From NCBI RefSeq assembly GCF_000013445.1, contig NC_007796.1:372001-436000 (forward strand): a stretch of 64,000 nucleotides of DNA, written 5' to 3'. How positions within the stretch are numbered: the first letter of the stretch is position 1; every line of letters begins with the position of its first letter. Both the position numbers and the translations under genes were made by a program. Under the pieces are notes generated by a model that searched no databases, had not been told where the DNA came from, and worked only from the letters and a program-made list of their open reading frames with translations. This stretch comes from Methanospirillum hungatei JF-1 (GTDB lineage: Archaea > Halobacteriota > Methanomicrobia > Methanomicrobiales > Methanospirillaceae). Shown here in pieces: positions 1 to 64,000 of the stretch.

Positions 1-1383
1 AACTGCAGATACGGTGGTTGACAGATCATTCATGGCCTGAAGAACCTGATTAACGCCTGCTCCGCTCTTTTCTGACAGATCGCTGACAACGCCTGCGTTA
101 TGGGCAAGGTTTTGTGCACCGGCGGTCACTTCCTCGACACTTGCACTGGTCTCTTCCATCCCGGCAAGGAGTGAATCCACTTCCTTCTTTACCTGCCCGA
201 TTGCCCTGCCAGTTTCAATACCGATCTTATTCAGAGAGTCTTTGAATGGTATGAAATCTCCTTTTACTGAAACCTTATCACTAAAACTAGCAGTGAAGTC
301 TCCGAACGCATATGCACCGGCAAGATTCATGGCTTCATTGACCGGGCCGATGATGTTTTCAAGGGTGTTGTTGATTCCGGCGATGATCTCACGATATCCT
401 CCTTTAAATTTGTCTGCATCACCGCGAATGCTTAAGTTCCCTTCTTCTGCAGCATGTGCCAGGGTTTTTGTCTCTTCAATCAGATCACTGAGCGTTTCTG
501 CGGTCTCCTTGAGAGCAGGACCAATCTCATCACGATCATCCATGATCGGAACAGAGGTTACTTTTTCTCCTGCGGCAATCTTTTTCATAATCCCGATAAC
601 CTCATGCTGCAGGTTGTTTGCAAAAGTATCCATTGTTGAAGCAAGGATTCCTATCTCGTCCTTCCGGTCCATGGTGAGCCGCATACCTAGGTGCCCGTGT
701 CCCATCTCATCGATCATCTCCACGGTTTTACTTAGGGGCCCGGTGATACTCCGGGTCAGGGCTATGGCAAAACCAAGACCGATGATTGCGCCGATGATGG
801 TGACGATAATCATCGTCGTTTTCGCTGCATTTGCGTTATTATCATTATCTTTCTTAATCTGTTCAGCTACTTTCAGGTTAGTTTCCATCAGGGTTTTCAA
901 TGCCTCATTACATTGAGTTCGGTAATTTGCCAGAGGGGTTCCTGCGGCCAGAGAACTAATCGCTTCAGGTATTTTATTCTCTTTTATGAGAGCAATAGTT
1001 TTCTCAGACTCAACTTTGTATCCCTGGAAAGCAGTTTTAAAACTTTCAAAAACTTTTCTCTCTTCTTCATTCAAATTTAATTTGTCAATAATTGCTATTT
1101 GGTCATTCACTGACGCAAGTACACTTGCTGCAGAATCAAGGTTGACGGTACGTTCTTCCGGGATCAGCATACCCTTGTACACATCACCTCTGAATTGGGT
1201 GAATGCACCATTAATGACACCAATCTGCTGAATCGGAATTAACCGGTCGTTATACATCTCTTCACTCTTCGCTGCAAGATCACTGATAAAAATAAAACCG
1301 GTCCCTGCAATGATGAGCATTATGATAATAGTAAGGATAAATCCGCCAATCAACTTCTTTCCAATCTTCACATTTTCCAGCAT
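1..1383 (-). CDS. Methyl-accepting chemotaxis protein, C-terminus cut by window edge
   Basis: Read on the minus strand from ATG at 1383, the frame stays open to base 1. The protein opens MLENVKIGKKLIGGF and has a first membrane segment at about residues 10-35. An extracytoplasmic four-helix-type sensor region follows, then a second membrane segment near 190-212 and a HAMP region. After these comes the start of a signalling domain rich in Ala, Ser and Glu. The conserved receptor hairpin tip lies beyond the window. The start is supported by GAGGTGA seven bases upstream and a TTTAAA-type box near 1420. It would sense an external ligand and signal to CheA. The layout closely resembles the receptor at 19106-21226, so the two are paralogues. 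Confidence 0.93.
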   Translation of the reverse strand, partial: MLENVKIGKKLIGGFILTIIIMLIIAGTGFIFISDLAAKSEEMYNDRLIPIQQIGVINGAFTQFRGDVYKGMLIPEERTVNLDSAASVLASVNDQIAIIDKLNLNEEERKVFESFKTAFQGYKVESEKTIALIKENKIPEAISSLAAGTPLANYRTQCNEALKTLMETNLKVAEQIKKDNDNNANAAKTTMIIVTIIGAIIGLGFAIALTRSITGPLSKTVEMIDEMGHGHLGMRLTMDRKDEIGILASTMDTFANNLQHEVIGIMKKIAAGEKVTSVPIMDDRDEIGPALKETAETLSDLIEETKTLAHAAEEGNLSIRGDADKFKGGYREIIAGINNTLENIIGPVNEAMNLAGAYAFGDFTASFSDKVSVKGDFIPFKDSLNKIGIETGRAIGQVKKEVDSLLAGMEETSASVEEVTAGAQNLAHNAGVVSDLSEKSGAGVNQVLQAMNDLSTTVSAV

Positions 1384-1514
1384 TTCGATCACCTCATGAT
1401 GTTCACTGTGCAACACTAATTTAAATAACCTATGGTAGCCAAAGCCCCTTTCCAAATTTTTAAATTACCGTCTCATCGGGAAATGCTTTAATTCCAGAGC
1501 GATAGAATTGTGGT

Positions 1515-4232
1515 ATGGTCCGGGATACAGCATCTCATTGCAGGACAGGAATATCTTGGCATTCTCTTTCTGAATATGAGATCTATGAAAAACTTGCAAC
1601 CGGAGAAAAGGGCCTCTCGAGTCAGGAAGCTGCAACCAGAATTCTGGAATTTGGGAAGAATGAGCTTCCTGAATCGAAAAGGGCATCTGTATTCACCATA
1701 TTTCTCAGCCAATTCAAGAGCCCCCTCATCTACGTTCTGATAGCTGCTGCCCTGTTGTCATGGTTTCTTGACCACCTGACCGATACGGCGTTTATCACCG
1801 TTGTCATCCTTGTGAATGCAGTAATTGGAACGATTCAGGAATGGAAAGCTGAACAGAGTGCAAAAGCTCTCCAACAACTCTTTCGAATCACTGCAGTCGT
1901 CACTCGGGACGGGCATGAGATTCGGATTCCTGCAGAGGAACTGGTACCTGGAGATCTGGTCTATCTTGAAGCAGGTACACGGGTCCCGGCAGATCTCAGG
2001 ATAACTCAGGTTGCCGACTGCTCAATTGATGAATCGGTTCTCACCGGGGAGTCTGTTCCGGTTACAAAAAAGGTGACCACTCTTCCTGAAGAAATTCCCA
2101 TAAGTGACCAGGAGAATATGGCGTTTGCCGGGACAACAGTAGTCCGTGGTATCTGCCGAGGTTTTATTGTCAATACGGGAATCTGCACAGAGGTTGGAAA
2201 GATCGCTGTGGCAGTTGCAGATACCACCCTGTCAAAGCCCCCGTTGATCATCAGGATGGAGAAATTCTCCCAGCATATTGCCGTTGCAGTTCTGGTTGCA
2301 ACTGCAGTTCTGGGCATCATTGCGGTTTATCAGGGAATGGGAATCATCGATGTCTTCTTCTTTGCTGTTGCGCTTGCGGTTTCAGCAATACCTGAAGGTC
2401 TCCCGGTAGCTCTGACCGTCGTTCTCTCAATCGCTGCTCACCGGATGGCCGGTCGGCATGTGATAGTCAGGAAGATGACGGCGGTTGAAAGCCTTGGATC
2501 ATGCACTCTGATTGCCAGTGACAAGACCGGCACTCTCACAATGAATGAGCAGACAGCCCATATTGTTCTTCTCCCCGGACGGGATTCGTTTCAGGTCACC
2601 GGGACGGGGTACACTGGTGAAGGGAGCATCCATACGCACAAAGGAGAACATCTTTCAGAGACTGATCTTCATCAGGTACAGCGACTCTGTCATATTGCTG
2701 CTCTTTGCAGCGAAGCTCAGCTGGAGAGAATTGATGAGGGCTGGCATCACTCCGGTGATCCAATCGACGTGGCATTTCTAGCACTTGCACACAAATCGGG
2801 TCTTGATACGTCACTGATACAGAAGTCAGTTGAAAGATCTCTTTTTATTCCTTTTGAAGCAGAACGGAGATATTCAGCAGCGGGATTCACTGACGCAACC
2901 GGGGAACGGTTTGGTATCAAAGGAGCAGCAGAAGCAGTTCTCCCTCATTGTATCAGGATGAGAACAGCTGCCGGTGATGAGGAGGTTGATCAGGCACTCC
3001 TCCTTGCGAAGGCAGAAGAACTTGCAGTGGACGGATACCGGGTTCTTGCAGTTGCCGAAGCAGTATCTCCTGGTATTCCTGAAGATCCTATAAAATCGGG
3101 TCTCCCTCCACTTGTGCTGCTCGGGTATATCGGGTTTATCGACCCGGTTCGGCCCGATGCTCGAGAGTCGGTTGAGTCCTGCCAGAAAGCAGGGGTTACT
3201 GTTGTTATGGTCACCGGTGATCATCCTGCAACCGCCCTTGCCATTGCGAAAACACTGGGGATTGCCGATACTCAGGATCAGATTCTCACCGGAATGGAGA
3301 TAGATGCACTCGGGTCGGTTGATATACCTGAGTTCTTCGACCTTGTCCAGAAGGCCAGGGTATTTGCACGGGTCACCCCGGTCCAGAAACTCTCCATTGT
3401 TGATGCTCTCATCCGGATGGGTCATTTTGTTGCTGTCACCGGAGACGGGGTCAATGATGCTCCTGCCCTTCGGCGTGCCCATATTGGGGTTGCGATGGGG
3501 TCCGGTACCGATATTGCCAAGGATAATGCGGCGATGATCATCACCGATGACCGGTTCTCATCAATTGTTGCTGGTATTGAGGAGGGGCGGTTTGCATATG
3601 ATAATATCAGGAAAGTGACCTATCTGCTCGTCTCAACCGGAGCGGCAGAGGTGATCCTCTTTACCTGCTCTCTTATCGCCCATCTGCCTTTACCCCTCCT
3701 TGCAGTTCAGCTGCTCTGGCTGAATCTCGTAACCAATGGAATTCAGCATGTCGGTCTGGCATTTGAACCTGGTGAGAAGGGTGCTATGAACCGTCCGCCA
3801 CGACCACCGTCACAGGGAATATTCAATCGCCTGATGATCGGCCAGATCCTGGTTTCATCTGTGGTAATGGGGTTGATCGGGTTTATTGCCTGGTACTCCA
3901 TGATCTCAATCGGTGTTGAGGAGAATACTGCACGAAATCTTGCAGTTCTGCTCTTTGTCCTGCTTGAGAATGTCCATGTGTTTAACTGCCGGTCAGAGTA
4001 CGTGTCTGCATTCCAGATGCCCCTGTCAAGAAATCTATTCCTGGTCGGTTCGGTAATTGCAGCTCAGGTGATACACCAGGTTGCCATGCATATCCCAATT
4101 CTTCAGGATGTCCTAGGGCTTCAGCCGGTCAGCCTGTCCCAGTGGGGAGTGCTCTTTGCAGCGGCATGTTTGATTATTGTGATCATGGAGTTGTTTAAGG
4201 TAATCTGGCCACGAGTTAATAAAACCGAATGA
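1515..4232 (+). CDS. P-type cation-transporting ATPase (P2-like)
   Basis: A full-length 905-residue P-type ATPase of the inner membrane. An N-terminal cation-ATPase domain (about 15-85) is followed by TGES at 177-180 (actuator), PEGLP at 293-297 (membrane helix 4), the phosphorylation motif DKTGTLT starting at Asp336, and the hinge GDGVNDAP at 643-650. A C-terminal block of membrane helices completes the protein. Helix 5 keeps a Glu (AAEVILF). Helix 6 reads NLVTNGIQHVG from residue 737, with Asn where calcium pumps usually have Asp, so the transported ion is uncertain. It differs from the second ATPase at 11475-14024 in exactly this ion-binding helix. It is probably a single-gene transcript; two hairpins follow it. 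Confidence 0.95.
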   Translation: MVRDTASHCRTGISWHSLSEYEIYEKLATGEKGLSSQEAATRILEFGKNELPESKRASVFTIFLSQFKSPLIYVLIAAALLSWFLDHLTDTAFITVVILVNAVIGTIQEWKAEQSAKALQQLFRITAVVTRDGHEIRIPAEELVPGDLVYLEAGTRVPADLRITQVADCSIDESVLTGESVPVTKKVTTLPEEIPISDQENMAFAGTTVVRGICRGFIVNTGICTEVGKIAVAVADTTLSKPPLIIRMEKFSQHIAVAVLVATAVLGIIAVYQGMGIIDVFFFAVALAVSAIPEGLPVALTVVLSIAAHRMAGRHVIVRKMTAVESLGSCTLIASDKTGTLTMNEQTAHIVLLPGRDSFQVTGTGYTGEGSIHTHKGEHLSETDLHQVQRLCHIAALCSEAQLERIDEGWHHSGDPIDVAFLALAHKSGLDTSLIQKSVERSLFIPFEAERRYSAAGFTDATGERFGIKGAAEAVLPHCIRMRTAAGDEEVDQALLLAKAEELAVDGYRVLAVAEAVSPGIPEDPIKSGLPPLVLLGYIGFIDPVRPDARESVESCQKAGVTVVMVTGDHPATALAIAKTLGIADTQDQILTGMEIDALGSVDIPEFFDLVQKARVFARVTPVQKLSIVDALIRMGHFVAVTGDGVNDAPALRRAHIGVAMGSGTDIAKDNAAMIITDDRFSSIVAGIEEGRFAYDNIRKVTYLLVSTGAAEVILFTCSLIAHLPLPLLAVQLLWLNLVTNGIQHVGLAFEPGEKGAMNRPPRPPSQGIFNRLMIGQILVSSVVMGLIGFIAWYSMISIGVEENTARNLAVLLFVLLENVHVFNCRSEYVSAFQMPLSRNLFLVGSVIAAQVIHQVAMHIPILQDVLGLQPVSLSQWGVLFAAACLIIVIMELFKVIWPRVNKTE

Positions 4233-4265
4233 TGTATATATTATTACAGTGCCTTGCGAAACGTT

Positions 4266-4300
4266 TTGGAATAATCAGATTGAAAAAAAGATTATTCCAA
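4266..4300 (+). terminator. Perfect 11-bp hairpin after the ATPase gene
   Basis: TTGGAATAATC is followed 13 bases later by its exact reverse complement, 34 bases after the ATPase stop codon. The A-rich loop and lack of a T-run make classical termination uncertain. It could equally be an RNA processing or stability element. Confidence 0.4.
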
Positions 4301-4332
4301 GGCTTGCACTCTAAATGCACTGCATAGTTTAA

Positions 4333-4366
4333 GCGAATATTTCTGAATTATTTCAGAAAAATTCGC
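4333..4366 (+). repeat. 15-bp inverted repeat with one mismatch
   Basis: GCGAATATTTCTGAA pairs with TTCAGAAAAATTCGC across a four-base loop with one mismatch. It lies between the ATPase and the PIN toxin-antitoxin pair, in a gene-free stretch (4233-4513). It could be a terminator or an operator for the downstream pair. Confidence 0.4.
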
Positions 4367-4513
4367 ATTATTCTATAATTCCCGAATCATTTTTTCAAAT
4401 ATAACTATCGTATTATTGTTGGATAAAAAAATATAAGATTATATCTTAATGAAAAAGTAACTAATATGTACTTCACCAATTATTTATCATCAAAAAATCC
4501 TTACTGATTAGTT

Positions 4514-4756
4514 ATGTCAACAATTATTGAAGTAACGGAAGATTATTTTATTCCCTTAAGAGAAATAAAAGAAATTCTAGGTATTAAACCTCATGATTCA
4601 TTTAAAATTGAAATTTTAAATAATTCTACCATACAATTGAAACGTGTATCCCAAGAGGATTCTCTTATCGATCTCATTGATCATCCTGCAATCCTTGGTC
4701 GGCCTGTTACCTCACAGGAACTTCGAAAAATCGATGATGAAATTTGGGGACAATGA
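4514..4756 (+). CDS. AbrB/MazE-like antitoxin of a PIN toxin pair
   Basis: An 80-residue protein. Residues 1-45 (MSTIIEVTEDYFIPLREIKEILGIKPHD) have the length and beta-rich pattern of a swapped-hairpin AbrB/MazE DNA-binding domain, with an IQLKRV strand. The C-terminal half (EDSLIDLIDHPAILGRP...) would be the toxin-neutralising tail. It overlaps the PIN toxin gene by four bases (ATGA), the usual layout for a translationally coupled antitoxin-toxin operon. It probably represses its own promoter. The call rests on pattern plus context rather than on a strong motif. Confidence 0.75.
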   Translation: MSTIIEVTEDYFIPLREIKEILGIKPHDSFKIEILNNSTIQLKRVSQEDSLIDLIDHPAILGRPVTSQELRKIDDEIWGQ

Positions 4757-5160
4757 ATATCTTTATCGATTCAAATATTCTGATATTTGCTAACCTTGGT
4801 GATTCACCTGAATATCCCATTGTAAGGTCAATTATTCATGATTATGTTGAGAATGATGCTCGGTTTATCATAAATTCCATTATTGTTTCTGAAGTACATT
4901 ATAAATTAAGAAAATTTCTTGGTTCAGAGGAATCGGAAAAAAGAATGATAAAAATCCTTAATTCTTCGCATATAACATATCTACCCATCGATAATTCAAC
5001 AATACTTCGTGCAATTGGTCTTTCAAACCGGCAGAATGTAATGACAAATGATGCGATTATCGGTCAGCATGCCCTTGATGTTGAATCTGATGGAATACTT
5101 ACTGATAATTACAGGGATTTTAAAAAAATTCCCGAGTTACATGTGATTGGTATCTGTTGA
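4753..5160 (+). CDS. PIN-domain ribonuclease toxin (VapC-like)
   Basis: The open frame reaches upstream to a TTG at 4744, but ATG at 4753 is preferred because it makes the ATGA overlap with the antitoxin stop. The 135-residue protein starts MNIFIDSNILIFANLG. It carries the PIN acidic residues: Asp5 in the first strand, Glu in SEVHYKLRKF, Asp in MTNDAIIGQHAL and Asp in GILTDNYRDFKK. These would bind divalent metal for RNA cleavage, with tRNA or mRNA as the usual target in the family. It appears intact, unlike several toxin genes at 42-50 kb. Confidence 0.88.
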   Translation: MNIFIDSNILIFANLGDSPEYPIVRSIIHDYVENDARFIINSIIVSEVHYKLRKFLGSEESEKRMIKILNSSHITYLPIDNSTILRAIGLSNRQNVMTNDAIIGQHALDVESDGILTDNYRDFKKIPELHVIGIC

Positions 5161-5213
5161 GCGAAACAATCCAAATATCTATCGCTTTTTAAAAGGTAAT
5201 TTTTTTCCTATCA

Positions 5214-6122
5214 ATGAACATTCTGCGAAACCCGGGACCTGTCTATGGTCAGTTACTCGTTGTCATTGGAGCTGTTCTCATAAGTTTATCACCGGTCTTT
5301 GTCGTTCTTTCCGGAGTAAGTGCGAGTGCCTCTGCATTTTACCGGATGGCATTATCCCTTCCTCCACTTCTCCTGCTGCTGGTCTTTATCCGGGGAAAAA
5401 TATGGCTTGGTCCCCGGCAATTGGGAATTGCCCTTCTTGCAAGTATCTTCTATACGCTTGATCTCATCTGCTGGCACCAGAGTATCCTCCTCATCGGCCC
5501 TGGACTTGCGACGATCCTGGGGAATTTTCAGGTTTTTGTCCTGGCAGCGTTCAGTGTCCTTGTCCTTCATACCAGAGTCACCCCCCGGCTGATTCTTGCA
5601 ATCCCGGTCTCGATAATTGGCCTGTATCTTATCTGCGGGGTGCAATGGAGCACTGCTTCTGATGGTTTTCAGATGGGAGTCCTGCTTGCACTGACAACAG
5701 CGTTCTGGTACGGCGGGTATGTTTTATTCCTCCGTCTTTTACAGACTTCATTTGATCTGGAGGGGAAGATTGCGAATCTGTGTATGATATCCATCCTCAC
5801 CACCATTATTACCGGGCTCGTGGTTATCGGATCAGGTGATAGTTTCGACGTCCCAAGTGTTGATTCATGGCTCTATCTTGCTGCTTATGCCATAATATGT
5901 CAGGTTATTGCATGGCTGCTCATATCAGCAGGACTTCCCTTTACGGTTCCGATTAAAGTCGGACTCATATTACTTCTGCAACCAGCCGGGGCTTTTATCT
6001 GGGATATTCTCATCTTCAGGCTTCCGTTTACCTGTGTCACCGTCCTTGGTGTTGTGCTAACACTTGGAGCGATATATCTTGGATCAACAAGCACCAGTCC
6101 GGGAGAAAAATCAGAATCCTGA
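5214..6122 (+). CDS. EamA/DMT-superfamily transporter
   Basis: A 302-residue integral membrane protein with about ten hydrophobic segments arranged as two EamA repeats (about 15-145 and 155-295). Family features visible are the short polar loops and the WHQSILLIGPGLATILGNFQVF stretch typical of the fourth helix of the first repeat. Members export metabolites or amino acids; nothing here fixes the substrate. The start at 5214 is close behind the toxin gene (53 bases), but the genes look unrelated in function. Confidence 0.88.
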   Translation: MNILRNPGPVYGQLLVVIGAVLISLSPVFVVLSGVSASASAFYRMALSLPPLLLLLVFIRGKIWLGPRQLGIALLASIFYTLDLICWHQSILLIGPGLATILGNFQVFVLAAFSVLVLHTRVTPRLILAIPVSIIGLYLICGVQWSTASDGFQMGVLLALTTAFWYGGYVLFLRLLQTSFDLEGKIANLCMISILTTIITGLVVIGSGDSFDVPSVDSWLYLAAYAIICQVIAWLLISAGLPFTVPIKVGLILLLQPAGAFIWDILIFRLPFTCVTVLGVVLTLGAIYLGSTSTSPGEKSES

Positions 6123-6253
6123 CCATGAGTTCATCACCAGAACACCTCATATTGAGGATACATCTATCTATACCAGAGATAAATTAGAAACTATTTATTC
6201 ATACGACCCTTCTTACTGTATTGAAAACAGATTTTCTAAAAAGGTGATAACTG

Positions 6254-7108
6254 ATGTTTACAAAAGTCCTGATACCCTATGATTTCTCTGATGACGCTGA
6301 ATACATCATCAGGTGCCTGAAAAACATTCCCCGGATACGTGAAGTTATCCTGGTCCATGTCACCAGAAGTCTGTACCTTGTCTCTTCTCCGGAAAGGGAA
6401 AATCCTGAGGCTGACTATGCCCGGCTGCGACTTGAAAAGGTACGGGATCTGATCGAGATGCCCCGGTCAAAAGTCCGGATCATCGTAGAGGAGATTACCG
6501 GAGGAGAGATCTCTGATGCAGTCATCCGGGTTGCAGAACGTGAGCAGGTCTCACTCATCCTGATGGGCAGAAGAGGGCGGGGAGTCATCGAGACAATACT
6601 GCTGGGAAGTACGGCATGGGATATTCTCCGGTTCTGTCCATCCAGTCTTCTCCTGATCCATCCACCTGAAAACGTTTCAGAGTTCTCACCTGGTGTCCGT
6701 TGTCCGGATATCTTCACACGGGCATTGGTATGTACTGATTTTTCAGAACCTGACATTGAAACTCTTCTTACAGATATTCTTCCCCTGGTTTCATCTGTGG
6801 ATCTCTTCCATGTTGTCTCGAAAGGGGATACAGATGAGGAGATAAATCGTTCGGTGATGGAAGCAGAAGAGAGGTTAAAAAGTATTGTCATTTCCTGCCC
6901 AGAGAAATCCATTCCGGTCAGAACTCATGTCAGGATTGGTGATGCTGCAGATGAGATAATTCGGTTCTCTGAAAAAGAGGATATATCCCTTATCGTGGTA
7001 AAGTCCACCGGAACCCGGGGGTTCGTGCATAAAATCATTGGTGGAACAACAGAGGCAATTGCACGAAATGCTAAAAAACCTCTTTTCATTCTCCGAAGAT
7101 CAGAATAA
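6254..7108 (+). CDS. Tandem universal stress protein (UspA family)
   Basis: 284 residues made of two Usp domains (about 1-138 and 152-283). The first has the nucleotide-binding signature GRRGRGVIETILLGST at 105-120, fitting the G-2X-G-9X-G(S/T) pattern of ATP-binding members. The second has the degenerate counterpart STGTRGFVHKIIGGTTE. Both start with the strand-loop KVLIPYDFSDDA / RALVCTDFSEPD. Tandem Usp proteins are cytoplasmic and usually accompany ion or energy stress genes, which fits the transporter-rich neighbourhood. AAGGTGATAACTG upstream supplies a ribosome site for the 6254 start. A U-rich stretch at 7107-7135 may end transcription. Confidence 0.93.
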   Translation: MFTKVLIPYDFSDDAEYIIRCLKNIPRIREVILVHVTRSLYLVSSPERENPEADYARLRLEKVRDLIEMPRSKVRIIVEEITGGEISDAVIRVAEREQVSLILMGRRGRGVIETILLGSTAWDILRFCPSSLLLIHPPENVSEFSPGVRCPDIFTRALVCTDFSEPDIETLLTDILPLVSSVDLFHVVSKGDTDEEINRSVMEAEERLKSIVISCPEKSIPVRTHVRIGDAADEIIRFSEKEDISLIVVKSTGTRGFVHKIIGGTTEAIARNAKKPLFILRRSE

Positions 7109-7406
7109 TTTTAAATTTTTTCGTGTAATTTTTTTGGGTTTATTATATATTTCAATCGCTGTAAATCTTGCTGGAGATTTGAAGAATGTTCATATCGATA
7201 CTTTATTATGATAGGATATCGTTGTACATTTTATTATCCTGCACTGCATGAGGATTTAGAGTAAACATCGTGAAACGATTGGTATTCTAAAAGTGAACGC
7301 TCATTGGAATTCATCGTATAATCAGAATTTATGATTATATGAAGAAAATTTGCATTATACAATTACGTATCCTATCGGTTGAAAAATCTCCATTATTTAG
7401 ACTCAT

Positions 7407-8105
7407 ATGTTATCAGACTTCAAATCCCAGTTTATTGAAATCTCTAAAGCAATAACTCCAATTATATTGGTCATTTTAATTATCCATTTCCTTTTCATAC
7501 CAGACTTCTCTATATCAAATGCGTTGGTGTTGATCTTAGGCAGCCTGATGGTAACACTGGGTATTGCCCTCTTTCTCGTCGGAGTAAATGTAGGGTTGAT
7601 TCCGATTGGAAATGCCATAGGTTCAGACATTCCCCGTTCCGGTTCAATAGTGATCATTCTCATGACTACCTTTTTTTTAGGGTTTTTAGCAACAATAGCT
7701 GAACCGAATGTCCGGGTTCTGGCTGATATGATTCAGATCGTTTCCGAAAACAGTATAGAGCGGCTCCAATTTATTATGGTGATATCAGTTGGAGGTGGTT
7801 TTTTTATTGCCACCTCAATTTTCAGAATTATTTATAATGTCCCCCTGGCTTACCTTTTTTCCAGCGGGTATCTTCTGGTATTGTTGCTTTTATTTTTTGC
7901 ACCTCCAGACTATGTTCCTATCGCATTTGATGCGGGGGGTGTCACCATTGGGTCAATTAATGGCCCGATATTTTTAGCGATGGGTATTGGTGTTACTTCA
8001 ATCCTCGGGGGTCGCTCAGCTATATCTGATGGATTTGGCCTTATAGGGCTCGCATCACTAGGGTCGGTTATTTCAATTCTTATTATGGGGATTGTGGCAT
8101 TATGA
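7407..8105 (+). CDS. DUF1538 membrane protein, first of a tandem pair
   Basis: A 232-residue very hydrophobic protein with about seven membrane segments. It has the DUF1538 signatures AEPNVRVL at 98-105, AFDAGG at 173-178 followed by a GS.NGP loop, and GFGLIGL near 209. The paralogue immediately downstream has the same motifs at equivalent places, so the two probably form a heteromeric transporter or channel. The stop overlaps the next start by four bases (ATGA). DUF1538 proteins are commonly found as two halves next to a P-II-like protein, as here. The substrate is unknown. The 300 bases upstream contain no gene. Confidence 0.88.
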   Translation: MLSDFKSQFIEISKAITPIILVILIIHFLFIPDFSISNALVLILGSLMVTLGIALFLVGVNVGLIPIGNAIGSDIPRSGSIVIILMTTFFLGFLATIAEPNVRVLADMIQIVSENSIERLQFIMVISVGGGFFIATSIFRIIYNVPLAYLFSSGYLLVLLLLFFAPPDYVPIAFDAGGVTIGSINGPIFLAMGIGVTSILGGRSAISDGFGLIGLASLGSVISILIMGIVAL

Positions 8106-8842
8106 TTTATTTACCGATTGCTGACAATATTGATCATGTCATCGTTGACGTCATTCAGGCGTTGTCACCATTGGTCTTGTTTTTTCTTATTTTGCAGGTC
8201 CTTTCACTGAAACTGCCGAAAGATTATGTTATTAATCTACTGAAGGGACTTCTCATTACACTCATTGGGATGGTCCTGTTCTTCCAGGGGGTTAAGATAG
8301 CATTTCTCCCGGCAGGTCAGAGGATAGGAGAATTATGTGGAACTATTGAGCAGACCTGGTTATTAATTCCATTTGGATTCATGCTGGGCTTTTTATCAAC
8401 ATATGCCGAACCATCAGTCCGGGTTCTCTGTTACCAGGTTGAAACCTCATCAAATGGCTATATTAAGGGCTCTCTCATCCTGTATGCACTTTCAATTGGT
8501 GTAGCCATATCAGTGGGTGTGGGTATGATCAGGATACTGTATGGTTTTCCGTTTCTTCCCATTATCTTCGGTGGATATCTTCTTGTTCTCATTCTGCTAC
8601 GGTTTTGTGATTCTGACTTTATTGGAATTGCATTTGACTCAGGCGGTTTTGCAACCGGTCCGATGGCAGTCACCTTTCTTATGGCATTTGCGGTCGGCGT
8701 TGCTGATTCTATGGGAGGGAGAGATCCACTCCTGGATGGATTTGGAATGATTTCATTAATTTTTCTCACTCCGATTCTTATGTTATTAATTATTGGTATT
8801 ATCTTTAAGATGAAAAAGAAGGAGATGTATCATGATTCATGA
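8102..8842 (+). CDS. DUF1538 membrane protein, second of the pair
   Basis: 246 residues and about seven membrane segments. It repeats the motifs of the previous protein: AEPSVRVL at 102-109, AFDSGG at 177-182 followed by FATGPM, and GFGMISL near 215. It ends with a Lys-rich cytoplasmic tail (KMKKKEMYHDS). The gene overlaps both neighbours (4 bases upstream, 11 bases downstream), so three proteins are likely made in fixed ratio. The conserved AEP..RVL and AFD.GG motifs are candidates for substrate or ion coordination; that is inference. Confidence 0.88.
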   Translation: MIYLPIADNIDHVIVDVIQALSPLVLFFLILQVLSLKLPKDYVINLLKGLLITLIGMVLFFQGVKIAFLPAGQRIGELCGTIEQTWLLIPFGFMLGFLSTYAEPSVRVLCYQVETSSNGYIKGSLILYALSIGVAISVGVGMIRILYGFPFLPIIFGGYLLVLILLRFCDSDFIGIAFDSGGFATGPMAVTFLMAFAVGVADSMGGRDPLLDGFGMISLIFLTPILMLLIIGIIFKMKKKEMYHDS

Positions 8843-9179
8843 AGGATGTAAAAATCTGATTGTGACGATTGTCAAAAAGGGATGGTCTGAGAAGGTAATC
8901 CAGGCATCACGGGAAGCTGGTGCATCCGGAGGAACCGTTCTTATGGGAAGGGGGACGGGAATTCACGAGACCCAGTCAGTCTTCGGTCTTCCAATCGAGC
9001 CGGAAAAAGAGATCATTCTGACAGTGGTGGAAGTGGATCAGACCGAAACGATTCTTTCAGCTATTGAAAGAGCAGCAGAACTCGATAGTCCGGGCATGGG
9101 CATTGCATTTGTCATAAACCTTGAAAAAATCGCTGGTCGGGTTCATATGGCCTGTGGATGCCCTGATAAAACTCAATGA
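8832..9179 (+). CDS. P-II family signalling protein linked to DUF1538
   Basis: A 115-residue GlnB/P-II-like protein. It has the family fold pattern: strand KNLIVTIVKKGWSEKVIQASREAGASGGTVLMGRGTG, a shortened T-loop region (IHETQSVFGLPIEPEKEIILTVV), and the C-terminal GMGIAFVINLEKIAGRVH block. A ribosome site AAGGAG lies before ATG 8832, inside the end of the DUF1538 gene. Classical P-II proteins sense ATP/ADP and 2-oxoglutarate and bind transporters such as AmtB. By analogy this one would gate the DUF1538 pair. No ammonium transporter or glutamine synthetase gene is nearby, so nitrogen control is not implied by context. It ends in a Cys-containing tail (MACGCPDKTQ). Confidence 0.88.
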   Translation: MIHEGCKNLIVTIVKKGWSEKVIQASREAGASGGTVLMGRGTGIHETQSVFGLPIEPEKEIILTVVEVDQTETILSAIERAAELDSPGMGIAFVINLEKIAGRVHMACGCPDKTQ

Positions 9180-9284
9180 TGGCAATTTCATAGGCCTCAT
9201 TTGTTTCTCTTTCATTTAAATCAGGATTTGAGATCCGGTTATAGGAATCTCTTATCTTTCACAATATCCCTGATTTTCTACACG

Positions 9285-10013
9285 TTATGCAGATTTTATC
9301 TGTTGAATCAATGAAAGAGATTCGTTTGAGAGATAATGCCTGGTGAATTTACCTTTCTTTTCCAGACGTATGGATCCCTCATGAGCAAGGTCCTGCACAG
9401 CCCGGGTAACCGTTGGACCGGCAATACCAAGCTGGTCAGCAAGGTCTTTCCTGGTAATTCCCGGGCTATGTCGTATCACCTTCAGGATCCTCCCCGTAAG
9501 GCCTGATGCATATCGTGCGAGAAATAATTGAGCATCCTCGGAATATGTATTGTGGTTTTCGAAGAAATGATCTGATTTTCCCTGATAAAAGATGGTAATC
9601 CATTTTTCTTCAGCAATTCGATCCACGTGGTACCGGATAGTATTTTCATTACATCCGGAATTCCTGGCAAGATTATGAAGGTCAATTCCTGGATTTTCGC
9701 ATATCAGTGCATAAATTTTCCGGCGGATAGGATGATCCAGAACATTTTGAGGAGTAATTCTTCGGTAACCCCTGAATTCGGCCCTCAAACCAGAAGGGGT
9801 ACACCATAGGTCTCGTATAAAATTCGGGATTATCCATCTGACATCAGGTGCTGATCCCTTTTTTTCCTGTCCTTCAGTGTTCTGTCTCCCGGAATTTCTC
9901 TCGTCCGGTTCATTGAACGACACTATCCGGGGTTCCGGGTAACAGCACTCCAGAGGAATGCCAAGAGAAATCAGGAAAAAGCCCAATGCAAAACCAAAAC
10001 CGGTTGATTGCAT
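9285..10013 (-). CDS. Winged helix-turn-helix regulator with two DNA-binding domains
   Basis: 242 residues. A hydrophobic N-terminus (about 5-22) may be a membrane anchor. Two winged-helix domains follow: about 85-145 (DHPIRRKIYALICENPGIDLHNLARNSG) and about 170-238 (ILKVIRHSPGITRKDLADQLGIAGPTVTRAVQDL). Double-wHTH proteins of this kind are frequent in Methanomicrobiales; their signals are mostly unknown. It converges with the P-II operon. A near-perfect palindrome about 100 bases upstream of the start could be its own operator. Confidence 0.85.
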   Translation of the reverse strand: MQSTGFGFALGFFLISLGIPLECCYPEPRIVSFNEPDERNSGRQNTEGQEKKGSAPDVRWIIPNFIRDLWCTPSGLRAEFRGYRRITPQNVLDHPIRRKIYALICENPGIDLHNLARNSGCNENTIRYHVDRIAEEKWITIFYQGKSDHFFENHNTYSEDAQLFLARYASGLTGRILKVIRHSPGITRKDLADQLGIAGPTVTRAVQDLAHEGSIRLEKKGKFTRHYLSNESLSLIQQIKSA

Positions 10014-10111
10014 AATTCTAATTATTATTGGTAGTGGAAAGGTAAAAGAATTCTCTCATGTAATGTTTGATCCCAACAGGTAGCTTTTCAGACCAGAGTG
10101 AGTATTTAGAA

Positions 10112-10137
10112 TACCGGATAATATGATATTATCGGTA
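10112..10137. promoter_or_regulatory. 26-bp near-perfect palindrome upstream of the wHTH gene
   Basis: TACCGGATAATATGATATTATCGGTA reads almost identically on both strands, with a one-base offset at the GG/G position. It lies in the 420-bp gene-free stretch 10014-10433. In that stretch I see no coding region, only AT-rich leader sequence for the wHTH gene. Its size and symmetry suit a dimeric regulator. Binding is inference. Confidence 0.45.
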
Positions 10138-10433
10138 ACCAAGTGTTACTGAATAGCTCTGGAGGTGAGTTTTTCGCATTATCTTTTAAAACCCCCTCAC
10201 AAGGTCAAAATCTGTACATAGTTATTTAATTACACAAATCACACATCACCCCCCGGTTCATCTGATAGCCCTGAAAAACCAGGTTAATATCAGGAGATCA
10301 GATGGACATATTTTTTAAAGGTTTACCTGGTATGGATAGTTCTGTGAAAGAGTCGTAAAAAGTTAAATTGTGTCCCTATTTAGAAATTTTTAGAACCTGG
10401 GATAATTTTTTTTAAAAAATAGAAAAAGGATAA

Positions 10434-11309
10434 TTAATAACCACGAATTTCTTCGCGGACCTTCTCGAGATTTTCTATCCTTTTTTCAAGTGCCGGATGA
10501 GTAGAAAAGAGAGCAGCGAGAGATTTACCTGATATTGCAGGAATAATATAAAATGCATTAGCCCCTTCCGCTGCTGCTCTGGTCTGTACAGGTACCCGAT
10601 CCATCTTTCCGCTGATTTTTTGCAGAGCAGAGATGAGTGCATCAGGATCCTCTGTAATATATGCTGCTCCCCGGTCTGCAGCAAATTCACGGTACCGTGA
10701 TAATGCCATCATGAGCAACGTTGCGATAACCCAGACAACTGCTGCAACAATACCTGCAATTATCCATGCTCCTCCCTGCTCACGGTTAAATATTGAAGCA
10801 AATAGGAAATTATTCATAATCATGGATGCAATCATGGCAAGAAATCCAGCGACGGTCATGGTAAGGATGTCACGGTTTTTGACATGGGCAAGTTCATGAG
10901 CCAGAACTGCTTCTAGTTCATTTCGGTTCAGCGTCGCCATTATTGAATCAGTAACCGCAACAACTGCATGGTTCGGGCTTCTGCCAGTGGCAAAGGCATT
11001 TGGCATGGGAGATTGCATGATGGCGATTCTGGGTTTTGGGATCTGTGCAATTGAACATAAATTTTCTACCGTGCGGTGCAGCTCAGGATATTCATCATTC
11101 TCGATGATTCTGGCACCTGTTGTCATCAGTACCAGTTTATCTGAAAAGAAGTACTGAACCAGACCCATTCCTACAGCGATAACTATAATGAACACAGAAG
11201 GAAGCCCCAGAGCAATGAGAACTCCCATAAAGACAAGATAAACAAATAATAACAGAATCCAGGTGAAAAAGATCCTTCCCGACAATCCGGTGTCACGTTT
11301 CCATTTCAT
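10434..11309 (-). CDS. htpX: HtpX-like zinc metalloprotease (M48)
   Basis: 291 residues. Two membrane helices at about 12-35 and 37-55 are followed by the zinc motif HELAH at 138-142 and two more helices near 150-170 and 180-205. The third zinc ligand is the Glu in the FAADRGA segment. HtpX degrades misfolded membrane proteins and is part of envelope stress responses. Its site next to cation pumps and a stress protein fits membrane quality control. Length and motif order match the family. It is divergent from the second ATPase, with about 165 bases between the start codons. Confidence 0.95.
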   Translation of the reverse strand: MKWKRDTGLSGRIFFTWILLLFVYLVFMGVLIALGLPSVFIIVIAVGMGLVQYFFSDKLVLMTTGARIIENDEYPELHRTVENLCSIAQIPKPRIAIMQSPMPNAFATGRSPNHAVVAVTDSIMATLNRNELEAVLAHELAHVKNRDILTMTVAGFLAMIASMIMNNFLFASIFNREQGGAWIIAGIVAAVVWVIATLLMMALSRYREFAADRGAAYITEDPDALISALQKISGKMDRVPVQTRAAAEGANAFYIIPAISGKSLAALFSTHPALEKRIENLEKVREEIRGY

Positions 11310-11474
11310 AGATAAACTCTGATAATACGTTTATCTCCGAATGGGATAAGGATTCATCATCCGATAAGCTACCTGAACCGAATGACCTGTTCTGTTCTTC
11401 TGAAAATCGATAGCTCACTGCAGAGTATCTGCCACAATTTTGAAATTCTCAGAAGACATGAGTATGGTATCACC

Positions 11475-14024
11475 ATGATCCCAACTCAGGACCTGGAACG
11501 TTTTGGAACTGACGGCTTGTCTTCCGAAACGGTTTTGGAATCCAGAAAACTTTATGGGAAGAACGAATTAACTCCCCCGAAGCGGATACCGGTCTGGAAA
11601 CAATATCTTGAAAAATATCAGGATCCGATCATCCGCATTCTGCTCGTTGCAGTCGTTCTTTCCGCTCTCGTTGCATTACTAGAGGGCGAAAGCCTCATTG
11701 ATACCCTTGGAATCGCTCTTGCAGTCATCCTGGCAACAACGATTGCATTCCTGACCGAGTTCAGGAGTAACCGGGCGTTTGATGCATTAAATGCCATGCG
11801 TGAGGATACCGGTGTTAAAGTTATCAGAGATGGCAGTCCGGGCAGCATTCCGATGCGGGATATCGTCGTTGGCGATGTAATTCTGCTGGAAGCTGGAGAT
11901 ATGGTTCCGGCAGACGGGTACCTCCTCGTTGCAGCTGAGACCGAAGCAGATGAGTCAGCCTTTACCGGAGAGAGCGAACCGGTGAAGAAAATTGTTCAGG
12001 ATTCTGTCCTCAAAGGTTCCTACATTACCGGTGGCAGGGCAACCATGTTTGCTGCAGCTGTTGGTGACCGGACAAAAATGGGGCAGATTGCGTCGTCACT
12101 CACCGAAGGGACACGACCTGAAACCCCGCTTCAGATTAAACTCCATGATCTCGCCCACCTTATCAGTAAATTCGGGTACATCATGGCCGGGCTGATTATC
12201 GGGGTTGTTTTAATTCAGGATTTTGTTATTGGTGTTCCTCCACAGACTCCGATTGAGATCTTCAGTGTGATCCTGCATGCCTGCATGTTTGCCGTTGTCA
12301 TCATCGTGGTCTCTGTTCCAGAAGGTCTTCCGGTGAGTGTTACGGTATCACTTGCTCTGACCATGGGGAAGATGACCAGAGCAAAAAGCCTGGTAAGACG
12401 ACTTATTGCCTGTGAGACGGTCGGTTCGGTGACGGTCATATGCACGGATAAAACCGGTACCCTTACTATGAATCAGATGGAGGTTGCCGCATCATCTGTA
12501 GAAGTGCCTGAAATCTCCAGCGGCCTGCCGAAAACCCCCTCTGAATGGATAACCCTCAATGCTGCGGTGAACAGCACGGCAGAACTGGAGTATCATGAGG
12601 ATCGGTTGATCACCGTTGGAAACTCAACCGAGGCTGCCCTTCTCAGATGGCTGCACCGGACCGGAGTCAGCTACACTGATATCCGGCATGCCTGGCCTTC
12701 CATCTCCCAGGATTTTTTCAACTCCAAGAAGAAACAGATGTCAACCATCTTTGAGTACGACTCAAAACGGTATATCCTGGTGAAAGGTGCACCGGAGATC
12801 GTTGCAGCCAGGTGCAGTCCCGCTCCTGATCTCTCCAATCTTCATCATCTTGCACAGCGGGCCATGCGAACCCTTGCGTTTGCCCACGGAGAACTGAAAC
12901 CGGATGGTGAGGAACCTTCAACACTCATCTGGGACGGGTATGTGGGAATTCGTGATGAAGTCCGTCCTGATGTTCCGGAGGCAGTGAAAACCTGTAATGA
13001 TGCCGGTATAACCGTTAAAATGGTGACCGGGGACAGCCCTGAGACTGCAACGGCAATCGCACGGGAGACAGGAATTTTCAGGGATGGGAAGGTCATGACC
13101 GGCCCGGAGTTTCGTGAGTTATCTGATGAAAAGCGACGGGATATCGTTTCTGATCTCCAGGTTCTTGCACGATCCGAGCCTCATGACAAACTTCTCCTGG
13201 TCAAGGCCCTGCAGGCAAACGGGGAAGTCGTGGCCGTTACCGGTGACGGGACAAATGATGCCCCGGCCCTTCGGAATGCTGATGTGGGACTGGCCATGGG
13301 GATTGCCGGAACTGAGGTTGCGAGAGAGGCAAGTGACATCATTCTTCTTGATGACTCATTCCCGACCATAGAGCGTGCGGTCTGGTGGGGTCGGGCTCTC
13401 TATGAAAACATCCAGCGGTTTTTGATCTTCCAGCTCACCATCAACATCTCCGCTGCGATACTGACATTTATCTCTCCGCTTCTTGGTTTTCCCCCGCCGT
13501 TTACCATCATCCAGTTACTCTGGATCAATATCATCATGGACTCGCTGGCAGCCCTTGCACTCTGTTCAGAGGCTCCTCATCCTGCTCTCATGAACCGAAA
13601 ACCCATACCCAGAACCGCTTCGGTAATCACACCCTACATGAAATTTTCGATCCTGATAACGGCTATGATTTATATTGTAGTCGGCATTACCTGTATGATA
13701 ACCGGTCTTCCGTTCATGGAGACCCCCGAACAGCAGGCAACCGCGTTCTTTGCCGGTTTTGTAATCGCCCAGGTCTGGAACGGGTTTAACTGCCGGGGTA
13801 TTAACGGGATCATGCCTCCGCTGTTCAGAGGCAACCCGGTATTTTTTGTTATAATGGGACTTATTGTTGGAATACAGATCCTTATTGTCCAGTATGGGGG
13901 AGAGATCTTTGATACGGTTCCCTTAACTCCCCTGCAATGGATAGTGATCGGAATCGGGACGATGCCTGTCCTTCTCATATGGCCGTTCCTTCGGTTTTAC
14001 CACCAGAGGACAAAAAAATTATAA
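11475..14024 (+). CDS. P-type calcium-translocating ATPase, PMCA-like
   Basis: The frame is open from 11382, but ATG 11475 (MIPTQDLERFGTDGLS) begins at the usual N-terminus of the family. From that start the protein has 849 residues. Motifs are TGES (actuator), PEGLP in helix 4, DKTGTLT with phosphorylated Asp325, and GDGTNDAP at 590-597. Helix 6 reads NIIMDSLAALAL from residue 685, the plasma-membrane Ca-ATPase pattern, and helix 5 has Asn (FQLTINIS) rather than Glu. Known relatives export calcium with one binding site. It ends six bases inside the convergent CNNM-like gene. Confidence 0.94.
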   Translation: MIPTQDLERFGTDGLSSETVLESRKLYGKNELTPPKRIPVWKQYLEKYQDPIIRILLVAVVLSALVALLEGESLIDTLGIALAVILATTIAFLTEFRSNRAFDALNAMREDTGVKVIRDGSPGSIPMRDIVVGDVILLEAGDMVPADGYLLVAAETEADESAFTGESEPVKKIVQDSVLKGSYITGGRATMFAAAVGDRTKMGQIASSLTEGTRPETPLQIKLHDLAHLISKFGYIMAGLIIGVVLIQDFVIGVPPQTPIEIFSVILHACMFAVVIIVVSVPEGLPVSVTVSLALTMGKMTRAKSLVRRLIACETVGSVTVICTDKTGTLTMNQMEVAASSVEVPEISSGLPKTPSEWITLNAAVNSTAELEYHEDRLITVGNSTEAALLRWLHRTGVSYTDIRHAWPSISQDFFNSKKKQMSTIFEYDSKRYILVKGAPEIVAARCSPAPDLSNLHHLAQRAMRTLAFAHGELKPDGEEPSTLIWDGYVGIRDEVRPDVPEAVKTCNDAGITVKMVTGDSPETATAIARETGIFRDGKVMTGPEFRELSDEKRRDIVSDLQVLARSEPHDKLLLVKALQANGEVVAVTGDGTNDAPALRNADVGLAMGIAGTEVAREASDIILLDDSFPTIERAVWWGRALYENIQRFLIFQLTINISAAILTFISPLLGFPPPFTIIQLLWINIIMDSLAALALCSEAPHPALMNRKPIPRTASVITPYMKFSILITAMIYIVVGITCMITGLPFMETPEQQATAFFAGFVIAQVWNGFNCRGINGIMPPLFRGNPVFFVIMGLIVGIQILIVQYGGEIFDTVPLTPLQWIVIGIGTMPVLLIWPFLRFYHQRTKKL

Positions 14025-15332
14025 ATTTTCCGGAGATGGAAGACGGGTTATGAGAATTTTATCAATTCTGTGCCCGTCCATATCAACAACTTCGTATTCA
14101 TTTCCATCATAGGAAAAATAATCGCCGGTTGCAGGAATACTTCCCATTTTGTAGAGTATAAACCCGGCCATGGTTCGGAATGCCCCTTTTGATGACTCTT
14201 CTGAACAATCAATCCCGGTTATTTCATAGAGTTCCTCAGGTGAGGTTCTCCCGTCAATCAGCCAGGACCCATCATGCCTCCTGGTAATCAGGGGCTCTTC
14301 ATCATCCTGGTCAACTCTGGAGAGGTCTCCGACCAGTGCCTCGAGCAGATCATGAAGGGTGATAAGGCCTACAACTGAACCATATTCATCAATGATGACT
14401 GCCAGGGGCGATGTAGCTGTTTTAAATCGACGAATCAGGTCAAGGGCCTTCATATTATCAGGCACGACAAGAATATCCTGCATGATCTTTGAAAAATCAA
14501 CTTCGGTGTTTTTATGTGCAATAAGCCAGAGATCACGGATTGATATAATGCCAATAATTGAATCCAGTGTATCCTGGTAGATTGGGTACCGTGTATGACC
14601 TGTTCTTTCAATTATCTCAAAATTTTTTGTGATAGGATCATTGAGATTCAGGGCAACAATGTCTGGACGGGGTATCATCAGGTCTGCAATCTGGCTGTCA
14701 CCAAATTCAAAAACACTCTCTACCATGTCCTGTTCTGTCTCGTCGATGATACCCGACTCGGTCCCTTCTTCCAGGAGCATATGAATCTCCTCTTCAATCA
14801 CATCCGGGGAAGTTACCGGTGATATCCCGAAGAGTTTTACGATAATATTGGTCAGCCCTGAAGTAAGATACGAGAACGGGGAGAAGATCCGGGTAATAAG
14901 GATGAAAACCGGGGCAACAGTGCAGGCAATCCGCTCAGGATTTGCAAGGCCTATTCGTTTTGGAACCAGTTCTCCTATGACGATGGAGAAGTATGTGATC
15001 AGAAGGATAATAAAGGTCAGGCTGATAGCAGCACTATAATGACCAATAATTGGAATCGATCTGAACAAAGGTTCCAGTGATCCTGAAAATGTTGCTCCTC
15101 CATATGCACCAGTACATACCCCGATAAGGGTTATCCCTATCTGAATTGAAGATAAAAATGAGGTCTGATCCTCAAGGAGCGATAATGCTGCACCGGCCCC
15201 GGACCTATTCTCCGATACCAGTTGTTTGAGCCGCATCTTTCTGGACGAAACCAGAGCAAATTCTGCCATGGAAAAGAAACCATTGGCAATAATGAGAAGT
15301 ATTAAAACGAGAATATCAATAATGGCTGCCAT
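14019..15332 (-). CDS. CNNM/CorC-type membrane protein (DUF21, CBS pair, CorC_HlyC)
   Basis: 437 residues. A DUF21 membrane domain with four hydrophobic segments covers about 1-190. A CBS pair follows at about 205-330 (MIPRPDIVALN...), then a CorC_HlyC domain at about 345-430 ending near YEVVDMDGHRIDKILI. Family members (CNNM, CorC, often mislabelled haemolysin) transport or regulate magnesium and other divalent cations; the CBS domains bind nucleotides. It is convergent with the calcium pump and overlaps its end by six bases. Length and architecture are normal. Confidence 0.92.
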   Translation of the reverse strand: MAAIIDILVLILLIIANGFFSMAEFALVSSRKMRLKQLVSENRSGAGAALSLLEDQTSFLSSIQIGITLIGVCTGAYGGATFSGSLEPLFRSIPIIGHYSAAISLTFIILLITYFSIVIGELVPKRIGLANPERIACTVAPVFILITRIFSPFSYLTSGLTNIIVKLFGISPVTSPDVIEEEIHMLLEEGTESGIIDETEQDMVESVFEFGDSQIADLMIPRPDIVALNLNDPITKNFEIIERTGHTRYPIYQDTLDSIIGIISIRDLWLIAHKNTEVDFSKIMQDILVVPDNMKALDLIRRFKTATSPLAVIIDEYGSVVGLITLHDLLEALVGDLSRVDQDDEEPLITRRHDGSWLIDGRTSPEELYEITGIDCSEESSKGAFRTMAGFILYKMGSIPATGDYFSYDGNEYEVVDMDGHRIDKILITRLPSPENL

Positions 15333-15503
15333 AGGCGGTTATGAAAATATACATATGCATTACTGTTTCGAGAATATTTGTCTTTTGCATCCGGTTTTTA
15401 AGGAATCATTTTTGTGATTCCCCCCGGTTGGTTCGGGGTATATCTGTTTTTGCCTTTCTGTGGGAGTACTTTTTTTCTCCATATCGCCCACAAGTACCCG
15501 CAC

Positions 15504-16448
15504 ATGGTCCATGTCCAGTCAGAAGAAGAGATAAAATCTTCAGAAATTCGCATGCAGAGACTGAAAGAACGGGTTATTTTCAAAAGTCTCATAATAGATA
15601 CGATCTTCTGGATCCCCTCCCTTATCCTTGCAGGCATGTCTGGTTCGGTAACCTTATCCACCGAAGCCATCAAGAAAGGGAATGAGATCCTCTCTACCTT
15701 TTTCGCCTGGTTGGCTCTGAAAAAGATGTCACAAGGGGGAGCTCATGCGTATGATTACGGCATGGGTAAATTTGAGAACATGACCGGTATCGTGACCGGC
15801 ATTGTCATGATCCTCTCACTGGTCCTGGTTTTCGGGCTTACTGTCCTGAAGCTTCTCAATCCCCATATGCTCCATGAAGAGGTTACCATCGTTGCAATGA
15901 TCGTCATGTTCACCGGCATCTGCGTCAGCACCATTCTCTGGAGGGAGAAGGTTCACATTGCAAAGATGGAGTATTCACCGGTCATTGAAGCCCAGATTAC
16001 TCTGTTTAAGACAAAAGCGATTACGGAATTCGTTGTTCTTGCGGCACTTTTACTGGTATTATTTATTGAGGATAATCCCTGGGAGGATTATATTGATCCG
16101 GTTGCATCATTCATCGTCATCGGTTTATTTCTCCTCTCCGGATACCGGACCATATCATCCTCACTTCCTGACCTGCTGGACAAGACCATCGAAGAGGAAC
16201 TGCAACTGGTGGTAGTCAGATCCCTTGCAGACTTCTTTGATGAGTATGAAGCATTTCATGGCGTCAGATCAAGAAAGTGCGGGAATGATATCTTTATTGA
16301 ACTCTTCCTTGAGTTTGATGGAAACAGACTGATGGATGATGTCCAGAAGACAATCTATGCCATAAAAGAGTCACTGGAGAAAGAGATCCCCAGGAGTTCG
16401 GTGACGATAATGCCATGTTCCGGTAAATTTGGAGGGAAAAAGCAATAA
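15504..16448 (+). CDS. Cation diffusion facilitator-like transporter with altered metal site
   Basis: The open frame starts at 15414, but MVHVQSEEE at 15504 fits the family better; the first 30 residues are unlike CDF proteins. From 15504 it has 314 residues, six membrane segments and a C-terminal cytoplasmic domain (about 220-310). In CDF proteins helices 2 and 5 carry metal-binding HxxxD pairs. Here the matching stretches read TEAIKKGNE and LFKTKAITE, with Lys and Glu instead. The fold call is firm; zinc or iron transport by the canonical site is doubtful. Confidence 0.85.
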   Translation: MVHVQSEEEIKSSEIRMQRLKERVIFKSLIIDTIFWIPSLILAGMSGSVTLSTEAIKKGNEILSTFFAWLALKKMSQGGAHAYDYGMGKFENMTGIVTGIVMILSLVLVFGLTVLKLLNPHMLHEEVTIVAMIVMFTGICVSTILWREKVHIAKMEYSPVIEAQITLFKTKAITEFVVLAALLLVLFIEDNPWEDYIDPVASFIVIGLFLLSGYRTISSSLPDLLDKTIEEELQLVVVRSLADFFDEYEAFHGVRSRKCGNDIFIELFLEFDGNRLMDDVQKTIYAIKESLEKEIPRSSVTIMPCSGKFGGKKQ

Positions 16449-16763
16449 ATTCAGGAGAATAGAAAGAATTGAGAAATGACCTGAATGAGAGCAACATCTC
16501 TTCATCCTGGAAATTCTCATCATCTCACTCCTTTTAATTCTTTGATCGGCGTGGTCCATTTATCATCCCGGATAGCATCTGGATCCTGGGCTCCCTTGTC
16601 AGAGAATTCATATATCCTCTCTTTTTATCATCTTGTGGGCTGGTTTTTCATTCTCCGTCATCCCGTAGGGACCATTGCCAAACCTCACTCAGTGATCCTG
16701 TATGGGGTGTTCCAGGTATTCGGTTTCAGTCATTTATTTACCTTATAATCTCCTTCCTTTTTT

Positions 16764-19058
16764 ATGGCATTTCGATCACAATATCTCCTTCTTTTTTTAT
16801 TTATTGTCGCTGCTCTCCTTATTATACCGGTCATGGCAAAAGATACCCATAACCCGGTACCAGAGTATGAAAAACAGATGGCAGAGTTCTTTTATCCAGA
16901 CAATGCCGTATCCCATATCTATCATGCTACCATCGAACCCCACTGGATTCGATCTGATGCATTCTGGTATGCTGATACCGGCCGTGATATGACCCGGTTC
17001 TTTCTGGTTAATATCTCACAGGGCTCCAGAAAGAAGATTATTGATGCAAACCGGCTTGCAAAAGTCCTGGGATCTGCAACCGGGAAACAAATTTCACCCT
17101 CACTCCTGCCCATCCAAGAGATGGAGGTGTCATCAGATGAAAAGACCCTGCAATTCACCTCTTTTGGCTCATCATGGACCTGCGATCTCGTATCGTATGC
17201 CCTGACAAAGAATAACCTTCCTGATGAGATAATCTCTGGCATTCCGTCGCCTGATAACACGAAGATCGCCTATGTCAATGGCTCCAATCTCTGGCTGTAT
17301 ACGGTAAGCTCAAAAACCGCTTCTCCCCTGACTACTGATGGAGTTCCTGATTATTTCTACGGAAAGCGATCTGACACGGTCAGGTACCCGGTTTCTGAAT
17401 TACGCCTTAATTCGACTCCTGCACCATACCTGGTCTGGTCCCCGGATTCATCAAAAATTGTAACCTACCGGGTTGATCAGCGAAATGTAAGTTCCCTTTC
17501 GCTTGTCCAGGATGCACCTGGTATTGGTAAGAGGCCTCTATTGTATACCTACAAGTTCGCAACTCCCGGAGATCTGCATATTCCAAAGTATGAACCGGTT
17601 GTCATTGACACATCGGTTCGGAGTGTGACTCCTCTGAAATTCAGGGCACAGCCTGAGGTGAGTCTGATGGATACCGACCAGGATATCCTGCAGTGGTGGG
17701 ATAGTACCGGGAATATCACCTACTCGCTCTTTGTCGAACGGGGAGAGAAAACACTTCGGCTCCTCGCAGGAGATGCCCGGACCGGTACCGTTCGGGAGAT
17801 ACTCAATGAAACCGGTACTTCGTATATTGAGTCAAGCCTTGAATATGCCGGCACCCCGAATATTCATGTCCTCGCGAATGGAGATATCATCTGGTTTTCA
17901 GAACGGGACGGATGGGGACATCTGTACCGGTACGATGCCAATGGAACCCTGAAAAAACAGATTACGAAAGGACCCTGGGTAGTCAGGGAAATTCTGGCTG
18001 TTGATGAAAAGAATGGCCACATATACTTTACTGCCAGTGGGAAAGAAGAAGGAAATCCTTATTACCACTATCTCTATCGGGTCCAGACCGATGGAAATGA
18101 TCTCAGGCTCCTCACACCCGGTCAGGCCGATCATTCGGTTTTTCTGTCACCCGACCTCACCTGTTTCATTGATGCCTACTCCCGTGCGGATCTTCCAACG
18201 GTTACGGTACTCAGATCCATGGATGGAACCCTGCTTATGCATCTTGCAACCGCTGACGATTCCGATCTTCAGAGAAATGGCTGGTCTCCTGCTGAACGGT
18301 TCACCGTAACCGCCCGTGACGGAAAGACTGAACTCTATGGGCTGCTTTTTAAACCAACGAATTTTGACAACACGAAGAAGTACCCGGTCATTGATGTGGT
18401 TTACCCCGGCCCCTATACTATTGTCACACAAACCGCCTATCCCGCCTCTCTGACCTGGAACTCTAAAATATACTGGACCTGCCAGATGCTTTCAGAGCTG
18501 GGATACATCGTTGTTACCATGGACGGGCTTGGAACGGCGTACCGGTCAAAAGAATTCCACGATGTCAGTTACGGGAACCTGAGTGACTGCGGTCTTCCTG
18601 ATCATATCACAGGTCTTAAACAACTGCAAGCACGGTATCCATGGATGGATCTGAACCGGGTCGGTATCTATGGGAAATCAGCAGGTGGGTTTATGGCAGC
18701 CCAGGCAATGCTCACGTATCCTGAATTTTTCAAAGTCGGGGTCGCTGCATCAGGGGATCATGATTGCAGGTTATATGGTTCATTCTGGGGAGAAAAGTAT
18801 GAGGGATATCCGGTTACTGACCGGTATCTGGAGCAGGTAACGGCACTCAAGGCATCAAACCTGAAGGGAGATCTTCTTCTCATGACCGGAGATATGGATG
18901 ATAATGTTCATCCCTCAATGACTATGCAACTGGCAGATGCCCTGGAATCAGCGGGGAAAAAGTATGATCTTATGGTGTTTACCAATAAGAATCATGACCT
19001 GAATTATGATCCCTATTATCTGAAGACCATGATGAGGTATTTCGTCAATAAACTTTGA
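16764..19058 (+). CDS. Exported S9 (dipeptidyl-peptidase IV-like) serine peptidase
   Basis: 764 residues with an N-terminal signal peptide or anchor (hydrophobic 5-25, ending near VMAKD). A DPP-IV-type beta-propeller covers about 100-470 and an alpha/beta-hydrolase domain about 520-764. The catalytic triad is visible: Ser639 in GKSAGGF, Asp712 in GDMDDNVHP and His744 in NKNHDLN. It would cleave dipeptides from peptide N-termini outside the cell, feeding peptide scavenging. The 315 bases upstream (16449-16763) hold no convincing gene. It converges with the chemoreceptor at 19106. Confidence 0.93.
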   Translation: MAFRSQYLLLFLFIVAALLIIPVMAKDTHNPVPEYEKQMAEFFYPDNAVSHIYHATIEPHWIRSDAFWYADTGRDMTRFFLVNISQGSRKKIIDANRLAKVLGSATGKQISPSLLPIQEMEVSSDEKTLQFTSFGSSWTCDLVSYALTKNNLPDEIISGIPSPDNTKIAYVNGSNLWLYTVSSKTASPLTTDGVPDYFYGKRSDTVRYPVSELRLNSTPAPYLVWSPDSSKIVTYRVDQRNVSSLSLVQDAPGIGKRPLLYTYKFATPGDLHIPKYEPVVIDTSVRSVTPLKFRAQPEVSLMDTDQDILQWWDSTGNITYSLFVERGEKTLRLLAGDARTGTVREILNETGTSYIESSLEYAGTPNIHVLANGDIIWFSERDGWGHLYRYDANGTLKKQITKGPWVVREILAVDEKNGHIYFTASGKEEGNPYYHYLYRVQTDGNDLRLLTPGQADHSVFLSPDLTCFIDAYSRADLPTVTVLRSMDGTLLMHLATADDSDLQRNGWSPAERFTVTARDGKTELYGLLFKPTNFDNTKKYPVIDVVYPGPYTIVTQTAYPASLTWNSKIYWTCQMLSELGYIVVTMDGLGTAYRSKEFHDVSYGNLSDCGLPDHITGLKQLQARYPWMDLNRVGIYGKSAGGFMAAQAMLTYPEFFKVGVAASGDHDCRLYGSFWGEKYEGYPVTDRYLEQVTALKASNLKGDLLLMTGDMDDNVHPSMTMQLADALESAGKKYDLMVFTNKNHDLNYDPYYLKTMMRYFVNKL

Positions 19059-19105
19059 GGATAAATTTTATTACACAAAAAAATTTTTGAAAATGGTCTT
19101 CTGGA

Positions 19106-21226
19106 TCAACCGGTGAGCCGTACCATCGATTTTTGGATTTTAATTGCTGCTTCAGCGAGGATAACCTGCATTTCTGATAATTGTTTTAATGCAGCTGCTG
19201 CCTCTTCAGATGCAGCCGATGCTCCAACTGCCTCTTCAGCAGTAGCAATAGATATCTTGCTGACTTCAGATACACTTGCGGTAATCTGTTCCACAGCCGC
19301 CGCCTCCTCTTCTGAAAGACTTGCAACCTCACCCATATGCAGGGATATCTCTTGTGTCTGCTCGGCGATTGAACGGAATGAGGCAATCGTCTCATTAATT
19401 GCAGCGGAGCCTTTGGAGACCTCTCTGGTAGCCAGGTCCATTGCCTGTACCGCTTTTTCTGACTGATTTTGTAAAGTTGCTATAATATTAGCGATATTTT
19501 CTGCTGATCCCTGCGAGTCCTGTGCCAGAGTCTTCACTTCATTGGCAACCACTGCAAATCCCATTCCTGCTTCGCCAGCACGTGCAGCTTCTATTGCTGC
19601 ATTGAGTGCGAGCAGATTTGTCTGATCAGCAATGCCACTGATAATCTCCACGATCTTGCCAATTTCAATCATTTGTTCCCTGATACGAGTGATTATGTCT
19701 CCTACATCATTTACTGCACCGTTAATTGCCTGAATCCCTTTTTCAGCGATCGCCGCTTTCTCAACACCCTGAGAGGAAGTAGTATCGGCATCATGACTTA
19801 ATCTCGCAACTGAATCCACCTTGGCAGCAACCGTTGAGACTGATGTGGAAAGATCTTCCATGGCAGTAAGAACCTGCTGCACTGATCGCTTTGTTAAATC
19901 AGCATTTGCCTGGACATTTTCAACATTCTGAGATATTGCATCTGCTCCTGCGGCAAGTTGCTCAACGGTTGCTGCTGATGATTCAGCCGATTGAGACAGA
20001 TTGGTGACCTGATCTGATATCTCCTGTATAACTGCTTTTAACTCCTGACCAACATGAATACCGATCTGGTTCATTTTTTGTTTTAATACTAAAAGATCGC
20101 CTTTCACGGTCAACCCATCGTCAAATCGTGCATTAAAATCAACATTGGCATATCGTTCAGCTACCCGGAGGGTTTCATTCAATGGAATGGTAATGGCATC
20201 AAGCATATTGTTAATCCCTGTAACCAAATCTTGGTAAATTCCGATAAATTGTGATGCATCACCACGTGAATTTAAATGTCCTTCCTGTGCCTCACCGATA
20301 AGAATACCCATCTGGTCCAGTAATCCATTCAGGGTTTCGATCATCTGATTTAAAGCGGGTGTAATCTCATCAGAGGTATCATGTACTTCCAGCTTTTGTG
20401 CTTTCTCACCTGATGCAATCATCTGTATCGTTCGGATGACTTTTCCCTGCAAATCATCGGCAAAAGAGTCCATTACTCTTGCCATAGTTCCAATTTCGTC
20501 TTTCCGGTTCATTCCCAGCCTTAAACCGAGATGTCCCTTTCCCATCTCCTGAATCATATTCACAGCCCTGTTTAAGGGACCGGTAATTCCTCTGCTGATA
20601 TAGATGCCAAGGATAAGAGCAATTACTATTCCGATTATACCTGCAAAAGTACTCATCAATGAGGCTTGTGCAAATATGGAATCAGACTCTGTTTTTAAAT
20701 TTTCAGCAGCATTCTTATTTATTTCTTTGAGAGAATCAATTGAGGCACCAATATTTTTTCTTACCTTTTGCATCTCACCAAATGTGAGTGAATCAAGGAC
20801 AACTTTTTCATTTCCTTCATCCCAGTATGCTTGGTTTTCCTTAATCAGGGTCTTATATCGTTCCCAGTTGGTAGTAAATGTAGTAAGTTCCGTTTTTTCA
20901 GAATCCAGAAGGTTCGATGACTGGTAATTTTGCATCAACTGATCTACAAGTTTAATATTTTCATCAATTTTTTTCCGGGTATTCTCTTGTTCCTCAGGTA
21001 TGAGTAGATATTTGTAAAAATCACCCCTGATTTCATACAGAACAGCAGCAGCTGAACCCAGATCCTGAATTGGGATAAGCCGATCATTATATACTGATGT
21101 CAGACTGGTGTTCATTGTCTGCATATTAGAATATCCAATGAATGCAACAATACCAATAATCGCTGCGATAAAGAGAAAACTGCCAATGAGTTTTTTTCCG
21201 ATAGAAATGTTGTCAATGATAGTCAT
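19106..21226 (-). CDS. Methyl-accepting chemotaxis protein with 4-helix-bundle sensor
   Basis: 706 residues. The first membrane helix (about 12-34) is followed by a 4HB_MCP-type periplasmic domain with the hallmark [13 protein letters not shown], then a second helix (about 190-212). HAMP ([22 protein letters not shown]) and a further HAMP-like helical unit lead to the long coiled signalling domain. Its tip is [31 protein letters not shown]. There is no PAS domain. GGAGAGAGGA lies upstream of the start. It is paralogous to the receptor at the window start. No che or archaellum genes are nearby. Confidence 0.95.
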
Positions 21227-21300
21227 GAGTTCCTCTCTCCTTTTTAAATAGTATTAAATCCGGTATTCATCCCTGCCAATTATTGATTCCCGTTCTCATA

Positions 21301-21310
21301 GTATATAAAA
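21301..21310 (-). promoter_or_regulatory. TATA box for the chemoreceptor gene
   Basis: On the minus strand TTTTATATAC lies about 75 bases before the start codon at 21226, preceded by an A/T-rich BRE-like base run. The rest of the 345-bp gap 21227-21571 shows no gene. Confidence 0.5.
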
Positions 21311-21571
21311 TACATTCCTGTGAGTCTCTAATGCTATTATTACATGCGTTCATGAAAAGTGAGATGCATAGAACTTTCATAAAATCGGTTAATAGCAAGG
21401 CAATTCAAATATTATTTCGAAAAACTCTTAAATATAATCATATACTCATAAGGATCTCTCTCCGATTGAAGTGTTCTGAAAAAGAATAAATATTGGTGGA
21501 TGCCTGAATGGTTCCTATTCATATGGTTCTTGAACAGATCCCTGATACACAAAAGAAGAGAGTGCCGGCAT

Positions 21572-22123
21572 CTAGGGAACCTGCCCGATAATCCATCTTT
21601 TTGGTTCGATTGGAGCAGGCATATCATACATCTTCACATCCGGATAATCCTGTGAAATCTTCTTCCAGACTCCGGCTGCCGCATCATACCAAAGTTCGAG
21701 ATCCTTATAGGGAGTAATGCCCATATCAACCGGAGAGAAGGTATTCTGCTCTGATTCATAGTCCAGGTATTTTTCCATAAGTGTGAGAGTGTAGGACAGG
21801 AATGATACGATCTCTTCTGCCCGTGGATACTGTTCCTGACTGATATTCATCCTGATAAGGGTGTAATATGTCTCAGCCAGGGAGTCATGAAGAGCATTAT
21901 TTATCTTTCCGACCGGGAGTGATTCCCCGGTGCAGATCTGGTATATGGTTGTATTTACCCGATCAAAGAATTTACTATCGTCAAATGGTGGTTCTTGTGC
22001 AGGTGGGGCAAGCGGGAGTTGGACCTTTGGAAGGGTGGTCATGACTGCATTTCCGGTTGATATCAGACTTAAAAAAAGCAGGCCCGACATGAATAAAACC
22101 ACTATACGGCTCATAAACATCAT
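21572..22123 (-). CDS. Exported protein of unknown function
   Basis: 183 residues with a clear signal peptide (hydrophobic 7-22, then STGNA). A Pro-rich linker follows (KVQLPLAPPAQEPP), then a helical domain with little recognisable sequence. I do not recognise the family. It follows the split cache-domain gene on the same strand with an 87-base gap, so the two may once have been co-transcribed. Conserved-looking Trp and Tyr residues (LELWYDAAAGVWKK) suggest a folded extracytoplasmic domain. Confidence 0.7.
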   Translation of the reverse strand: MMFMSRIVVLFMSGLLFLSLISTGNAVMTTLPKVQLPLAPPAQEPPFDDSKFFDRVNTTIYQICTGESLPVGKINNALHDSLAETYYTLIRMNISQEQYPRAEEIVSFLSYTLTLMEKYLDYESEQNTFSPVDMGITPYKDLELWYDAAAGVWKKISQDYPDVKMYDMPAPIEPKRWIIGQVP

Positions 22124-22801
22124 GAGACGGTATGTGCCAAAGGGTTGCCGGTTTAGAGGTTTAGAAAAAAGTAGGTTCAGGCCCGGAAAAAAGGACCTGT
22201 TTGGCTTATTTTATGCTGGTGTATGCCAGGTTACTTCTTTCGGAAGGGTGACATTTTCACCATATATCCCAGAGCCAAGCCACCAGGTATCATCTACTGC
22301 CTCTACATACCCAAGTTTCTTCTCAACGGTATTGTTATGAGCAGGATTTACATAATGAAATACCACAAACCCTGATCCGTTCAGTGCTGCGTCACGGAGG
22401 TTCCGGATAAAGTACTCATTGCTCGCATCAAGCTCTTCCAGTCTGCTCTTTCCGATTAATTCGGTCTGGAGCGGGTGGGCAAGGGTAATCCCGTCAAAAT
22501 CATAGGCATAGATGTAGAGGTTTCCTCTGAAGAATGATCCGTTCCGGTTCCTAAATTCAGCAAGGACATCTTCCTTTTTATTATCCCGGGCATATTGAAC
22601 TGCCTCCTGAACAAATGCCACCATTTCTGCAACAGGTTTGTCCAGTGAATCGGATGTCATTTCATTGTCCGTTTGTAATTCTGATTGTGATTGGTTTTCC
22701 GTGAGGTTGGTTTCTGTAATAGTGATTGGTTCCACCCTTGCAGGGCTATCCTGCATATCTGCTGAAAGGGAAGTAATACCGCACAAAAAAACCAAACAAA
22801 T

Positions 22802-24561
22802 GAGGGTGTTGCACCAATGATCAATATCATGCAGGATCACAAATGATCGATCTCTACCCCTTAAGCTATCAACCAAAATAGACTAATGGATGTATGAACC
22901 TGCATGTATCAATTCCCACTTTACATACTGTGTTTGCAAAAATATAGGAAAAACCTGAACCTCTTGACGGTTTTATAATATTCGTAGCAAATTCTTTAAT
23001 TTTAACTATACCCTCAAATCTGATAAGTTTTTTTATATTATGCACTAATGCAGCTAAAAAGAATTCTCCCTCGCAATTCTCTTTCCCTTTTTGAGAGAAA
23101 CTCCTAAACCTCATATTATGTTTCATATTACCAAAAACTGGTTCGACCATGTATTTTCGTTTTCGATATAACTCTCTACCAGTGGGGGATTTCACACGTA
23201 CTTCCATAACTCGTTTACAAATTTCCTGAGTTGTTGCTTGTTTCTCTCTGTTCATAAAAGATTGCCAAACAAACGTCCCGATACTTTGCAATTCCGGAAA
23301 TGTGATTATTTCTCCCATACAAATCGCCCGACATATCATTTCCATTCGTGAGATATACCCATCATTATCTGAATATTCTGGAATTTTTCTTTCTTTAGAA
23401 GGAGGGATGATGAGTTGAATGCCATAATCCAATTCTGCTAAAGAATTCGGGTATGAGAAATAACCTGCATCAGATAGTAGTATATTAGGCGAAATTGATG
23501 GATGAATACCCGTAAAAAGGTCTTCGAGTTCATTTAGCATAGGTATTAATAATTTTTTATCGTTTTGCTCATCTGATATCATTGCAGCGAGGATAAATTG
23601 ATTTTCAGAAACGATAATCTGCCCATTATACCCTTGAATCCAGCCATTGGTGGTTGACATTATCTGACTTTCAGGATCAGTGAGATTTACTTTTGAATCT
23701 GAAGATGGCTCTTTTTTAGGCTCTAAAGGCTTTCTACCTCGTTTCTTTTTACCCGATTCTAATTCTTCTTTTTCGCGGTCCAGAATCTTTTCTTCTTGTT
23801 TTTTAGATTCGATATCATGTCGTTCAATTAATTTCTCTTTAGCCCGATTAAGAACTTCCTTTCGTTTTTCTTTTGTTGAAAGATGCTCAGGTAGTCGGTT
23901 AATCTCCATATCCTGAATATTTATATCATCGTTTTCTAACTCATCAATTTCCTGTGATTCATCAAAAAGCCGACCTAGCTCTGCTTCAAGGTATTTTAAT
24001 TTTTTATTGGCTGATAAAGAGGCATTACAGCCAAATTTTGATCCATCGAGGGCTAGGACACCGATTCTTGCTATCCCGGATTCTACGATAATTTGAGATA
24101 ATTGTTTAAAAAGGGATTTGATTTCTTTTGAATTATTCTTCTTGAAACGATAGATCGTTGTATGGTCAGGTGTAAGATTATTGGCGACAATCCGATATCC
24201 AATATCATAATGGCAGCACATCTCAATTTTTCTGCTAGATTTTTCTCCACGAATCATTGAATAAATTATTATTCCAAGCATTGAACGAGGATCAAAAAAG
24301 GCAGAACCGCGACCATCGTCACGATATTTATTAATAAATGGACTAATATCGAGAATCGAAAGAATTTCTAATATGCCATAAGTAATATCATTTTCAGATA
24401 GCCAGTCCATCGCATTGACAGGGAGTAAAAATTGTTGTTCATTACCATATCCTCTAATCATGTTATAGCGATGAGACATATAATATATTGATCTTAATAA
24501 TATATATAATTAAGCTTTAATAATTTATATTAAGCTTTTTTTGTGTTTGTGCAACAGCCTC
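22802..24561 (-). mobile_element. IS1182-like element, copy 1 (1760 bp)
   Basis: The ends are GAGGGTGTTGCAC and, inverted, GAGGCTGTTGCAC (13 bp, one mismatch). It is flanked by direct repeats AAAT at 22798-22801 and 24562-24565, a 4-bp target duplication. It holds a single transposase gene. The sequence is almost identical to 54547-56306; by eye I find two substitutions. The element is therefore recent and probably active. Confidence 0.93.
22869..24479 (-). CDS. IS1182-family transposase, copy 1
   Basis: 536 residues. The N-terminal InsH/DUF772-like region (about 20-110) contains GRGSAFFDPRSMLGIIIYSMIRGEKSSRKIE and PDHTTIYRFK. The DDE core includes LALDGSKFGCNAS (first Asp), a Lys/Glu-rich insertion (about 190-250), LLSDAGYFSYPNS (second Asp) and the C-terminal YRKRKYMVEPVFGNMKHNMRFR (Glu). 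It is intact. The stop overlaps a TTG-started frame that runs out of the element into the host gene. It differs from copy 2 by one residue (Pro for Gln, five from the end). Confidence 0.95.
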   Translation of the reverse strand: MSHRYNMIRGYGNEQQFLLPVNAMDWLSENDITYGILEILSILDISPFINKYRDDGRGSAFFDPRSMLGIIIYSMIRGEKSSRKIEMCCHYDIGYRIVANNLTPDHTTIYRFKKNNSKEIKSLFKQLSQIIVESGIARIGVLALDGSKFGCNASLSANKKLKYLEAELGRLFDESQEIDELENDDINIQDMEINRLPEHLSTKEKRKEVLNRAKEKLIERHDIESKKQEEKILDREKEELESGKKKRGRKPLEPKKEPSSDSKVNLTDPESQIMSTTNGWIQGYNGQIIVSENQFILAAMISDEQNDKKLLIPMLNELEDLFTGIHPSISPNILLSDAGYFSYPNSLAELDYGIQLIIPPSKERKIPEYSDNDGYISRMEMICRAICMGEIITFPELQSIGTFVWQSFMNREKQATTQEICKRVMEVRVKSPTGRELYRKRKYMVEPVFGNMKHNMRFRSFSQKGKENCEGEFFLAALVHNIKKLIRFEGIVKIKEFATNIIKPSRGSGFSYIFANTVCKVGIDTCRFIHPLVYFG

Positions 24562-24780
24562 AAATAATCAAATAATGAGTCATGATTTATTTATTGGATA
24601 TGATAATACATGGGATTTTTGATTCAGGATTCCATTTGGGCATGCAATAGAACTCTGATCTGAAGCTCTTTTGGAATCTCAATAACCCGGAGTGGACATC
24701 TAATACGCCATTCAGGTACACGCGTATATCGTTCTAGCTGGTCACAACCAGACATGATCTTTTCTCTCTCATAGGACTTT

Positions 24781-25440
24781 ATGCACTTTCATGGTCATTG
24801 TTATGGAATGGAAGATCTGAGAACTGATGTACAGCGCACCCCATCTGACAAGATACTGACCGATCCACCCTTTTATCTTCCTGAATTCGAGGCATCCTAC
24901 CGGTACATCATTGATGTGTATGAGGTGCCCCCTCGTGACATTGCCATATTTATCCCCTGTGCGGTTCGAAAACCATACAGTACCAGTCCGAGTCACCGGA
25001 TCATGCGAGCTATCATCGATAAGGTTCTGCAGCCGGATTCATTTCATCTCGTGATCTTTGGAACCTGTGGTATCCTTCCTGCAGAACTGGAGACCATGTA
25101 CCCCTACGCTCATTATCAGTACATGCTGGGAAAAGTGAAGGATCCATCTATACAGGAGGATTTTCTCAGGATTGAAACCGATCGGGTGGCCGGGTATCTT
25201 CAAAAAACAAAAGATACGTATAAAAAACGGATTGCCTATTGTATTGGTCCGTTTCGGAGGGCGTTAATCCAGGGATCCGAACTGGCAGGAGTCCCTATTG
25301 ATATCATCATGCCAGGAAAGGATGTAATTAATAAAATAATGGAACTTGACTGTCCTTTCCAAGAAGGAAGTCTGAATATGGAAGAATATCTTGAAGAGTT
25401 CTATAAAGGTCTTGTTTTGATTCGAGACTCATTATTGTGA
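24781..25440 (+). CDS. DUF5591 protein, archaeosine-synthase-type domain
   Basis: 219 residues. The central part matches the DUF5591 domain found in archaeosine synthase ArcS: IFIPCAVRKPYSTSPSHRIMRAIIDK (about 58-85) followed by VIFGTCGILPAELE. In ArcS this accompanies PUA and tRNA-binding modules, which are absent here, so this is a stand-alone domain. A tRNA-modification role is plausible but unproven. The start could also be ATG 24808 (MEDLRTD); neither has a strong ribosome site. The upstream 200 bases include the original promoter of the split cache gene, running the other way. Confidence 0.78.
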   Translation: MHFHGHCYGMEDLRTDVQRTPSDKILTDPPFYLPEFEASYRYIIDVYEVPPRDIAIFIPCAVRKPYSTSPSHRIMRAIIDKVLQPDSFHLVIFGTCGILPAELETMYPYAHYQYMLGKVKDPSIQEDFLRIETDRVAGYLQKTKDTYKKRIAYCIGPFRRALIQGSELAGVPIDIIMPGKDVINKIMELDCPFQEGSLNMEEYLEEFYKGLVLIRDSLL

Positions 25441-25685
25441 ATATAATAATTATAATATATTAATAAATGGGTCCTTTTACCTACCGGAAACGATCCGGGA
25501 ATAGTGTTTGAATATGTGATTCCATAGACGGCCGCTATCGTGACTCTGGAGCCTGACCTAGGTCAGATCAGGTGTCTTAAATCCTTAAATTGAATTTATT
25601 TTCAATAATACGCTTAATTTTTGGATAATATGAATGAATATGGTACTCTTTCCATTCTGGAAGGGAAGGAGGGGGGTGAAAAAAG

Positions 25686-27575
25686 TTATTCTTCAAGGGT
25701 AGAGATATCGCCTGGATCCACTCCCATCTCTTTTGCCTTGAGGACACGTCGCATGATCTTCCCGCTTCTCGTCTTTGGCAACTTATCCATAAATTCTATG
25801 CCGGATGGCATGGCGATTGGGCCGATGGTCATCCGTACATGGTATGTCAGTTCAGAGACGAGCTTCTGACTTGGTTCATATCCCTGTCTCAGGATAACAA
25901 AGGCCTTGACCGCCTGTCCTTTCACATCGTCCGGAACACCGATGACGGCAGCCTCTGCAACCGCTTCGTGGGAGACCAGCGCTGATTCCACCTCTGCCGT
26001 TCCCAGATTATGGCCAGCGACGATGATGATATCATCAGATCTCCCCAGGACCATGATGTATCCGTCCTCGTCCTTTACTGCAAGATCCCCGACTGTATAC
26101 CAGTTTTTAATCTGGTTCCAGTATTGTTTATACCGGTCCGGATTATTGTAGACGGTCCGCATCATCGACGGCCATGGCTCTTTGATGACCAGCAGACCTC
26201 CCTGCCGTGCAGGAACCGGATTGCCTTCCTTGTCCACCACATCTGCCACAACTCCTGGTATAGGAACGCCTGCAAATCCTGGTTTCATAGGCTGTCCGAG
26301 CGGGGTTGTGATCATGTGCATGCCGGTTTCGGTCTGCCACCAGGTATCAAGGATGGGGCACCTGTTTCTTCCGATAACGCGGTAGTACCATTCAAATGCC
26401 TCCGGGTTGAGAGGTTCACCGACCGATCCGATGATCCGGAGGGAGCTGAGGTTATACTTATCCGGCCATTGCTCCCCTACCTTCATGAACATTCGTATGG
26501 CGGTTGGAGCGGTATAAAAGACCGTTACACCAAACTCTTCAATAAGGCTCCACCAGATTCCCGGGTCAGGATAATCAGGGGTGGTCTCGGTGATGAGCAC
26601 CGTTGCTCCTACAGAGAGCGGACCATAGACGATGTAACTGTGTCCGGTGATCCAGCCCGGGTCGGCAGTACACCAGTGGACATCGTTCTCTTTGAGATCA
26701 AAGATATATTTGCAGGTGTAATGAGCTCCGACGAGATATCCTCCTGTGGTATGAACAATTCCTTTTGGCTGGCCGGTCGTCCCGCTTGTATAGAGGATAA
26801 AGAGCGGGTCTTCACTGTCCATCTCCTCTGGCGGGCATTCATCACTGACTCCTTCCTGGATAGCGTAAAAGTCCACTTCCATCTCTGAATAGAGTTCCAC
26901 CGGACACCGTTCCCTGCTCAGTACCACAATCTTCTCAACACTGGGAGAGTTCTTAACCGCATCATCCACGATACTCCGCAGTGGGATTAATTTACCTCGT
27001 CTGACTCCGACATCCGCAGTTATGACAATTTTTGCCTGTGCATCCCTGATTCGTGCATGGAGAGCCTCTGCTCCGAATCCGGCATAGACGATGGAGTGCA
27101 CTGCACCAATCCGGGCACAGGCAAGCATGGCGATGATATGCTCAGGGACAAGGGGCATGTACAGACATATCCGGTCCCCTTTCTGAACACCGAGTTTTTT
27201 CAGGGCATTGGCAAACCGCATCACAGCCCGGTAGAGCTGACGGTATGTGTAGATCTCCTCTTTCCCCTGCTCACCCTTCCAGATCAGGGCAAGTTTATTT
27301 CTCCTTCCGTTCTTAACATGCCGGTCCAGACAGTTTGCGGAGATATTGAGTTTTCCTCCACAAAACCACCGGGCATTCGGCCAGTTCCACTCTTTTACCT
27401 TATCCCATGGTTTTATCCAGTCCAGTTCCCTGGCTTTACCTGCCCAGAATCCATCCGGGTCTGATAAAAACTCTGCATAGGCTTTTTTATAATCACCCAG
27501 GGCAGAATTTGCCTGATAGGACGGGTCTGGGATGTAGGTTTTGTTGTCAAGTTTGACATCAAAGTTGTCAGCCAT
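25686..27575 (-). CDS. acsA: Acetyl-CoA synthetase (AMP-forming)
   Basis: The frame opens at 27608, but ATG 27575 (MADNFDVKL) has GGTGG eight bases upstream and is preferred, giving 629 residues. Motifs are the AMP-binding P-loop YTSGTTGQPKGIVHT, WWQTETG for acetate/adenylate binding, the hinge GRSDDIIIVAGHNLGT, and the C-terminal catalytic Lys in KTRSGKIMRR. It makes acetyl-CoA from acetate, ATP and CoA in the cytoplasm. In hydrogenotrophic Methanomicrobiales it serves acetate assimilation for biosynthesis. It is a single-gene unit with a long leader (27576-28047, no gene) that contains repeated 10-mers. Confidence 0.96.
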   Translation of the reverse strand: MADNFDVKLDNKTYIPDPSYQANSALGDYKKAYAEFLSDPDGFWAGKARELDWIKPWDKVKEWNWPNARWFCGGKLNISANCLDRHVKNGRRNKLALIWKGEQGKEEIYTYRQLYRAVMRFANALKKLGVQKGDRICLYMPLVPEHIIAMLACARIGAVHSIVYAGFGAEALHARIRDAQAKIVITADVGVRRGKLIPLRSIVDDAVKNSPSVEKIVVLSRERCPVELYSEMEVDFYAIQEGVSDECPPEEMDSEDPLFILYTSGTTGQPKGIVHTTGGYLVGAHYTCKYIFDLKENDVHWCTADPGWITGHSYIVYGPLSVGATVLITETTPDYPDPGIWWSLIEEFGVTVFYTAPTAIRMFMKVGEQWPDKYNLSSLRIIGSVGEPLNPEAFEWYYRVIGRNRCPILDTWWQTETGMHMITTPLGQPMKPGFAGVPIPGVVADVVDKEGNPVPARQGGLLVIKEPWPSMMRTVYNNPDRYKQYWNQIKNWYTVGDLAVKDEDGYIMVLGRSDDIIIVAGHNLGTAEVESALVSHEAVAEAAVIGVPDDVKGQAVKAFVILRQGYEPSQKLVSELTYHVRMTIGPIAMPSGIEFMDKLPKTRSGKIMRRVLKAKEMGVDPGDISTLEE

Positions 27576-27605
27576 TGTTGTTCCACCATCTGGTTCATGT
27601 GGGGG

Positions 27606-27640
27606 CATATCCGGCCGGATCGATGATCATCATATCCGGC
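27606..27640 (-). promoter_or_regulatory. Direct 10-bp repeats in the acsA leader
   Basis: GCCGGATATG (minus strand) occurs exactly twice, at 27606-27615 and 27631-27640. The spacing is 25 bases, close to two and a half helical turns. A TATA-like ATTATATCTC lies at about 27702-27711, so the repeats are just downstream of the likely start site, where a repressor could act. Nothing else is seen in the 470-bp gap up to 28047. Confidence 0.4.
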
Positions 27641-28047
27641 TGAATTCAGATCGACAATCAAATGATTGCTGATCGTATGATCAATCGTGTAGAATTGAAA
27701 GAGATATAATGATGCATTTGTCGTACAGATATGTAGATCATTATCCTGCATGTTATATTTGAATAAAATTTCAATCAGGCAGCAATTTATCGATTTATTG
27801 GTGGTTAGAAAAAATGAGAAGGTCAGTGAATAATATAATCTGCAAACGAGAATTTGTAACTCGCGCAATGATCACCATAATCTGTCGGCCATAGGGTATC
27901 TCTATTCTATCGGTTATTTAGTGGTACATATTGCCTTTGCCACCATGTTTGGATATGCAGGCCCGGAGCAGATGAAGATGGATTGAATCAGATAAAATAC
28001 TTCAGTATCTTCAAAAGTACCACCATATCAGATTCAGATAGGATCTC

Positions 28048-29247
28048 TCATACCAGGATGAGTCCGGGATTTGTTCCCGTAATGCACCGCCCCCTCCCTT
28101 TTGAAACCACAAAGGTGTTCTCAATTCCTACCATTCCAACTCCTGGGATTCCTTTCTTTGGCTCAAGGGCAAATACCATATTCTCTTCCAGTGGCTCATG
28201 AAAACCCTCAGCAATCACCGGGATCTCATCAATTAACAGACCGACACCGTGGCCAAGGAACTTTACCTTCCGGTCTTTATATCCCATGAAATTCTCTAAA
28301 AATTCAGGCTCTAACGTTGCGATTACATCCTGGTATATCTGCGATGGGATATTACCCGGGACAAGGAGAGAAGCCAGATGGTTCTGCACATCCACACACC
28401 GGTTGTGCTTCTCAATAACGTCATCAGGAAGTGATGCACCAAACATATAGGTCATGGTTTTGTCTGTATGATACCCGCCAAATCCACATCCAACGTCAAC
28501 AAAGACGAGGTCTCCTTTTTTCAGTCTCCTCTTCCGGTCACCAAGGAGGGGAACGGCAGGGCATAATCCTACAGATCCACCAGGCCCGTCAAAATATGTC
28601 GGATAGAGTGAGTTTTCTCCAAATCCTATCTGACCAAGAAGCATTTCGGTGTTAAACATACCAAACCGTGCAATCCCATGATGGCCTTCATTAACCAGAT
28701 GCCCATACAGTTTGGTGGCGAATTCGCTCTCACGCATACCTTCAGTCAGCATATCAGGAACGCTTTCTTCCAGCACCCGGGCATGAATTCTCCCTGACTC
28801 TTCCATGAGGGAGATTTCAAATGGGCTCTTCACAGCCCTGACCATTGAGAGTTCACGATCCACTGATTCAACGTGCGATATTGGAAAATACTTTGAAAAC
28901 CGCTGGTAAAGAGCGAGCGGAACGATATCAGTTTCAAGATGTACTGTGTCAGGAACGTCCGTATATGCCCTGGCAGCGTCACGAAAACTTCCCATTCTTT
29001 CAATATACGGGAATTCAGATTCATGTTTCGCACGTTCATAACTCTTCCTGACCCAGAGGGTTGGTTCTCCGTCCCGTGGAATGCAAAGCATGCTGTCCTG
29101 CATGGTACCGGTAAAATAATAAAGGTTGATATTTCCAAAAATTACTACCAGTTCATAGTCAGGTTTTTGATCCTCCATTCGGGCTTTAAATCGTTTCATC
29201 CGTTGTTCTAACTCTGATCCAGGTACCCGGCTGTCCATAGTACACAT
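28048..29247 (-). CDS. M24-family aminopeptidase (Xaa-Pro dipeptidase-like)
   Basis: 399 residues. The N-terminal creatinase-like domain covers about 1-150. The pita-bread catalytic domain has metal ligands in [17 protein letters not shown] (two Asp), [11 protein letters not shown] (His), and VFALEPKKG (Glu), and a further Glu in VGIENTF. It would release N-terminal residues from Pro-containing peptides in the cytoplasm, complementing the exported S9 peptidase. It is divergent from the chemoreceptor at 29339 with under 100 bases between, so they share a promoter region. Confidence 0.92.
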
Positions 29248-29338
29248 TTGGCGACAACCATGATAGGATCTGTCATGGTGCAGGTGAAATGTTCTCCATA
29301 CCCTCTTCCTTTATTACATTGCTCATACATGATCTTAC

Positions 29339-31783
29339 ATGGTTTCTCTCTTTTCGGTCAGTTCAATCAATAAAAAAATACTTTATGCAGGTTCTCTCTC
29401 TCTTCTTGTTGTTGCCAGTGTTATTATTCTGTTTGCAGCATTTTCTACATATAACACCTCTGTATCAGGAGCTGAAGATGAACTTAAAATTCTCGCAGAT
29501 GCACAGGCTGAAGCAATAAAAGGAGTATTACTTGAACCGATGCACTCGACCGAATCTTTGGCTGAAGTGCTTCTTGGGCCATATAGTGCTGGAAAACCAC
29601 TGCCAAGAGAGGAAGTTGAGTCAATCATCGGTGGAATATTGAAGAACCATCCTCTCTATAATGGGGTTTACACGATGTGGGAAGAGAATGCGTATGATCG
29701 TGCTGACTCCCGGTATGCAGGTAAGAACGGGTTCTCCAGTACAGGGCGGATGAATATGTACTGGTACCGGGAGGATGGTGTTGAGCAGCGGATGATATAT
29801 GAGCCGGATTCTGTAGACACAGAGACTGATTATACACAGGATTACTATACCATTCCTGCACAAACACACCAGAAACTCCTAACCAATCCGTATGTTGAAC
29901 CATCACAGAGTGTCCCGGTCCTGATGGCGTCAACCATCGTTCCAATCCTCTCTCAGGGAACTTTTCTTGGGATAACTGGTGTCGACGTCACCCTTGCTGA
30001 TATTGACCGGATTGCAGATGAAACCCGTCTCTACAATGGTGAAGGTATTGTCCTTATTGTGAGTAATGACGGAACGATAGCAGGAGTAACCGGGGATATC
30101 GGAACGGTTGGTGAACCTCTTACTTCCCTCGCCCCCGTTTTTTCAGTATCAGAGGAGACCATTCAGCACATTATCACCGGAGAGTCTGATGCAACCTTTA
30201 CACTTGGTCCCTATGTCGGGAAGATGTCAGATGTCGTGGTTGGTGATCCTGGCCTGCCATGGAAGGTTCTGGTCCTGGTCCCGTCATCCATCCTGACTGC
30301 CAATGCAATCTCCCTTACCATTATCCTGGTCATCTTTGGTATCCTGATCTCCGCCGGTGGAGTAGGGCTGCTTTATATTGTTGCACGATCCATCAGTCGT
30401 CCGATACAGGAGATCACATATGCAGCCGGGCGCCTGGCAGAGGGTGATCTTTCCTGCCGGATTAATCCTGACGGACATGATGAGGTTGCTATCCTTGGGA
30501 GAACCTTTGATACCATGGCTTCCCGCCTGCAGCAGACAATGAATACTATCACCCGGGATGGAGAAGATCAAAAGGCGGTCCTTGCAGAGATAAACGGGAT
30601 AGCACAGGCGGCATCAAATGGTGATCTCAATGTTCGTGGAGATCCAGCTCATTTCTCCGGTGAGTACCGCCATGTCATCGAAGCGGTGAATGATACTCTT
30701 GATGCTGTCGTCCGGCCGGTTACTGAAGCAATGACGCTTGCCCGTGAGTATTCAGCAGGGAATTTCTCTGCACGGTTTGACCCTGGTGTTCCGGTATCAG
30801 GAGACTTTATTCATTTCAGGACGGCGCTTGATACCATTGGTATCCAGATGGGGTCCCTTATTGGTGCTCTTTCTAACGAGGTTCAAGGCCTGATGACCGA
30901 GATGGAAGAGTCCAATGCTAGTGTAGAGGAGATTGCGTCTGCATCCCAGGCGATTGCACGGGGGACAAATGAGCTCAGTATACAGGCTGATCTGTCAAAA
31001 TCCGAAATCACAAAGATTCAGGATACGGTCAGTTCTGTGATATCCATCGGTTCTGATATAGCCAATCAGACCGCAGAGGCATCAGTTCTTATCAATCAGT
31101 CACAGCAGCTCTCACATAAGGGATCTGAAAGCAGTACTCTTGCAGATATCGGTATGAAGTCCATTGTAAAGTCGCATGATGAGACCGGCAGAATCATTCA
31201 TGAGATTAATTCGGAGATGGATAAGATCGGTGATATTGTTGGTATCATTACTGATATTGCTGATCAGACAAATCTCCTTGCACTCAATGCCGCAATCGAA
31301 GCCGCCCGTGCAGGTGATGCAGGGAAAGGGTTTGCAGTAGTTGCCGGAGAAGTGAAGGCACTTGCACTTGAATCACAGAAATCTGCAGAGAAGATCAGTG
31401 GTATCATCTCTCTTCTCCAGGAACGGTCGGCAAAGATGAAAAGTGCCATTGATACCTCACGACAGGATGTTAATAATGGCAGCAGGGCAGTCGATGAAAC
31501 ATTGAAGATCTTTTCTGAGCTGGCATCTTCAATCGATGAAATTACCAAGCGGATCGTTTCTATCGACTCAGCCAGCCAGGATCAGATGGCAGCATATGAG
31601 ATGGTGATGGAGCATATTACTTCTATGAATGAGTCATTCCACACTATCATCAATGAGCTGGGCAATACTGCTGCATTAACCGAAGAGAACTCCGTTTCAC
31701 TTGATTGTATTGCCCAGTCTATTCAGGAAGCAACGATCAGGATAGATAAAATATCACGTGATATGTCCCGTTTCAGGGTATAG
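29339..31783 (+). CDS. Methyl-accepting chemotaxis protein with dCache sensor
   Basis: 814 residues. Membrane helix 1 is at about 13-37. A double-cache extracytoplasmic domain follows (about 40-320) with the typical YWYREDG and DYYTIPAQ segments and [12 protein letters not shown]. Helix 2 is near 325-350, then HAMP ([20 protein letters not shown]) and a signalling domain with tip [31 protein letters not shown]. dCache receptors bind amino acids, organic acids or other small molecules; the ligand is not readable here. It is the only dCache receptor in the window. The other two have helical-bundle sensors. Confidence 0.95.
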
Positions 31784-31856
31784 GGTAAGCCATGCCATAT
31801 AGGTCTGTAGGGACAATTCATTCCTTTTATTTCCCTGGGATAAGGATATTTCAGTT

Positions 31857-32654
31857 ATGACAATCAGGGATTTCATCATCCGGACCTGCACAGATATGGG
31901 CATCTCATGTGTCGGATGTGCCGCTGTGATCCGGTGGGAGCAGCCCCTCTTTTTCCCGTGGGTTCCTGAATCATGTTATCCGAATGCCATCTATCCGGAG
32001 GCACAAACCGCTGTTGTTATCGGCCTTCCCGTGCATCTGCCTGTGGTTGAGACTGCTCCATCCATCTGGTATCGTGAAGAGTATAAGATCGTAAACAGTC
32101 TCCTTGATCAATATACCTGGCGGATAGCGACTGTTCTGAATGATCAGGGTTATGCATCGGTCTCAATCCCCCGTGACGGGTATGGCAGTATCACGGTACT
32201 TCAGAAGAATCCGGCTGCGTTCTTTTCACATCGTCATGCTGCTGTGCTTGCAGGTCTCGGCACCTTTGGGAGAAATAATATGGTTCTGACTAGAGCATGG
32301 GGGCCACGGGTCAGGTTTGGAACGGTTCTCACCAGTGCCCGGATTGAATCAGATGCTCTTATTGAATCATCCCTCTGTACCCGATGCAATGCCTGTGTCC
32401 GTGCCTGTCCGGTCCATGCCCTGGAAGAGGAGGATTACCCAGAATCTAAAACAAATAAAAAGGCGTGTGCTGACCGGAGTGCTGCCCTGAATGGAGAGTA
32501 CCGGTCTCCATGTGGAATATGTATCAAGGTATGCCCGGTTGGAGCTGACCGGGATTTGTTTAATCGGACTGATATCAGGATGTATGATGATACAGGTGCA
32601 TGGAAAAAATATCATGATGCCTGGGACCATGTCCGGTCTTTTGGTAGTGATTGA
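31857..32654 (+). CDS. QueG-like 4Fe-4S double-cluster protein
   Basis: 265 residues with a C-terminal pair of cluster motifs: CTRCNACVRACP (about 178-189) and CGICIKVCPVG (about 221-231). The N-terminal half resembles the epoxyqueuosine reductase family (AAVLAGLGTFGRNNMVLTRAWGPRVRFGTVLT), but it is shorter than QueG and lacks the HEAT-repeat end. A tRNA queuosine role is unlikely in an archaeon, which uses archaeosine, so treat it as an uncharacterised Fe-S oxidoreductase. It starts 73 bases after the chemoreceptor on the same strand. Confidence 0.8.
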   Translation: MTIRDFIIRTCTDMGISCVGCAAVIRWEQPLFFPWVPESCYPNAIYPEAQTAVVIGLPVHLPVVETAPSIWYREEYKIVNSLLDQYTWRIATVLNDQGYASVSIPRDGYGSITVLQKNPAAFFSHRHAAVLAGLGTFGRNNMVLTRAWGPRVRFGTVLTSARIESDALIESSLCTRCNACVRACPVHALEEEDYPESKTNKKACADRSAALNGEYRSPCGICIKVCPVGADRDLFNRTDIRMYDDTGAWKKYHDAWDHVRSFGSD

Positions 32655-33004
32655 TCAATGATAGGATGAATCCTGATACTGATTTTCGTGAGAGCGGGCA
32701 TGTGAAATTTTTTCAGGCAGGAAAGCACTTGTGACATCTCACTTCATCCCATTTTTGAACAATACCAGCAATATGATGTTTTTCTCTCAAAATCCGAAGG
32801 TAATTTTTCTGTATGATGACAAACCTTATATGCTCATGCGGCAATCTGTATGTGCAGACGAAAGAGTAAATTCTGGAAATAGTTTTTGTAAGTTCTCGTT
32901 CAGTTCGAAAGGGTATCTCACTGCTATTCTTGGTAATTCTCTGGCGCAATGTGATTTTGATCACTGCGGCCCAACAGTTATGCAAAAGCCCATAAGGGAC
33001 TATC

Positions 33005-33316
33005 ATGGAAGGAAAGAAATTATACGTAGGCAACCTGCCCTACTCCACAAACGAAAGCCAGCTCAGCGAACTTTTCTCATCCTATGGAGAGGTTGTCAGC
33101 GCCAAAATCATTGAGAACAAAGGTTTTGGATTTGTCGAGATGGGAACTTCAGAGGAAGCCCAGGCAGCACTCGATGCCCTGAACGATACTGAATTTGACG
33201 GAAGAACTATGCGTATCGATGAAGCACGCCCAATGCAGCCACGCCGTGACTTTGGTGGAAACCGGAGCGGTGGGTTTGGCGGCTCAAGTGGCGGCTTTAA
33301 CAGAAGACGCTTCTAA
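33005..33316 (+). CDS. RRM RNA-binding protein with Gly-rich tail
   Basis: 103 residues. One RRM domain (about 3-78) has RNP2 LYVGNLPY and RNP1 KGFGFVEM. A Gly/Arg/Phe-rich tail follows (GGNRSGGFGGSSGGFNRRRF) like those of bacterial cold-inducible Rbp proteins. RRM proteins are rare in archaea but known in methanogens, probably by transfer. It would bind single-stranded RNA, perhaps as a chaperone in the cold. AAGGGA precedes the start. A TATA-like CTTATATG near 32825 would give a leader of roughly 150 bases, which would suit post-transcriptional control. The 350-bp gap 32655-33004 shows no gene. Confidence 0.93.
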   Translation: MEGKKLYVGNLPYSTNESQLSELFSSYGEVVSAKIIENKGFGFVEMGTSEEAQAALDALNDTEFDGRTMRIDEARPMQPRRDFGGNRSGGFGGSSGGFNRRRF

Positions 33317-33372
33317 TCAGATCAATATCTCCCTTTTTTATCCAAATATTGGATTATTATTCAATTAATCTG

Positions 33373-34161
33373 TTAATATCCTGTTGCATAGTAGTATCCG
33401 TCATCATGAATGATCCTGACCGGAACATCAAAGACAGCACGGATAAACCGATCTGTCAGTACCTCTTCTTTCGGTCCGTCCTGGTAGATGGCACCGTTTT
33501 TAAACAAAATGACCCGGTTTATCTCCGGGATGATGTCAGGAAGGGAATGAGTGACAAGTATGATGACAGTCTGTGCCGCAACTTTTCTCATGGTAGAGCG
33601 GAGCATGTGCAGGGCATGAAGGTCCAGACTGTTTGAAGGTTCGTCAAGGATGAGGACCCGTGGATTATGAACCAGTGCCCGTCCGATAAGAAATCTCCTG
33701 GCCTCGCCGGTTGACATATCAGAAAATGATCGATCAGCCAGATGGGAAATTTCCAAAAAAGAGAGGATCTCATCTGCCTTGTTTTCCATCTCTGGTGTGA
33801 TGGTATGAAAGAAGAGCCCGATACTGCTAAAAAAGCCTGATAGAATCACCTCTCTCCCGGAAATATTCCGGTGAAATGTATATTGGAGGTCCTGGGATAC
33901 ATACCCGAAATGGGATCGAAGAGTAAAGACGTCCCATGTCTCCTGACCCCAGATCCGAAATACTGAGCCTGATTCTGAATAGACTGGATAATGCTCCCTG
34001 ATGAGTGTCCTGATAAAGGTGGATTTTCCTGAGCCGTTTGGTCCGAGAATAGCAACGTGTTCTCCGTCAGGAATCTGAACCGAGAGTGCATGTAACAGGA
34101 TCGTCGTATTGTGTGCAACCGTGATATTTTGAAAATCTACAAAAAGTGGTGTATGATTCAT
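33373..34161 (-). CDS. Orphan ABC transporter ATP-binding protein
   Basis: 262 residues with Walker A GPNGSGKST (about 41-49), a Q-loop in YVSQDLQY, signature MSTGEARRF, Walker B VLILDEPSNSLDL and switch His in VTHSLPD. No permease or binding protein is adjacent. The sequence resembles YlmA/ModF-type ATPases that occur without permeases. Its start lies four bases after the histidine kinase stop on the same strand, so the two are probably co-transcribed. The substrate is unknown. Confidence 0.9.
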   Translation of the reverse strand: MNHTPLFVDFQNITVAHNTTILLHALSVQIPDGEHVAILGPNGSGKSTFIRTLIREHYPVYSESGSVFRIWGQETWDVFTLRSHFGYVSQDLQYTFHRNISGREVILSGFFSSIGLFFHTITPEMENKADEILSFLEISHLADRSFSDMSTGEARRFLIGRALVHNPRVLILDEPSNSLDLHALHMLRSTMRKVAAQTVIILVTHSLPDIIPEINRVILFKNGAIYQDGPKEEVLTDRFIRAVFDVPVRIIHDDGYYYATGY

Positions 34162-34165
34162 GATT

Positions 34166-35881
34166 TTATTCCCGAGTTTTCATTCTCCATGATTCAGGTG
34201 GAATACTTATCTCAAACCGTGCTCCCTTTCCAAATTCACCATTTTCACAGATCTGAATATTCGTAACCAGCAGGATCTCCCGTGCAAGTGTCAGACCAAG
34301 GCCGGTATTCTTTCCATATCCCTGCTTAAAGATGCGCTCTTTCTCATCCGGTCTGATACCAGGACCATCATCTTCAATGACAAGTGCATATGATCCATCA
34401 TCCATCTTCTGCGAATAAATCTCTATCCGGGAAATTCCCGTGGCATGACGCATGGCATTTTCTAAGAGATTGTATATGACTTTTACCGAGAGTGGATCAG
34501 CAAAAATGTCCGCTGGAACGAGGTCAATTGTCAGTTCAACCTGGTCATGCTGAATATCCTCTACAGCCCGCAGAATCAGCCGTTCACAATCCTGCCATAC
34601 GGGCTCATGAAGTCCGATACTCTGGTATTCCCGTGAAAAATGCAGATGTCTGGTAATTTTTTCCACGAGGTTGATACAGACAGAGAGTATCTCCTTGCGC
34701 CTTTGTTCATCATCCTCACTCTCCAAAATCTCCAGATACCCTGAAACGGCCATAACAAGATTGCTGATATCATGTCTGGTCAGGTGTGTCAGAAGGGATA
34801 TCTTTTCATTTGCAAGTGTGAGTGCTTTTTCTGCATTCTTCCGTTCGGTGATGTTATGAATGATAAGAATTAGTCCGGCTGGTCCCCGGTCCGGATCAGT
34901 GACCAGTGATCCTGATATGCTCATGGTTTTCTTAGTGTCAGAATCCGGAATTAGTTCATAGTCAGAGATCATTCCATTCCGGACAATATCATCGCGAATT
35001 TTGGAAAAAACCGGTTCAGGCAGAGGAGGTCCGGTGAATACTTCCGGATTTGTCTGAAATGAACCGGTGAGAAGTTTTTTTGCAGAATTGTTGGTGGTAA
35101 TTACCCGCCCATCCATGTCGGTGAGGAGAAGTCCGTCCGGCATGGTCTGAATGATATTTGTTGCAACAGTTTCAGGGGTTAAAATGAACAGTCCGTATTT
35201 CAGGATTGCATAGGTGATTGCCACCGAAAAGAGAACAATGCCGATAAACACCATATTAGGTGCAAAAATTCCAAAAAGTGGCAGAATGACGACAGACTGC
35301 GAACCGAATCCTAATAGAATAAGAAGTCCGATACTGACAGAACTTGACTGCCGCTTTAAGGTATCATTCCCGGCTGATCTTCGTGCCTGCCATCCGATGT
35401 ATATCGCCCAGAAGAGAACTGCAAGGAAATAGATTGTAGCAGCGGTATAAATTGGATCCCCGATTGAGGGTGTGTAATAATACCTGAAATCTGGTGAGTA
35501 TCCGACGGTAAAGATATGGTCCGTGAAAAAATTCACCCCTGCAAGAATTATTGCGGGAATATAGAGGAGCATGAGGAGATATGCACGATTTTCCCGTCGT
35601 GCCATCGGATGATCCGCAAAACAGAGGATGAAATGAATACACATTACGATGACCACGGTCCATAGGGAACTCGCCTTCAGCCAGAACAGGACATTTTCAT
35701 AACTATTAACACTCCAAATCAGGTATTCTCCGACAGCCCAGTATGATGCACCGGCGGTCACCATGAGAAACAGGCGGTTCACTCTGGAATCAGGGTTTTT
35801 GGCATAGACAAAAATACCAAGACCATACGTGATTACTGCTGAAATAAGACAGAATAATCCAAGTATGGCGATACCGTCCAT
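34166..35881 (-). CDS. Histidine kinase with 7TM sensor and PAS domain
   Basis: The frame starts at 35902, but MDGIAILGLF at 35881 fits the family better, giving 571 residues. Seven membrane helices cover about 1-220 (HisK_N-like 7TM region). A PAS domain follows (about 235-345, MPDGLLLTDMDGRVITTNNSA). The dimerisation box has the phosphoacceptor in TRHDISNLV, and the HATPase domain has N, G1 and G2 boxes (NAMRHA, DDGPGI, GYGKNTGLGL). No response regulator is nearby. A truncated paralogue of its catalytic end lies at 38685-39164. Confidence 0.93.
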   Translation of the reverse strand: MDGIAILGLFCLISAVITYGLGIFVYAKNPDSRVNRLFLMVTAGASYWAVGEYLIWSVNSYENVLFWLKASSLWTVVIVMCIHFILCFADHPMARRENRAYLLMLLYIPAIILAGVNFFTDHIFTVGYSPDFRYYYTPSIGDPIYTAATIYFLAVLFWAIYIGWQARRSAGNDTLKRQSSSVSIGLLILLGFGSQSVVILPLFGIFAPNMVFIGIVLFSVAITYAILKYGLFILTPETVATNIIQTMPDGLLLTDMDGRVITTNNSAKKLLTGSFQTNPEVFTGPPLPEPVFSKIRDDIVRNGMISDYELIPDSDTKKTMSISGSLVTDPDRGPAGLILIIHNITERKNAEKALTLANEKISLLTHLTRHDISNLVMAVSGYLEILESEDDEQRRKEILSVCINLVEKITRHLHFSREYQSIGLHEPVWQDCERLILRAVEDIQHDQVELTIDLVPADIFADPLSVKVIYNLLENAMRHATGISRIEIYSQKMDDGSYALVIEDDGPGIRPDEKERIFKQGYGKNTGLGLTLAREILLVTNIQICENGEFGKGARFEISIPPESWRMKTRE

Positions 35882-36042
35882 GTGAATCCCCCCATAATTC
35901 ACCAGTTAGAAGAACATCCGGTTATGCCCAACCCCACCAGGCAAAAAACAGATGATGATTATCTAAATCAATACATCTCCCTATCAGCTCATAACCCTTT
36001 TCATACGAAAAGAACTATACAGCTCCCGATCGTCTCTATACT

Positions 36043-37095
36043 ATGGTCTCTCTTGAAAATCTTCCTCAGACCGATCGGATTATCTTCCTGACCGCCTGCT
36101 GTTTTATCATCCTCGCAGGGTTGAAAATGGCCGGAGGTTTTATAGGACCGTTTTTATTATCGGTATTTGCTGCGGTTATCTTCTCCGTTGTCTCGCTATG
36201 GTTCCAAAAACGGGGATTCGATCCACGGATATCCGGATATCTGGCATTTTTCATCTTTCTCGGTTGTCTTATCGGGGTTGTAGCGATGGTGGTGCTTTCG
36301 ATATCACCTCTCATTGAACATATACCCCGGATAGAAGAAGGGATACAGTCCAATATGGGGGAGATTGATACAATCCTTTCAAAATTTGGAATAAAGGTGT
36401 CTACTCTCATTCCGGCAAGTCAGATGACCGGATCACTTGGTGTCATCTCACCTGAAATGGTTACCTCTTTTATCGGGCAGTTATCCGCTCTTTTTATCGT
36501 TCTCTTTACAACTTTGTTCCTGCTTTTAGAGGCTACGGTATTCTCTCAGAAGATCAATACCGTCCTTGGTTCGTACCGGCAGGAACTTGCCACCCGGATG
36601 ACTGAATTTGGTTCTGTCGTTATTGAATATGTCATAATCCGGACAAAAGTGAATTTTGTTACCGGTGCGGGATTTGGTATTGCCTTGTTTATCATCGGGG
36701 TGCAGGACCCCTGGCTCTGGGGATTATTGATGTTTGTGCTGAACTTTGTCCCTTATATCGGGTTTATTATCGCCCTTGTTCCTCCGACGGTGCTGGCTCT
36801 TATAGAAATTAACCCATATGCAGCGCTTTTGGTTGTAATTGTTGCAAGTATTGTAAATCTCTTCTCTGAAAATGTTCTCTTTCCTGAACTGGCAGGCAGG
36901 GGTATGGAGCTCTCTCCAGCGATTGTATTCATCTCAATGATATTCTGGGGATATTTTCTTGGAGGTGCAGGGGTTGTCGTGGCAGTTCCCCTGACAGTAC
37001 TTCTGAAGATGATCCTTGAGAGTTATCCGGAAACCCGATCCCTTGCGATGATTATCGGGTCGGTTCAGGAAGAGCCGGATGTGGAACAGATCTGA
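36043..37095 (+). CDS. AI-2E family permease-like membrane protein
   Basis: 350 residues with about eight membrane helices in the AI-2E (TqsA/YdiK) arrangement. There are two N-terminal helices, a soluble-looking loop (about 95-150), then the conserved C-terminal block with FVPYIGFIIALVPPTVLALIE and LSPAIVFISMIFWGYFLGGAGVVVAVPL. Some family members export autoinducer-2, others are sodium/proton antiporters. Nothing decides which here. It is divergent from the histidine kinase. Confidence 0.9.
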   Translation: MVSLENLPQTDRIIFLTACCFIILAGLKMAGGFIGPFLLSVFAAVIFSVVSLWFQKRGFDPRISGYLAFFIFLGCLIGVVAMVVLSISPLIEHIPRIEEGIQSNMGEIDTILSKFGIKVSTLIPASQMTGSLGVISPEMVTSFIGQLSALFIVLFTTLFLLLEATVFSQKINTVLGSYRQELATRMTEFGSVVIEYVIIRTKVNFVTGAGFGIALFIIGVQDPWLWGLLMFVLNFVPYIGFIIALVPPTVLALIEINPYAALLVVIVASIVNLFSENVLFPELAGRGMELSPAIVFISMIFWGYFLGGAGVVVAVPLTVLLKMILESYPETRSLAMIIGSVQEEPDVEQI

Positions 37096-37156
37096 TCATA
37101 CCGGATAGTCATTTCCTGTGCCAACTTTTTTTTATCTGCTTAAAAAACCTGTATGC

Positions 37157-37615
37157 ATGAGTAATGATATTTCCTGGGATTCTGCCAGAATGGAGTTTAA
37201 GCCGGTGACTATGACCGTCAGGCATACTGGTAACATGAGTTTTTCCGCCCATACCAGCACCGGACTTACCATTCCGATAGATGCCCATGTCCATCTTGGC
37301 GGCGGAGGTGCCATCCCGAATCCTATCGATTACCTGTTTGCATCCCTGGGCGGGTGCATTGGGATTAAGATTCTTCTGGACCTTGGCGATAAGGGAATAA
37401 AACCTGAACAGCTCCTGATCGAAACAACTGCAACACGAAAACAGGATCTCCCAGCTACCTTCGAGACGGTACATCATCTCATCTCCCTGAAATGTGCTTG
37501 TGATGAGGCTGTCATAGCAGATACCCTGAAAAAAACCATGACTCTCCTCTGCCCCATTGCGGTCATCTTTGGAGAGACATCAACGATGACCTGGGAATTC
37601 AGGTTAATTCAATAA
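37157..37615 (+). CDS. OsmC/Ohr family protein
   Basis: The open frame begins at 37118, but ATG 37157 (MSNDISWDSARMEF) matches the family N-terminus; it has 152 residues. The two redox cysteines of OsmC proteins are present, in FASLGGCIGIKIL and TLLCPIAVIFG. The family reduces organic hydroperoxides with these thiols. The gene stands alone and overlaps the end of the convergent DUF6159 gene by 17 bases. Confidence 0.88.
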   Translation: MSNDISWDSARMEFKPVTMTVRHTGNMSFSAHTSTGLTIPIDAHVHLGGGGAIPNPIDYLFASLGGCIGIKILLDLGDKGIKPEQLLIETTATRKQDLPATFETVHHLISLKCACDEAVIADTLKKTMTLLCPIAVIFGETSTMTWEFRLIQ

Positions 37616-38243
37616 AAAAGGGATAGTTATTTCCCGGACTCATCCGGCTGTTTTTTGGAACAAATACAATGGTGATAAGATCAGAGCTGAATGCCGATGG
37701 AACAGTACCTGTCTTCGCATAGATATGCAATGGAGTATTAAGCACTTCCTGAAGGGCGGATGCAATAATTGTAAGAATCACGATCAGGAGGATATACTCA
37801 GTAATCGCGGCCAGGATGAGCGCCCCGTTCCCACTCAGGGAGACAAGGAAGACCGGGGCTAGTGCAATAATCCCAATGATCACAAAGATGAGTGAGATAG
37901 ACCCGGGACCTACGATTGCCTCGCAGGTTCTTCGAAAGAGTGCTGCTGACTCTTTTATCGATGCCCCAATTCCCAGATCCCTTAAAATCATGACTGATTT
38001 AACGAAGTATGTCAGCAGACTCCATACAAAGCCGATCATACTTATAATAATCTGTCTGATAATGTTGTTATTATCCCCAATCAGAGAGAGAATCAAATCA
38101 ATCGTAGCAGTTATGACTGTTCAGAGAAAAAGAATGCATGCAACTCCGGGAAGGACCGGGAAGAGGAGTATCTCCTTATCTTTCTGAATAACTGCAAAAC
38201 TTTCCCTTGTCAGTGTTATGCTGCGGGATAATGATTCAAACAT
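37599..38243 (-). pseudogene. DUF6159 membrane protein with an in-frame stop
   Basis: From ATG at 38243 the minus strand reads MFESLSRSITLTRESFAVIQKDKEILLFPVL, the conserved N-terminus of DUF6159 proteins. A TGA follows at 38123-38121 after 40 codons. The same frame then continues uninterrupted (TVITATIDLILSLIGD...) to 37599 with five hydrophobic segments. So one point mutation breaks an otherwise complete gene of about 215 codons. Selenocysteine decoding is unlikely: the residue falls in a membrane helix and no SECIS-type context is evident. Function of the family is unknown. Confidence 0.85.
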
Positions 38244-38280
38244 AGTATTCCATCTAGTTATTACTTGCTCAAAATTTCGT

Positions 38281-38666
38281 TTATGCCTGTTTTTGATGCA
38301 ATAAATTACGAACCCGCTCGATATCCTGAAATTTCATCTCATATGAACCGATTAAGGTATCCCTGAGTTCATCAAGCATCTCATTAAGGGTCTTGGCGAT
38401 GTGAAACACCTTCATCGGTCTCCCTTTATTCTCTGTTATCTGGTGAACGATGTGGATCCATCTCTTTTTCATAAGATCAGTTATTGCACTACTACTTCCG
38501 GCTGACGAAGTTCCACCACCCTCTCAATCTCACGGGAGGTCAGATCCACATCTTTTACCATGAGTGTCAGCACACGGGCACTGTTCCGCCTCAGCCCGAT
38601 ATCCCATAATAAATCTGCAATCTTCTCATCCCCGGCGGAGAAGTGCAGACCATATTCGCTCCCCAT
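38281..38666 (-). pseudogene. Frameshifted wHTH (ArsR/TrmB-like) regulator
   Basis: Two adjacent minus-strand frames make one regulator. 38666-38481 encodes MGSEYGLHFSAGD...LTSREIERVVELRQPEVVV and then stops. 38493-38281 in another frame continues AITDLMKKRWIHIVHQITENKGRPMKVFHIAKTL. Joined, RQPEV-S-AITDLMKKRWI matches the recognition-helix/wing segment of a euryarchaeal regulator family. The break is at a GTAGTAGTG run, so a short-repeat slippage of two bases is the likely cause. The protein would be non-functional. Confidence 0.8.
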
Positions 38667-38684
38667 AAAACACACACAAAAAAC

Positions 38685-39164
38685 TTCATAGATCTTGCCC
38701 GGGAATACCAGGAGATCGGCGTTAGAAAGCCGGTATGGAAACCAGTATTACAGACGTTCCTTGATGTGACGGCAACGATGAACTGTACCGTGGCATTTGG
38801 GGAAGGCACCAATAATTGCAGTTCAGTTCTGGTGTATGCTGATCCACTTCTTGAAAAGGTGTTTTTTAATATTGTTGATAATTCTATTAAATATTGTCCA
38901 GATAAGCCATGTATTCGTATGCAATGTCATGAATCCGATGAAGGTCTTATTATTTCGATATATGATAATGGCCCAGGTATTCCAGATACTGAGAAAGAAC
39001 AGATCTTTACCAAGGGGTATGGAAAAGGGACCGGATTAGGATTATTTCTAGTCAGGGAAATTTTGAGTATTACCGGAATGAAAATCCGGGAGACCGGGAA
39101 ATTAGGAGAGGGAGCAAAATTTGAGATAATCGTCCCCCCCGGGAAATATATACGTACCGGGTAA
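38685..39164 (+). pseudogene. Truncated histidine kinase, catalytic end only
   Basis: About 159 codons align with the end of the kinase at 34166: FIDLAREYQEIGVRKPVW is the stretch after the phospho-His helix. The HATPase boxes NIVDNSIKY, DNGPGIP and GYGKGTGLGLFLVREIL follow. The sensor, PAS and phosphoacceptor regions are missing, and the frame's nearest start lies inside the opposite-strand regulator remnant. It is a leftover of a duplicated kinase gene. Confidence 0.85.
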
Positions 39165-39303
39165 CCAGAGATCTGCCAGAAACTCCTGACCTGATATTTT
39201 CTTCGTCACTATTATTCTAGGAAACAGAGAAGATCCCGTAAATAGGATGTAAGAGAGCCGGGTTTATCCGCTTTCAGCACAATATATCATAAGAGAGGGA
39301 GAG

Positions 39304-39540
39304 ATAAAACCGAGGAGCACTAGTATCTACACATTCCAGGATCTGATTGAGGGTGGATTTTTGTATGTCGATAAAACGCGAGATGTGTATGAACTCGTCC
39401 GGTATCCAAAAGGCCTGTTCTTCCTTGCAAGACCCCGAAGATTTGGAAAATCACTCCTTCTATCAACAATAAAATTATATTTTCTCGGGAAACGGGATCT
39501 CTTCTAGGGGCTTGTCCCAGACTCTAAATATGCCTGATCC
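39304..39540 (+). pseudogene. Remnant of an AAA-ATPase-like/PD-(D/E)XK protein
   Basis: In one frame the sequence reads STSIYTFQDLIEGGFLYVDKT and then RPRRFGKSLLLSTIKLYF, the N-terminus of the AAA-ATPase-like family (Walker-A-like PRRFGKS). The expected start codon position holds ATA at 39304. A TAG at 39505 and a TGA soon after interrupt it. Only the first quarter of the usual length of 500 or more residues remains. Confidence 0.75.
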
Positions 39541-39645
39541 TCAGGAATATTAAGGGCCTTGAGGGATTTCCCCAATAGGGTTTTTCATGTAAAATAAGCA
39601 TCTTGAAGAAATTAGATCACGTGTCCTACGTGAGGTTAATTTTTA

Positions 39646-40036
39646 ATGGTAATTCTCAATCCCTCCTTTCTTATTGATTTTATCCAGAAAGATAGAGATA
39701 CAATATCACTTCTCAGGGAACTCGAAAGAGATAATGAGATTATCTGTATAACCATTAATTACTAAACTGGAACTTTTCAAGGGAGTATTCTGATTATCAG
39801 ATATTGAGAGAGATAAAAGGGAGGTTGAAGAATTAATCTCGGTCTTAATTTAATTAGATATTGATTCAACGGTACTCGAGAGACATGAGAACTATCATCA
39901 AATCTTAAAAAAGGGTGATTGTATTGGAGATTTTGATGAATTGATTGCATCAATCTGTCTTACCAATAATTATTGTATCATCACTCGTGATTTACATTTT
40001 CGGAAGGTTCCCGGATTGCATGTTCGTTCTTACTAA
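39646..40036 (+). pseudogene. Decayed PIN toxin gene
   Basis: It starts MVILNPSFLIDFIQKDRDTISLLRELE, a VapC N-terminus with Asn where the first catalytic Asp should be, and stops after 39 codons. Later frames carry the matching C-terminus: HQILKKGDCIGDFDELIASICL and NNYCIITRDLHFRKVPGLHV, ending at 40036. The bases just upstream encode LEEIRSRVLREVNF and stop over the ATG, probably the tail of its antitoxin. The pair has been inactivated by several frameshifts. Confidence 0.75.
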
Positions 40037-40130
40037 TCATACATAAAATTAATTTTCTTGCATCATGGGCCTATACCAATTTGTTGTACTATGGAAATTG
40101 AAACTGGTTGTCGTCAATTGAGTCATAAAT

Positions 40131-40138
40131 TTTATATA
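40131..40138 (+). promoter_or_regulatory. TATA box of the histone gene
   Basis: TTTATATA follows CATAAAT, a purine-containing BRE-like run, 33 bases before the ATG at 40171. Archaeal initiation about 25 bases downstream would leave a short leader with GGGGT as ribosome site. Confidence 0.6.
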
Positions 40139-40170
40139 GATCCCAGATAACTTATTTTTGGGGTAGTGTT

Positions 40171-40377
40171 ATGACAGATCTGCCAATTGCAGCAGTTGTC
40201 AGGATTGCGAAATCGAATGGGGCTGAGCGTGTCGGCAGCGATGCAGCGGCGGTATTAGTTGAGAAAGCGGAGAATTATATCGGATACCTTGCAAAGGAAG
40301 CAAATAAGCTTGCCATGCACGCAGGTAGGAAAACGATAAAAGAAGAAGACGTTGAAATGGCTGCAAATAAGGCCTGA
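40171..40377 (+). CDS. Archaeal histone (HMf-like)
   Basis: A 68-residue single histone fold: helix 1 IAAVVRIAKSNGAERVGSDA, long helix 2 AAVLVEKAENYIGYLAKEANKLAMHAG, and helix 3 KEEDVEMAANKA. DNA-contacting residues typical of the family (Arg in ERVGSDA, Lys in RKTIKEED) are present, and there is no tail. It forms dimers and longer stacks that wrap DNA. It stands alone with a strong promoter, as expected for an abundant protein. Confidence 0.96.
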   Translation: MTDLPIAAVVRIAKSNGAERVGSDAAAVLVEKAENYIGYLAKEANKLAMHAGRKTIKEEDVEMAANKA

Positions 40378-40577
40378 ATGGCTTCTTCTTGTTATTTTTC
40401 TCGTGTTTGTTATCATCCTGGTGTGCGCAAATTATTGGTTTCTCTCTGGAAAGTGGGAATAATTGTGTATACCTGTTCGTCAATTACCTGATTTTCAGGT
40501 ATGAATTTGGGTATTGGTGTACATCTGACTGGGTCACGGGATAGATTCTAATATCTGGTATTCCAATGTAATAAGGC

Positions 40578-40662
40578 GCGAGGGTACCAAAGCCTGGCCA
40601 AATGGGCCGGACTTAAGATCCGGTTTCGAAGGAATCCAAGGGTTCAAATCCCTTCCCTCGCA
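40578..40662 (+). tRNA. tRNA-Leu (anticodon TAA)
   Basis: The acceptor stem GCGAGGG/CCCTCGC is closed with discriminator A at 40662. The anticodon stem CCGGA/TCCGG encloses loop CTTAAGA (anticodon TAA). A long variable arm and the T-arm GGGTTCAAATCCC complete a class II leucine tRNA. No intron is seen and CCA is not encoded. Confidence 0.95.
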
Positions 40663-40884
40663 TATAAATTTCATTTTGATCTTCCATTCAGTGTATTTTT
40701 CTCTTGTGTTAAGGCCATTGACATGAGGTTTTTTATGAGTGTCAGATGGGTTCTTTATTTACTTTATTTTTGCTTAATAGCGCATTAATTCAGTCTTTCT
40801 AATTCGTCATTAACCATAGAATATGATAAAGAGGGAATTTCTGACTGATATTGTTTATCAGGAAATTTTCGGTACTGGCCTCCT

Positions 40885-41490
40885 TTAGAACTGAACATGG
40901 TAGTTTAAAAACTCACTCCAATTCCAAAGATGATCAGTAATACTTTCTAACATTGCTGGAGACTTGTGACTACTTTTTACTTCGATAAAATTATGCACAA
41001 ATTGAAAGATATTTAGCGCTGAAATGAATCTATTGAGTTTTTTTGAAAAAGAGGCAGTTTTCCTTCCAAAACGGCTCAATCGTTGTCTGATTTTATTATT
41101 GTAGCCCTCAATGACTGAGGTAGAGATTGCTTTACTATCTGGATTTCCCATAATTTTCTCTCGAATGACATAAACAAGTTTATTCTTCTCTTTTACTTTG
41201 ATCACCTGACCATAATCCAAGCATGGCTCACAATATAATTCAGGTAAACAAATGCTATATTGGACGTTTCCATCAGTAAAAATCGATATTTTGTTTTCTG
41301 GCGTTGGAAGTTCCATTCGGTTAAAAAATCGAACTAACATATCTGCACAAGTATCAATATTTCTTTTTCCAGATTCAAATGCTAAAAATAATCCAGAATC
41401 CCTTTTAAAACAAGTATAGGACCAACAATCACCTAATTCTTCAGAGTCAGTTGTTAGGAGATTCTTGTTTTTTTTTGAACAAACTCCCAA
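40885..41490 (-). CDS. IS1-like transposase, catalytic part (orfB frame)
   Basis: Open for 201 codons, it carries the DDE-type core (FTDGNVQYS and the region around SVIEGYNNKIRQRLSRFGRK). It lies in the -1 frame relative to orfA and overlaps its end at a run of nine A (minus strand) followed by C. A -1 ribosomal slip there would give the fused protein reading WEFVQKKNKNLL, as in bacterial IS1. Its own ATG at 41490 is within orfA and is probably not used. Confidence 0.88.
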   Translation of the reverse strand: MGVCSKKNKNLLTTDSEELGDCWSYTCFKRDSGLFLAFESGKRNIDTCADMLVRFFNRMELPTPENKISIFTDGNVQYSICLPELYCEPCLDYGQVIKVKEKNKLVYVIREKIMGNPDSKAISTSVIEGYNNKIRQRLSRFGRKTASFSKKLNRFISALNIFQFVHNFIEVKSSHKSPAMLESITDHLWNWSEFLNYHVQF

Positions 41491-41870
41491 ATTTCATCCA
41501 TCTCACAATCCCCCGCGGAAATGTCATGAATAAAATAATCGTTGAGTTTTTCAGCATGTTCACCGATTAAGTGATAATATCGAGATATAGTGTCGCGATG
41601 GTGTCCGGTAACTCGAGATACTCCTCGAATTGAAGTTTTTTCAGTCGAGTGTTTCGCAATTATGAGAACAGCAGTTCGTGGTAAACGAGAATCATACAGA
41701 GGAGTATTTTTAGTTTCAATAAAAAAACGTCGACAGTGATGGCAATAGTACTGTTGATTGCCTGCAGAATTATGCCCATTTTTAGTAATATTCTTTCCAT
41801 CTTCAATTTGAAAATAAGTACAATCCGGATTTTGACACGTAATCAATATAGGACCACGTTTTCCAACCAT
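41454..41870 (-). CDS. IS1-like transposase, N-terminal part (orfA)
   Basis: 138 residues. An N-terminal zinc-binding pair (CQNPDC and CHHCRRFF, about 12-45) is followed by a helix-turn-helix (TSIRGVSRVTGHHRDTISRYYHLI). It then reads CEMDEIWEFVQKK, where the first catalytic acid residues begin, and terminates just after the slippery A-run. Alone it would act as an InsA-like repressor; fused to orfB it is the transposase. Confidence 0.9.
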   Translation of the reverse strand: MVGKRGPILITCQNPDCTYFQIEDGKNITKNGHNSAGNQQYYCHHCRRFFIETKNTPLYDSRLPRTAVLIIAKHSTEKTSIRGVSRVTGHHRDTISRYYHLIGEHAEKLNDYFIHDISAGDCEMDEIWEFVQKKTRIS

Positions 41871-42107
41871 GAAAATAATTATATCTAAACTTATATTAAT
41901 TTTTAGTACATAAAATTTAATACTTTATTTGCACTTAGTATTACCAGCTTGCTAACAGGGCACTACCAAATTTTCTCACCTGTATAAGGTTGATGAAAGT
42001 ATGTTGAATCATAAGTAGTCACTTTACTCTCAATGAATAAGAGTGTAAAAAAGGTGATTTGGATGAAAATGGTAATAATTATTTTATAACAAAATCAAGG
42101 CAAATTA

Positions 42108-42755
42108 TTATTTTATAGCGATAAGCTGGTCCTGAACGGTAAATTGTTTCTTCTCTACATATTTATCCGGTTCCATGTTAACAACATAAGATGTTACATC
42201 AAAAACCCCATTTGAGAAACCGGTAATACTAAAGGTGGATTCTGCGAGCGGTTCAGCGACAACATTTGTCCCTCTAATTGTAAAGGTAACTGGGATCTGA
42301 GTTTTCGCTGCAGTTCCATTAATTTCGATATCATAATTTCCTTCAGGCATAGTAGGTTTATCGATCTCATAGTCATACAATCCTGTCGCATCTGCAGTAT
42401 CTAATGCTCCATTATATTTATGTTGATTAACTGAAACATTCAACATACTATTAGGGACTAATCCATTCATATTTATCCGAAGTGTTGGATTCGTGATATC
42501 TAATGGCAAACTAAGGTTATTCAATTTGAAAGAAAAGAATGAGCCAGCTTCAGTTTTAATATTGCCGATAATATCAATTTTAAAAGGATCTCCTGCTTTA
42601 ATGTTACCAATAAAAATTGAAACCTCTTCACCTGGTTTCACGACATCAGGACTTGATACCATCACGGCAGATACCGTTCCGAAATAGAGTATTCCCAAAC
42701 ATATAATGGAGAGGACTCCGATTGACCATTTCAAACCAGCCAGAATTGACATCAT
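42108..42755 (-). CDS. Exported protein of unknown function
   Basis: 215 residues with a signal peptide or anchor (hydrophobic about 10-32, ending TVSAV). The rest is beta-rich with repeated Ig-like strands (VVKPGEEVSIFIGNIKAGDPFKIDIIG; MPEGNYDIEINGTAAKTQIPVTFTI). No membrane anchor is seen at the C-terminus. It resembles beta-sandwich surface proteins of Methanomicrobiales (DUF3821-like style), but I cannot assign a family. It is intact and sits between the IS1-like element and the mosaic region. Confidence 0.7.
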   Translation of the reverse strand: MMSILAGLKWSIGVLSIICLGILYFGTVSAVMVSSPDVVKPGEEVSIFIGNIKAGDPFKIDIIGNIKTEAGSFFSFKLNNLSLPLDITNPTLRINMNGLVPNSMLNVSVNQHKYNGALDTADATGLYDYEIDKPTMPEGNYDIEINGTAAKTQIPVTFTIRGTNVVAEPLAESTFSITGFSNGVFDVTSYVVNMEPDKYVEKKQFTVQDQLIAIK

Positions 42756-42872
42756 ACCATCTTTTACCTTTTATACATTATTAAGATATGGATGATATAA
42801 GGTGGTTCTGGTACACATCACATTGAAGAATTTTCCGACGGTAACTATCCCCATCTGTGATTAAATAATTCA

Positions 42873-43093
42873 ATGAAGGTTGGGAGTTATGGATCTGATT
42901 TTGGAAAAATAAAAGACTTGTCAGCATCGGCAGAACTGTCTGTGTATCAGTATATTCATGCAATTAAATCAATTCGCCCGAAATTAAATAATCTATAGAG
43001 AGAACATTCATTTTAAGATGCTTGTTCTGCATGAGTAGGCTTCCGGGAAACCTGTCAGATGATATCATCCAGGCTAGAGAAGAACGGGTATGA
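42873..43093 (+). pseudogene. Broken antitoxin, copy of 49047-49262
   Basis: It begins ATGAAGGTT like the intact antitoxin at 49047 and shares the CTGTCTGTGTATCAGTATAT core and the GGAAACCTGTCAGATGA end. A small insertion near the start and a TAG in the middle break it. It directly precedes the first VapC-like toxin copy, so the whole antitoxin-toxin pair was duplicated. Confidence 0.75.
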
Positions 43094-43556
43094 ATCTGTT
43101 TTTGATCCCTCTGCCCTCGTAAAGATCTTCCATAATGAGAAAGGGTCAGAGAGAACTCGTGAATTAATTTTAAATGCACAAAATAATCTCTATATACTGG
43201 ATATTGCGCAAATTGAATATTATAGTGCAATATTTCGACGATATCGTAATCATGAGTTGTCAAAAAAATCATTGAATATCGCTATATCTGGATTTGAAAA
43301 AGAAATATCTCATTATTATATTGAGCCGACAACACCGCTGGTGATTAAAGAAGCCCAAAACCTCATATTTTCATATGGAGAAAAATCTGACCTTCGAACC
43401 CTTGATTCAATTCATCTGGCAGCATTTTCATTAATTTCAAGTGAAGATTGGATCTTTGTTTGTTGTGACTCTATACTGTCATGTGTTGCAGAAGAAAGTC
43501 AATTTACCGTTTTAAATCCAATACAACAAGAAAATATAGGTTTTAACCATGAGTGA
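43059..43556 (+). CDS. VapC-like PIN toxin, degenerating copy
   Basis: 165 codons, closely similar to the toxin at 49249-49692. PIN acids are retained (VFDPSALVKIF, Glu in AQIEYYSAIF, and DSIHLAAFSL near the C-terminus). The start codon used by the intact copy (ATG ACC GAG) is changed to AAG here, so translation would need the ATG at 43059, adding a few residues. The C-terminus is longer (SQFTVLNPIQQENIGFNHE) because of a local partial duplication. With its antitoxin broken, an active toxin would be dangerous, so it is probably unexpressed or inactive. Confidence 0.75.
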   Translation: MISSRLEKNGYESVFDPSALVKIFHNEKGSERTRELILNAQNNLYILDIAQIEYYSAIFRRYRNHELSKKSLNIAISGFEKEISHYYIEPTTPLVIKEAQNLIFSYGEKSDLRTLDSIHLAAFSLISSEDWIFVCCDSILSCVAEESQFTVLNPIQQENIGFNHE

Positions 43557-43614
43557 ATATCCATTTACCGTACCGTTTATCTGAATAATCCAGAAAAGTA
43601 TTCCAAATCAATTC

Positions 43615-43974
43615 ATGAAGATCATATCAATCGTCGGTGCCAGGCCAGAGTTTATTAAATGTGCCCCGGTATCCAGGGAGCTTCGAAAAAACCACCGGGA
43701 GGTATTAGTCCATACCGGACAGCATTATGACCCGGAGATGTCTGACATCCTCTTCGAGGAACTTGAGATACCAAAACCTGATTACCACCTCTGGGTTGGT
43801 TCAGGACCACATGGGAAGCAGACCGGTGAATGCCTCGCGAAGATCGAAGAAGTCCTGATCAAGGAGCAGCCGGTTCTTGTCCTAGTGTATGGTGATACCA
43901 ACTCGACTCTGGCCGGAGGGCTGGCTGTAGTAAAATTCAACATTCCGGTTGTCCATCTGGAGACTGACTTCTGA
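43615..43974 (+). pseudogene. wecB fragment 1 (UDP-GlcNAc 2-epimerase N-terminus)
   Basis: 119 codons matching the first third of the intact wecB at 49723: [35 protein letters not shown] and [16 protein letters not shown]. The frame fails at HLETDF, where the intact gene reads HVEAGLRSFDR; short matching DNA continues to about 44000. It is nearly identical to fragment 2 at 47007 and less so to the intact gene. It follows a VapC-like gene exactly as the intact copy does. Confidence 0.85.
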
Positions 43975-44079
43975 TTTTTGACAGGACTACTGGAAGAGGA
44001 GGTATATTTGGTGAGCACTACTCTTATGATACCATCTTACAATACATAAGATAATAAATTATTTAGAACCGGTGAGTTT

Positions 44080-44328
44080 GTGAAAACAATAATTATTCCA
44101 ATCCCAATAACATATCTGCCTGAGGGCTATTACCTTGTAACGAGTGATGTACTCCCTGGATTAATTGCACAAGGTAATAATATTGATGAAACTATTGAGA
44201 TAGCTGAAGATGTGGCACGAAACCTGATTTCCATTGAATTAGAAGAGAACAGAAGAGAGGCCCTCGAAACAGATCCGGAATCAACGTATCTTTTAGATAT
44301 TCATGTCCCAATTCCTGTATCTGTATGA
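44080..44328 (+). CDS. HicB-like antitoxin
   Basis: 82 residues from a GTG start with GGTGAG upstream. Its fold pattern (YLPEGYYLVTSDVLPGLIAQGNNIDETIEIAEDVARNLI) is the degraded RNase-H-like HicB domain. Its stop overlaps the start of a HicA gene by four bases (ATGA). It normally binds and neutralises HicA and may repress the operon. Confidence 0.8.
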   Translation: MKTIIIPIPITYLPEGYYLVTSDVLPGLIAQGNNIDETIEIAEDVARNLISIELEENRREALETDPESTYLLDIHVPIPVSV

Positions 44329-44480
44329 CACGAATACCACGGTATCAATCAAAAGAGGTGGTCCGTAAGGTGATGAAAGTGGGATATATCTTAAAACGAC
44401 ATGGAAAAGGGTCTCATGATATTTATTATACTCCTAACCGGGCTCGCTCTAGACCCCTAGAGGAGAGATATGAAAATTGA
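44325..44480 (+). pseudogene. Truncated HicA toxin
   Basis: 51 codons: MTRIPRYQSKEVVRKVMKVGYILKRHGKGSHDIYYTPNR has the dsRBD-like HicA start and the catalytic His of GSHDIYY. The C-terminal strand and helix of HicA are missing; the last residues (SRPLEERYEN) do not fit, pointing to a frameshift. The intact HicA at 47792-48013 is 73 residues. Probably inactive. Confidence 0.7.
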
Positions 44481-44640
44481 TTTTTCATGTATAATTTAGA
44501 TGAAAGTAGAATCACAAAATAAAACCAATGGGTATCGCAATGATCCCAATGATAAAAACCTGTACATCGTATCATGAAAAAAAGATATCTGTTCAGATTG
44601 GAATAGAGTATTATGGTGAAAGCGGAAGTTTCACAAAATA

Positions 44641-44802
44641 ATTAGATATGTGATAAAATAACCGGATTTTCAGATGGAACAGAAGTCGAAGTCTCAAGAA
44701 ACCCACATAAACCAATTCGGGATTTGTTCCATGGCTGCCTTCAAATTGATGATATTCAGGTTATCGAGGAGATTGCTGAATCGGATGAATTGTCATATTA
44801 TT
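44641..44802 (+). pseudogene. Possible antitoxin remnant
   Basis: An open stretch without a start codon reads KITGFSDGTEVEVSRNPHKPIRDLFHGCLQ and ends IAESDELSYYW. It has the look of an antitoxin C-terminus but I cannot name the family. The rest of 44481-44834 shows no gene. Confidence 0.35.
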
Positions 44803-44990
44803 GGTGATATTCCGGATAATTTCATGTTATTGATATGTCTGATTTTTCCCTGAAATTCACTTCCTTTTCAGGGAAAAGGAGACGAGTATTACTAAAGTTT
44901 TTTGAAAAAAGGTTAAAGGTGCAGGTTACGACAGATCCTAATTGGATACAAAGTAAAAAATACTATGCATTTCTAAATCTTAATTTAAAC

Positions 44991-45185
44991 ATGACTATTA
45001 TTTCTGAACAACAGACAGATTTCAATCTCATTAATTTGAATCGTCTTGCTCATATAATCAAATCACTTGATGAAAAGGAGATTGAGACTTTGGAAATTCT
45101 CCTTGATAATGATTCATTTGAGATCATCCAGCAGTCTTCAAAGGAATATTCTCAACAAAAAGGAATTCCTATTGATCAGTGGTGA
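44991..45185 (+). CDS. Antitoxin of a RelE/ParE-type pair
   Basis: The frame is open from 44835, but ATG 44991 gives a normal 64-residue antitoxin: MTIISEQQTDFNLINLNRLAHIIKSLDEKEIETLEILLDND. Acidic helices are followed by a SSKEYSQQKGIPIDQW tail. Its stop is one base before the toxin ATG. The upstream part of the frame (SDFSLKFTSFSGKRRR) looks like fortuitous open sequence. The family is assigned by position. Confidence 0.65.
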   Translation: MTIISEQQTDFNLINLNRLAHIIKSLDEKEIETLEILLDNDSFEIIQQSSKEYSQQKGIPIDQW

Positions 45186-45186
45186 A

Positions 45187-45477
45187 ATGGAGCCCTATGG
45201 TATCTCGATGGCTCCTTCGGCATTGAAAAATTATAAGAAATTTCCAGAAAAGTTAAGGGAAAAGATTAAATCGGAAGCTCTTCACATTGCTCGTAATCCA
45301 TATATCTATGAGGAACTGTCTGAACCTCTCAAAGGTATCAGATCATACCATTTCACATTTAATTCAACACAATATCGGATAGCATATCAGATTAATGAGT
45401 CTTCAAGGGAGATTGAGATTCTACTGGTAAAAACCAGAGAAAATTTTTATGACAAACTATTTCGAACATTCAGATAA
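45187..45477 (+). CDS. RelE/ParE-superfamily toxin
   Basis: Starting at ATG 45187 (the longer frame from 45067 overlaps the antitoxin) the 96-residue protein reads MEPYGISMAPSALKNYKKFPEKLREKI, then SEPLKGIRSYHFTFNSTQYRIAYQI and LLVKTRENFYDKLFRTFR. These are the RelE beta-sheet and basic C-terminal helix. It would cleave mRNA at the ribosome or inhibit gyrase, depending on subfamily. Its end overlaps the start of a broken wecC (45449), so the toxin directly abuts a glycan-gene fragment. Confidence 0.85.
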   Translation: MEPYGISMAPSALKNYKKFPEKLREKIKSEALHIARNPYIYEELSEPLKGIRSYHFTFNSTQYRIAYQINESSREIEILLVKTRENFYDKLFRTFR

Positions 45478-46239
45478 AAATAAAAAACCACTCACCCCAT
45501 TTACCATCTGCGTTGTCGGTCTTGGCTATATCGGAACTCCCCTGGCTTGAGCCTTTGCAGAGCACCTTCCGACCATGGGCTTTGACATCGACCGGAGGAA
45601 GACTGAGCTGCTCACGGCATCAGGCTCGAATAATCTGGCCACGACTGATCCGAAGGCAATCCGGGAGGCGGATATCATCATGATCTGTGTCCCGACGTCG
45701 GTGATGAAAGCGAAAGATCCGGATCTTGGCCCGGTCATGGGTGCTGCACGAACGGTGGGGCAGAACCTGAAAGAGGGAGCAATCGTTGTTATGGAGTCCA
45801 CGGTCTATCCTGGTGTGACTGAAGAGGTCGTCGTGCCAATCCTTGAGCAGGAGTTCGGGAAGAAATGCGGAGAGGATTTCTTTGTCGGGTACTCCCCGGA
45901 GCGGATCAACCCGAATGACGATGAGCATACTCTGGAGCGAACGACAAAGATCGTATCCGGCATGGATGAAAAGACTACAGATAAGAACTGCCAGGTATAC
46001 GGATTGGTGACGACAGTGTACCGTGCTCCTGTTATCCGGACCGCTGAAGCGGCCAAGTTCATCGAGAATATCCAGCGTGACCTGAACATTGTTCTTGTCA
46101 ACGAGTTATCCCTGATATTCTCCCGCATGGGTCTTGATACGACGGCGGTCCTAGAGGCTGCCGGGACAAAATGGAACTTTCACCCGTACCGGCCGGGACT
46201 TTTCGGCGGGCATTGTATCGCGGTTGTTCTCTGTTCATG
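45449..46239 (+). pseudogene. wecC 5' fragment 1 (UDP-ManNAc dehydrogenase)
   Basis: From ATG 45449 the frame gives the NAD-binding start TICVVGLGYIGTPLA, then a TGA at 45548. After it come [40 protein letters not shown] and [13 protein letters not shown]. The usual linker in the first domain is shortened ([14 protein letters not shown]), indicating an internal deletion. The frame leaves the family right after GGHCI, before the catalytic region is complete. The enzyme would oxidise UDP-ManNAc to the uronate. The UDP-binding C-terminal part lies separately at 47308-47730. Confidence 0.87.
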
Positions 46240-46435
46240 ATTATTGTAAGAAAGTTGAAAGATACAAGAAATTAAATCACTCATCTGGAAATTACCTTTA
46301 TTTTATACGTTTACACATATGATATGTAATCCATTGTGTGAATAGGTGTGTGGATGGCAACAAACCTTGCAGTCGACGATAATCTCATCTCCGAAGCCCT
46401 GGTAATTGGTGGATGTAACACCAAGAAAGCAGCAG
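45866..46435 (+). repeat. 570-bp direct repeat, copy A (wecC end plus vapB start)
   Basis: It aligns without gaps to 48296-48865, a constant offset of 2430 bases, with twelve differences by eye. It covers the end of the wecC fragment, the 115-bp spacer and the first 27 codons of the VapB-like antitoxin. Copy B keeps the more family-like residues (for example RAPDIRT and KVIENIQ), so copy A has drifted. Confidence 0.88.
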
Positions 46436-46554
46436 TTACTGAAGCTCTCATAGAATACATCCAAAGAAGAAAACAGATCCAGATTACATCATTGTTCGGA
46501 ACAATTGATTATGATTCAGATTATGATTATAAGAAAAATAGGTCTAGAACGTGA
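46354..46554 (+). CDS. VapB-like antitoxin
   Basis: 66 residues: [41 protein letters not shown] is a ribbon-helix-helix antitoxin of the VapB type ([13 protein letters not shown] signature). An acidic tail follows ([14 protein letters not shown]) that would block the PIN active site. GGTG lies upstream. It overlaps the VapC gene by four bases (GTGA). It looks intact, unlike its partial copy at 48784. Confidence 0.88.
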
Positions 46555-47198
46555 AAATTCTTGTAGATACATCTGTCTGGTCATTAGCCCTGAGAAGGTC
46601 TGGTGTTAGAACGCCAGAAGAAGCAAATCTCGTTCATTCATTGATTGAACTAATAGATGAAACCCGAATACTGATGATTGGACCAATCAGACAGGAATTA
46701 TTATCTGGAATCTCTTCAAATAAACAATTCGAAGAATTGAAAGAAAAACTCCAGGCTTTTCGAGATCTTCCTCTTATAAGCTCTGATTATGAGAAGGCAG
46801 CAGAGTGCTATAATATTTGTCGTTCTGCAGGGATCCAGGGGTCACACATCGATTTTCTCATCTGTGCACTAGCAGAAAGAGAGAATGCACCCATTTTTAC
46901 GACAGATAATGACTTCTTTCATTATGCAAAACATCTTGATATCACTCTTTTTTCACCAAAAAAAATAAATTCGCAGTTTAACATCCAAAAAAGAGTTACT
47001 TTTTCCATGAAAATCATATCAATCGTCGGTGCCAGGCCAGAGTTTATTAAATGTGCCCCGGTATCCAGGGAGCTTCGAAAAAACCACCGGGAGGTATTAG
47101 TCCATACCGGACAGCATTATGACCCGGAGATGTCTGACATCTTCTTCGAGGAACTTGAGATACCAAAACCAGATTACCATCTCGGGGTTGGTTCATGA
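46551..47198 (+). CDS. VapC PIN toxin fused in frame to a wecB fragment
   Basis: The GTG-started frame has a complete PIN domain: [16 protein letters not shown] (Asp6), Glu in [11 protein letters not shown], Asp in [13 protein letters not shown] and Asp in [12 protein letters not shown], about 140 residues. There is no stop after it. The frame runs through [19 protein letters not shown] into [13 protein letters not shown], the wecB start at 47007, and ends at TGA 47198. The 215-residue hybrid may still be an active toxin, since the extension follows the domain. The antitoxin gene overlaps its start. Confidence 0.82.
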
Positions 47199-47308
47199 CC
47201 ACATGGGAAGCAGACCGGTGAATGCCTCGCGAAGATCGAAGAAGTCCTGATCAAGGAGCAGCCGGTTCTTGTCCTAGTGTATGGTGATACCAACTCGACT
47301 CTGGCCGG
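47007..47308 (+). pseudogene. wecB fragment 2
   Basis: It begins [20 protein letters not shown] and is nearly identical in DNA to fragment 1 at 43615. A TGA at 47196-47198 (Gly codon in the intact gene) interrupts it. Matching sequence continues to CTGGCCGG near 47308, where it joins wecC 3' sequence at a short shared GCCGGT/GCAGGT-like stretch. About 100 codons of the 356 remain. Confidence 0.87.
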
Positions 47309-47730
47309 TCGATTAATGACTCGATGGCGGGTCATGTGGCACGGATGGCTATCATGGGCCTGAATGATGTCGGAAAGGTGATCCGGGGGTCGAATGTCCT
47401 GATTATGGGGCATCTACAAGGAGGATGTGCCTAACATTCGGGAGTCGCCGGTCTTTGAGATCGTCAGGGAGGGAATTGATAGTGTATACGATTGAAGAGT
47501 ATGGGTATAACCCTCTGCTTTCCGATGAGATGATTGAGCAGTTCGGGGTGAAAGGGTTACCCGGGCTGGACCTGAAGATGGATGCGGTGATAATGGCGGT
47601 GGGTCACCGACAATTCCGGGAGATGGGGTCAGTGAGATTCGTGGTCTGATGAATGACCATCCGGTGCTTGTGGATATAATGGATTGTGGGCCAGGGAGAA
47701 GCGGAAGGGAGAGGGATTTGGTATGGGAAA
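47308..47730 (+). pseudogene. wecC 3' fragment (UDP-binding domain)
   Basis: Across frameshifts it reads [33 protein letters not shown], then TYKEDVPNIRESPVFEIV, EEYGYNPLLSDEMIEQFGVKG and MDAVIMAVGHRQFREM. This is the end of a UDP-ManNAc dehydrogenase. It is the only copy of this part in the window. Its counterpart 5' part is 1.1 kb upstream, separated by a VapBC module and a wecB piece. It is non-functional. Confidence 0.85.
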
Positions 47731-47791
47731 TTTTGAATTAATCTGCATAAACCAAAAATATCTCAACTCAAATATGGAGGGAAAACAAAGA

Positions 47792-48013
47792 TTATAGATA
47801 TTTTGTTATTTGCTCAATGCTCAAATCTGCTTCTTTCATGATCTGATGAATGATACCCGGGCGTAATTCCCTATGCTGGGGGATAACAATTCTGAAGATT
47901 GAACCCTGTTTTTTCATGATGCAATGACTACCGGTTTGTCTTACCGGGGTCCATCCAAATCGGGTTAGAATTTTTACCATTTCGAATCCAGAAATCACTG
48001 GTAGACGTGTCAT
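47792..48013 (-). CDS. HicA-type mRNA interferase
   Basis: 73 residues: [62 protein letters not shown] is a complete HicA with the catalytic His in GSHCIM and the PGIIHQI helix. It is encoded on the minus strand after HicB, overlapping it by four bases. It is an intact pair, unlike the truncated one at 44080-44480. Confidence 0.92.
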   Translation of the reverse strand: MTRLPVISGFEMVKILTRFGWTPVRQTGSHCIMKKQGSIFRIVIPQHRELRPGIIHQIMKEADLSIEQITKYL

Positions 48014-48228
48014 ATAGATACTTCTACAATTTGAGATTGGCTATTGGTGGGTGATATGGTTGATTCCTCAGATAATACATCCATATATAACTGAATTGCA
48101 TCTTTGACATTTTCAATTACTTCATCAAATGAGTCACCCTGCGTATGACATCCAGGTAGAGCAGGGACATGAGCGATATAGCCCCCATCAGGCTCTTGGA
48201 TTAATTCAACTTTAAATTTTAAAGTCAT
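48010..48228 (-). CDS. HicB-type antitoxin
   Basis: 72 residues: [42 protein letters not shown] is the conserved HicB partial RNase-H fold. The C-terminus ([14 protein letters not shown]) lacks an obvious DNA-binding domain. The first gene of the pair; it would bind HicA and control its activity. This is the only minus-strand toxin-antitoxin pair in the mosaic. Confidence 0.92.
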
Positions 48229-48280
48229 ATTATTACGTGTTAGGCATGAATTTATATCAAATTTATCTCATTTTTCATCA

Positions 48281-48670
48281 ATGATATGGATGGTCTGCGG
48301 AAAGGATTTCTTTGTCGGGTACTCCCCGGAGCGGATCAACCCGAATGACGATGAGCATACTCTGGAGCGAACGACAAAGATCGTATCCGGCATGGATGAA
48401 AAGACTACAGATACGAACTGCCAGGTATACGGATTGGTGACGACAGTGTACCGTGCTCCTGATATCAGGACCGCTGAAGCGGCCAAGGTCATCGAGAATA
48501 TCCAGCGTGACCTGAACATTGCTCTTGTCAACGAGTTATCCCTGATATTCTCCCGCATGGGTCTTGATACGACGGCGGTCCTAGAGGCTGCCGGGACAAA
48601 ATGGAACGTTCACCCGTACCGGCCCGGACTTGTAGGCGGGCATTGTATCGCGGTTGTTCTCTGTTCATGA
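48281..48670 (+). pseudogene. wecC fragment 2 (middle part only)
   Basis: About 125 codons of UDP-ManNAc dehydrogenase, lacking the NAD-binding start and the UDP-binding end. It keeps the less diverged sequence ([28 protein letters not shown]). It leaves the family immediately after GGHCI at the same base as fragment 1, so the break existed before the duplication. Confidence 0.85.
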
Positions 48671-48865
48671 TTATTGTAAGAAAGTTGAAAGATACAAGAA
48701 ATTAAATCACTCATCTGGAAATTACCTTTATTTTATACGTTTACACATATGATATGTAATCCATTGTGTGAAAAGGTGTGCGGATGGCAACAAACCTTGC
48801 AGTCGACGATAATCTCATCTCCGAAGCCCTGGTAATTGGTGGATGTAACACCAAGAAAGCAGCAG
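48296..48865 (+). repeat. 570-bp direct repeat, copy B
   Basis: The partner of 45866-46435. It starts abruptly at TGCGG within the wecC frame and ends at GCAGCAG within vapB, where a deletion joins it to vapC sequence. The wecC part (48296-48670) reads [20 protein letters not shown] through [13 protein letters not shown] with no other wecC sequence before it. Confidence 0.88.
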
Positions 48866-48972
48866 AGTTCTATAACATTTGTCCATCTGCAGGAACCCTT
48901 GGTTCAACCATCGATTTTCTCATCTGTGCATTAGCAGAAAGAGAGAATGAAATAAATATTACCCCCAGATAG
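48784..48972 (+). pseudogene. Deleted vapB-vapC fusion
   Basis: It starts [28 protein letters not shown] like the intact VapB, then joins vapC codons ([27 protein letters not shown]) and ends soon after. Compared with 46354-47000, 368 bases are missing between two copies of GCAGCAG (46429-46435 and 46797-46803). Neither protein is functional. Confidence 0.85.
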
Positions 48973-49046
48973 TGACAGATTTACCTATAAGAATCATATT
49001 ATCTGTGAATAAGATAATTAAAATAAATTATCAAGAGGGAGCCATC

Positions 49047-49262
49047 ATGAAGGTTAAGGATCTGGTTTTGGATGAAATTAAAGACATGTCAGTTTCAGAA
49101 TATCTGTCTGTGTATCAGTATATTCATGCGATTAAAGCAATTCGCCCGAAACCAAGTAATAAAAAAAGGGAACATGCATTTGAAGAAGTCTGTTCTGCTC
49201 TGAGTAGCCTTACGGGAAACCTGTCAGATGACATTATCCTGGCTAGAGATGACCGAGTGTGA
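49047..49262 (+). CDS. Antitoxin paired with the downstream VapC-like toxin
   Basis: The frame opens at 48972, but ATG 49047 has GAGGGAG eight bases upstream and is preferred; the protein has 71 residues: MKVKDLVLDEIKDMSVSEYLSVYQYIHAIKAIRPKPSNKKR. The C-terminal half (FEEVCSALSSLTGNLSDDIILARDDRV) ends with the acidic stretch often seen in PIN-toxin antitoxins (DDI..AR.ER). It overlaps the toxin by 14 bases. A broken copy lies at 42873. Confidence 0.8.
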   Translation: MKVKDLVLDEIKDMSVSEYLSVYQYIHAIKAIRPKPSNKKREHAFEEVCSALSSLTGNLSDDIILARDDRV

Positions 49263-49692
49263 ATCTGTTTTTGACACCTCTGCCCTCGTAAAAATCTTCC
49301 ATAATGAGGAAGGGTCAGAGAGAACTCGTGAATTAATTTTAAATGCACAAAATAATCTCTATATACTGGATATTGCGCAAATTGAATACTTTAGTGCAAT
49401 ATTTCGACGATATCGTAATCATGAGTTGTCAAAAAAATCATTAAATATAGCCATATCAGGATTTGAAAAAGAAATGTCTCATTATTGTATTGAGCCAACA
49501 ACACCCCTGGTGATTAAAGAAGCCCAAAAACTCATATTTTCGTATGGAGATAAATTTGGCCTTCGAACCCTTGATTCACTTCATCTGGCAGCATTTTCAT
49601 TGATTTCAAATGATGATTGGATTTTTGTTTGTTGTGATTCTATACTTTCATGTGTTGCAGAAGAATATCCATTTACCGTACCGTTAATCTGA
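49249..49692 (+). CDS. VapC-like PIN toxin
   Basis: 147 residues from ATG 49249 (MTECESVFDTSALVKIFHNEEGS). PIN acids are in VFDTSALVKIF, Glu in AQIEYFSAIFRRY, and Asp in LRTLDSLHLAAF and DSILSC. It is intact and coupled to the antitoxin. It ends 30 bases before the intact wecB, the same arrangement found at the broken copy 43059-43615. Confidence 0.87.
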   Translation: MTECESVFDTSALVKIFHNEEGSERTRELILNAQNNLYILDIAQIEYFSAIFRRYRNHELSKKSLNIAISGFEKEMSHYCIEPTTPLVIKEAQKLIFSYGDKFGLRTLDSLHLAAFSLISNDDWIFVCCDSILSCVAEEYPFTVPLI

Positions 49693-49722
49693 ATAATCCA
49701 GAAAAGTATTCCAAATCAATTC

Positions 49723-50793
49723 ATGAAGATCATATCAATCGTCGGTGCCAGACCCCAGTTCATCAAATGTGCCTCGGTATCCAGGGAGCTTCGAAAAACC
49801 CACCAGGAAGTTTTGATCCATACCGGACAGCATTACGACCCGGAGATGTCTGACGTCTTCTTCGAGGAACTTGAGATCCCAAAACCTGATTATCATCTCG
49901 GGGTTGGATCAGGACCACATGGGAAGCAGACCGGGGAATGTCTCGCGAAGATCGAAGAGGTCCTGATCAAGGAGCAGCCGGATCTTGTCCTCGTGTATGG
50001 TGATACCAACTCGACCCTTGCCGGAGGGCTGGCTGCGGCAAAACTCCATATTCCGGTTGCCCACGTGGAGGCAGGGCTTCGAAGTTTTGATAGGACAATG
50101 CCGGAAGAGATCAACCGGGTCCTGGTCGATCATCTGTCTGACCTGCTCTTCTGTCCCACCCAGACTGCAGTGGATAATCTTCGAAGCGAAGGGATAACAA
50201 AGGGGGTGTTCCTGACCGGCGATGTGATGGTAGATGCTCTTGAATATAATAAGGAGATCGCAAGGGAACGATCAAAGATTCTGGAAAAGTATTCGCTCAC
50301 TCCCGGCAAGTATCTGATCCTGACTGTTCACCGTCCGTCAAATACTGATAACCCTGATCACATGGAACATATTATCGGGGCCATTGGTGATTGTGGTTTG
50401 CTGACGTTATTTCCTGTTCATCCCCGGACCAGGAAAAATCTTATCTCGTTTGAGTTGTGGGATAGCATGCCGGGGAATATCATACCCTGTGTTCCTCTTG
50501 GATACCTTGATATGCTTGCGGCAATGGGTTCAGCCGGGAAGATCCTGACCGATTCAGGCGGAGTTCAGAAAGAGGCGTACCTGCTCTCGGTCCCGTGTAT
50601 TACTTTGCGTGAGAATACCGAGTGGGTGGAGACAGTAGAGGCAGGGTGGAATGTATTGGTTGGGGCTGATAGGGAGAAGATTGGAGCGATGGTAAGAGAG
50701 TTTCTGCCTTCCGGTGGGCATCCGGACTTGTTTGGGAGTGGTGCATCGGGGAGTATTGGTGAACTGGTCGGGGAGTATATGAATGGGGTTTGA
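49723..50793 (+). CDS. wecB: UDP-N-acetylglucosamine 2-epimerase (non-hydrolysing), intact
   Basis: 356 residues with the GT-B-like epimerase fold. The start [32 protein letters not shown] and [41 protein letters not shown] lead into the C-terminal LTDSGGVQKEAYLLSVPCITLRENTEWVET, which binds UDP. It makes UDP-ManNAc, a precursor for surface glycans and ManNAcA. Its natural partner wecC is present only as fragments here. It overlaps the next gene by 11 bases and is the first gene of the glycan operon. Its base composition is like the host core, unlike the AT-rich genes after 51.8 kb. Confidence 0.95.
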   Translation: MKIISIVGARPQFIKCASVSRELRKTHQEVLIHTGQHYDPEMSDVFFEELEIPKPDYHLGVGSGPHGKQTGECLAKIEEVLIKEQPDLVLVYGDTNSTLAGGLAAAKLHIPVAHVEAGLRSFDRTMPEEINRVLVDHLSDLLFCPTQTAVDNLRSEGITKGVFLTGDVMVDALEYNKEIARERSKILEKYSLTPGKYLILTVHRPSNTDNPDHMEHIIGAIGDCGLLTLFPVHPRTRKNLISFELWDSMPGNIIPCVPLGYLDMLAAMGSAGKILTDSGGVQKEAYLLSVPCITLRENTEWVETVEAGWNVLVGADREKIGAMVREFLPSGGHPDLFGSGASGSIGELVGEYMNGV

Positions 50794-51811
50794 ATTCCTT
50801 AAATCCGAACGCCCTGACCTGTGGGACCGGTTTACCCGACGGGAAGAGTACGAAAATCCTATACGAGATATGTATGGGAGGTTTCCATACTGGGCAAGTA
50901 GGGAACGGGATATCTTTAGGCCCTCAGTTTCGGAATATTTGTTTGAACAAGGATTAGTTAATCCGGAGTATCCGGATGGATGTGAGTTTGCGGTTTGGGT
51001 GACCCATGATATTGATATTATATATGGATCTCCATATACAAAATTGATAGCAGGATGCCTTGCAATAAAACAGGGTGATACGAAAACAGCAAAACAAGAA
51101 ATTTTATCACTCCACACGAAAAAAAAGCCATATTTCAATTTTGATGAGATTCTATCATTAGAGGAGAAATATGGTGTGAAATCTACCTGGTTTTTTCAGG
51201 CGCTAAATCCAGGTGAGCCGGAATTCAGGTATTTTTTATCTGATATTGAGTGTGTATTTGGGGATATTCTTGAAGCTGGAGGAGAAATAGGTCTTCATGG
51301 AGGGTTTGAAGCCCCATATAATCTGGATAAACTCTTACTTGAGAAAAGCCGGCTTGAAAAGATACTGGGTCAAAAAGTAGCAGGCTACCGGAATCATTTC
51401 CTCAAATTTCAAATGCCGGACACGTTGGAACTGCTTGCACAAGCAGGTTTTTCTTATGATTCAACGCTTGGTTATGCAGATTGTATCGGGTTTAGAACTG
51501 GCATGTGTCATCCTTACAAACCGGTGAATTTGAATACCGGTAAAGAGATCAATATTATTGAATTACCACTCCATATTATGGAAGGGAGTATGTTCCATCA
51601 TTATATGCGACTTAATTTTGATATGGGATGGAAACTAGTCCAACAGATTATTGAAAGAGTTCAAGGATGTCAGGGAATATTGGTAATTAATTGGCATAAT
51701 ACCAGTTATCGGGAATGGAGTGTTGAGAGAAAACTTCTTGAGAAGATACTTGGATATTGTCAGGAAAAGGATGCCTGGATGAGAACGAATATTGATGCTC
51801 ATCAAAAATGA
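50783..51811 (+). CDS. Polysaccharide deacetylase-like protein
   Basis: 342 residues. A NodB-like core is recognised from WVTHDIDI (metal-binding Asp) near residue 73, FNFDEILSLEEKYGVKSTWFFQ, and GGEIGLHGGFEA (His). LLAQAGFSYDSTLGY and a late VINWHNTSY complete it. It is probably a deacetylase acting on an N-acetyl sugar of the surface polymer. Translation is coupled to wecB. Confidence 0.8.
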   Translation: MGFEFLKSERPDLWDRFTRREEYENPIRDMYGRFPYWASRERDIFRPSVSEYLFEQGLVNPEYPDGCEFAVWVTHDIDIIYGSPYTKLIAGCLAIKQGDTKTAKQEILSLHTKKKPYFNFDEILSLEEKYGVKSTWFFQALNPGEPEFRYFLSDIECVFGDILEAGGEIGLHGGFEAPYNLDKLLLEKSRLEKILGQKVAGYRNHFLKFQMPDTLELLAQAGFSYDSTLGYADCIGFRTGMCHPYKPVNLNTGKEINIIELPLHIMEGSMFHHYMRLNFDMGWKLVQQIIERVQGCQGILVINWHNTSYREWSVERKLLEKILGYCQEKDAWMRTNIDAHQK

Positions 51812-51826
51812 TGGATTGGATGAGTT

Positions 51827-52966
51827 TTGCAATCAAAAATAAAGATATTAGTTACCGATGCTGGCTATAAGCATACACTAGGAATTGTGAGAAGTTTAGG
51901 GCAATCTGGATATTATGTTATTGCAATGGATCCGAATAAAAGATCACAATCATTTTTTTCTAAATACTGTAAAGAGAAACTCATTTCCCCTGACCCAAAA
52001 AATGAAGCTGATTTTATTCATTTTTTGAAAAATTATTTGATGAATAACAAAATTGACGTATTATTACCTGTTGGTTATAATTCAACAATAACAATATCTA
52101 ATAATAGAAGTGAATTATTGCCATATGTAAAAATCCCCATCGCAGAAAAAAAGGCTATTGATATCGCATCTGATAAAAGAAAAACCTTACAATTAGCAAA
52201 AAATCTACAAGTATTAATTCCAAAAGAATACAATTCAATTGAGAAAATTGGTAGATATCCTGTTGTTTTAAAAGGAATATATGAATCTGGACAGATAAAA
52301 TATATTAATTCTAAAGAAGAAGCAGAAAAAATAGATTTGGCAACTAACGTCATTCAGGAATATATCCCTGGTGAAGGATACGGATTTTATGCATTATTTA
52401 ATAGAGGCAATGTGAGAGCCTTTTGTATGCATCAAAGAATTCGAGAATATCCAATTACTGGCGGTTCTAGTACTTGTGCTAAAAGTGTTTATTGTGATGA
52501 ATTGAAAAGAATTGGACTTAAAATTTTAAAAGAACTCCATTGGCATGGGGTTGCCATGGTTGAATTTAAGAAAAAAACATGTAATGGAAATTATGTGCTA
52601 ATGGAAATTAATCCGAAATTTTGGGGTTCATTAGATCTTTCTATTGCCTCAAAAGTGAATTTTCCAAAATTACTAGTTGAGATGTCTATCGAAGGGGATG
52701 TCGAACCTATCAACCAGTATGATATTGATATTAAGTATCAGTGGCCATTTCCTGATGAAATACTTCACTTATGTGCAAATCCATATTCAATACTTGAGAT
52801 AATTTCTGATTTTTTTGACAAACGAGCATATTGCAATATAATAATTAGAGATCCTCTTCCAACCTTAATTCAAATGATAGATACTTTTTTTATTTTAAGT
52901 TCAAGGATATTAAATCGGAAAATAAAGTTTCCACATGGAAAACCAACGAAAAATTATGATTGCTGA
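51827..52966 (+). CDS. ATP-grasp protein
   Basis: 379 residues from a TTG start (MQSKIKILVTDAGYKHTLGIVRSLGQSGYYVIAMD) with GGATGAG upstream. It has the three-part ATP-grasp layout: pre-ATP-grasp fold (about 1-115), ATP-binding lobe with PVVLKGIYESGQIKYI and VIQEYIPGEGYGFYAL, and metal-binding VLMEINPKFWGSLDLS. Such proteins ligate an amino group or amino acid to a carboxylate; in glycan clusters they often decorate sugars. AT-rich composition begins here. Confidence 0.85.
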   Translation: MQSKIKILVTDAGYKHTLGIVRSLGQSGYYVIAMDPNKRSQSFFSKYCKEKLISPDPKNEADFIHFLKNYLMNNKIDVLLPVGYNSTITISNNRSELLPYVKIPIAEKKAIDIASDKRKTLQLAKNLQVLIPKEYNSIEKIGRYPVVLKGIYESGQIKYINSKEEAEKIDLATNVIQEYIPGEGYGFYALFNRGNVRAFCMHQRIREYPITGGSSTCAKSVYCDELKRIGLKILKELHWHGVAMVEFKKKTCNGNYVLMEINPKFWGSLDLSIASKVNFPKLLVEMSIEGDVEPINQYDIDIKYQWPFPDEILHLCANPYSILEIISDFFDKRAYCNIIIRDPLPTLIQMIDTFFILSSRILNRKIKFPHGKPTKNYDC

Positions 52967-53639
52967 TCTTCATATTCATTCAAAATATTCATTTGATTCA
53001 TTTCTTTCTCCAAAAAACATTATAAAAGAAGCGAAAAAACATAAAATAGATGTTATTGCCATCACTGATCATAATACAATTCGTGGAGGACTTGAAACTC
53101 TAAGAATAAATCTTGATTCAAAAATCTCCGTGATTGTTGGAAGTGAAATCCATACAGAAATTGGTGATATTATTGGATTATATTTAAACGAAGAGATAAA
53201 GTCTAGACTATCTTTAGATGTAATCGATGAGATAAAATCTCAAGGAGGAATAGTTGTCTTACCACATCCCTTTAGGGGTCATAATCTGAATGAAAAATTA
53301 ATTAATCAATGTGATGCAATTGAAATCTTTAATAGTAGATCTTCAGAAATTGAAAATCAATTATCATTAGAATTGGCCAAACAGTTTAATAAGCCTTTTA
53401 CAGCAGGGAGTGATGCTCATCTTGCATGTGAAATTGGATTAGTAAAGGTTGTTCTAAAAATGGATGAATTAACTGAGAGAATATCATTTTCATCCTTAAA
53501 TGAAGATTTAATTGGTACTTACTCTTCGAAATGTCTAAAACACTGTAGTCAATTGATCAAATCATTAAAAACGAAAAATTTAAAAAAAATTCCTTATGAT
53601 TTCTTTAATGCATCATATAGTATTATCAATCGCAATTAA
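52956..53639 (+). CDS. PHP-domain phosphoesterase
   Basis: The frame opens at 52935; ATG 52956 (MIADLHIHSKYSFDS) starts the PHP motif directly and gives 227 residues. Metal ligands are DLHIHSKYS, VIAITDHNTIRGG, VVLPHPFRG and GSDAHLACEIG. It is a metal-dependent phosphoesterase of uncertain substrate. It overlaps the ATP-grasp gene by 11 bases and converges with the split methyltransferase gene by 14 bases. Confidence 0.85.
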   Translation: MIADLHIHSKYSFDSFLSPKNIIKEAKKHKIDVIAITDHNTIRGGLETLRINLDSKISVIVGSEIHTEIGDIIGLYLNEEIKSRLSLDVIDEIKSQGGIVVLPHPFRGHNLNEKLINQCDAIEIFNSRSSEIENQLSLELAKQFNKPFTAGSDAHLACEIGLVKVVLKMDELTERISFSSLNEDLIGTYSSKCLKHCSQLIKSLKTKNLKKIPYDFFNASYSIINRN

Positions 53640-54546
53640 TGAAATTTTTCTTCCTTGCAAGAATTCTTATTACGGGCAGATCTAACCGAGTGTACCTTTT
53701 TTTATAGTAATTTTTGAGACTCATTGTTAGATAATTAATAATAAAAATTACATCAGATTTACATATATTTTTTACATTAAACTCTCCCTGGTTAAACATT
53801 TTTTTTCTACCATTAAAAAACTCCATCCATAATACAATGTTTTCAATTCGTGAGTCCCAGAAATGGGAGTTTCCATCCTTTTCTAACAATAAAACATCAT
53901 AATTGTTTTTCTCTAATAATAAACGAAGACTCGTTTCTGAAAAAGACCAAAAATGTTGACCCATAGAACTAGAGGGAAATGTATCAATTTTTAACACGTA
54001 TCCTTCATAATCAGCATCTGGAACCTCTAAAAAGAGAAAATGATTTTTAAAATTTTGTTGAAATGTTTTAATTATTTCACACGGAGATTGAAGATGCTCT
54101 AGAACATGTATGAGAGAAATAAAATTTATTTCAGGGTTTTGACTAACAATCTCTAGAACAATATCTTCACATAAAAATCCCTTTTTTAAGTTTACATGTA
54201 AAAATTCTTTTCCCCATTGAATTGAAACAGAATCTGGATCATACCCTACTCCTGAGTTGATAAAACCTGATTTTTGTAAAAACGATAAAACCCAGCCTCT
54301 TCCTGCTCCAAATTCAAGATAATTAATTGAATCAGGTATTTTCAAATTTTTTTTCAATCCATCAATAATAAACAAGGATTGGATTTCTGCCATCTTCTTC
54401 TCAATGTCATCAGCATGTCGAAAATATCGTGAAGAATAGTATTTAGCTACTGAATTCGCATTAGGTAAAGGATACCGAAAAAACAATCCACAATTTTTAC
54501 AATGGTAAGTTGATGATTCAACTAAATTTAAAAGTTTTAGTGAATT

Positions 54547-56306
54547 GAGGGTGTTGCACCAATGATCAATATCATGCAGGATCACAAATGATCGATCTCT
54601 ACCCCTTAAGCTATCAACCAAAATAGACTAATTGATGTATGAACCTGCATGTATCAATTCCCACTTTACATACTGTGTTTGCAAAAATATAGGAAAAACC
54701 TGAACCTCTTGACGGTTTTATAATATTCGTAGCAAATTCTTTAATTTTAACTATACCCTCAAATCTGATAAGTTTTTTTATATTATGCACTAATGCAGCT
54801 AAAAAGAATTCTCCCTCGCAATTCTCTTTCCCTTTTTGAGAGAAACTCCTAAACCTCATATTATGTTTCATATTACCAAAAACTGGTTCGACCATGTATT
54901 TTCGTTTTCGATATAACTCTCTACCAGTGGGGGATTTCACACGTACTTCCATAACTCGTTTACAAATTTCCTGAGTTGTTGCTTGTTTCTCTCTGTTCAT
55001 AAAAGATTGCCAAACAAACGTCCCGATACTTTGCAATTCCGGAAATGTGATTATTTCTCCCATACAAATCGCCCGACATATCATTTCCATTCGTGAGATA
55101 TACCCATCATTATCTGAATATTCTGGAATTTTTCTTTCTTTAGAAGGAGGGATGATGAGTTGAATGCCATAATCCAATTCTGCTAAAGAATTCGGGTATG
55201 AGAAATAACCTGCATCAGATAGTAGTATATTAGGCGAAATTGATGGATGAATACCCGTAAAAAGGTCTTCGAGTTCATTTAGCATAGGTATTAATAATTT
55301 TTTATCGTTTTGCTCATCTGATATCATTGCAGCGAGGATAAATTGATTTTCAGAAACGATAATCTGCCCATTATACCCTTGAATCCAGCCATTGGTGGTT
55401 GACATTATCTGACTTTCAGGATCAGTGAGATTTACTTTTGAATCTGAAGATGGCTCTTTTTTAGGCTCTAAAGGCTTTCTACCTCGTTTCTTTTTACCCG
55501 ATTCTAATTCTTCTTTTTCGCGGTCCAGAATCTTTTCTTCTTGTTTTTTAGATTCGATATCATGTCGTTCAATTAATTTCTCTTTAGCCCGATTAAGAAC
55601 TTCCTTTCGTTTTTCTTTTGTTGAAAGATGCTCAGGTAGTCGGTTAATCTCCATATCCTGAATATTTATATCATCGTTTTCTAACTCATCAATTTCCTGT
55701 GATTCATCAAAAAGCCGACCTAGCTCTGCTTCAAGGTATTTTAATTTTTTATTGGCTGATAAAGAGGCATTACAGCCAAATTTTGATCCATCGAGGGCTA
55801 GGACACCGATTCTTGCTATCCCGGATTCTACGATAATTTGAGATAATTGTTTAAAAAGGGATTTGATTTCTTTTGAATTATTCTTCTTGAAACGATAGAT
55901 CGTTGTATGGTCAGGTGTAAGATTATTGGCGACGATCCGATATCCAATATCATAATGGCAGCACATCTCAATTTTTCTGCTAGATTTTTCTCCACGAATC
56001 ATTGAATAAATTATTATTCCAAGCATTGAACGAGGATCAAAAAAGGCAGAACCGCGACCATCGTCACGATATTTATTAATAAATGGACTAATATCGAGAA
56101 TCGAAAGAATTTCTAATATGCCATAAGTAATATCATTTTCAGATAGCCAGTCCATCGCATTGACAGGGAGTAAAAATTGTTGTTCATTACCATATCCTCT
56201 AATCATGTTATAGCGATGAGACATATAATATATTGATCTTAATAATATATATAATTAAGCTTTAATAATTTATATTAAGCTTTTTTTGTGTTTGTGCAAC
56301 AGCCTC
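54547..56306 (-). mobile_element. IS1182-like element, copy 2 (1760 bp)
   Basis: It has the same ends as copy 1 and the same length. Flanking direct repeats are AATT at 54543-54546 and 56307-56310. It is in the same orientation as copy 1, so the two form 1.76-kb direct repeats 31.7 kb apart. Confidence 0.93.
54614..56224 (-). CDS. IS1182-family transposase, copy 2
   Basis: 536 residues, differing from copy 1 at one residue near the C-terminus (FIHQLVYFG). DUF772-like start, DDE residues and the Lys/Glu-rich insertion are as in copy 1. The only other nucleotide difference I see is a silent one near 55934. Intact and presumably active. Confidence 0.95.
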   Translation of the reverse strand: MSHRYNMIRGYGNEQQFLLPVNAMDWLSENDITYGILEILSILDISPFINKYRDDGRGSAFFDPRSMLGIIIYSMIRGEKSSRKIEMCCHYDIGYRIVANNLTPDHTTIYRFKKNNSKEIKSLFKQLSQIIVESGIARIGVLALDGSKFGCNASLSANKKLKYLEAELGRLFDESQEIDELENDDINIQDMEINRLPEHLSTKEKRKEVLNRAKEKLIERHDIESKKQEEKILDREKEELESGKKKRGRKPLEPKKEPSSDSKVNLTDPESQIMSTTNGWIQGYNGQIIVSENQFILAAMISDEQNDKKLLIPMLNELEDLFTGIHPSISPNILLSDAGYFSYPNSLAELDYGIQLIIPPSKERKIPEYSDNDGYISRMEMICRAICMGEIITFPELQSIGTFVWQSFMNREKQATTQEICKRVMEVRVKSPTGRELYRKRKYMVEPVFGNMKHNMRFRSFSQKGKENCEGEFFLAALVHNIKKLIRFEGIVKIKEFATNIIKPSRGSGFSYIFANTVCKVGIDTCRFIHQLVYFG

Positions 56307-56465
56307 AATTAATATAGAAAACTTTTTTAGAGCATATTGGACAATGCATAATTTCCACGTATTCCTTATTATTTCGAACTGAAAAGGTTTTTTAAGATTT
56401 TAAAGTAAAATTTATGAATATTTGTTGTAACCATAGATATTTTCTCCTTAAATTATATGCCGTTT

Positions 56466-57857
56466 TTAATTCTGAATATAATCATCAACCTTACCTTTTA
56501 CATTTTGGGTGAATTTCTCGATTACATATAATACTATAAAAATGAGAACAAAATACATCATAATCATGATTATTGAATAAATAAATAATGTCATTAATAC
56601 TGGACAATTAAATACGTAACAAAAATAAAAACCAAAATAAACCCCTCCAGTTCGAATAATATCCCATATTAAATTCCAATGATTATTACCATAAATTGAA
56701 AGAATCGATGTTGGTGAAACTACAAAACCAACTATCACCATCGCCCCCAGCGTCCAACAATACCAACCGGCTTCCTTCCAAACATGTCCAAAAATTACCG
56801 AAATAAAAACCGGAGCAAACAAGGTTGGAAGACCAATTAGAGGCAATCCTATGAGCGAAAGGTGCTTTAGTGTTTTCAAATAAAAATTCCTTAATTCTTT
56901 TGAACCATCTCTTACCATTTTTGACGCTTCACCAAGATAAGCCTGACCCATTGATTGCGAAATAAAACTACCAGGGAGAATTAATAGCATATTAGCAAGT
57001 GAATAAAAACCCACAATTTGAGAATCATATAGCCAAAGTAACATTAGAGGTGGGAGTTGAAGGGATATTGTATTCATAATAGATGCTGGAAAATGAAAAA
57101 TGGGAAAATTTTTGTAGGTTTTAGCAATAATCTTCAACGAATTGATTGATATAGAATTATAAATATTTTGTTTTTTATACCAAATACTCCTCACTAGAGT
57201 CCCAATCCCAGCAGTTTGGGAGATAATATGCCCGATGATAAGACCTATTGGACCGAAAGAAAAAAGACCTAGAAATATTTTACAGACTGCACCTCCAATA
57301 CCTTGGTTAATCTTTGTATATGTAATTATTCGATAATCCTGGTTTCGTATGGTATAATAGTTAAAAATACTATATAGCCCAAGTCCAAAGAACCCAAAAA
57401 GAAGAAACCAAAGATATTCTGAAATACTATATAAGTTAAAGGTATCAATAAAATAATCATCAGCTATTACAAGAATAAAAGCAAAAATGGCCGTTGTACA
57501 ACACAGAAGAACCAAACACAAACCCAAAAGATTCGCAGCATCTTCATCGCGTTTTGGTAGCCCTAAGGCAAATTCATATCTTAATGAAGCACCTATCCCA
57601 GTTATTGCCAATATTGATGAATAAACTGCAAGGATTCCAAGGTCAGAAGGCGTATAAAGACGTGTTATGATTGGCATCGAAATAATCCCAATCAATTGGG
57701 TAACTGCTGTCCCACTGCCAAGGATAAACACTCCTTTGTAGAGAGGATTGTTTTGAATGAATTCTAATATTTGAAAAGTAAATGGTAACTTCTTAAGAGA
57801 TGAAATTATGATTGAAACAAACCCCATTATACATTTCTGCTTATGATTGACTTTCAT
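56466..57857 (-). CDS. Oligosaccharide flippase (Wzx-like, MATE/MOP superfamily)
   Basis: 463 residues (or 453 from ATG 57827) with about twelve to fourteen membrane helices. It has the polysaccharide-synthase start GSGTAVTQLIGIISMPIITRLYTPSDLGILAVYSSI and FEFALGLP-like RYEFALGLPKRDEDAANL. It would flip lipid-linked glycan across the membrane. AT-rich like its neighbours. It is separated from the methyltransferase by a 117-bp gap that once formed the promoter-side flank of that gene. Confidence 0.9.
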   Translation of the reverse strand: MKVNHKQKCIMGFVSIIISSLKKLPFTFQILEFIQNNPLYKGVFILGSGTAVTQLIGIISMPIITRLYTPSDLGILAVYSSILAITGIGASLRYEFALGLPKRDEDAANLLGLCLVLLCCTTAIFAFILVIADDYFIDTFNLYSISEYLWFLLFGFFGLGLYSIFNYYTIRNQDYRIITYTKINQGIGGAVCKIFLGLFSFGPIGLIIGHIISQTAGIGTLVRSIWYKKQNIYNSISINSLKIIAKTYKNFPIFHFPASIMNTISLQLPPLMLLWLYDSQIVGFYSLANMLLILPGSFISQSMGQAYLGEASKMVRDGSKELRNFYLKTLKHLSLIGLPLIGLPTLFAPVFISVIFGHVWKEAGWYCWTLGAMVIVGFVVSPTSILSIYGNNHWNLIWDIIRTGGVYFGFYFCYVFNCPVLMTLFIYSIIMIMMYFVLIFIVLYVIEKFTQNVKGKVDDYIQN

Positions 57858-58117
57858 TCACGATGATTTATAATGTCTTTTGCTTATTTAGCCTTTGTCC
57901 AAATCTAGTTTTTATAATCCAATTTCAAGTTTTTTTGTAGATATATGTGGTGTTGTCAAGTGCTGAACAATAATCACCAAATCTTAAAGATATTTTTCCT
58001 ACCTCCGTAATTTCTCATTATGTAATTTCGATATGTTATCGAATAATCAATTTTAATGAGTATACCAATTTTTTAGTGAATTTGAATCAAAACTAATATT
58101 TAAGCAGTCAATACTAA

Positions 58118-58388
58118 TCATTCAATTTTTTCGGTTAAATAATTAAGTAATACAGTAAACTTCCTCGCCATCTCGACGTGGCTGTACTTCATGATCTCCT
58201 TCTCAATTCCGTGATACTGGACCGCCCCCAATTCCTTGTATTCCCGGTATGCCTGGATCAGGTAATTGCGAAGTTCGTCCTCTGTTGCGCAGTGGACTCC
58301 TGCCTTTGTCTGGTCCAGCAGTTCTTTCACAACGCCTCCGTCTGTGTAGCCGAGGGAGAGGATTGGGCGGCGGGCGGCGAAAAAAATA
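58118..58388 (-). pseudogene. C-terminal glycosyltransferase or glycan-enzyme remnant
   Basis: Open sequence without its own upstream part reads FAARRPILSLGYTDGGVVKELLDQT, then GVHCATEDELRNYLIQAYREYKELG, ending YLTEKIE. This is the tail of a GT4-type glycosyltransferase (the nucleotide-sugar-binding GG.V.ELL region and final helix). It is more GC-rich than the genes around it, so it is probably a leftover of the original host locus. It abuts the next remnant at 58389. Confidence 0.75.
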
Positions 58389-58389
58389 A

Positions 58390-59111
58390 CTATGCGCTCG
58401 AGGAGGGATCTTCTATTAATGATTCAAGGAATCCCTTTAATTTCTTCATTTTTATTGACCAATCTAAATTCTCTTCTGCATATTTCCTCATTTTTTTTGG
58501 GTGATCAGGGTCTGAACATATTTTTTGTGCAAAATCTATTACCGGATCAATGTCAATCGGCGATTCATCTGGGGGGACTCTCAAGATATAAGGAAAATCA
58601 TCTGGAAAATCTGGATCTTTACATGCAATAATCCACGGAATTCCACGGGCACAATATTCTCGGACTTTGAGGGTTGAAGACTCAGATAATCCAATTCTAT
58701 GAAGACCGAGACTTCCCACAGCAATATGGCAGGTGTCGAAAAGAGAGTCAAGTTCAGTACCTGATTTGAAACCGTGAAAGATAACCTGTTTTGATAAGTG
58801 TAAATTATCAACTAGTTTTTTGAGATTGGGAATTTCTTTGCCATTGCCCACAATGTGTAGGCAAATTAAATGGTTATTTTTATATTCATAGATTCCCCGG
58901 ATTATGCGATCGATTCCATGCCATCGACTGACATTTGCAACAAAGAGGAGATATAGAATTTTTCCTTTTTGATCATGGTTTCGTAGAGGACATAAACTAA
59001 CATTAATACCATTCCAGTAGTCAAAAATTAGACATATTTTGGTAATTTTTACTAAAGATATCTCGCATAAAAAAACGGGTTGCTCAATTACGTTAATTGA
59101 ATATAAGTTAA
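58390..59111 (-). pseudogene. GT4 glycosyltransferase lacking its N-terminal domain
   Basis: The minus-strand frame holds the GT-B C-terminal half: LYLLFVANVSRWHGIDRIIRGIYEY, then IVGNGKEIPNLKKLVDNLHLSKQVIFHGF and SLGLHRIGLSESSTLKVREYCARGIP with the donor-binding Glu region. The acceptor-binding N-terminal domain is gone. It is cut at 59111 by the end of a transposon remnant, whose GTG at 59124 supplies the only start. Probably inactive. Confidence 0.8.
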
Positions 59112-59525
59112 GAGGGTGTTGCACAACTCAGATCCCCCCATAATTTTTCAACTAAGGTCAATCAAAAGTACTTTACCTTAGTACGTCCAACATATACTCA
59201 ATGTATAATACGATAGGTCGGGATTTTGAACAACTTTACCTTCTCCCCGAGGATATTAGAGACTGGGTTCCGAGTGATGATTTCTGTCATATATTAGAGG
59301 CTGTTGCATAACCAAAATGTCATTTCCGCAAGAGGACAATTTCCATTCGATTGGAACTTAAATCGTCGAAAAAAATCTGGGTTTTTCCTCATTGTACTAA
59401 CTGTTTGAAGTTATGCAACAGCCTCTAAAAAGAAATGAATTACAGAAAGGAGTAAATTGGCAATTTACAACTGCCGATGCACGGAGTAGATTGAAGCGAC
59501 TTTACCCACATATTAAGGTGTCTTG
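59112..59525 (+). mobile_element. Transposase remnants interrupted by a small element
   Basis: It starts with the IS1182-type end GAGGGTGTTGCAC. Then MYNTIGRDFEQLYLLPEDIRDWVPSDDFCHIL (59202 onward) matches the start of an IS1182-type transposase, though not the intact copies here. It is broken by the element at 59294-59428. The following RNELQKGVNWQFTTADARSRLKRLYPHI looks like the end of another transposase whose family I cannot fix. The rest of 59125-59814 has no gene. Confidence 0.7.
59294..59428. mobile_element. MITE-like element with 19-bp perfect inverted repeats
   Basis: TTAGAGGCTGTTGCATAAC at the left end is matched exactly in reverse complement at the right end; the 97-bp interior has no coding capacity. 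The end sequence resembles the IS1182-like termini (GAGGCTGTTGCA), so a related transposase could move it in trans. No clear target duplication is visible. Confidence 0.7.
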
Positions 59526-59814
59526 AACCACTAGTACATCGAAGTCAGGTGTGTGCGCTAATCTATCAACGATAGCTACAGGCTTAGAAGTGTTCTCTAA
59601 TTTTCTGCTTATTTAGCATTTATGATTCAACTTTTTTAAAGGTTGAGAATTAAGCTGAAAAATTTGATCAAATTGAAAACTCCCGCAATTTTCTTCTTTT
59701 TCATTGCAAAACCTTCCCAAGGTCGCGGTTGAACATGACATTTTAAAGTTCGTTAATCTTATAATGATTATGACTAATATTGTTTTAAAAAAATTTTTTT
59801 AAAAAGGGATATAA

Positions 59815-61011
59815 ATGAATATTATAATTTTAGATATCCATCCATTAGAAGATGGTAGAATTCAGCGGCATATTAAATATTTATTAGAAAAAAAAATTAA
59901 AGTATATCGAATTCACTATAACTATACAGATAAAACTATAAAGACCGGCCCTTTTTCGCTCTTTGGGGAAGTGGGATATATACGGAATATTTTTTTATTT
60001 GGCAATAAAAAAATCAACACTTTTTTATTTCTAATACTGTGTCAAACTTTTCTTTTTTATAAAGACTGTATAAAAATATTAAAAAAAATATCCATAAATG
60101 AGAATGAAAAAATAATTATTCATATTCATGATCCTCAATTACTCCCTTTGGGTGAATATTTAAAAACAAGGTATTCACGAAATATTCAGTTAGTTTATGA
60201 CAGGCATGAAATTTATGAGGTGTTAAATAATTATTTAGAATTAATATTTGGATTTCCAAACTTTTTTGAAAAGAGAATTAATAAAAAAGAAATTTCAGGT
60301 GTCGTCATTATTTCTGATCTTTATTATCAAAGTACAAAAAACATATTTCCATATTCAAATATTCTATCAATTTCAAATTTCCCGTCAATTAAGAATTATG
60401 ATCTAGATAAAATAAAAGATAAATATGAAAAATTTAATGAGGATTCAATAATTAACATGGTATATATCGGTGGTTTATCCAAAAAAATTGACCGCGATAT
60501 CGATCTTTTATTGGAGGTTTTTTTTAAGATATTAGAAACCTGTAATAATGTGAAGGTGATATTAGGTGGGAAGGATTTAGATCCATCATTATTACCAATG
60601 ATTAACGATTTATCTCAAAAATATCCAAAACGATTTGAATATCTGGGGTACGTTCCTTATTCTATTACTAATGAAATAACTCAAAAAGCGCATATTGGCT
60701 TCAATTTTATAAAACCTGAATCTGAATATTGGGTGAAAATATCCTCCAATAAAATTAATGAATATTTGATATGTGGGACCATTCCAATCGTAAGGGCTGA
60801 TGTTGAGAATTATATGGAAATACAGAATGTGGCAATTATTTTTGGAAGAAATGAAAGTAAAGAATTGATATTGAATACATTGTTAAAACTGGTTTCAAAT
60901 CCTGAATTAATGAAATCTTATATGAAAGAAGGCCATAAAATTGGGATGAAAAATACTTGGGAGTCTATTGCTGATAGATATCTTTTATTATATGAATATG
61001 TAAGTAAGTAG
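59815..61011 (+). CDS. GT-B (GT4-like) glycosyltransferase
   Basis: 398 residues, with AGGGAT before the ATG. The N-terminal domain begins MNIIILDIHPLEDGRIQRHIKYLLEKK, with IHIHDPQLLPLGEYLK typical of GT4 enzymes. The C-terminal domain has MVYIGGLSKKIDRDIDLLLEVF and PESEYWVKISSNKINEYLICGTIPIV for nucleotide-sugar binding. Very AT-rich and Lys/Ile-rich. It is encoded opposite to its glycosyltransferase neighbour. Sugar specificity is unknown. Confidence 0.85.
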   Translation: MNIIILDIHPLEDGRIQRHIKYLLEKKIKVYRIHYNYTDKTIKTGPFSLFGEVGYIRNIFLFGNKKINTFLFLILCQTFLFYKDCIKILKKISINENEKIIIHIHDPQLLPLGEYLKTRYSRNIQLVYDRHEIYEVLNNYLELIFGFPNFFEKRINKKEISGVVIISDLYYQSTKNIFPYSNILSISNFPSIKNYDLDKIKDKYEKFNEDSIINMVYIGGLSKKIDRDIDLLLEVFFKILETCNNVKVILGGKDLDPSLLPMINDLSQKYPKRFEYLGYVPYSITNEITQKAHIGFNFIKPESEYWVKISSNKINEYLICGTIPIVRADVENYMEIQNVAIIFGRNESKELILNTLLKLVSNPELMKSYMKEGHKIGMKNTWESIADRYLLLYEYVSK

Positions 61012-61026
61012 GTATCCTTGCTTCAT

Positions 61027-62136
61027 TTATCGGGTAAGTATTCTCTGATATATTTTAATTAATCTTTTCTCCATAATGTTCCAATTAAACGTTCTTTCAA
61101 ATGCTCGTTTGCCATTTTTGCCGAGTTTTTCTTGAAAATGTTTATCATTTTTGATTTTTAATACTGCCTCTCGAATTGAGGGGATATCACCATACGGTAC
61201 TACCAATCCACAGTTTTCTTCACTCACGATTTTTGCCATGGTTGTTCCACTATTTACTAAAATTGGTTTACCACACATCATTGCTTCAAATAATTTATTG
61301 GGGCTGGCATAGAAATTATTTGGAACCTTTGGATCGTAGAAAGCAAAAAGTAAATCTGCTTGAAAACTTTTTAAAATCACGGTATCATAGTTAATTTCTC
61401 CTAGAAATTGAACTCGGGAATTTGTTTTACAAATATTTAGTAATTCAGCAACTCGAGGACCATAACCAGCAATTTCAAAAAAAATATCTGTAATGTCACC
61501 ACATGCTTTGATTATTGATGAAATATCTCTATCCAAAGATAGTCCTCCTGCAAAAAAAATTTTAAAATTTTCTGATTGGTTTGATGTACGTAACTTATCT
61601 GCCAGTTCCTTTGGTGGAGAATTGTATATTATAGATACATTTTTATAATTTCCCTGTTTTATTTGATGAATTCTCGATGAATCAACAAGAATAATTTCAT
61701 CGACATGTTTCATGAAATAGCAATCGATTGATTCAACTATTTTCCGAATTGTTGGTGAAAATGCTATTTGATCGGAATAGAAATCAAAAATATCATATAT
61801 GATCGGGCGAGATAAAAATTTTGAAATGATTAATGATGGAATTAAGCAATCTAAATCTGCAGCATGAACTACATCCCATTTTTCTTTTAGGAGCCATATT
61901 GAAACATATATCCACCATAAGGGAAGGAAAAAAAATATTTTGTACCCCAGTGGCGCATGTAACTGAAATCTATGAATATAATAATTTCTTCTGATTTCTT
62001 GAGCTTTTACCTTACTACCATATCTACCCCACCCTAGAATAACTACCTCATTGCCTGCATTAGATAGTGTTGTCGCTTCTTTTTCTAACCTTACATCTGG
62101 ATTAATGGGATGAGATCGTACCATTATTATTTTCAT
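61027..62136 (-). CDS. GT4-family glycosyltransferase
   Basis: 369 residues with the complete GT-B pattern: MKIIMVRSHPINPDVRLEKEATTLSNAGNEVVILGWGR, DVVHAADLDCLIPSLI (acceptor side), IFFAGGLSLDRDISSIIKACGD, and PNKLFEAMMCGKPILVNSGTTMAKIVSEENCGLVVPYGD with the conserved Glu. The end is WNIMEKRLIKIYQRIL. Intact; it would add a sugar to the lipid-linked glycan at the inner membrane face. Confidence 0.92.
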   Translation of the reverse strand: MKIIMVRSHPINPDVRLEKEATTLSNAGNEVVILGWGRYGSKVKAQEIRRNYYIHRFQLHAPLGYKIFFFLPLWWIYVSIWLLKEKWDVVHAADLDCLIPSLIISKFLSRPIIYDIFDFYSDQIAFSPTIRKIVESIDCYFMKHVDEIILVDSSRIHQIKQGNYKNVSIIYNSPPKELADKLRTSNQSENFKIFFAGGLSLDRDISSIIKACGDITDIFFEIAGYGPRVAELLNICKTNSRVQFLGEINYDTVILKSFQADLLFAFYDPKVPNNFYASPNKLFEAMMCGKPILVNSGTTMAKIVSEENCGLVVPYGDIPSIREAVLKIKNDKHFQEKLGKNGKRAFERTFNWNIMEKRLIKIYQRILTR

Positions 62137-62207
62137 GAGAAGATAAATCCGGATTTCATTTGTTTGATAAATATCCTAGGGAATAACAAATCAGATTATA
62201 TTATTTA

Positions 62208-63761
62208 TTACGTATAATAATATGTAATAATATTGTTACAATATAATTTATCAAATATATTTAACTTATTTGATTCTCCCGGAAGTATTTTAATAAAATT
62301 ATATTGTCCCATATGTTCCCCAAATTGATGAAGGAAACCAGTTTTTATATTGAGTTTATTATAATCTAATAGAGACCTTGAAGGGATATCATTAATATTT
62401 ATTTGGCCAGAATTTAACAATGGCAAGTTGGAGATTTGGTTATTATCTTTTGTGGTATAAATTGATTTCCACTCCTTGAAAACTATTTCTTGCTCTGTAT
62501 CATATAATTTATAATATGATAAATGTTCATCGACAAAAGGACTAGTTTCAAAGCCCGCGATAGTTGATGAAAGTGAAAAGGAAGATAATAGGATAAGGAT
62601 TACAGTTGCGGTAACAATTTTTCCTTTATCGGTTTTTATCCTTCCAAGAAAAAATAGCAATCCTTCTGCTGCTAAAAAAATTAGTGAAAAAATTTGCAAT
62701 AATGGATATAGTCTATCAGGTAGGAGAGCTACCTGTTTAAAGCCGATTCCGAGGACAAGAAAAATGGATAAGACTAAAGAAATAGATATTATGAAAAGGT
62801 CTGGTATTGTTCTTCGTCGCAAAAAAATTAAAAATCCAGATACGGCCAAACCTAGTAAAATCGAAGATCCAATCGTATTGATAAAGATAGTTTTTATTGG
62901 GACTTGATCATATACAGTTGACTCTACCAGATTCATCGAAATATCCTGAAAAGATATATAGTAATTATTTATTATCTGGATAAGACTTCCAAAAAGATTT
63001 GAATAATACATCAATTGTAAGGAGAGTATCAATAAAAAGATCAAAAAAATAGGCCATAAAATTGCCTTCTGTTTGGATAATTTTTTTTTCACATAAATTT
63101 CCAAAAATGCTAATATGCCTAATAAAATTAAAATAATCATTGCAGAAAAATGATGGGTAAATATGATCAATATCGTTAATATTATAATGCAGGGTATATA
63201 TCGCAAATTTGTGGACGAAAAATATAACAAAATTATTGATAATAACATCACCGAAAAAGAATAATTGTATGCTTGATGCTCTGGATGTGCTCCATACATC
63301 AAATAATAATCAAGACAGTTAAATAAAATTACCGTTATTAGCGCATAATTATTGTTCCAAAATGCCCTTGCGATTAAAAAAATAAATATTACTGTGGAAC
63401 AAAGTAAAAAACCACCCAGAATTATGTATGTACTTTTTGGGTCTGAACCGCAGACCAATATATTAATTGCAGCGAAAATGTGATGGCAAGGGAAAAAATC
63501 GTATGTACCTGTAAATATGATTGGGTGAGGGATATAACCATTTTTTAGGATTGGAATGACAAATGCACTAAAATGTAAATCAAAATCAGGTAAAGCAATT
63601 CCTTTGGGAAAAATGATTTGATTACTTAATGAAATATTCAAAGATAAAAAAAAAGATTTTAAGACTAAAAAAATCCCTTTTACATGGGTATTAATAATTA
63701 GCGCTTCGATTATGAGGATTGCTGTGCATATTGATATTAGAACATAATAGAGTGGATTTTT
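62208..63761 (-). pseudogene. Polytopic membrane protein truncated by IS1-like copy 2
   Basis: The frame is open from the IS edge at 63761 down to 62208, not just from the TTG at 63641. Upstream of that TTG it reads PLYYVLISICTAILIIEALIIN, an interrupted membrane helix. About eleven hydrophobic segments follow with a loop DFDLHFSAFVIPILKNGYIPHPIIFTGTYDFFPCHH. A short soluble C-terminus ends it. The layout suggests a glycan polymerase or lipid-linked-sugar glycosyltransferase (Wzy or mannosyltransferase type). The start codon and first helix must lie beyond the IS, outside the window. Confidence 0.8.
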
Positions 63762-64000
63762 GGTAGTGCCCTGTTAGCAAGCTGGTAATACTAAGTGCAA
63801 ATAAAGTATTAAATTTTATGTACTAAAAATTAATATAAGTTTAGATATAATTATTTTCATGGTTGGAAAACGTGGTCCTATATTGATTACGTGTCAAAAT
63901 CCGGATTGTACTTATTTTCAAATTGAAGATGGAAAGAATATTACTAAAAATGGGCATAATTCTGCAGGCAATCAACAGTACTATTGCCATCACTGTCGAC
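63762..64000 (+). mobile_element. IS1-like element, copy 2, cut by window end
   Basis: It starts GGTAGTGCCCTGTTAGCAAG, the exact reverse complement of the right end of copy 1, and stays identical by eye to the window end. Its orientation is opposite to copy 1. The left flank GGATTTTT (63754-63761) is the candidate 8-bp duplication, which cannot be checked here. Confidence 0.9.
63859..64000 (+). CDS. IS1-like transposase orfA, copy 2 (partial)
   Basis: ATG 63859 starts MVGKRGPILITCQNPDCTYF and continues through the zinc-binding Cys residues to the window end at CHHC. Identical to orfA of copy 1 over the visible 47 codons. Confidence 0.9.
   Translation, partial: MVGKRGPILITCQNPDCTYFQIEDGKNITKNGHNSAGNQQYYCHHCR

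Follow-up and report, generated by a model that had tools for sequence, protein, structure and literature searches.

The question raised by this locus is what two membrane proteins of the DUF1538 family do together, and what part is played by the P-II protein encoded directly behind them. The window, i.e. the whole 64,000-nucleotide stretch of Methanospirillum hungatei JF-1 DNA that was analysed, carries on its + strand the genes for subunit A (7407..8105, 232 aa, in the UmpA position), subunit B (8102..8842, 246 aa, in the UmpB position) and a P-II protein of the DUF1538-associated subtype (8832..9179, 115 aa). The stop codon of A and the start codon of B overlap by 4 bases in the sequence ATGA (8102..8105, + strand), the B and P-II genes overlap by 11 bases, and an AAGGAG-like stretch read from the sequence within the 3' end of B (approximately 8820..8825, + strand) is a possible ribosome-binding site for the P-II gene. 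The three ORFs and both overlaps are as described in the first-pass annotation, and the AEP.VRVL and AFD.GG motifs it had noticed in both membrane proteins are real, appearing at matching positions as IAEPNVRVL and IAFDAGG in A and as YAEPSVRVL and IAFDSGG in B. Both proteins match DUF1538 (Pfam PF07556) above the curated cut-off of 22.6 bits, with 205.9 bits (5.7e-61) over positions 1–211 of 211 for A and 229.1 bits (4.6e-68) over positions 2–211 for B. They share 32 % identity and, on this comparison, are paralogues. The P-II protein matches PF00543 with 35 bits (1.8e-8) against a cut-off of 25, and includes the motifs GRGTGIHE...IEPEKE and PGxGIAFV. Its N-terminus, MIHEGC (8832–8850), contains one cysteine, while the P-II proteins of several other Methanomicrobiales (loci L004, L012, L015 and L017) start with MICEGC and have two cysteines ahead of the first strand, for which a redox or metal role is possible.

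The association of P-II with DUF1538 was examined in 206 distinct systems, which were gathered by DUF1538 alone, P-II never being a criterion, from 80 genome records representing many phyla and from Pseudomonadota via the UmpB model. In the complete systems examined, including the trio in the window, DUF1538 occurs as a homologous pair or as a fused double domain. A P-II gene adjoins DUF1538 in 201 of the 206 and, of the remaining five, four are truncated at a contig end, leaving a single true exception. Among 61 related genomes, DUF1538 is present in 21, either paired or fused into a double, with P-II adjacent in every case, and a P-II of the DUF1538 type was detected in all 21 holders (profile scores of at least 100 bits) and in none of the 40 genomes lacking DUF1538 (scores of 21.3 bits or less). 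Chance neighbourhood was ruled out by this linkage and co-occurrence, and such genome comparisons strongly support P-II as a dedicated partner of the DUF1538 pair. No published link between DUF1538 and P-II was found in a search confined to openly available, non-subscription papers. The one true exception is Metabacillus lacus (L062), where a genome-wide search for a P-II of the DUF1538 type found nothing. There, the gene after the DUF1538 pair (L062:4279-6775) encodes a YitT/DUF2179 membrane protein, a type with a C-terminal domain that has been reported to be P-II-like (PMC6516651).

The number of P-II domains also varies with the form of DUF1538. Split pairs mostly have one P-II, some having a doubled one, fused pairs mostly have a doubled P-II, and a few fused pairs of 620–650 residues have a tripled one. 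In the last group (L211:899-4116, also L203, L204 and L205) the fused pair is followed by a protein of about 410–420 residues with three P-II domains. This co-variation is as would be expected of direct partners, though it falls short of proof of contact. DUF1538 was also found in nine plasmid records, with P-II in all five of those examined. In a conjugative Chelativorans plasmid (L163:3714-5052), the first DUF1538 gene is annotated in a much shortened form (273 bases) and is followed by an intact second DUF1538 gene and a P-II gene. Seven records labelled as phage contain DUF1538, but all are short, lack annotation and derive from Listeria or faecal samples. They are probably host DNA, and a phage origin was therefore rejected.

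No constant third neighbour, which was sought as a clue to the substrate, was found across the Methanomicrobiales loci or the loci of the 80 genome records. In 5 of 15 Methanomicrobiales loci, a universal stress protein gene is found close to the trio, and in the window a tandem universal stress protein (6254–7108) is encoded upstream of it. The region is flanked by two genes for P-type cation ATPases (1515–4232 and 11382–14024). Between these lie genes for EamA, universal stress and M48 protease proteins and, judging by the gene content, the surroundings may constitute a local cluster devoted to ions and stress. Genes for a small 80-aa protein and a PIN-domain protein (4514–5160) look like a toxin-antitoxin pair.

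A function for DUF1538 pairs is indicated by UmpAB of Halomonas zhaodongensis, the product of two overlapping DUF1538 genes. Salt tolerance was restored to Escherichia coli KNabc only when umpA and umpB were co-expressed, UmpB was co-immunoprecipitated with UmpA, showing a heterodimer, and Na+(Li+,K+)/H+ antiport, optimal at pH 9, was observed in everted vesicles (PMC5484666). The antiport activity comes from this single laboratory report. DUF1538 was also listed among the genes informative for growth pH in a machine-learning study (PMC13255231). The first-pass annotation had proposed an uncharacterised heteromeric transporter with its own P-II regulator and an unknown substrate. The heteromeric transporter with a dedicated P-II partner has held up, given the 201/206 linkage and the strict co-occurrence across 61 genomes, but "uncharacterised" and "substrate unknown" must be withdrawn, as a DUF1538 pair has been on record as a cation/proton antiporter since 2017 (PMC5484666) and NCBIfam models for both subunits exist.

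Like UmpA and UmpB, A and B are homologous membrane proteins that would act as a pair and are encoded by adjacent, slightly overlapping genes; they share the AEP and FDSGG motifs with the UmpAB clade, and P-II genes adjoin the close relatives of UmpAB as well. However, A and B score only 116.8 and 119 bits with the NCBIfam UmpA model (NF041627; 9.4e-34 for A) and 89.6 and 91.9 bits with the UmpB model (NF041628), against equivalog cut-offs of 490 and 500 bits, respectively, and neither can be called an equivalog. As these scores are clear but far below the cut-offs, they support the kind of transporter and not the exact substrate, which may differ from that of UmpAB. That A and B form a transporter is strongly supported. 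An unlikely, though not negligible, reading is that they are a P-II-controlled transporter for something else, e.g. a metabolite or a small anion such as bicarbonate, and that the Na+/H+ phenotype of UmpAB is indirect or specific to a halophile clade. The low model scores fit this reading, as do the control of a bicarbonate transporter by the PII-like SbtB (PMC10710835) and the fact that many holders of DUF1538 are not halophiles but methanogens or Clostridia of the gut. Against it stand the cation/proton exchange in everted vesicles and the salt tolerance conferred only by the pair in the Halomonas case (PMC5484666), the growth pH association, and the conservation of the same Glu, Arg, Tyr and Asp residues from methanogens to gammaproteobacteria.

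The UmpAB publication, unlike what is seen in the window, reports no P-II; four ORFs were described on the cloned fragment and P-II is absent from the description (PMC5484666). In the closest UmpAB relatives that were fetched, among them G473, whose UmpB exceeds the NCBIfam cut-off, the genes run P-II, A, B, P-II, CBS-pair protein, fused DUF1538 pair, P-II, CBS-pair protein. We infer that in H. zhaodongensis a P-II gene may lie just beyond the cloned fragment. In the UmpAB clade, P-II is often accompanied by a CBS-pair protein. The related gammaproteobacterial loci differ from the trio in the window in encoding such extra proteins, whose CBS domains were confirmed, and these two-CBS-domain proteins are found immediately 3' of P-II (L207:4919-5323 and 7217-7603; L242:3838-4248), which suggests a second adenylate-binding regulator.

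The orientation of the two subunits was assessed from the distribution of positive charge in 183 A-B pairs. The excess of K/R alternates over eight matching loops and is of opposite sign in A and B, with K/R counts (A vs B) of 1.0 vs 0.1 at the N-terminus, 0.19 vs 2.23 in the first loop, 2.26 vs 0.98 in the 65–80 loop and 0.14 vs 1.33 at the C-terminal end. According to the positive-inside rule, A is predicted to have its N-terminus inside and its C-terminus outside, and B the inverse, with its C-terminus (KMKKKE tail) inside; the patterns would fit seven membrane crossings per subunit. In the fused forms, the linker is acidic and poor in K/R, as for a linker lying outside. Four residues, namely Glu, Arg, Tyr and Asp, are conserved in both halves in at least 98 % of the 183 pairs (E99, R140, Y155 and D175 in A; E103, R144, Y159 and D179 in B), at positions common to methanogens through gammaproteobacteria, making them natural candidates for the ion/proton site. 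The opposite charge patterns make it probable that A and B are an inverted pair built around these residues.

Rows from plasmid records were excluded from the input to structure prediction. An AlphaFold2 model of a fused relative (L021) had a mean pLDDT of 89.4 and a pTM of 0.88, with helices interrupted at the AEP and FDSGG motifs. No solved structure is convincingly related to DUF1538 by sequence, and a Foldseek search of the PDB with the fused model gave no match at E ≤0.001, to known antiporter folds (NhaA-like, NCX/CaCA and others) or to any other. In a second fold search, NCX_Mj entries took the top five places, but even the best of them (VIA Z 5.8, rmsd 5.7, 176 aligned) lies within the background for helical models, and kinship with NCX is not claimed.

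The model of the P-II protein (pLDDT 87) has the beta-alpha-beta-beta-alpha-beta order and its closest folds are GlnB and GlnK (4cnz: Z 12.8, rmsd 2.3, 95 residues), with SbtB also matched. When 64 sequences of this P-II family were compared with GlnK of the host genome, Gly27, Thr29, Gly37, Gly87, Gly89 and Lys58 (in 55 of 64) were found to be kept. Gln39 is replaced by Gly in 59 of 64, Lys90 by Ile in 50 and Arg101 by Gly in 59, Arg103 is not conserved, and about six residues are missing from the T-loop, the alignment here being less certain than in the core and the weakest part of the ligand reading. In classical GlnB/GlnK, we take Gln39 and Lys58 to be 2-oxoglutarate/Mg-ATP ligands and Lys90, Arg101 and Arg103 to be phosphate ligands. 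Thus, the family retains only Lys58 of the residues that mark a classical nitrogen sensor. The adenine pocket looks to be kept and the 2-oxoglutarate and triphosphate ligands look to be lost, so an adenylate would be the expected ligand, and a role as a 2-oxoglutarate nitrogen sensor appears unlikely.

The same residues weigh heavily on the proposal that this P-II is a classical 2-oxoglutarate/ATP sensor and that a nitrogen compound is either the substrate of the pair or a signal to it, by analogy with GlnK-AmtB, which we regard as very improbable. The P-II fold is nearest to GlnK and GlnB, with a loop that could enter a transporter, and the placing of P-II behind the gene for a membrane protein matches amtB-glnK, which also occurs in the host genome. 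However, the shorter T-loop and the loss of Gln39 and the Arg pair separate the P-II in the window from GlnK, no sequence relationship between DUF1538 and Amt can be recognised, and P-II is the sole constant neighbour. The first-pass statement that no nitrogen genes are nearby was confirmed: two further P-II genes lie elsewhere in the genome and one of them, distinct from that in the window, is a classical glnK behind amtB (L032).

Control of membrane transporters by P-II proteins has precedents in AmtB, SbtA, Nrt and Urt (PMC10710835). The trio resembles SbtA-SbtB in that a transporter has its own PII-like regulator, but SbtA belongs to a different transporter family, GlnK/GlnB rank above SbtB as matches for the P-II in the window, and a C-terminal cysteine loop is absent from the family consensus. 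That review covers P-II-controlled ammonium, nitrate, urea and bicarbonate transporters and lists no cation/proton antiporter (PMC10710835). A quite unlikely possibility is that the P-II is co-expressed with A and B but does not gate the pair, and instead informs targets elsewhere of transport activity. Several targets are possible for P-II proteins (PMC10710835), and UmpAB functioned in E. coli from a clone for which no P-II is described (PMC5484666), which also counts against a need for P-II in transport. The restriction of this P-II type, among the 61 relatives, to genomes with DUF1538 and the tracking of its domain number with the DUF1538 form count against targets elsewhere. That P-II is obligate is countered by the natural pair of Metabacillus lacus. 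E. coli has its own GlnB and GlnK. As UmpAB was active there without its own P-II, the P-II is more likely to be a regulator than a catalytic subunit, and gene linkage makes A and B its probable target.

We therefore favour, with a probability of roughly 60 %, an UmpAB-type monovalent-cation/proton antiporter gated by an adenine-nucleotide-sensing P-II. A and B together would form one heteromeric secondary transporter that swaps protons against monovalent cations, namely Na+ and perhaps K+ or Li+, with each subunit contributing one inverted half. Breaks in the helices at AEP and FD(A/S)GG would bring the Glu and Asp of both halves close to the membrane centre, much as in other inverted-repeat antiporters. 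The P-II, translated together with the pair, would work in the cytoplasm as a trimer that senses the adenine-nucleotide state through AMP/ADP/ATP or a derivative rather than 2-oxoglutarate. By way of its short T-loop it would dock on the cytoplasmic side of the exchanger and turn it off or on. The ion used in M. hungatei, the P-II trimer, its docking, its ligand and the sign of regulation are inferred.

The genome paper for M. hungatei names three Na+/H+ antiporters (PMC4704411), and the A/B pair is a probable fourth. Extension to the class is more tentative and, in our estimation, falls a little short of an even chance: DUF1538 systems in general may be P-II-gated cation/proton antiporters in which P-II makes Na+ or K+/H+ exchange responsive to the adenylate state, the exchanger being an inverted two-protein structure with no significant match to a solved fold, with P-II doubled or tripled in many lineages and a CBS-pair protein added in gammaproteobacteria. 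We found no report of P-II control of a cation/proton antiporter in the open, non-subscription literature and, if the class-wide reading is true, DUF1538 systems would be the first such antiporters known to be under P-II control. The sole characterised DUF1538 pair was studied without a P-II, and the near-constant presence of P-II, the characterised clade included, suggests that the regulatory subunit of a widespread antiporter family has been missed. The role of the DUF1538-linked P-II proteins thus becomes a question for direct vesicle assay.

Follow-up and report, generated by a model that had tools for sequence, protein, structure and literature searches.

Toxin-antitoxin modules between direct copies of wecB and dehydrogenase pieces in Methanospirillum hungatei JF-1, and repeat-flanked modules elsewhere in its genome

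The sequence examined comprises positions 372,001-436,000 (forward strand) of contig NC_007796.1 of Methanospirillum hungatei JF-1 (GCF_000013445.1), and this whole 64,000-nt stretch is called the window below. Open reading frames and Pfam/NCBIfam matches indicate that 42.9-50.8 kb of the window (42,873-50,793) is a mosaic of toxin-antitoxin (TA) modules, four apparently intact and four broken, interspersed with three pieces of wecB, one of them complete, and three pieces of a TviB-like nucleotide-sugar dehydrogenase gene. TA modules lie at most boundaries between gene pieces, and the surroundings hold genes of glycan type, with transposase genes also nearby. The features are listed below, with the present genome coded G000 and its relatives G002, G004, G005, G006, G009, G010, and G011.

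42886-43062, + strand: broken vapB-A antitoxin, copy 1; 89% direct repeat with 49053 onward, tblastn matches in two different frames
43059-43556, + strand: VapC-A toxin (PIN), copy 1; PF01850, 25.9 bits vs. cut-off 23.6
43615-43998, + strand: wecB 5' fragment 1, about codons 1-128; PF02350, 89% to full gene
44080-44328, + strand: HicB1-like putative antitoxin, without Pfam match; precedes hicA, relatives in G004, G005, and G011
44325-44480, + strand: HicA1 toxin, 3' end lost; PF07927 positions 1-31 of 58, under cut-off
44517-44819, + strand: decayed AF2212-like antitoxin remnant, PIN partner absent here; 86% to G005:C221 622-922
44835-45185, + strand: putative antitoxin upstream of ParE-like toxin, assigned by position only; without Pfam or NCBIfam match
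45187-45477, + strand: ParE/RelE-like toxin; PF15781, 62 bits in covering ORF
45449-46240, + strand: TviB-like dehydrogenase piece a, truncated after GHCI motif; PF03721/PF00984, NF011729, TIGR03026
46348-46554, + strand: VapB-B antitoxin; PF09957, 71 bits
46551-47006, + strand: VapC-B toxin (PIN); PF01850, and NF047959 at 93.5 bits vs. cut-off 80; frame continues into wecB fragment 2
47007-47310, + strand: wecB 5' fragment 2; 98% to fragment 1, 91% to full gene
47311-47727, + strand: dehydrogenase 3' piece, fused to wecB fragment 2; tblastn with intact G010 protein, residues 271-378, three frames
47792-48013, - strand: HicA2 toxin; PF07927, 58.7 bits
48010-48228, - strand: HicB2 antitoxin; PF15919, 37.4 bits
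48281-48670, + strand: dehydrogenase piece b, about residues 129-250; PF00984, 98% to piece a over shared repeat
48778-48972, + strand: fused vapB-B/vapC-B remnant with internal deletion; PF09957 positions 1-27 of 47, self-comparison repeats
49047-49262, + strand: VapB-A putative antitoxin, copy 2, intact frame, upstream of VapC-A; relatives in G004 and G006, without NCBIfam match
49228-49692, + strand: VapC-A toxin (PIN), copy 2; PF01850, 31.6 bits
49723-50793, + strand: complete wecB (UDP-GlcNAc 2-epimerase); TIGR00236, 327 bits vs. cut-off 210

A first-pass annotation of this DNA had counted at least six TA loci or remnants; the mosaic it described is confirmed, with the count revised to about eight modules or remnants. 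Its list lacked the remnant at 44517-44819, whose G005 relative encodes a protein that matches PF01954 weakly (E 0.009, under cut-off). Three PIN matches in the mosaic exceed the Pfam cut-off and are predicted VapC toxins. A search for VapC-A in 150 genomes of the order (E 1e-15) returned only G000, in a sample that probably did not include G004 and G006, both of which carry relatives. The three wecB pieces were as described, only that at 49723-50793 being complete (TIGR00236). Three pieces labelled wecC were also recovered, as pieces of a dehydrogenase gene that is TviB-like rather than WecC-like, the piece compared giving E 1.8e-63 against TviB and E 4.8e-28 against WecC. Piece a, which carries an in-frame TGA at 45548, scores 209 bits against the nucleotide sugar dehydrogenase family TIGR03026 (cut-off 189.8; intact G010 relative, 376). 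TviB is the best equivalog match, with scores under its 592-bit cut-off (piece a, 214.8; intact G010 relative, 368). A clean WecC (UDP-ManNAc dehydrogenase) identity was rejected, truncated piece a scoring 97.9 and the intact G010 relative 185.5 against a cut-off of 459 bits. The 3' piece at 47311-47727 is 82-83% identical to G005 and G002. No intact copy of the dehydrogenase lineage remains in this genome, so the visible outcome at this gene is loss; the earlier description of a surface-glycan locus being remodelled fits the glycan-type neighbourhood and must be qualified to that extent.

Self-comparison of the mosaic revealed six direct repeats of 96-627 bp and 86-98% identity: 570 bp (97.9%), 627 bp (89%), 447 bp (89%), two of 303 bp (98% and 91%), and one of 96 bp (86%). 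An assembler could in principle be misled by repeats of this length (about 600 bp at most), but the prospect that an assembly artefact made the mosaic is negligible, because the genome is a single contig and several mosaic junctions are found again, re-assorted, in other assemblies from the genus. The gene order differs among the genomes compared. G004 has the arrangement wecB'-hicBA1-vapB-A-wecB, and in G006 fragments of wzt lie among PIN genes.

Toxin genes stand directly upstream of, and in line with, wecB and dehydrogenase pieces here, as the first-pass annotation had pointed out, and wzt in G006. This order would suit operons in which the toxin regulates sugar-coat synthesis, a reading made very improbable by the mixing of toxin families and target genes and by the fact that the downstream genes here are mostly fragments. 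Both G000 and G005 have the dehydrogenase cut at an identical position just past the GHCI motif, with the same vapB following, although the flanking gene copies have diverged to dS 0.8-1.1; in G000 as in G009, hicB2 adjoins one and the same dehydrogenase position. Such coincidences would be expected if TA modules integrated at fixed dehydrogenase sites through a recombinase acting in trans. We consider this unlikely, though less so than a regulatory operon: no common terminal motif was noticed in repeat ends compared by eye, targets and repeat lengths vary, and gene conversion against a resident copy would likewise make identity change abruptly at the junction.

The differences between the wecB fragments and the full gene fall mainly at silent sites, so the fragments probably began as alleles taken in from outside, or as copies that once worked, and are not new duplicates. 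The share of silent changes is above the neutral expectation in wecB fragments 1 and 2, in hdrA' and atpD' (copies at the repeat-flanked loci described below), and in the two G005 dehydrogenase copies. The excess is not significant for the flpD copies (p 0.07), and dehydrogenase pieces a and b show none, differing neutrally. Simple in-place duplication as the origin of all copies is not supported by the silent excess. At the mosaic, vapB-B has a pS of 0.09 vs. 0.52 for the adjacent dehydrogenase. A TA module that is younger than the DNA around it argues only weakly for recent transfer, because TA genes at insertions apparently common to G000 and G004 also show low silent divergence (pS 0.16-0.35; atpD itself 0.29).

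Across the genome, we scored PIN-toxin matches as flanked when direct repeats of at least 100 bp and at least 78% identity lay within 1.5 kb on each side. Flanking repeats were found for 7/29 PIN matches vs. 7/1140 control positions, these being random and unmatched for island context or repeat content (Fisher p 8e-9), an association about 40-fold above control. With the mosaic left out, 6/25 matches were flanked (p 8e-8). The flanked control positions clustered in 3 of 40 random regions; a bootstrapped 99% upper control rate of 1.7% gave p 4e-7, and counting merged loci (7/21) gave 4e-8. The four control repeat pairs that passed looked, from their ORFs and by eye, like gene-family or low-complexity repeats that enclose no TA. 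The remaining 22 of the 29 PIN matches in this genome lack such repeats.

Repeats at the seven flanked places measure 199-1247 bp. At the six outside the mosaic, the insert is 737-1100 bp and the toxin lies beside a small putative antitoxin gene. A ParE locus is also enclosed by direct repeats, of 77.7% identity. Targets of repeat-flanked TA modules include hdrA-flpD and atpD, which encode core energy enzymes; two further TA loci (L121 and L124) share related repeats, which are perhaps not target genes. PIN genes were within 2 kb of nucleotide-sugar genes at 4/5 loci (vs. 0/20000 random draws), or 3/4 without the mosaic (vs. 5/20000), in both cases for loci picked post hoc with approximate ends.

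The locus with a clean empty site is hdrA-flpD rather than wec. All nine relatives searched (9/9) match a single hdrA-flpD copy, with none of the matches extending over the TA genes; in G002, which a comparison of two core genes places nearest to this genome, a small hdrA remnant lies there without TA. No clean empty site was found for locus 2161098, where in G004 a single copy of the gene is accompanied by short matches to the TA. The expectation of equally frequent flanking repeats around PIN genes in other species was not borne out: repeats were found at 1/8 tested loci in G004, where a second has a 93-bp repeat, and at 0/7 in G010. Both repeat-flanked G004 cases appear to be insertions that G000 has as well.

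With TA modules at most piece boundaries, junctions re-assorted in relatives, and PIN genes flanked by repeats far more often than control positions, the earlier proposal that TA modules act as recombination seams is partly upheld, and the sequence comparisons support repeated recombination around them. A serious competitor, though one we hold to be well short of probable, is repeat-driven shuffling in a horizontal-transfer hotspot, in which the mosaic is the product of tandem duplication, deletion, and gene conversion, with the TA modules as passengers, glycan loci and TA modules both gathering in variable islands. The glycan and transposase genes near the mosaic fit this account, as does the neutral difference between dehydrogenase pieces a and b, which resembles that of a plain recent duplicate. 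TA islands are already known, with preferential incorporation or transferred cassettes suggested as their origin in the part of that report used here (PMC2701414), and all but one of the vapBC loci of Sulfolobus islandicus LAL14/1 are described as flanked by degenerate IS copies (PMC3718332). Against it stand the roughly 40-fold TA-repeat association and the occurrence of TA modules between repeats at core energy enzyme genes.

We give about even weight to a different proposal, that TA modules arrived repeatedly at the locus, each ending between direct copies of part of the target or adjacent gene. A single round would produce gene fragment - TA - gene, and further rounds in series fragment - TA - fragment - TA - gene. 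One copy would stay functional, as with wecB, or be lost, as with the dehydrogenase, while the spare copy decays. The copies may have come with TA-bearing DNA imported from related strains and recombining in the shared gene, or from a period with two working copies; either is favoured over simple in-place duplication because the differences are mainly silent. Addiction to the antitoxin might select against clean repeat-mediated removal, so that the locus would decay piecemeal.

The similar pattern at other places in the genome hints at a mode of spread in which the gene that receives a TA pair becomes duplicated. More speculatively, type II TA modules in this archaeal genus could be transposase-free mobile units that enter with, or by copying, long stretches of target; addiction would keep the duplications from removal, making TA modules both generators and keepers of gene duplications, core methanogenesis genes included. 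To our knowledge, no mechanism is established for the transposase-free movement of chromosomal TA modules from site to site, and among the titles and abstracts returned by our searches of the open PMC literature we found no report of an archaeal TA module inserted with long target duplication. Several TA modules with long border repeats in one genome offer a direct testing ground for TA movement, in which strains can be compared for empty sites, repeat lengths, and how old each copy is. Should addiction preserve the duplications, TA modules would shape gene copy number and be more than passengers.

Several known systems share parts of this pattern. Like the TA islands of PMC2701414, the mosaic packs different TA classes closely; unlike them, as far as that account goes, its modules alternate with repeated host-gene fragments. 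The vapBC loci of Sulfolobus islandicus (PMC3718332) are likewise archaeal, with repeated flanks thought to reflect mobility, but the flanks described there are IS, whereas here they are host genes, at least at wec, hdrA-flpD, and atpD. In Microcystis aeruginosa, a ParE/ParD-like TA pair is similarly fenced by two identical 152-bp direct repeats (PMC7935541); that case concerns one locus, with repeats not presented as target-gene copies in the portion cited, whereas several loci are involved here, some with gene targets. The closest known pattern appears to be the insertion with long target duplication described for restriction-modification systems (Nobusato 2000; Furuta 2010; via PMC3874152, PMC3031569). 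Unlike what those sources relate, the modules here are archaeal type II TA pairs, and several copy pairs differ mainly at silent sites and were perhaps not identical at birth. What the two have in common is a small addiction module between long, variable direct target copies, with no transposase noticed in the inserts read here; modules lie between direct copies, long and variable in length, at the mosaic and at six further PIN loci.

The mosaic is real and is one instance of a wider pattern in the M. hungatei JF-1 genome. The window is part of one contig of 3,544,738 bases (positions 372001-436000), and ORFs, Pfam/NCBIfam matches and sequence bear out the pieces of toxin-antitoxin (TA) modules, wecB and "wecC" described by the first-pass annotation. 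Judged by reading frame, four TA modules are intact; four others are remnants. They are listed here with the direct repeats (window coordinates):

44835-45477, putative antitoxin and ParE-like toxin, intact
46348-47006, vapBC-B, intact; toxin frame continues into a wecB fragment
47792-48228, minus strand, hicBA2, intact
49047-49692, vapBC-A copy 2, intact
Remnant: broken vapB-A copy 1, adjoining an open vapC
Remnant: hicA1 without its 3' end
Remnant: AF2212-like antitoxin, toxin partner absent
Remnant: vapB-B/vapC-B pair joined through an internal deletion
42886-43510 and 49053-49679, direct repeat, 89%
43555-43998 and 49663-50109, direct repeat, 89%
45866-46435 and 48296-48865, direct repeat, 97.9%
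43614-43916 and 47006-47308, direct repeat, 98%

The "wecC" pieces are real, but their WecC identity did not hold: they belong to nucleotide-sugar-dehydrogenase subfamily TIGR03026, far from WecC, and their nearest model is TviB, yet they fall under its cut-off. No intact copy of this lineage is left in the JF-1 genome; open frames of 419-433 codons with 70-72% identity occur in the relatives G003, G010 (two) and G011. Genes 3' of the mosaic carry ATP-grasp, PHP, methyltransferase, transposase, polysaccharide-biosynthesis and glycosyltransferase domains, a set that suits a glycan locus. A DDE transposase gene lies inside this locus (window 54614-56224). An IS1-type transposase gene pair occurs twice (window 40885-41870, minus strand; genome 435859-436841, plus strand) with identical proteins, one ORF being barely above the IS1 Pfam cut-off; inverted and ~22 kb apart, the two copies bracket the mosaic and glycan genes and could permit inversion of the segment between them.

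Eleven other genomes of the genus (G002, G005, G006 and G009 being drafts) were searched with the region, some part of which was matched in 10 of the 12 genus genomes, JF-1 counted. In G004, vapBC-A-wecB leads into the downstream genes also seen in JF-1, and a second, minus-strand locus holds a wecB fragment, hicBA1, vapB-A and a complete wecB. Contig C221 of G005 reads dehydrogenase piece, AF2212-like/PIN (VapC-type toxin domain), dehydrogenase piece, vapB-B, UPF0175 and partner (minus strand), dehydrogenase 3' piece. The hicB2-dehydrogenase junction is common to JF-1 and G009. Contig C30 of G006 (JAAYCY010000043.1, 1-9007; extracted as L050 and L117), where several wzt-like ABC-transporter gene fragments alternate with PIN toxin genes, is a mosaic of the same kind with a different glycan gene (wzt). 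The unchanged order that the first-pass annotation had set against its proposal of repeated recombination was not seen in these genomes: some junctions are common, and the order is re-assorted.

The dehydrogenase is cut at the same position in JF-1 and G005, directly after a GHCI motif. Because dS between these genomes was 0.79-1.11 for the dehydrogenase pieces, with dN/dS of 0.03-0.09, vs. 1.10-1.25 for two housekeeping genes, the pieces were probably working genes for most of the divergence and were cut later. The vapB-B adjoining the cut has a pS of 0.09 vs. 0.52 for the dehydrogenase (Fisher p ~7e-8, rounded counts), which could reflect recent transfer; we do not lean on this value, because TA genes at insertions apparently common to JF-1 and G004 are likewise low in pS.

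PIN family matches occupy 29 places in JF-1, 27 of them above cut-off and one in a 657-codon frame. We examined 12-20 kb around each (the 411752 match lies <1 kb from its region's edge) for direct repeats ≥100 bp long and ≥78% identical that place a copy no more than 1.5 kb away on each side; the control was 1140 positions in 40 random 20-kb regions. Seven of 29 PIN places were repeat-flanked vs. 7/1140 control positions (Fisher p 8e-9), a comparison whose main weakness is a control chosen without regard to island context. The Fisher value is too extreme here, because control positions overlap and their hits are confined to 3/40 regions; with the control rate set to its bootstrapped 99% upper bound (1.7%), 7/29 gives p 4e-7. 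Merging PINs <10 kb apart left 7/21 loci flanked (p 4e-8), dropping the four matches that lie in the mosaic or immediately beside it left 6/25 (p 8e-8), and a looser 60-bp limit gave 8/29 vs. 27/1140. Besides the mosaic, the flanked places are 671062, 1349237, 1749147, 1885878, 2074486 and 2161098, with inserts of 737-1100 bp in which the toxin gene adjoins a small ORF in antitoxin position; the toxin frame is broken in two of these six.

The pattern is rarer in G004 (one of eight tested PIN loci, with a 93-bp repeat at another) and in G010 (0/7); these loci were drawn from 10 and 8 matches, omitting one long protein each and the G004 wec locus. The PIN at 2158083 in JF-1 falls outside the distance limit by 44 bases. 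An antitoxin-like gene beside it is included in an 885-base stretch (L122 5200-6084, an extracted JF-1 segment) 100% identical to G005:C112 1344-2229 (L209) in that draft genome, despite 17-19% difference in two core genes; this may be either recent transfer or contamination. Outside the counts, a ParE-type toxin and small upstream ORF at ~2850080-2850500 lie between 280-290-bp repeats (77.7%). In JF-1, 4/5 nucleotide-sugar gene loci, chosen after the data were seen, have a PIN gene no more than 2 kb away. A long array of diverged tandem repeats with ~61 bp spacing occupies L132 (genome 1566490-1569900).

At 2074486, the repeat comprises the hdrA end and all of flpD (1003 bp, 95%):

L133 3102-7477 (genome ~2071500-2075880), hdrA, flpD, AF2212-like/PIN, hdrA 3' fragment, flpD

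The MvhD/VhuD-like flpD is complete twice around a TA module in JF-1 and single in the relatives searched. Each of the nine relatives (of eleven) searched with this stretch has a single long hdrA-flpD match (split across two contigs in G002), three give additional short matches to other parts of the query, and in none of the nine are the TA genes covered. The G002 match extends 39 bases beyond the end of the repeat, and a small hdrA remnant lies 3' of flpD there. At 1349237, atpD is followed by a MazE-like/PIN pair and a decayed atpD fragment; G004 looks to carry the same insertion. No clean empty site for 2161098 was found among 11 relatives, G004 having one gene copy and short matches to the TA. 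The repeats at 1749147 and those at 671062 are mutually related and may not represent target genes.

A dead copy from duplication is expected to differ from the living copy at about the neutral silent:replacement ratio. Dehydrogenase pieces a and b are near it (2.5 silent, 7.5 replacement), and the flpD copies (3:2) show no significant excess. Silent changes are in excess (p 4e-4 to 8e-8) in wecB fragments 1 (21:16) and 2 (19:7), which at 98% alike are not independent, the hdrA fragment (10:2), the atpD fragment (19:19) and the two G005 dehydrogenase copies (12:5), so these copies would have diverged while functional; the hdrA fragment could still function. They may have been imported from related strains together with the TA, via recombination in the shared gene; alternatively, two working copies may have stood side by side for a time. 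A stabilising role of TA modules, also proposed by the first-pass annotation, is one we infer.

In the open PMC literature searched, we found no report of TA modules in an archaeon with this repeat-flanked insertion pattern. Passages of published papers describe a Microcystis TA pair between two 152-bp direct repeats (PMC7935541), densely packed TA islands (PMC2701414), Sulfolobus vapBC loci with old IS copies on their flanks (PMC3718332) and restriction-modification systems that insert with long, variable target duplications (PMC3874152, PMC3031569). Although membership in this last class is provisional because in-place duplication is unsupported for most copies, the JF-1 pattern behaves like insertion with long target duplication.
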